DNA of 10,440 bases from a bacterium (lineage in GTDB: Bacteria; CAIJMQ01; JAADFP01): contig JALUVB010000082.1 in assembly GCA_027021085.1 (NCBI GenBank), forward strand, positions 1 to 10,440. The letters are read 5' to 3'. This document shows positions 1 through 10,440 of the stretch, in pieces. A program made the translations under genes and the position numbers. Within the stretch, counting starts at the first letter, position 1, and each line of letters opens with the position of its first letter. A model generated the notes under the pieces. It was not told where the DNA came from. It was given only the letters and a program-made list of their open reading frames with translations, and did not search any database.

Positions 1-940
1 AGACCATGGAAACCGGCGTGGATATGGCCAAGGCACAGGGACAGGAGACCACTAAAAGCACGAGAGCCCGGTATATCCACACACCCGCGGGTAACCCCAG
101 AAATAGCGTGGGAATAATAGCCACCGACAAAGCCAGGAGGATAACAATCGGCGTGTATATGCGGGCAAACTTTTCGATAAAGGCCTCTGTTTTAGATTTT
201 TTCTTCTCCGCCTCTTCCACCAGCCGGGCAATCTTGGAAAGTATCCCCTCCTCCGACCTCTTGCTTACCCTTATCTCCAGATACCCTTCCTGGTTTATTG
301 TCCCGGCATAAACCTCATCACCTATTTTCTTCTCCACCGGCATTGATTCGCCGGTAATGGGCGCCTGGTTTACACTTGAGCCACCCTCAATTACCTTACC
401 GTCCAGGGGTATCTTTTCTCCTGGCCTCACCACCACTACATCGCCCACGTTTACTTCATGAACATGGAGTTCAACTTCTTTACCATCTTTTTTTACCTTT
501 GCCGTTTCGGGAGCCAGTTTCAGCAGCTCCTTGACAGAACGCCTGGCCCGGTCAGACGCATAATCTTCCAGGGATTCAGCGATGAAGAAGAGAAACATAA
601 CCGCCGCTCCCTCTTCCCCATGCCCGATTAAAAAAGCACCCAGGGCCGCAATAGTTATGAGAAAATTGATACCTATGCGTTTATTCAGGAATAAAGACCT
701 GAGCCCTCTCTCTATTATCTCCCTTCCCGAGATAGCTACCACCAGCACGAAGGAAATCTGCGCTATTAAATCTTGCGAGAGGAGTAATTCAAAAATCAAT
801 CCAAAGGCAAGCAGTAGGGCAGAAATACTTCCCTGGATTATCTTCTTCCCTTTCTGCAAGGGTTCTTCTTCCTCGGAAAAATCCACTGCGCACCACTGGC
901 AATTTTTTTCATCATGCGTGTTATTTTTCTTACCTTCCAT
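1..940 (-). CDS. cadA: Heavy-metal-translocating P1B-type ATPase (Cd/Zn/Pb exporter), N-terminal part
   Basis: Inner-membrane pump that exports divalent soft metals using ATP. I translated the minus strand by hand: it is open from ATG at 940 to the window edge, giving 313 residues without a stop. A GGAGGG Shine-Dalgarno lies about 6 bases before the ATG. Visible parts in order are a short acidic N-terminus with one CQWC motif (C14, C17), several hydrophobic segments (about 35-55, 58-72, 90-122), the actuator domain with TGES at 196-199, and the next membrane pair containing the metal-site CPC (300-302, within SCPCALAIS). The DKTGT phosphorylation site and ATP-binding domain lie beyond the edge. 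There is no ferredoxin-like HMA domain in front; the lone CxxC may stand in for it. The CadC-type repressor upstream on the same strand supports Cd/Zn/Pb rather than copper. The plus-strand open frames over it are shadows. Confidence 0.93.
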   Translation of the reverse strand, partial: MEGKKNNTHDEKNCQWCAVDFSEEEEPLQKGKKIIQGSISALLLAFGLIFELLLSQDLIAQISFVLVVAISGREIIERGLRSLFLNKRIGINFLITIAALGAFLIGHGEEGAAVMFLFFIAESLEDYASDRARRSVKELLKLAPETAKVKKDGKEVELHVHEVNVGDVVVVRPGEKIPLDGKVIEGGSSVNQAPITGESMPVEKKIGDEVYAGTINQEGYLEIRVSKRSEEGILSKIARLVEEAEKKKSKTEAFIEKFARIYTPIVILLALSVAIIPTLFLGLPAGVWIYRALVLLVVSCPCALAISTPVSMV

Positions 941-978
941 TCTTGTCCCTCCGGGTTATCAGCTTATAATTTCTCCTC

Positions 979-1008
979 TTTAGCTCCAGATAAGTGGACG
1001 GAGCTAAA
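979..1008 (-). promoter_or_regulatory. Inverted repeat in the cadA leader
   Basis: Perfect 9-base arms, TTTAGCTCC at 979-987 and GGAGCTAAA at 1000-1008, are separated by 12 bases. The repeat lies about 40-70 bases before the cadA start. No run of T follows on either strand, so it is not an intrinsic terminator. It could be a leader hairpin or an operator. A weak minus-strand promoter (TCTGGA, 16 bases, TATAAG) would place its -35 inside the right part of this element. Function is not known. Confidence 0.4.
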
Positions 1009-1039
1009 TTAAAAGCCTAAAATCTCGAAATAAATTCCT

Positions 1040-1053
1040 CCGATATCTATCGG
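1040..1053. repeat. Short palindrome, CCGATA/TATCGG
   Basis: Perfect 6-base arms around a 2-base centre, sitting about 35 bases outside the first heptad-repeat block. A longer relative with the same CCGAT/ATCGG core occurs at 8416-8433 next to another block. It looks like a REP-type intergenic hairpin. No T-tract follows, so termination is unlikely. Confidence 0.5.
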
Positions 1054-1087
1054 GACAGGCTAACCTATTCACTTATTACCTTCTCCC

Positions 1088-1244
1088 AGTCTAACGTCTA
1101 TAGTCTATGGTCTATAGTCTTTCCTGCCCCCCTTGCTACTATCTACTCGCTACCCGCTACTTTCTCACCATTTACTGCTCACTGTTCACTGTTCACTATT
1201 TATTGCTTCCCCGGTCTAAAGTCTCAAGCCTATAGTCTAAAACC
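1088..1244. repeat. Degenerate heptanucleotide repeat block A (cadC-cadA spacer)
   Basis: Gene-free spacer DNA with a 7-base period. From 1133 to 1244 sixteen heptads follow each other without indels. They begin with CTAC-type units (CTACTCG, CTACCCG), pass into CACTGTT-type units, then GCTTCCCC, and end in AGTCTAA-type units. A second run of AGTCTAT-type heptads (about 1088-1122) precedes it with a one-base phase shift. The same sub-motifs recur at 5100-5404 and, inverted, at 8212-8372. The block separates cadC from cadA, which are usually close together. It contains no plausible coding frame. Confidence 0.8.
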
Positions 1245-1249
1245 TGCCC

Positions 1250-1603
1250 CTATTCCCTGATATGCTTCAGGCCTTCATTAAACAAGGTAGAGATATGTTC
1301 ATCATCCAGAGAATAAAAGACCATTTTCCCCTCCTTCCTGTACTTGACCAGCCTGGCATTTCTCAATACTCTCAGCTGGTGAGATACTGCAGAGATGCTT
1401 AAATTTAGTAAGTAGGCAATATCGCACACACATAACTCTTCCCTTGAGAGGGCAAATATTATCTTAACGCGGGTAGAATCTGACAATATACTAAAGGTTC
1501 CCGAGAGCCTGTTCGCCTCTTCTTCTTGCAGCATTTGCCGCTTTACAGCTCTAACCTTATCCCTATCCACACACTTGACTTCGCAAATATCTTTCTCTGC
1601 CAT
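1250..1603 (-). CDS. cadC: CadC-type ArsR/SmtB metal-sensing repressor
   Basis: Winged-helix repressor that releases DNA when it binds Cd, Pb or Zn. I chose ATG at 1603 (117 residues), because an AAAGGAGGGGAGG Shine-Dalgarno lies just before it; a longer frame from TTG at 1633 would place that site inside the gene. The alpha3 metal motif ELCVC gives C58 and C60, and DICEVKC gives C7 and C11. These numbers are the same as those known for staphylococcal pI258 CadC. The second, alpha5 zinc-site residues D101, H103, H114 and E117 are also all in place, and the protein stops right after E117. The recognition helix region (SISAVSHQLRVL) and the wing (YRKEGKMVFYSL) are intact. It lies upstream of the cadA-type gene on the same strand and probably controls it and itself through the operator at 1626-1641. 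Confidence 0.93.
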   Translation of the reverse strand: MAEKDICEVKCVDRDKVRAVKRQMLQEEEANRLSGTFSILSDSTRVKIIFALSREELCVCDIAYLLNLSISAVSHQLRVLRNARLVKYRKEGKMVFYSLDDEHISTLFNEGLKHIRE

Positions 1604-1625
1604 ACCTGCCTCCCCTCCTTTACAA

Positions 1626-1672
1626 TTGAACAATTGCTCAAGTATGATATGTCACTCTTCCTCTTTTGTCAA
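1626..1672 (-). promoter_or_regulatory. cadC promoter with ArsR/SmtB-type operator
   Basis: Reading the minus strand, a perfect TTGACA (1672-1667) is followed after exactly 17 bases by TATCAT (1649-1644). A 16-base near-palindrome, TTGAGCAATTGTTCAA (1641-1626), lies just downstream and would cover the transcription start near 1637. Its halves differ at only one symmetric position pair. The TGAnCA-n2-TGnTCA core is what ArsR/SmtB repressors usually bind. A repressor bound here would block polymerase, so autoregulation by CadC is the natural reading. Confidence 0.8.
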
Positions 1673-1690
1673 GGCCAGTGAGTGAGCAGC

Positions 1691-1718
1691 TTGAATTTCT
1701 GATAAAATAAGTGATAAT
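1691..1718 (+). promoter_or_regulatory. Probable dapB operon promoter
   Basis: TTGAAT at 1691-1696, a 16-base spacer and GATAAT at 1713-1718 form a reasonable sigma70 promoter. A start near 1725 would give a leader of about 26 bases containing the GGAGG site of dapB. It is divergent from the cadC promoter, with the two -35 boxes about 20 bases apart. Confidence 0.5.
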
Positions 1719-1750
1719 CATAAGTGGCCAGCAATGGGAAGGAGGAAAAT

Positions 1751-2524
1751 ATGAAAGCAATAATTTCCGGCGCAGGCGGGAGAATGGGAAGAGCGCTTAT
1801 GGAGAGCGCAAAAGACTTTCCGGAAATCGAAGTTGTCGCCCTATGGGAAAAAACAGGCCATCCTGCTCTGGGCAAAAAAATCGGGGGGATTACAGTAAGC
1901 CCGTCCGGGGAAAATATCCCTGAAGCAGAGGTAATCGTGGAATTTACCTCACCCCGGGCAAGCCTGGAACATTTAAGTATTGCCCGGGAAAAGAAGATAA
2001 GCATGGTGATTGGGACAACCGGATTTTCCCCGGCAGAAAGAGAAGAAATTAGAGAAGCAGGCAAAACAATTCCCATCCTCTTCTCCTCCAACATGAGTTT
2101 CGGTATGAATTTGTTGTTCCACATCCTGGAGGAGATAAGCAAAAAACTGCCTCCCGACTACGAGGCAGAAATCGTGGAAATGCACCACCGTCACAAAAAA
2201 GATGCTCCCTCGGGCACTGCCCTTACCCTGGGAGAAATCATTGCTTCTGCCCGGGGAAAAAATCTATCCGAGGTGGCAGTATTCGGGAGAGAAGGGAAAA
2301 CCGGGGAAAGAAACAGGGAAGAGATTGGCATTCACGCCCTAAGGGGAGGAAGCGTAGTAGGAGAACATAGAGTAATATTTGCCACAGAAGGGGAAAGGCT
2401 GGAATTTGTCCATACAGCAGAATCACGCCTCTCCTTTGCCCGGGGAGCCTGGAGAGGAGCACTCTGGCTAACCCACCAGCCACCCGGTTTATATTCCTTC
2501 CGGGATATAATCCTGGAAAAATGA
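1751..2524 (+). CDS. dapB: 4-hydroxy-tetrahydrodipicolinate reductase
   Basis: Cytoplasmic NAD(P)H-dependent reductase of the diaminopimelate/lysine pathway, supplying peptidoglycan and lysine. The protein has 257 residues, close to the family's usual length. The start at 1751 is set by AAGGAGG, which ends about 6 bases upstream. The Rossmann motif GAGGRMG is at residues 7-13. E33 follows the second strand, where a family acidic residue binds the cofactor ribose. VIGTTGF is at 86-92. The signature EMHHRHKKDAPSGTA starts at 143, placing catalytic H145 and K149 as in the E. coli enzyme (H159, K163). The C-terminal tetramerisation part ends normally. Its stop overlaps the next gene's start (ATGA), suggesting translational coupling. 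No other dap gene is visible nearby. Confidence 0.97.
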   Translation: MKAIISGAGGRMGRALMESAKDFPEIEVVALWEKTGHPALGKKIGGITVSPSGENIPEAEVIVEFTSPRASLEHLSIAREKKISMVIGTTGFSPAEREEIREAGKTIPILFSSNMSFGMNLLFHILEEISKKLPPDYEAEIVEMHHRHKKDAPSGTALTLGEIIASARGKNLSEVAVFGREGKTGERNREEIGIHALRGGSVVGEHRVIFATEGERLEFVHTAESRLSFARGAWRGALWLTHQPPGLYSFRDIILEK

Positions 2525-3150
2525 GCAAGTCCCAGGAACCTATCAAAAACTGGCAAGATACGGAGAATATTAGAATCTTTGACCGGGAGATAGAGTACAG
2601 GAAAGTGTATCGCCCGGTTAGGTATCCCCGGCTTGAATTTAAAAGCAGAGATTTAGTGGTCATTCTGCCCAGGGGTTACCGGAAGGAGAAAGAATTACTC
2701 ATCCGGCATCAAAAGTGGATATTTCAAAAGAGTGCCTTTATTGCCCGCGTTTTGAAGAAATCAAAAGAGCTGCACCTTGACTTTTCCACCGATTTAAGTG
2801 AATTCAAGGAGAAATCCTCCTGCATAATAGAGGAGTATGCAGAAGAATTGAAGGTAAAAATAGCTAAAATTACCTTCCGGAAGATGAAGAGCAAATGGGG
2901 TAGCTGCAGAGGAGATGGCCATATTACAGTGAATTCTCTTCTCAGGCTTCTGCCCGAGAAGCTGGTACGGTATATTCTTTTTCACGAGGTGCTCCACCGG
3001 GTGGAAAGAAGGCATAATCAGAAATTCTACGGAATTATAAAAAGCAAGTTCGGAGATATCAAAGCTATGGAGGAAAACTTGCTTGCCTACTGGTTCTTAC
3101 TGGAAAAACATTTTTTTAAAGGCGGAGAAGCCTTCAAAACAACACCATGA
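2521..3150 (+). CDS. YgjP/SprT-like zinc metallopeptidase (M48-related, DUF45)
   Basis: Predicted cytoplasmic zinc peptidase of 209 residues. The family mark KMKSKWGSCR is at 121-130, followed by the zinc site HEVLHRVERRH: H155, E156 (catalytic), H159 and third ligand H165. This spacing is the one known for YgjP-like proteins (HExxHxxxxxH). The N-terminal half has the beta-rich layout of the family, including the LVVILPRG segment at 45-52. No signal peptide or membrane segment is visible. The start codon overlaps the dapB stop (ATGA), and the stop overlaps the next start in the same way (3147-3150), so it is the middle member of a tight operon. The physiological substrate of this family is poorly known; nothing here links it to lysine synthesis. 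Confidence 0.88.
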   Translation: MSKSQEPIKNWQDTENIRIFDREIEYRKVYRPVRYPRLEFKSRDLVVILPRGYRKEKELLIRHQKWIFQKSAFIARVLKKSKELHLDFSTDLSEFKEKSSCIIEEYAEELKVKIAKITFRKMKSKWGSCRGDGHITVNSLLRLLPEKLVRYILFHEVLHRVERRHNQKFYGIIKSKFGDIKAMEENLLAYWFLLEKHFFKGGEAFKTTP

Positions 3151-3483
3151 GCGTTTATCTGGGAATAGATGTAGGCACTTCCAAGCTCTCTGTCTTAGCA
3201 CTGTATGGTAAGAATACTTTACGAGTGTTATAAGAAGATGGGAAAGGAGAGAAGATTCATTATCGGTTCAGGAAATGCCATAAAAAGGAATAAAGTCTTA
3301 CAGGAAATAATACAGCAGACTTTTCAGATGGATTTAAAGTTAAGCCCTTACCAGGAAGAAGCATCTTATGGAGCAGCTTTATTGTCTATGAAAGCAGGCG
3401 GCTATGGAAGGCCAGTAAAAGATGCGAATAAAAGCCAACCTGTCTATTTTTCCGCCCCTGCCTTCTTCTGCCTGGACAGGTAA
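3147..3483 (+). pseudogene. FGGY-family sugar kinase remnant with the central part deleted
   Basis: Two ends of one kinase gene survive. From ATG at 3147 the first frame reads YLGIDVGTSKLSVLAL, the first ATP-binding strand-loop of FGGY kinases, then stops at 3231-3233. A second frame, open from 3205 to 3483, contains the matching C-terminal piece: IIGSGNAIKRNKVLQ, then EEASYGAALLSM (kinases of the sedoheptulokinase/xylulokinase type have a GSGNG...N and EEA.GAAL pattern here). FGGY kinases have about 500 residues; here roughly 350-400 are missing and the two pieces are out of frame by one, joined near 3200-3220. It cannot make an active kinase. It is ATGA-coupled to the metallopeptidase gene, so it was once the third gene of that operon. 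The tail overlaps the convergent nifU gene by 40 bases; the last residues may not be original. Confidence 0.82.
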
Positions 3484-3833
3484 TCTTTTATAGCCGAATG
3501 AAGAGCATCCGCGGCTAAATTTGAACAGTGCATTTTTATGGGCGGTAAACCTTCCAGGGCATCTGCCACATTATTCCTGCTAATTTCCAGCGCTTCCTCT
3601 ATAGTTTTTCCTTTTGCCAGGTCGGTTATCATACTGGAAGTGGCAATAGCCGCCGCACAGCCAAAAGTTTTAAACTTAATATCCTCTATTTTCCCTTCTT
3701 TTACTCTAATCTGGATTTCCATAAGGTCCCCACAGATAGGATTTCCCACCCTTCCTACCCCATCGGGAGATTCAATATTTCCCATATTGTGAGGATTCAT
3801 AAAATGCTCCATTACTTTTTTAGAGTACTGCAT
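3444..3833 (-). CDS. nifU: NifU/IscU-type iron-sulfur cluster assembly scaffold
   Basis: Cytoplasmic scaffold on which [2Fe-2S] clusters are built from cysteine-desulfurase sulfur and passed on. The protein has 129 residues, a single U-type domain without the ferredoxin or Nfu parts of long NifU. The three ligand cysteines are present: C34 in GNPICGDLM (with D36), C59 in TFGCAAAIA and C103 in KMHCSNLA. The HFMNPHNMGNI start is typical. The start at 3833 has GGAG about 11 bases upstream. No cysteine desulfurase (nifS/iscS) is next to it, whereas the pair is often adjacent; the partner must be elsewhere. KMHCSNLAADAL, without the LPPVK.HCS form of IscU, leans to the NifU-like branch of anaerobes. 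It converges on the kinase remnant. Confidence 0.94.
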   Translation of the reverse strand: MQYSKKVMEHFMNPHNMGNIESPDGVGRVGNPICGDLMEIQIRVKEGKIEDIKFKTFGCAAAIATSSMITDLAKGKTIEEALEISRNNVADALEGLPPIKMHCSNLAADALHSAIKDYLSRQKKAGAEK

Positions 3834-3908
3834 GAATAAACTTCTCCTTTTATTTATCTAATTTTAACGGAAGAATTTCTTCTGTTATCCAAAGTTCTAT
3901 CAGGGTAA

Positions 3909-3937
3909 GGTATACCATAAACGAACATATACTGCAA
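3909..3937 (-). promoter_or_regulatory. Possible nifU promoter
   Basis: On the minus strand TTGCAG (3937-3932) and TATACC (3914-3909) are 17 bases apart, giving a leader of about 70 bases. The -10 is only a moderate match, so this is tentative. Confidence 0.35.
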
Positions 3938-3948
3938 GAGGGAAAGTG

Positions 3949-3954
3949 TATAAT
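3949..3954 (+). promoter_or_regulatory. TATAAT -10 box before the epimerase-like gene
   Basis: A perfect TATAAT ends 24 bases before the ATG at 3979. A start near 3961 would give an 18-base leader carrying AAGGAGGT. No good -35 lies 16-18 bases upstream, so the promoter would be weak or need an activator. Confidence 0.4.
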
Positions 3955-3978
3955 AATGGAGAGAAAAGGAGGTGCACA

Positions 3979-5013
3979 ATGATACAGTTTTCCAATCGCG
4001 ATTACCCCAAAAAGGAATTACTGAAAAGAGTAGGAAGGATAGAACAGTTGGCCGGGATTAGACGGGTAAGGCTGGCCGAAGGAAGAGGAGAAGGAATAGA
4101 AATGGCAGAAGTTTACACGGGTTCCGGATTTGCATTTGAAGTTATCCTATCCCGGGGCATGGATATTGGCAGGGCTTCTTACCGGGGAATTCCACTCTCC
4201 TTCCAGGCTTCTCCCGGCCTGGTTCATCCTTCCTATTACGACCCTCGCAAATTTGGCTGGCTGAGAAGTTTCACAGGAGGCCTCTTAGTAACCTGCGGAT
4301 TGACCCACGCTGGAGTGCCCGCAACAGAAGGGAATGAAGAGATAGGTTTACACGGAAGAATATCGCATATACCGGCAGAAATTATCTCACTGCAGCGGGA
4401 ATGGAAAGATGAGAAACTGTATTTAGGAGTAACCGGCGAAGTGAGGGAAAGCAGGATGTTTGGAGAAAATATTGTTTTAAGGAGAAAGATAGGGAGCAGG
4501 GCAGGAGAAAACCGTCTATTCATAGCTGATTCGGTGAGGAACGAAAGTTTCCAGAAAACTCCCCATATAATTCTTTATCACGTAAATATCGGTTTTCCTC
4601 TGATAGATAACGGTTCCTACCTGGAGGCAAATGTCAAAGAATGTACCCCCAGAGATGAAGAAGCAGAAAAAGACAGGGAAAACTTTGACAAATTCAGCTC
4701 TCCTGTCCCGGGTTTCAGAGAAAAATGCTACTTTCTGGACATAGAAGAAAATAGCCAGGGAAAGGCAGAAGTATCTATTGTAAACCCGGGGCTGAAACTT
4801 AAAGTATATCTAATCTATCCCAAAAAAGTCCTGCCGTACTTTGTGGAATGGAAGATGATGGGAGAAGGGAATTACGTGGTAGGAATTGAACCTTCAAATA
4901 CGTTACTATTACCCCGTGAAGAACTGAAGAAAAAAGGATTACTGCCGTATTTAGCTCCCGGAGAGGAAATAAACTACGAACTGGAGATTGGGGTGGAAGA
5001 AATCCCCGCCTGA
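3979..5013 (+). CDS. DUF4432 family, aldose 1-epimerase-like protein
   Basis: Cytoplasmic protein of 344 residues with the beta-sandwich pattern of galactose-mutarotase-like proteins in the DUF4432 group. The start at 3979 is set by AAGGAGGTG five bases upstream; a longer frame from GTG 3946 has no ribosome site. Family marks are SRGMDIG (58-64), WLRSFTGGLLVTCGL (94-108), GLHGRISHIPA (123-133), LYHVNIGFPLIDNG (199-212) and GIEPSN near residue 300. H126 and H201 are candidate active-site residues by analogy with mutarotases. Family knowledge suggests sugar binding or anomer conversion; the true substrate is not known. It stands alone between the divergent nifU gene and a 470-base repeat spacer. 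With the sugar kinase remnant and the GH51 enzyme nearby it suggests carbohydrate use. Confidence 0.88.
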   Translation: MIQFSNRDYPKKELLKRVGRIEQLAGIRRVRLAEGRGEGIEMAEVYTGSGFAFEVILSRGMDIGRASYRGIPLSFQASPGLVHPSYYDPRKFGWLRSFTGGLLVTCGLTHAGVPATEGNEEIGLHGRISHIPAEIISLQREWKDEKLYLGVTGEVRESRMFGENIVLRRKIGSRAGENRLFIADSVRNESFQKTPHIILYHVNIGFPLIDNGSYLEANVKECTPRDEEAEKDRENFDKFSSPVPGFREKCYFLDIEENSQGKAEVSIVNPGLKLKVYLIYPKKVLPYFVEWKMMGEGNYVVGIEPSNTLLLPREELKKKGLLPYLAPGEEINYELEIGVEEIPA

Positions 5014-5099
5014 GAGAGACGCGGGATATAAATTGGCACCTATGCCTCCATGTTAGACTATAGACATTAGACGGGAAAGACACATGATATGGGGGGCCA

Positions 5100-5218
5100 A
5101 CTCACTATTTACTGTTCACTGTTTACTATCTTCCCCTCACTACTAACTACTCGCTACCCGCTACTATTCACCATCTCCCAGTCTAAAGTCTCAGGTCTAT
5201 GGTCTAAGGTCTAAAATC
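5100..5218. repeat. Degenerate heptanucleotide repeat block B1
   Basis: Seventeen heptads in a row without an indel. They start with ACT-ending units (GTTCACT, GTTTACT), pass through a CTTCCCC unit, then units around CTACTCG and CTACCCG, and end with GTC-ending units (TAAAGTC, TATGGTC, TAAGGTC). The same sub-motifs appear in block A but in another order. Just upstream (about 5052-5075) there is a short run of the complementary TAGACTA type in the opposite orientation. The spacer from 5014 to 5406 holds no gene that I can see. Confidence 0.82.
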
Positions 5219-5222
5219 CTGG

Positions 5223-5242
5223 ATACCTGCTTTCGCAGGTAT
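5223..5242. repeat. REP-like palindrome, ATACCTGC-TTTC-GCAGGTAT
   Basis: Perfect 8-base arms around a 4-base loop, followed by GACA. It directly follows heptad block B1. GC-rich hairpins of this form with GGTATGACA are commonly scattered between bacterial genes as REP-type elements. No T-tract follows, so it is not a standard terminator. Confidence 0.6.
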
Positions 5243-5306
5243 GACATGCGCACTGGTTTCTTGTCATTCTTGCAAAAACTATCCCCTTTACCAAGAAACC
5301 AGGATA

Positions 5307-5404
5307 CCAAGTTACCATTAACTGCTTACCGTTTACTGTTCACTATTCACTATTTACTGCTTCCCCAGTCTAACGTCTATTCTCCACTTCTCCACTGCCA
5401 TTCT
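5307..5404. repeat. Degenerate heptanucleotide repeat block B2
   Basis: Fourteen heptads in register, with ACTGTTC and ACTATTC units, then ACTGCTT CCCCAGT, then CTAACGT-type units. The stretch TTTACTGCTTCCCCAGTC (5353-5370) is nearly identical to 1200-1216 in block A and to the reverse complement of 8336-8353 in block C. The block ends two bases before the promoter at 5407. Confidence 0.8.
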
Positions 5405-5406
5405 GT

Positions 5407-5434
5407 TTGACTTTTGCTCTTCTTCTGTTATATT
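5407..5434 (+). promoter_or_regulatory. Probable promoter for the NTase-HAD-ribonuclease run
   Basis: TTGACT (5407-5412), a 16-base spacer and TATATT (5429-5434) make a good sigma70 match. It begins right after heptad block B2 and about 55 bases before the first coding frame. Confidence 0.55.
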
Positions 5435-5451
5435 TAAAGCAGAAGATATAG

Positions 5452-5472
5452 ACGGGTAAAGACATTTCCCGT
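5452..5472 (+). other. Leader hairpin before the NTase frame
   Basis: ACGGG/CCCGT outer stem plus AAA/TTT inner stem with a one-base bulge and a GACA loop. It lies between the predicted promoter and the TTG start at 5488. It may affect translation or RNA stability. A similar string (TAGACGGGAAAGACA) occurs near 5069 without the right arm. Confidence 0.35.
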
Positions 5473-5487
5473 AGAGAGAGTGAAATA

Positions 5488-5883
5488 TTGAGGAAGATAA
5501 TAGATATTTTGAAAAAGGAGCTTGACCCCGACAGGATTATACTTTTTGGTTCCAGGGCAAAAGAAAGATTTCATAAAAATTCTGACTTTGATATAGCCAT
5601 AGACAAAGAAGAAGTTGATATAAGAAAACGGCGGGAAATAACAGAAGAAATAGAGAAAGCACTAAGAGAAGGAGCAGAAGAAGCTAAAGATGAACTGGAC
5701 AAAGATGGTGTAATTCAAAGATTTGAATTTACATTTGAATTGCTATGGAAAGCCCTGAAAATCTATCTTGCATACAATGGAACTGAAGTTAAAACTCCCA
5801 GAGAGAGCTTAAAAGAAGCTTTTAGAATTAATTTATTTGATGAAGAGGAAATATTTCTGCAGCGTTTCTCTACTCAAAGATAA
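5488..5883 (+). CDS. Truncated MNT-type nucleotidyltransferase fused to a HEPN (HI0074-like) fragment
   Basis: 131 residues from TTG 5488; no ATG and only a weak GAGAG ribosome site precede it, and an in-frame stop lies at 5449. Residues 1-58 are the front of a minimal nucleotidyltransferase: ILFGSRA at 18-24 (G21, S22) and SDFDIAID at 32-39 (D33, D35). The half carrying the third catalytic carboxylate is missing. From about residue 60 it reads like the HI0074-type HEPN partner: DGVIQRFEFTFELLWKAL (73-90) and TPRESLKEAF (103-112). The usual following helix with the RN..SH motif is absent and the frame ends in RFSTQR. These two proteins are normally separate adjacent genes, the MNT-HEPN toxin-antitoxin type. 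The layout suggests that an internal deletion joined them and a second one cut the HEPN end. Probably inactive; whether it is translated is open. Confidence 0.6.
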   Translation: MRKIIDILKKELDPDRIILFGSRAKERFHKNSDFDIAIDKEEVDIRKRREITEEIEKALREGAEEAKDELDKDGVIQRFEFTFELLWKALKIYLAYNGTEVKTPRESLKEAFRINLFDEEEIFLQRFSTQR

Positions 5884-5884
5884 T

Positions 5885-6751
5885 ATGTGTTTGCAGTTAG
5901 AAAAACCTAAGGGCCCCTTCCTTGCCAGGCAAGATATCAAGCTGATAGCCCTTGACCTGGACGGCACATTGTTTGACGACCAGGGGAATATACCGGAAGA
6001 AAACGTAAAAGTATTACAGGCCCTGGCAGAAAACAACACAATTATTGCCCTATCTTCGGGCAGAATGACTGACTGCGTCGCACCTGCAGGAGAGATTATG
6101 GGTATTGACTGCCCTCTTATTGTTTACAACGGAGCCATGGTAAGAGCAAGAAAGAGAGAAAACAGAGAAATTATTTACCATAATCCACTGCCTCCTGAAT
6201 ACGGGGATATGCTAATAGACTACTCCCTCCAGCATAGGTTCCATCTAAACTACTACTTAAACGACACCCTCTATGCCCAGGAAGATAAATACTTGCGGAA
6301 ATATGCCCTGATTTACTCCCGCCAGACCGGGGCCACTTTCCATTTCTTAAAGGACCTGAGAAAGCTTAAAGGTAATGCACCCACTAAATTAATCCTCATC
6401 ACAGATACTGCCCATGAAGATATATCCCGCACGCGAGACTTCCAGTACGAGCATTTTATGCGGAAACTGGGAGAGAAAATAAACCTGGTTAAAACCAACC
6501 CGGAGTACCTGGAATTTCTGAATAAAGGGGCAGATAAGGGAATCGGGCTCCAGAAAATATCCGAATTCTACGGGATTAGCCGGGAAAATATCATTGCTTT
6601 CGGTGATGGGGAAAACGATATTGAAATGCTGGAATTTGCCGGCATTGGTGTGGCTTTATCAAATGCAAAGGAAAAAGTTAAAAAAATAGCCGATGTAGTC
6701 CTGGACTGGGATAACAACCAGGCAGGCGTGGCAAGGTTTCTTTCCAGATGA
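5885..6751 (+). CDS. Cof-type HAD-IIB family phosphatase
   Basis: Cytoplasmic phosphatase of 288 residues, likely acting on sugar phosphates or similar small metabolites. The HAD motifs are complete: D24 and D26 in IALDLDGTL (nucleophile and acid/base), SSGR at 57-60 (motif II), K218 in NKGADKG (motif III) and GDGENDIEML at 240-249 (D241, D245, Mg binding). A C2B cap lies between about 85 and 205. The start is uncertain: ATG 5885 adds 18 residues before the usual first strand and has no clear ribosome site, and the same frame stays open to ATG 5837. The deletion that cut the upstream HEPN fragment may also have replaced the original start. Its stop overlaps the next ATG (6748-6751), so it is coupled to the ribonuclease gene. 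Substrate unknown. Confidence 0.9.
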   Translation: MCLQLEKPKGPFLARQDIKLIALDLDGTLFDDQGNIPEENVKVLQALAENNTIIALSSGRMTDCVAPAGEIMGIDCPLIVYNGAMVRARKRENREIIYHNPLPPEYGDMLIDYSLQHRFHLNYYLNDTLYAQEDKYLRKYALIYSRQTGATFHFLKDLRKLKGNAPTKLILITDTAHEDISRTRDFQYEHFMRKLGEKINLVKTNPEYLEFLNKGADKGIGLQKISEFYGISRENIIAFGDGENDIEMLEFAGIGVALSNAKEKVKKIADVVLDWDNNQAGVARFLSR

Positions 6752-8145
6752 AAATTAAATTTCTCGGGGCAAGCCAGAACGTTACCGGCTCAAGATTTCT
6801 ATTGGAAAACGAAAATTGCCGGGTTTTAATCGACTGCGGTTTATTCCAGGAGAGAGCTTTCCGCTTTCGCAACTGGGAAGATTTTCCCGTGCCTCCCTCC
6901 AGCATAAACGCAGTAATCCTAACCCATGCCCACCTTGACCACTGCGGATACCTGCCAAAACTGGTGCGCGAAGGCTTCAGGGGCAATATTTTTTGCACTC
7001 CTCCCAGCATGGAGATTGCTAAAATAGTCCTCTTAGATTCTGCCAAATTGCAGGAAGAGGATGCCGCATTCAAAAAGAAAAGGCATGAAAAAGAAGGAAG
7101 AAGGGGGCACTACCCGGAGGTTCCACTCTACACTATCGAAGATGCCCGCAATGTCTTTCCCCATTTTGCCACTTTCCCATACGGCAGAGAATTCGAGATT
7201 ACTCCGGAGATAAAAGCCACCTTTCACGATGCAGGCCACATTTTAGGCTCTGCGATGATTGAAATAAAAGTGAAAGGCAAGGAAAAGGAAAAAACCATAA
7301 TCTTTTCAGGAGATATAGGGAGATGGGATAAACCGGTTCTATGCAACCCCACAACTTTCCGGGAAGCAGACTACGTGGTCATGGAATCCACCTACGGGAA
7401 CAGGTTGCACGAAGAACAGGAAGTCTCCAGAGAAAAACTCCAGGAGGTAATAGTAGAGACCAAAAAAAGGGGAGGAAACGTAGTGGTCCCCACCTTTGCC
7501 ATCGAAAGAACGCAGGAATTACTCTACTACTTGAGCGAACTTTTACGAGAGGATAAAATCCCCCACCTGCTGGTTTTCCTGGACAGCCCCATGGCCATAG
7601 ATGTAACTGCAGTCTTTAGAAAACATGCAGGATACCTTAACCCAGAAACCAAGGTTTTCCTGGACAGTAAGGAATCTCCCTTCAACTTTTCACTCCTTAA
7701 ATTAACCCGCTCAACAGAAGAATCGAAAGCAATAAACCATATAAAAGGCACTTCCATTATCATGGCTGGCTCGGGCATGTGTACAGGAGGAAGAGTAAAA
7801 CACCACCTTCGCAACAACATTACCAGGCCGGAAAGCACGGTATTGTTTGTGGGATACCAGGCAAAGGGAACACTGGGAAGAGAAATCCTGGAAAAGAAGG
7901 AAAAAGTGAGAATTCACGGAGAGATTTACCCCGTGCTGGCCAGGATAGAAAAGATAAATGGGTTTTCTGCCCATGCAGATAAAGATGAGCTCTTAAAATG
8001 GGCAGCAAGCTTTAAAAATACCCCGGGGAAAATATTCGTGGTGCACGGGGAAGAAGAGGCCTCGCAGGATTTTGCCCAGCTTCTGAAAGAAAAGCTCAAA
8101 AGTGCCACGGTTGTCCCCGAATACTTAGAGGAAGTTCCTCTCTGA
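6748..8145 (+). CDS. Beta-CASP metallo-beta-lactamase ribonuclease (CPSF73/YSH1-like)
   Basis: Cytoplasmic zinc-dependent nuclease of 465 residues, at the usual length. The metallo-beta-lactamase part has THAHLDH (H60, H62, D64, H65), AGHILGSA with H164 and FSGDIGR with D189. The inserted beta-CASP domain runs from about 210 to 390, with ESTYGNR, VVPTFAIERTQELL, FLDSPMA and MAGSGMCTGGR. The C-terminal part returns to the first fold with the RNA-specificity motif GFSAHAD (H409) and VVHGE (H433). All zinc-site residues are present. Family members process or degrade RNA as endo- and 5'-exonucleases; no KH domain is present. The ATG overlaps the HAD stop. Nothing shows a link between the two substrates, so the pairing may be chance or strain-specific. 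Confidence 0.94.
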   Translation: MKIKFLGASQNVTGSRFLLENENCRVLIDCGLFQERAFRFRNWEDFPVPPSSINAVILTHAHLDHCGYLPKLVREGFRGNIFCTPPSMEIAKIVLLDSAKLQEEDAAFKKKRHEKEGRRGHYPEVPLYTIEDARNVFPHFATFPYGREFEITPEIKATFHDAGHILGSAMIEIKVKGKEKEKTIIFSGDIGRWDKPVLCNPTTFREADYVVMESTYGNRLHEEQEVSREKLQEVIVETKKRGGNVVVPTFAIERTQELLYYLSELLREDKIPHLLVFLDSPMAIDVTAVFRKHAGYLNPETKVFLDSKESPFNFSLLKLTRSTEESKAINHIKGTSIIMAGSGMCTGGRVKHHLRNNITRPESTVLFVGYQAKGTLGREILEKKEKVRIHGEIYPVLARIEKINGFSAHADKDELLKWAASFKNTPGKIFVVHGEEEASQDFAQLLKEKLKSATVVPEYLEEVPL

Positions 8146-8211
8146 CCAGCCCCACCTTCTCAGGCTTTAGACTTTAACGCCATGTGCGACTTTTCTTTTG
8201 AATGACGGATA

Positions 8212-8372
8212 ATTAGTAGCGAGTAGCGGGTAGCGAGGGAAGATGCAGGATGTAGGCGGAGTGAGAGGTGGAACTCACAACTAAGAACTGGTGACTCACA
8301 ACTCTTGGACTTTAGACTGTAGACCATAGACTGGAGACTGGGGAAGCAGTGAACAGTGAAGAGTGAATAGGG
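8212..8372. repeat. Degenerate heptanucleotide repeat block C (inverted relative to A and B)
   Basis: Twenty-three heptads in register, purine-rich on the plus strand: GCGAGTA and GCGGGTA, then TCACAAC/TAAGAAC-type units, then CTTTAGA, CTGTAGA and CCATAGA, then AGCAGTG, AACAGTG and AAGAGTG. Read on the minus strand it has the CACTGTT, GCTTCCCC, AGTCTA and CTACCCGCTAC modules of blocks A and B. The 7-base register continues with weaker likeness to about 8414. The spacer 8146-8563 holds no gene that I can see; a short GGCTTTAGACTTTAACGCC piece at 8163-8181 belongs to the same sequence family. Confidence 0.82.
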
Positions 8373-8415
8373 GTTTGGTACCCTGCTGTCCTGGTAATCC
8401 TGGTTTCCTGTTCTC

Positions 8416-8433
8416 CCCCGATATAAATCGGGG
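8416..8433. repeat. Short palindrome, CCCCGAT-ATAA-ATCGGGG
   Basis: Perfect 7-base arms around a 4-base loop, about 40 bases beyond heptad block C. It shares the CCGAT/ATCGG core with the palindrome at 1040-1053. No T-tract follows on either strand; a REP-type role is more likely than termination. Confidence 0.55.
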
Positions 8434-8563
8434 TAGGGACGGGCAGGGCATTCCGGACAGTTAACCTTAAAAGTTGCACATAGCGTTATACTTAATCTCC
8501 TTTATCTGGTTCCGGAAGGATACACCAAATCTGTTGTAAAGTTAAAGTTGGTGCTATGGTGAG

Positions 8564-8631
8564 AGGATTGAAATCCTGCTGTTTCTGTGAGAAGATAAAT
8601 CCTGTTCGGAAGAGCAGGGATCACATCTTTT
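8564..8631 (+). promoter_or_regulatory. Possible attenuator-like leader before the GH51 gene
   Basis: Four complementary segments precede the arabinofuranosidase gene: AGGATT (8564-8569), AATCCTGCT (8572-8580), AATCCTGTT (8598-8606) and AGCAGGGAT (8613-8621). Segments 1+2 and 3+4 can pair as two neighbouring hairpins. The 3+4 stem is extended by AGAT/ATCT and is followed by TTTT (8628-8631), as in a weak terminator. Alternatively 1+3 or 2+4 can pair; the 2+4 CCTGCT/AGCAGG match is perfect, whereas 3+4 needs a G-T pair. A further CACCAA/TTGGTG repeat lies at 8523-8553. This is a fold by eye only. Confidence 0.4.
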
Positions 8632-8655
8632 ATGGATAAATAAGGAGGAGTAAGA

Positions 8656-10236
8656 ATGGCAAAAATTTACATTGACCTCAACCGGGTAATTGACAAAGTG
8701 CACCCCCATATCTACGGCCAGTTTATTGAGCACATGGGGCGAGCCATCTACGGGGGGGTGTATGAACCGGGGTCAAAGTTAGCAGATGAGCAAGGGTTTC
8801 GCCTGGACGTGTTGGAAAAGATTAAAGAACTGGAGGTTCCCATTCTGCGCTGGCCAGGCGGGAATTTTGTTTCCGGTTACCACTGGACAGATGGCATCGG
8901 CCCAAAGGAGGATCGGCCTAAAAGGAGGGAACTTGCCTGGGATACGGTGGAATCCAACCAGTTTGGCACCCATGAGTTTATGGAACTTATCCGTCGAATT
9001 GGGGCTGATGCCTACGTCTGCGTAAATCTGGGACTGGGTACACCGGAAGAAGCCAGTGCCTGGGTGGAATATTGCAACTCTACCACGGATACCTACTGGG
9101 CTAACCTGCGGCGCAAGAACGGGAGAGATAAACCTTTCCAGGTAAAATACTGGGGGCTGGGAAATGAAATATACGGCAAATGGCAATTAGGGCATAAAAA
9201 TGCAGAAGACTATGCCAAGGTAGCCTTTGAAGCCGCCAAGATGATGAAGTGCGTGGACCCGGAGATAAAGGTGATTGCCTGTGGAGCTAATAACCCTGAC
9301 TGGGACCGTACCATCCTGGAATCTCTCTGGTCCTATGGTATCTATCATCGGGATATACTTGATTACATCTCCCTTCATCGCTACGATGGAGACGATTCCT
9401 ACTATGGCTTGTTAGCCGCCCCGCAGGTTATGGAGAGGGACCTGCGAGCCCTGGAAGGGGTTATCATGTCCCTGCAGAAAAAATTCAATAGTCAGGCCAG
9501 ACCAGCTATTTCAGTTGATGAATGGAATGTATGGTATCGTAAGATAGGGAACCGCCAGCAGGCGAGTAAATACTTCCGTAAAGGAGAAGACATGCTGGAT
9601 GAATTTTACAACCTGCGGGATGCCCTGTATATAGGTTGCATATTGAACCTCTTTCAACGCCATGCCCGCTGGGTAAAAATGGCTAATATGGCCCAGTTAG
9701 TCAATGTGCTTGCCCCAATCTTCGCCACTCTAGAAGGGAGTTATTATCAACCCATTTACTGGCCTATGAAGTTATATCGTAAACTGCATCATAATATTGC
9801 CCTGAATATCCGGTGCGAGGTAGAGAAATACAATGTGGCTGATGCTCCGGAGATTATTGACCCCAGAGAGGAATTCAGCACCGGTAACTCGTCAAGGTAC
9901 AGGGAGGAACGGGAGGTGCCCTACCTGGATGTCTCTGCCACCTTGAGTGAAGATAAAAGTTCAGTGACCATCAGCGTGGTCAATCGCCACCATACTGAGG
10001 CAATTGAGTCTTTCATTGGTTTGGGTGACTACCAGCCTACCGAGGGGAGGATATATACCATCAGTGGAGCTGAACCCATGGGTTATGCCTTATTGCCAGA
10101 TGGCGATAGCATCAGCAATAACAAATATAACCCTGAAGCCTGCAAAGTGACAGAGGGCTTACTCGATAAAATTGGCTCAAAGATAACCTATTCTTTCCCG
10201 GCACATTCCATTACTTTGCTCGTATTGAGAAGGTGA
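8656..10236 (+). CDS. abfA: GH51 alpha-L-arabinofuranosidase
   Basis: Retaining glycosidase that removes terminal alpha-L-arabinofuranose from arabinan, arabinoxylan or their oligosaccharides. The protein has 526 residues, the usual bacterial GH51 length, with no signal peptide, so it acts in the cytoplasm on imported oligomers. The catalytic barrel shows IYGQFIEHMGR (19-29), RWPGGNFVSGYHW (65-77), the acid/base E171 in WGLGNEIYG and the nucleophile E289 in SVDEWNVWY. The C-terminal beta-sandwich (about 400-526) is complete. AAGGAGGAG lies 6-14 bases before the ATG. By hand count 23 of 34 arginine codons are CGN, against about a third in dapB, the DUF4432 gene and the ribonuclease gene; this suggests a different origin. 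No transporter or other arabinose gene is visible; the next gene would be past the edge. Confidence 0.96.
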   Translation: MAKIYIDLNRVIDKVHPHIYGQFIEHMGRAIYGGVYEPGSKLADEQGFRLDVLEKIKELEVPILRWPGGNFVSGYHWTDGIGPKEDRPKRRELAWDTVESNQFGTHEFMELIRRIGADAYVCVNLGLGTPEEASAWVEYCNSTTDTYWANLRRKNGRDKPFQVKYWGLGNEIYGKWQLGHKNAEDYAKVAFEAAKMMKCVDPEIKVIACGANNPDWDRTILESLWSYGIYHRDILDYISLHRYDGDDSYYGLLAAPQVMERDLRALEGVIMSLQKKFNSQARPAISVDEWNVWYRKIGNRQQASKYFRKGEDMLDEFYNLRDALYIGCILNLFQRHARWVKMANMAQLVNVLAPIFATLEGSYYQPIYWPMKLYRKLHHNIALNIRCEVEKYNVADAPEIIDPREEFSTGNSSRYREEREVPYLDVSATLSEDKSSVTISVVNRHHTEAIESFIGLGDYQPTEGRIYTISGAEPMGYALLPDGDSISNNKYNPEACKVTEGLLDKIGSKITYSFPAHSITLLVLRR

Positions 10237-10440
10237 GTGTTGCTCAGGTCAGGAGAACTGTATGAAGGCAGCGAAGAAAATATCTCTCCAACTTCACCAC
10301 AAGGTCTGGTAATTCGGCGCTTGCCTGGCAATAATGGTTAACTGGCTCAACCATCCCACTGATTGATAATATAAAGAAAAAAGTATGAATATTGAGTTAT
10401 CCTGCCCGGGCCCGCGTTCCGGCAGAAGGCTGCTCCCTCC
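10237..10440. other. Unassigned stretch after the GH51 gene
   Basis: About 200 bases without a recognisable gene. A 16-codon frame (ATG 10262, stop 10310-10312) has a good AGGAG site but matches nothing I know. A plus frame from ATG 10385 runs off the edge after 18 residues with a weak ribosome site. A minus frame is open from the edge to about 10296. The last 50 bases are GC-rich (CCCGGGCCCG), unlike the preceding part. I see no terminator. Confidence 0.3.

Follow-up and report, generated by a model that had tools for sequence, protein, structure and literature searches.

Dispersed 7-bp repeat arrays with unlike neighbours in the intergenic palindromic mosaics of a bacterial genome

In the genome examined here, heptads with a constant core form short tandem arrays in many intergenic spacers, and within these arrays adjacent units resemble each other less than chance predicts, and less than units at a distance of two or three do. 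The heptad modules are dispersed across many spacers, in mosaics that differ between species of the genus. At a probability of about 0.55, we read the arrays as non-coding, NIME/BIME-like intergenic mosaic repeats shaped by the copying of whole modules and by similarity-dependent deletion of units. The rule governing neighbours appears to be undescribed in the literature that we searched; it is quantitative, and testable in any genome that has heptad arrays.

Four classes of heptad are recognizable, GTCTAHR (class C), YACTRYT (class A), CTACYNN (class B) and KAGTTRY (class D), and in the window (the whole 10,440-nucleotide stretch analysed) they are arranged as follows.

1088..1120, + strand: class C heptads GTCTAAC GTCTATA GTCTATG GTCTATA ..., after TCTCCCA; detected by TRF, with flank and word class present at more than 100 further sites
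1135..1162, + strand: class B heptads CTACTAT CTACTCG CTACCCG CTACTTT
1170..1207, + strand: class A heptads YACTRYT, of which 1173-1200 is among the listed class A runs
1214..1244, + strand: second class C block, GGTCTAAAGTCTCAAGCCTATAGTCTAAAA
5053..5090, - strand: shortened module E, with three of the usual five units (GTCTAAT GTCTATA GTCTAAC) after ATCATGTGTCTTTCCC; about 25 near-identical genomic copies
5100..5130, + strand: class A heptads
5136..5166, + strand: class B heptads
5178..5215, + strand: class C, five units (GTCTAAA GTCTCAG GTCTATG GTCTAAG GTCTAAA), ending in ATCCTGG
5223..5242, no strand: dRS3-like palindrome ATACCTGCTTTCGCAGGTAT, adjoining the class C array
5307..5361, + strand: class A heptads, TTACCAT ... 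TTACTGC
5367..5380, + strand: short class C remnant AGTCTAACGTCTAT, beyond which the 7-fold pattern fades (the last two links match at 2 and 1 of 7 positions)
8215..8238, - strand: class B heptads, on the + strand TAGCGAG TAGCGGG TAGCGAG
8271..8308, - strand: class D heptads, on the + strand AACTCAC AACTAAG AACTGGTG ACTCACAACTCTTGG
8309..8342, - strand: class C heptads, on the + strand GACTTTA GACTGTA GACCATA GACTGGA
8346..8369, - strand: class A heptads, on the + strand CAGTGAA CAGTGAA GAGTGAA TAG
8417..8432, no strand: palindrome CCCGATATAAATCGGG, the second palindrome type of the mosaics, with 44 relatives in a 651 kb sample

Three of these features had no separate entry in an earlier, sequence-only reading of this DNA: the array at 1088-1120, the inverted copy of module E at 5053-5090 and the palindrome at 5223-5242.

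That reading had described period-7 runs of 16, 17, 14 and 23 heptads in four stretches, counts that are correct on recount, and the period is genuine in all four: against dinucleotide shuffles (mean ~0.28), lag-7 identity is 0.59 at 1133-1244 (z = 7.1), 0.63 at 5100-5218 (z = 7.8), 0.53 at 5307-5404 (z = 5.0) and 0.59 at 8212-8372 (z = 8.9), while the control spacer at 3834-3978 gives no lag-7 signal (z -0.2). Lack of a lag-7 peak above shuffles, or lack of arrays in other spacers, had been named beforehand as what would refute the observation, which survives both tests. Among periods 4-15, only 7 and its multiple 14 give strong peaks in a sample of ~195-200 kb of unmasked genome, and AGTCTANNGTCTANNGTCTA (GTCTANN three times, with at most two mismatches) has 539 matches in the 1.93 Mb genome, the reversed pattern having none; a second set of 78 hits in this genome also bears out the dispersal. 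Two further claims hold in part. The heptads are indeed not copies of one word, but what had been taken for gradual drift is a succession of four distinct classes with short C-rich linkers between them; and the single register without indels is correct as arithmetic but not as homology, with 11 of 66 successive heptad links matching at two or fewer of seven positions. One fixed global register is ruled out by the class junctions, which occur in several phases across the genome (gaps from A to C of 13, 12 and 14 bases, n = 28, 19 and 6).

Each class combines a core of 4-5 bases with 2-3 variable positions that form one block. Over units 1-4 the cores are 94-100% constant while the neighbouring positions vary, and the variable columns are contiguous in 49 of 80 arrays where 19.6 would be expected. 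Arrays are mostly 4-5 units long, have unit preferences that depend on position and take no fixed orientation relative to genes. When palindrome-anchored arrays of all classes were pooled, the core and the variable positions both differed by ~0.67, a comparison that mixes orientations and classes and was set aside.

Identical adjacent heptads are depleted to 0.33 of expectation here and to 0.38 in a second genome of the same genus, G001. The depletion is seen in class C (17 observed, 50 expected), class A (18 and 48) and class B (5 and 24.6). Taken by mismatch number from identical pairs upwards, the ratio of observed to expected for adjacent units is 0.33, 0.92, 1.27 and 1.32, and the G001 replicate gives 0.38, 0.78, 1.34 and 1.31; the effect is graded with similarity, and it is weaker at distance 2 and gone at distance 3.

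At least one module, E, multiplies as a nearly fixed block: its ~25 distinct copies are nearly identical, ~80-110 bp long and sharply delimited, units having been lost in three of the 25 and gained in none. It is absent from a 225 kb sample of G001. Divergence among the copies is 1.9% in the core, 3.9% at the variable positions and 3.0% in the flank, which rules out recent hypermutation of heptad positions 6-7 everywhere.

The mosaics also contain two types of palindrome, dRS3-like ATNCCYGC-N4-GCRGGNAT and CCCGA..TCGGG. Fifty-two of 78 dRS3-like palindromes have a 7-periodic stretch of 28 nt directly upstream, and in 52 of 56 the pairing also takes in the free N position (~14 by chance); looked at from the side of the heptads, no more than 17 of the 103 class C runs have such a palindrome within 40 nt downstream. 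In the 651 kb sample the neisserial pattern ATTCCC(N8)GGGAAT occurs in 12 exact copies, and the relaxed form ATNCCY N8 RGGNAT in 72, of which 57 are paired at the free position. In Neisseria, NIMEs are intergenic arrays, hundreds of bp long, in which ~20 bp palindromes of this sequence alternate with repeats of 30-160 bp (PMC3898611). The resemblance to NIMEs (dRS3 plus RS repeats) extends from the palindrome itself to the way in which palindromes adjoin repeat modules, but the modules between palindromes are here heptad arrays with unlike neighbours. The neisserial palindrome is the target of a filamentous phage integrase; the dRS3-like palindrome here need not be its homologue. The arrays connect heptads with palindromic mosaics of dRS3/NIME type, in a bacterial lineage that is uncultured. 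BIME/REP elements are likewise mosaics of palindrome and linker in spacers, with many copies per genome, although heptads are not generally REP linkers. A RAYT-like gene is present on contig C45, but it is adjoined by palindromes of another kind (TTACACCCCGGGGGTGTAA) than those linked to heptads, and it was rejected as the mover of the heptads. There is a second, shorter Y1_Tnp match on contig C298. Neither a clean empty site with target duplication nor a mobilising enzyme tied to the heptads was found.

On the mosaic model, short palindromes and heptad-array modules take turns in an order that is loosely fixed. New arrays would arise when whole modules are copied or recombined between spacers, single units not being duplicated in tandem; the proposed route is replication or recombination at the palindromes and at the cores that modules share. 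Similarity-dependent deletion would later strip out adjacent units that are too similar, leaving short arrays of 3-6 unlike neighbours. Against this model count the lack of a clean empty site and of a mobilising enzyme, the different palindrome of the RAYT-like gene, the small share of class C runs followed by a dRS3-like palindrome, the power that the neighbour effect loses under strict pruning of related arrays, and the constancy of the cores, for which neutral deletion does not account; the constant core with its 2-3 varying positions goes beyond the model and may be a binding constraint or a recombination anchor.

A tentative alternative, which we consider doubtful, is that these are multi-site binding arrays, in which a small protein would recognise the 4-5 bp core at 7-bp intervals, polymerising along the DNA, the 2-3 uncontacted bases being free to vary and kept unlike as a guard against loss by slippage. 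The contiguity of core and variable block and the constancy of the core would suit such a design, as would the usual array length, which resembles the minimum of four contiguous heptads in the omega system of pSM19035. Its ParB site, WATCACW, has a 5-bp core with variable ends, in contiguous 7-bp units and few per array (PMC9499535), and arrays of at least four contiguous heptads with conserved core and variable ends are present here; the pSM19035 parS heptads, unlike ours, are plasmid-borne and have a single core. Against binding are the need for four different cores, the lack of a fixed gene orientation, positions unconserved between species and module E cores that mutate about as fast as their flanks (1.9% against 3.0%). 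A search for the Omega_Repress family (PF07764) gave no match in the genome, nor in control genomes. Plasmids searched with a composite array as query yielded no match. The sequence-only reading had proposed either slippage growth or a helical-phase constraint, such as a protein stepping along the DNA, and it is to the second that the core design would lend itself, in the face of the same contrary evidence. It is unlikely, in our estimation, that an active system in this genus, whether a 7-bp-stepping protein or a dedicated process that writes or recombines repeats, keeps the periodic cores and diversifies the bases between them; if one does, arrays with a constant core and unlike neighbours would represent a previously undescribed kind of chromosomal repeat.

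Why bacterial genomes prefer 7-bp repeats has long been asked, polymerase slippage being the usual answer, and the arrays here hold the period without the signature of slippage. That they are slippage-grown heptanucleotide repeats of STRR or LSSR type, decayed by point mutation, seems improbable. According to Mrazek 2007, as summarised in PMC4679880, heptanucleotides outnumber every other type of long simple repeat in most of the surveyed bacterial genomes, which is put down to slippage of the polymerase, and many other phyla have perfect arrays of these same GTCTANR words. Like the STRRs of heterocystous cyanobacteria and the heptanucleotide LSSRs of Xanthomonas (GGGANTN), Beggiatoaceae (TAACTGA) and Geobacter (GGGACCG), our arrays are tandem 7-bp units found between genes at many loci genome-wide. 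Slippage yields neighbours that are alike, however; here identical neighbours are avoided, adjacent units resemble each other less than units farther away do, and four word classes share one mosaic. In heptad arrays of other phyla neighbours behave in the opposite way, with 397 of 562 adjacent units identical. Decay should also affect core and variable positions equally, and it does not. Growth by slippage is contradicted because identical neighbours are depleted three-fold and module E has lost units without gaining any. Nor are STRR-type heptads in other bacteria always near-identical copies, as had been supposed: reports describe mixed or heterogeneous heptamers in Microcystis (PMC4679880) and Xanthomonas (PMC4692102).

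There is equally little probability that the exclusion of like neighbours reflects shared ancestry, that is, a few ancestral modules whose neighbours were unlike by chance. The position-specific unit preferences would fit, and module E shows that fixed blocks spread; but the exclusion persists when position-specific frequencies are kept (0 of 2000 shuffles), it is found in three word classes and in two species with non-orthologous arrays, and it is graded with similarity. It also remains after related arrays are pruned to a shared block of at most two (z -4.2 and -3.3); stricter pruning, to at most one, keeps the effect size and loses power (z -1.4 and -1.8).

Very improbable is a role as regulatory RNA or transcription-termination elements, either as rut-like pyrimidine-rich strands or as long hairpins of opposed arrays: one strand is C/T-rich and G-poor, and a GTCTA array can pair with an opposed TAGAC array, as in the fold of 5053-5215, but among co-directional genes the pyrimidine-rich strand is sense in 21 cases and antisense in 37, which rejects rut sites and Rho, and no fold exceeds shuffles (z -0.75 to +1.9), which rejects RNA hairpins.

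Between species the mosaics change rapidly. Orthologous spacers in the same-genus genome, at ~85% DNA identity, hold different mosaics or none, with lengths of, for example, 861 and 147 bp, or 344 and 95 bp. Turnover of arrays between close species is fast enough for the process to be watched.

The 7-base period that a sequence-only reading had claimed for four stretches of the window is borne out, with lag-7 identity of 0.53–0.63 against ~0.28 in dinucleotide shuffles (z 5.0–8.9); a control spacer gives no lag-7 signal, and the top sliding-window lag-7 values across the whole window all fall inside the spacers named in that reading. The window is one entire contig (C82) of a source genome of 1.93 Mb in 307 contigs, and the arrays recur elsewhere in it: ~195 kb of unmasked sampled contigs held ~48 segments of period 7 against ~5 in shuffles, a matching peak appeared at period 14, and no other period between 4 and 15 approached these two; three sampled contigs that were fully masked each yielded one spurious segment per period. 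A rough calculation on the ~195 kb sample puts the share of the arrays at ~2% of the sequence and one fifth of non-ORF DNA. Of 144 arrays, 135 fall outside ORFs.

The words themselves had been described as drifting gradually between types; in a side-by-side listing they do not drift freely and fall into four classes: A (YACTRYT), B (CTAC followed by Y and two further positions), C (GTCTA followed by H and R) and D (KAGTTRY). Between the classes run C-rich linkers, CTTCCCCA and TCTCCCA among them. Core positions are mostly 92–100% constant, as scored on units between two intact neighbours with the unit's own core not required, and the remaining two to three positions vary among two or three bases. 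When class C arrays are anchored on their upstream flank, the cores of units 1–4 are 94–100% constant and the variable positions 38–72%. Where a single array has two to four variable columns, they stand side by side in 49 of 80 arrays (19.6 expected), in 14 of 27 arrays of the same-genus genome G001 (6.5 expected) and in only 20 of 56 from other phyla (13.7 expected). That class C lacks G at position 6 is in keeping with the extreme scarcity of CTAG throughout the genome. This tetranucleotide is ~47-fold under-represented (53 seen against 2505 expected from base composition in a 651 kb genome sample that includes the window), a sign of strong selection, or of a repair/restriction system, directed against it.

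Within arrays, identical units avoid one another. With unit frequencies kept at each array position, class C has 17 identical pairs among 307 adjacent ones where 50 are expected (a value reached by 0 of 2000 shuffles), class A 18 against 48 and class B 5 against 24.6; in the window itself, identical units occur at 1 of 66 links. For neighbours with 0, 1, 2 and at least 3 mismatches the ratio of observed to expected is 0.33, 0.92, 1.27 and 1.32, and the exclusion is weak two units apart and gone three apart. The corresponding ratios in G001 are 0.38, 0.78, 1.34 and 1.31, with 15 identical adjacent pairs against 39.5 expected, even though its arrays are not orthologous to those of the source genome. 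Pruning of related arrays still leaves a ratio of 0.41–0.47 (z −4.2 and −3.3); under the strictest pruning the ratio changes little but the test loses power (z −1.4 and −1.8). GTCTANN arrays from many other phyla go in the opposite direction, 397 of 562 adjacent pairs being identical, in a set picked by a 5-unit exact pattern that biases the level of identity upward but leaves the direction clear. Partial alternation, in which lag 14 gives more identity than lag 7, occurs at a small number of loci from Bacteroidales, Elusimicrobia and Omnitrophota. Neighbour exclusion is not described in the literature searched, which contains few subscription journals, so novelty is not proven. In two rumen Prevotella genomes (G076 and G077, via loci L145 and L112), which belong to an unrelated phylum, GTCTANN heptads share both core and variable positions with those here and are organized in higher-order 21-bp and 14-bp repeats, for example of GTCTAAAGTCTATAGTCTACC.

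The heptad vocabulary is shared, in smaller numbers, by G001 (~85% DNA identity), and arrays are absent or nearly so from G002 of the same family (64% complete) and from G003–G006 of the same class. Orthologous spacers set side by side differ in their mosaics, or one species has a full array where the other has a short spacer with none, so turnover of the elements outpaces the divergence of coding DNA. G001 spacers at L253 and L256 hold stretches of another 7-periodic vocabulary (AAACTCTAAACAACAAACTC..., TTTAGGATTTTGAGTTT...) that is absent from the window, and the set of word classes seems to vary from one species to another.

The mosaics combine heptad arrays with palindromes. Palindromes of the form CTGGATGCCTGCTTTCGCAGG number 78 when up to 5 mismatches are allowed, and immediately upstream of 52 of them lies a 28-nt stretch with period 7, whatever its class or orientation. 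The palindromes match the dRS3 pattern ATTCCC(N8)GGGAAT or paired variants of it, and in copies of ATNCCYGC-N4-GCRGGNAT the free N is paired in 52 of 56; the NIMEs of Neisseria consist of dRS3 palindromes and repeat modules (PMC3898611). One block of class C words, module E (ATCATGTGTCTTTCCC GTCTAAT GTCTAAA GTCTGAT GTCTATA GTCTAAC ATGGGGG), recurs as ~25 distinct copies that are almost identical and have well-defined limits. It is preceded by class A arrays, and often by class B arrays, in reversed orientation and with varying unit content. The window holds one copy:

5053-5090, module E, inverted relative to the A-B-C arrays after it

One or two units have been lost from 3 of 25 copies, this one among them, and none gained. 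Changes affect 1.9% of core, 3.9% of variable and 3.0% of flank positions, which gives no clear sign of core selection after copying.

Most likely, these are intergenic mosaic repeats that spread by whole-module copying and lose internal units in a similarity-dependent manner. Whole modules would be copied between spacers, as seen for module E, and internal loss would depend on the likeness of neighbouring units; together these steps would keep arrays short and their neighbours unlike, let traceable copies lose units but not gain them, and produce a graded, distance-limited exclusion of like neighbours. The constant core is outside what copying and deletion yield. It might be kept through recognition by a protein stepping 7 bp, by analogy with omega/ParB of plasmid pSM19035, which needs at least four contiguous WATCACW heptads (PMC9499535), or as an anchor for recombination between dispersed arrays. 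Regulation of neighbouring genes by the arrays fits poorly with their lack of fixed orientation, of conserved position and of any RNA fold. Heptads are also known elsewhere: heptanucleotides were reported to be the most abundant long-repeat class in most surveyed bacterial genomes and were ascribed to slippage (Mrazek 2007, as summarised in PMC4679880), Xanthomonas and Nostoc have heterogeneous heptads, for which G-quadruplexes have been proposed (PMC4692102), and Geobacter has elements of four heptads (PMC2700814).

The window has three further features:

3147-3483 (+), remnant resembling by eye an FGGY-type sugar kinase with its middle gone; its start resembles MSVYLGIDVGTSKLS, and the C-terminal part follows further on
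5034-6668, region in which a 318-bp stretch of G001 contig C8 takes the place of a nucleotidyltransferase gene and most of a HAD gene
5488-5883 (+), 131-aa ORF in which a single frame joins a nucleotidyltransferase domain to a truncated NTase substrate-binding (HepT-like) domain

Between the two species, the segment that carries these two genes is an indel, and the 131-aa ORF appears to be a two-gene MNT/HEPN pair fused by a deletion. Elsewhere in the genome, at locus L069 (626-1303 of contig C45, with its flanks), a helicase-like gene and a RAYT-like gene adjoin, and three palindromes of TTACACCCCGGGGGTGTAA type lie nearby, apparently a REP system distinct from the heptad-linked palindromes.
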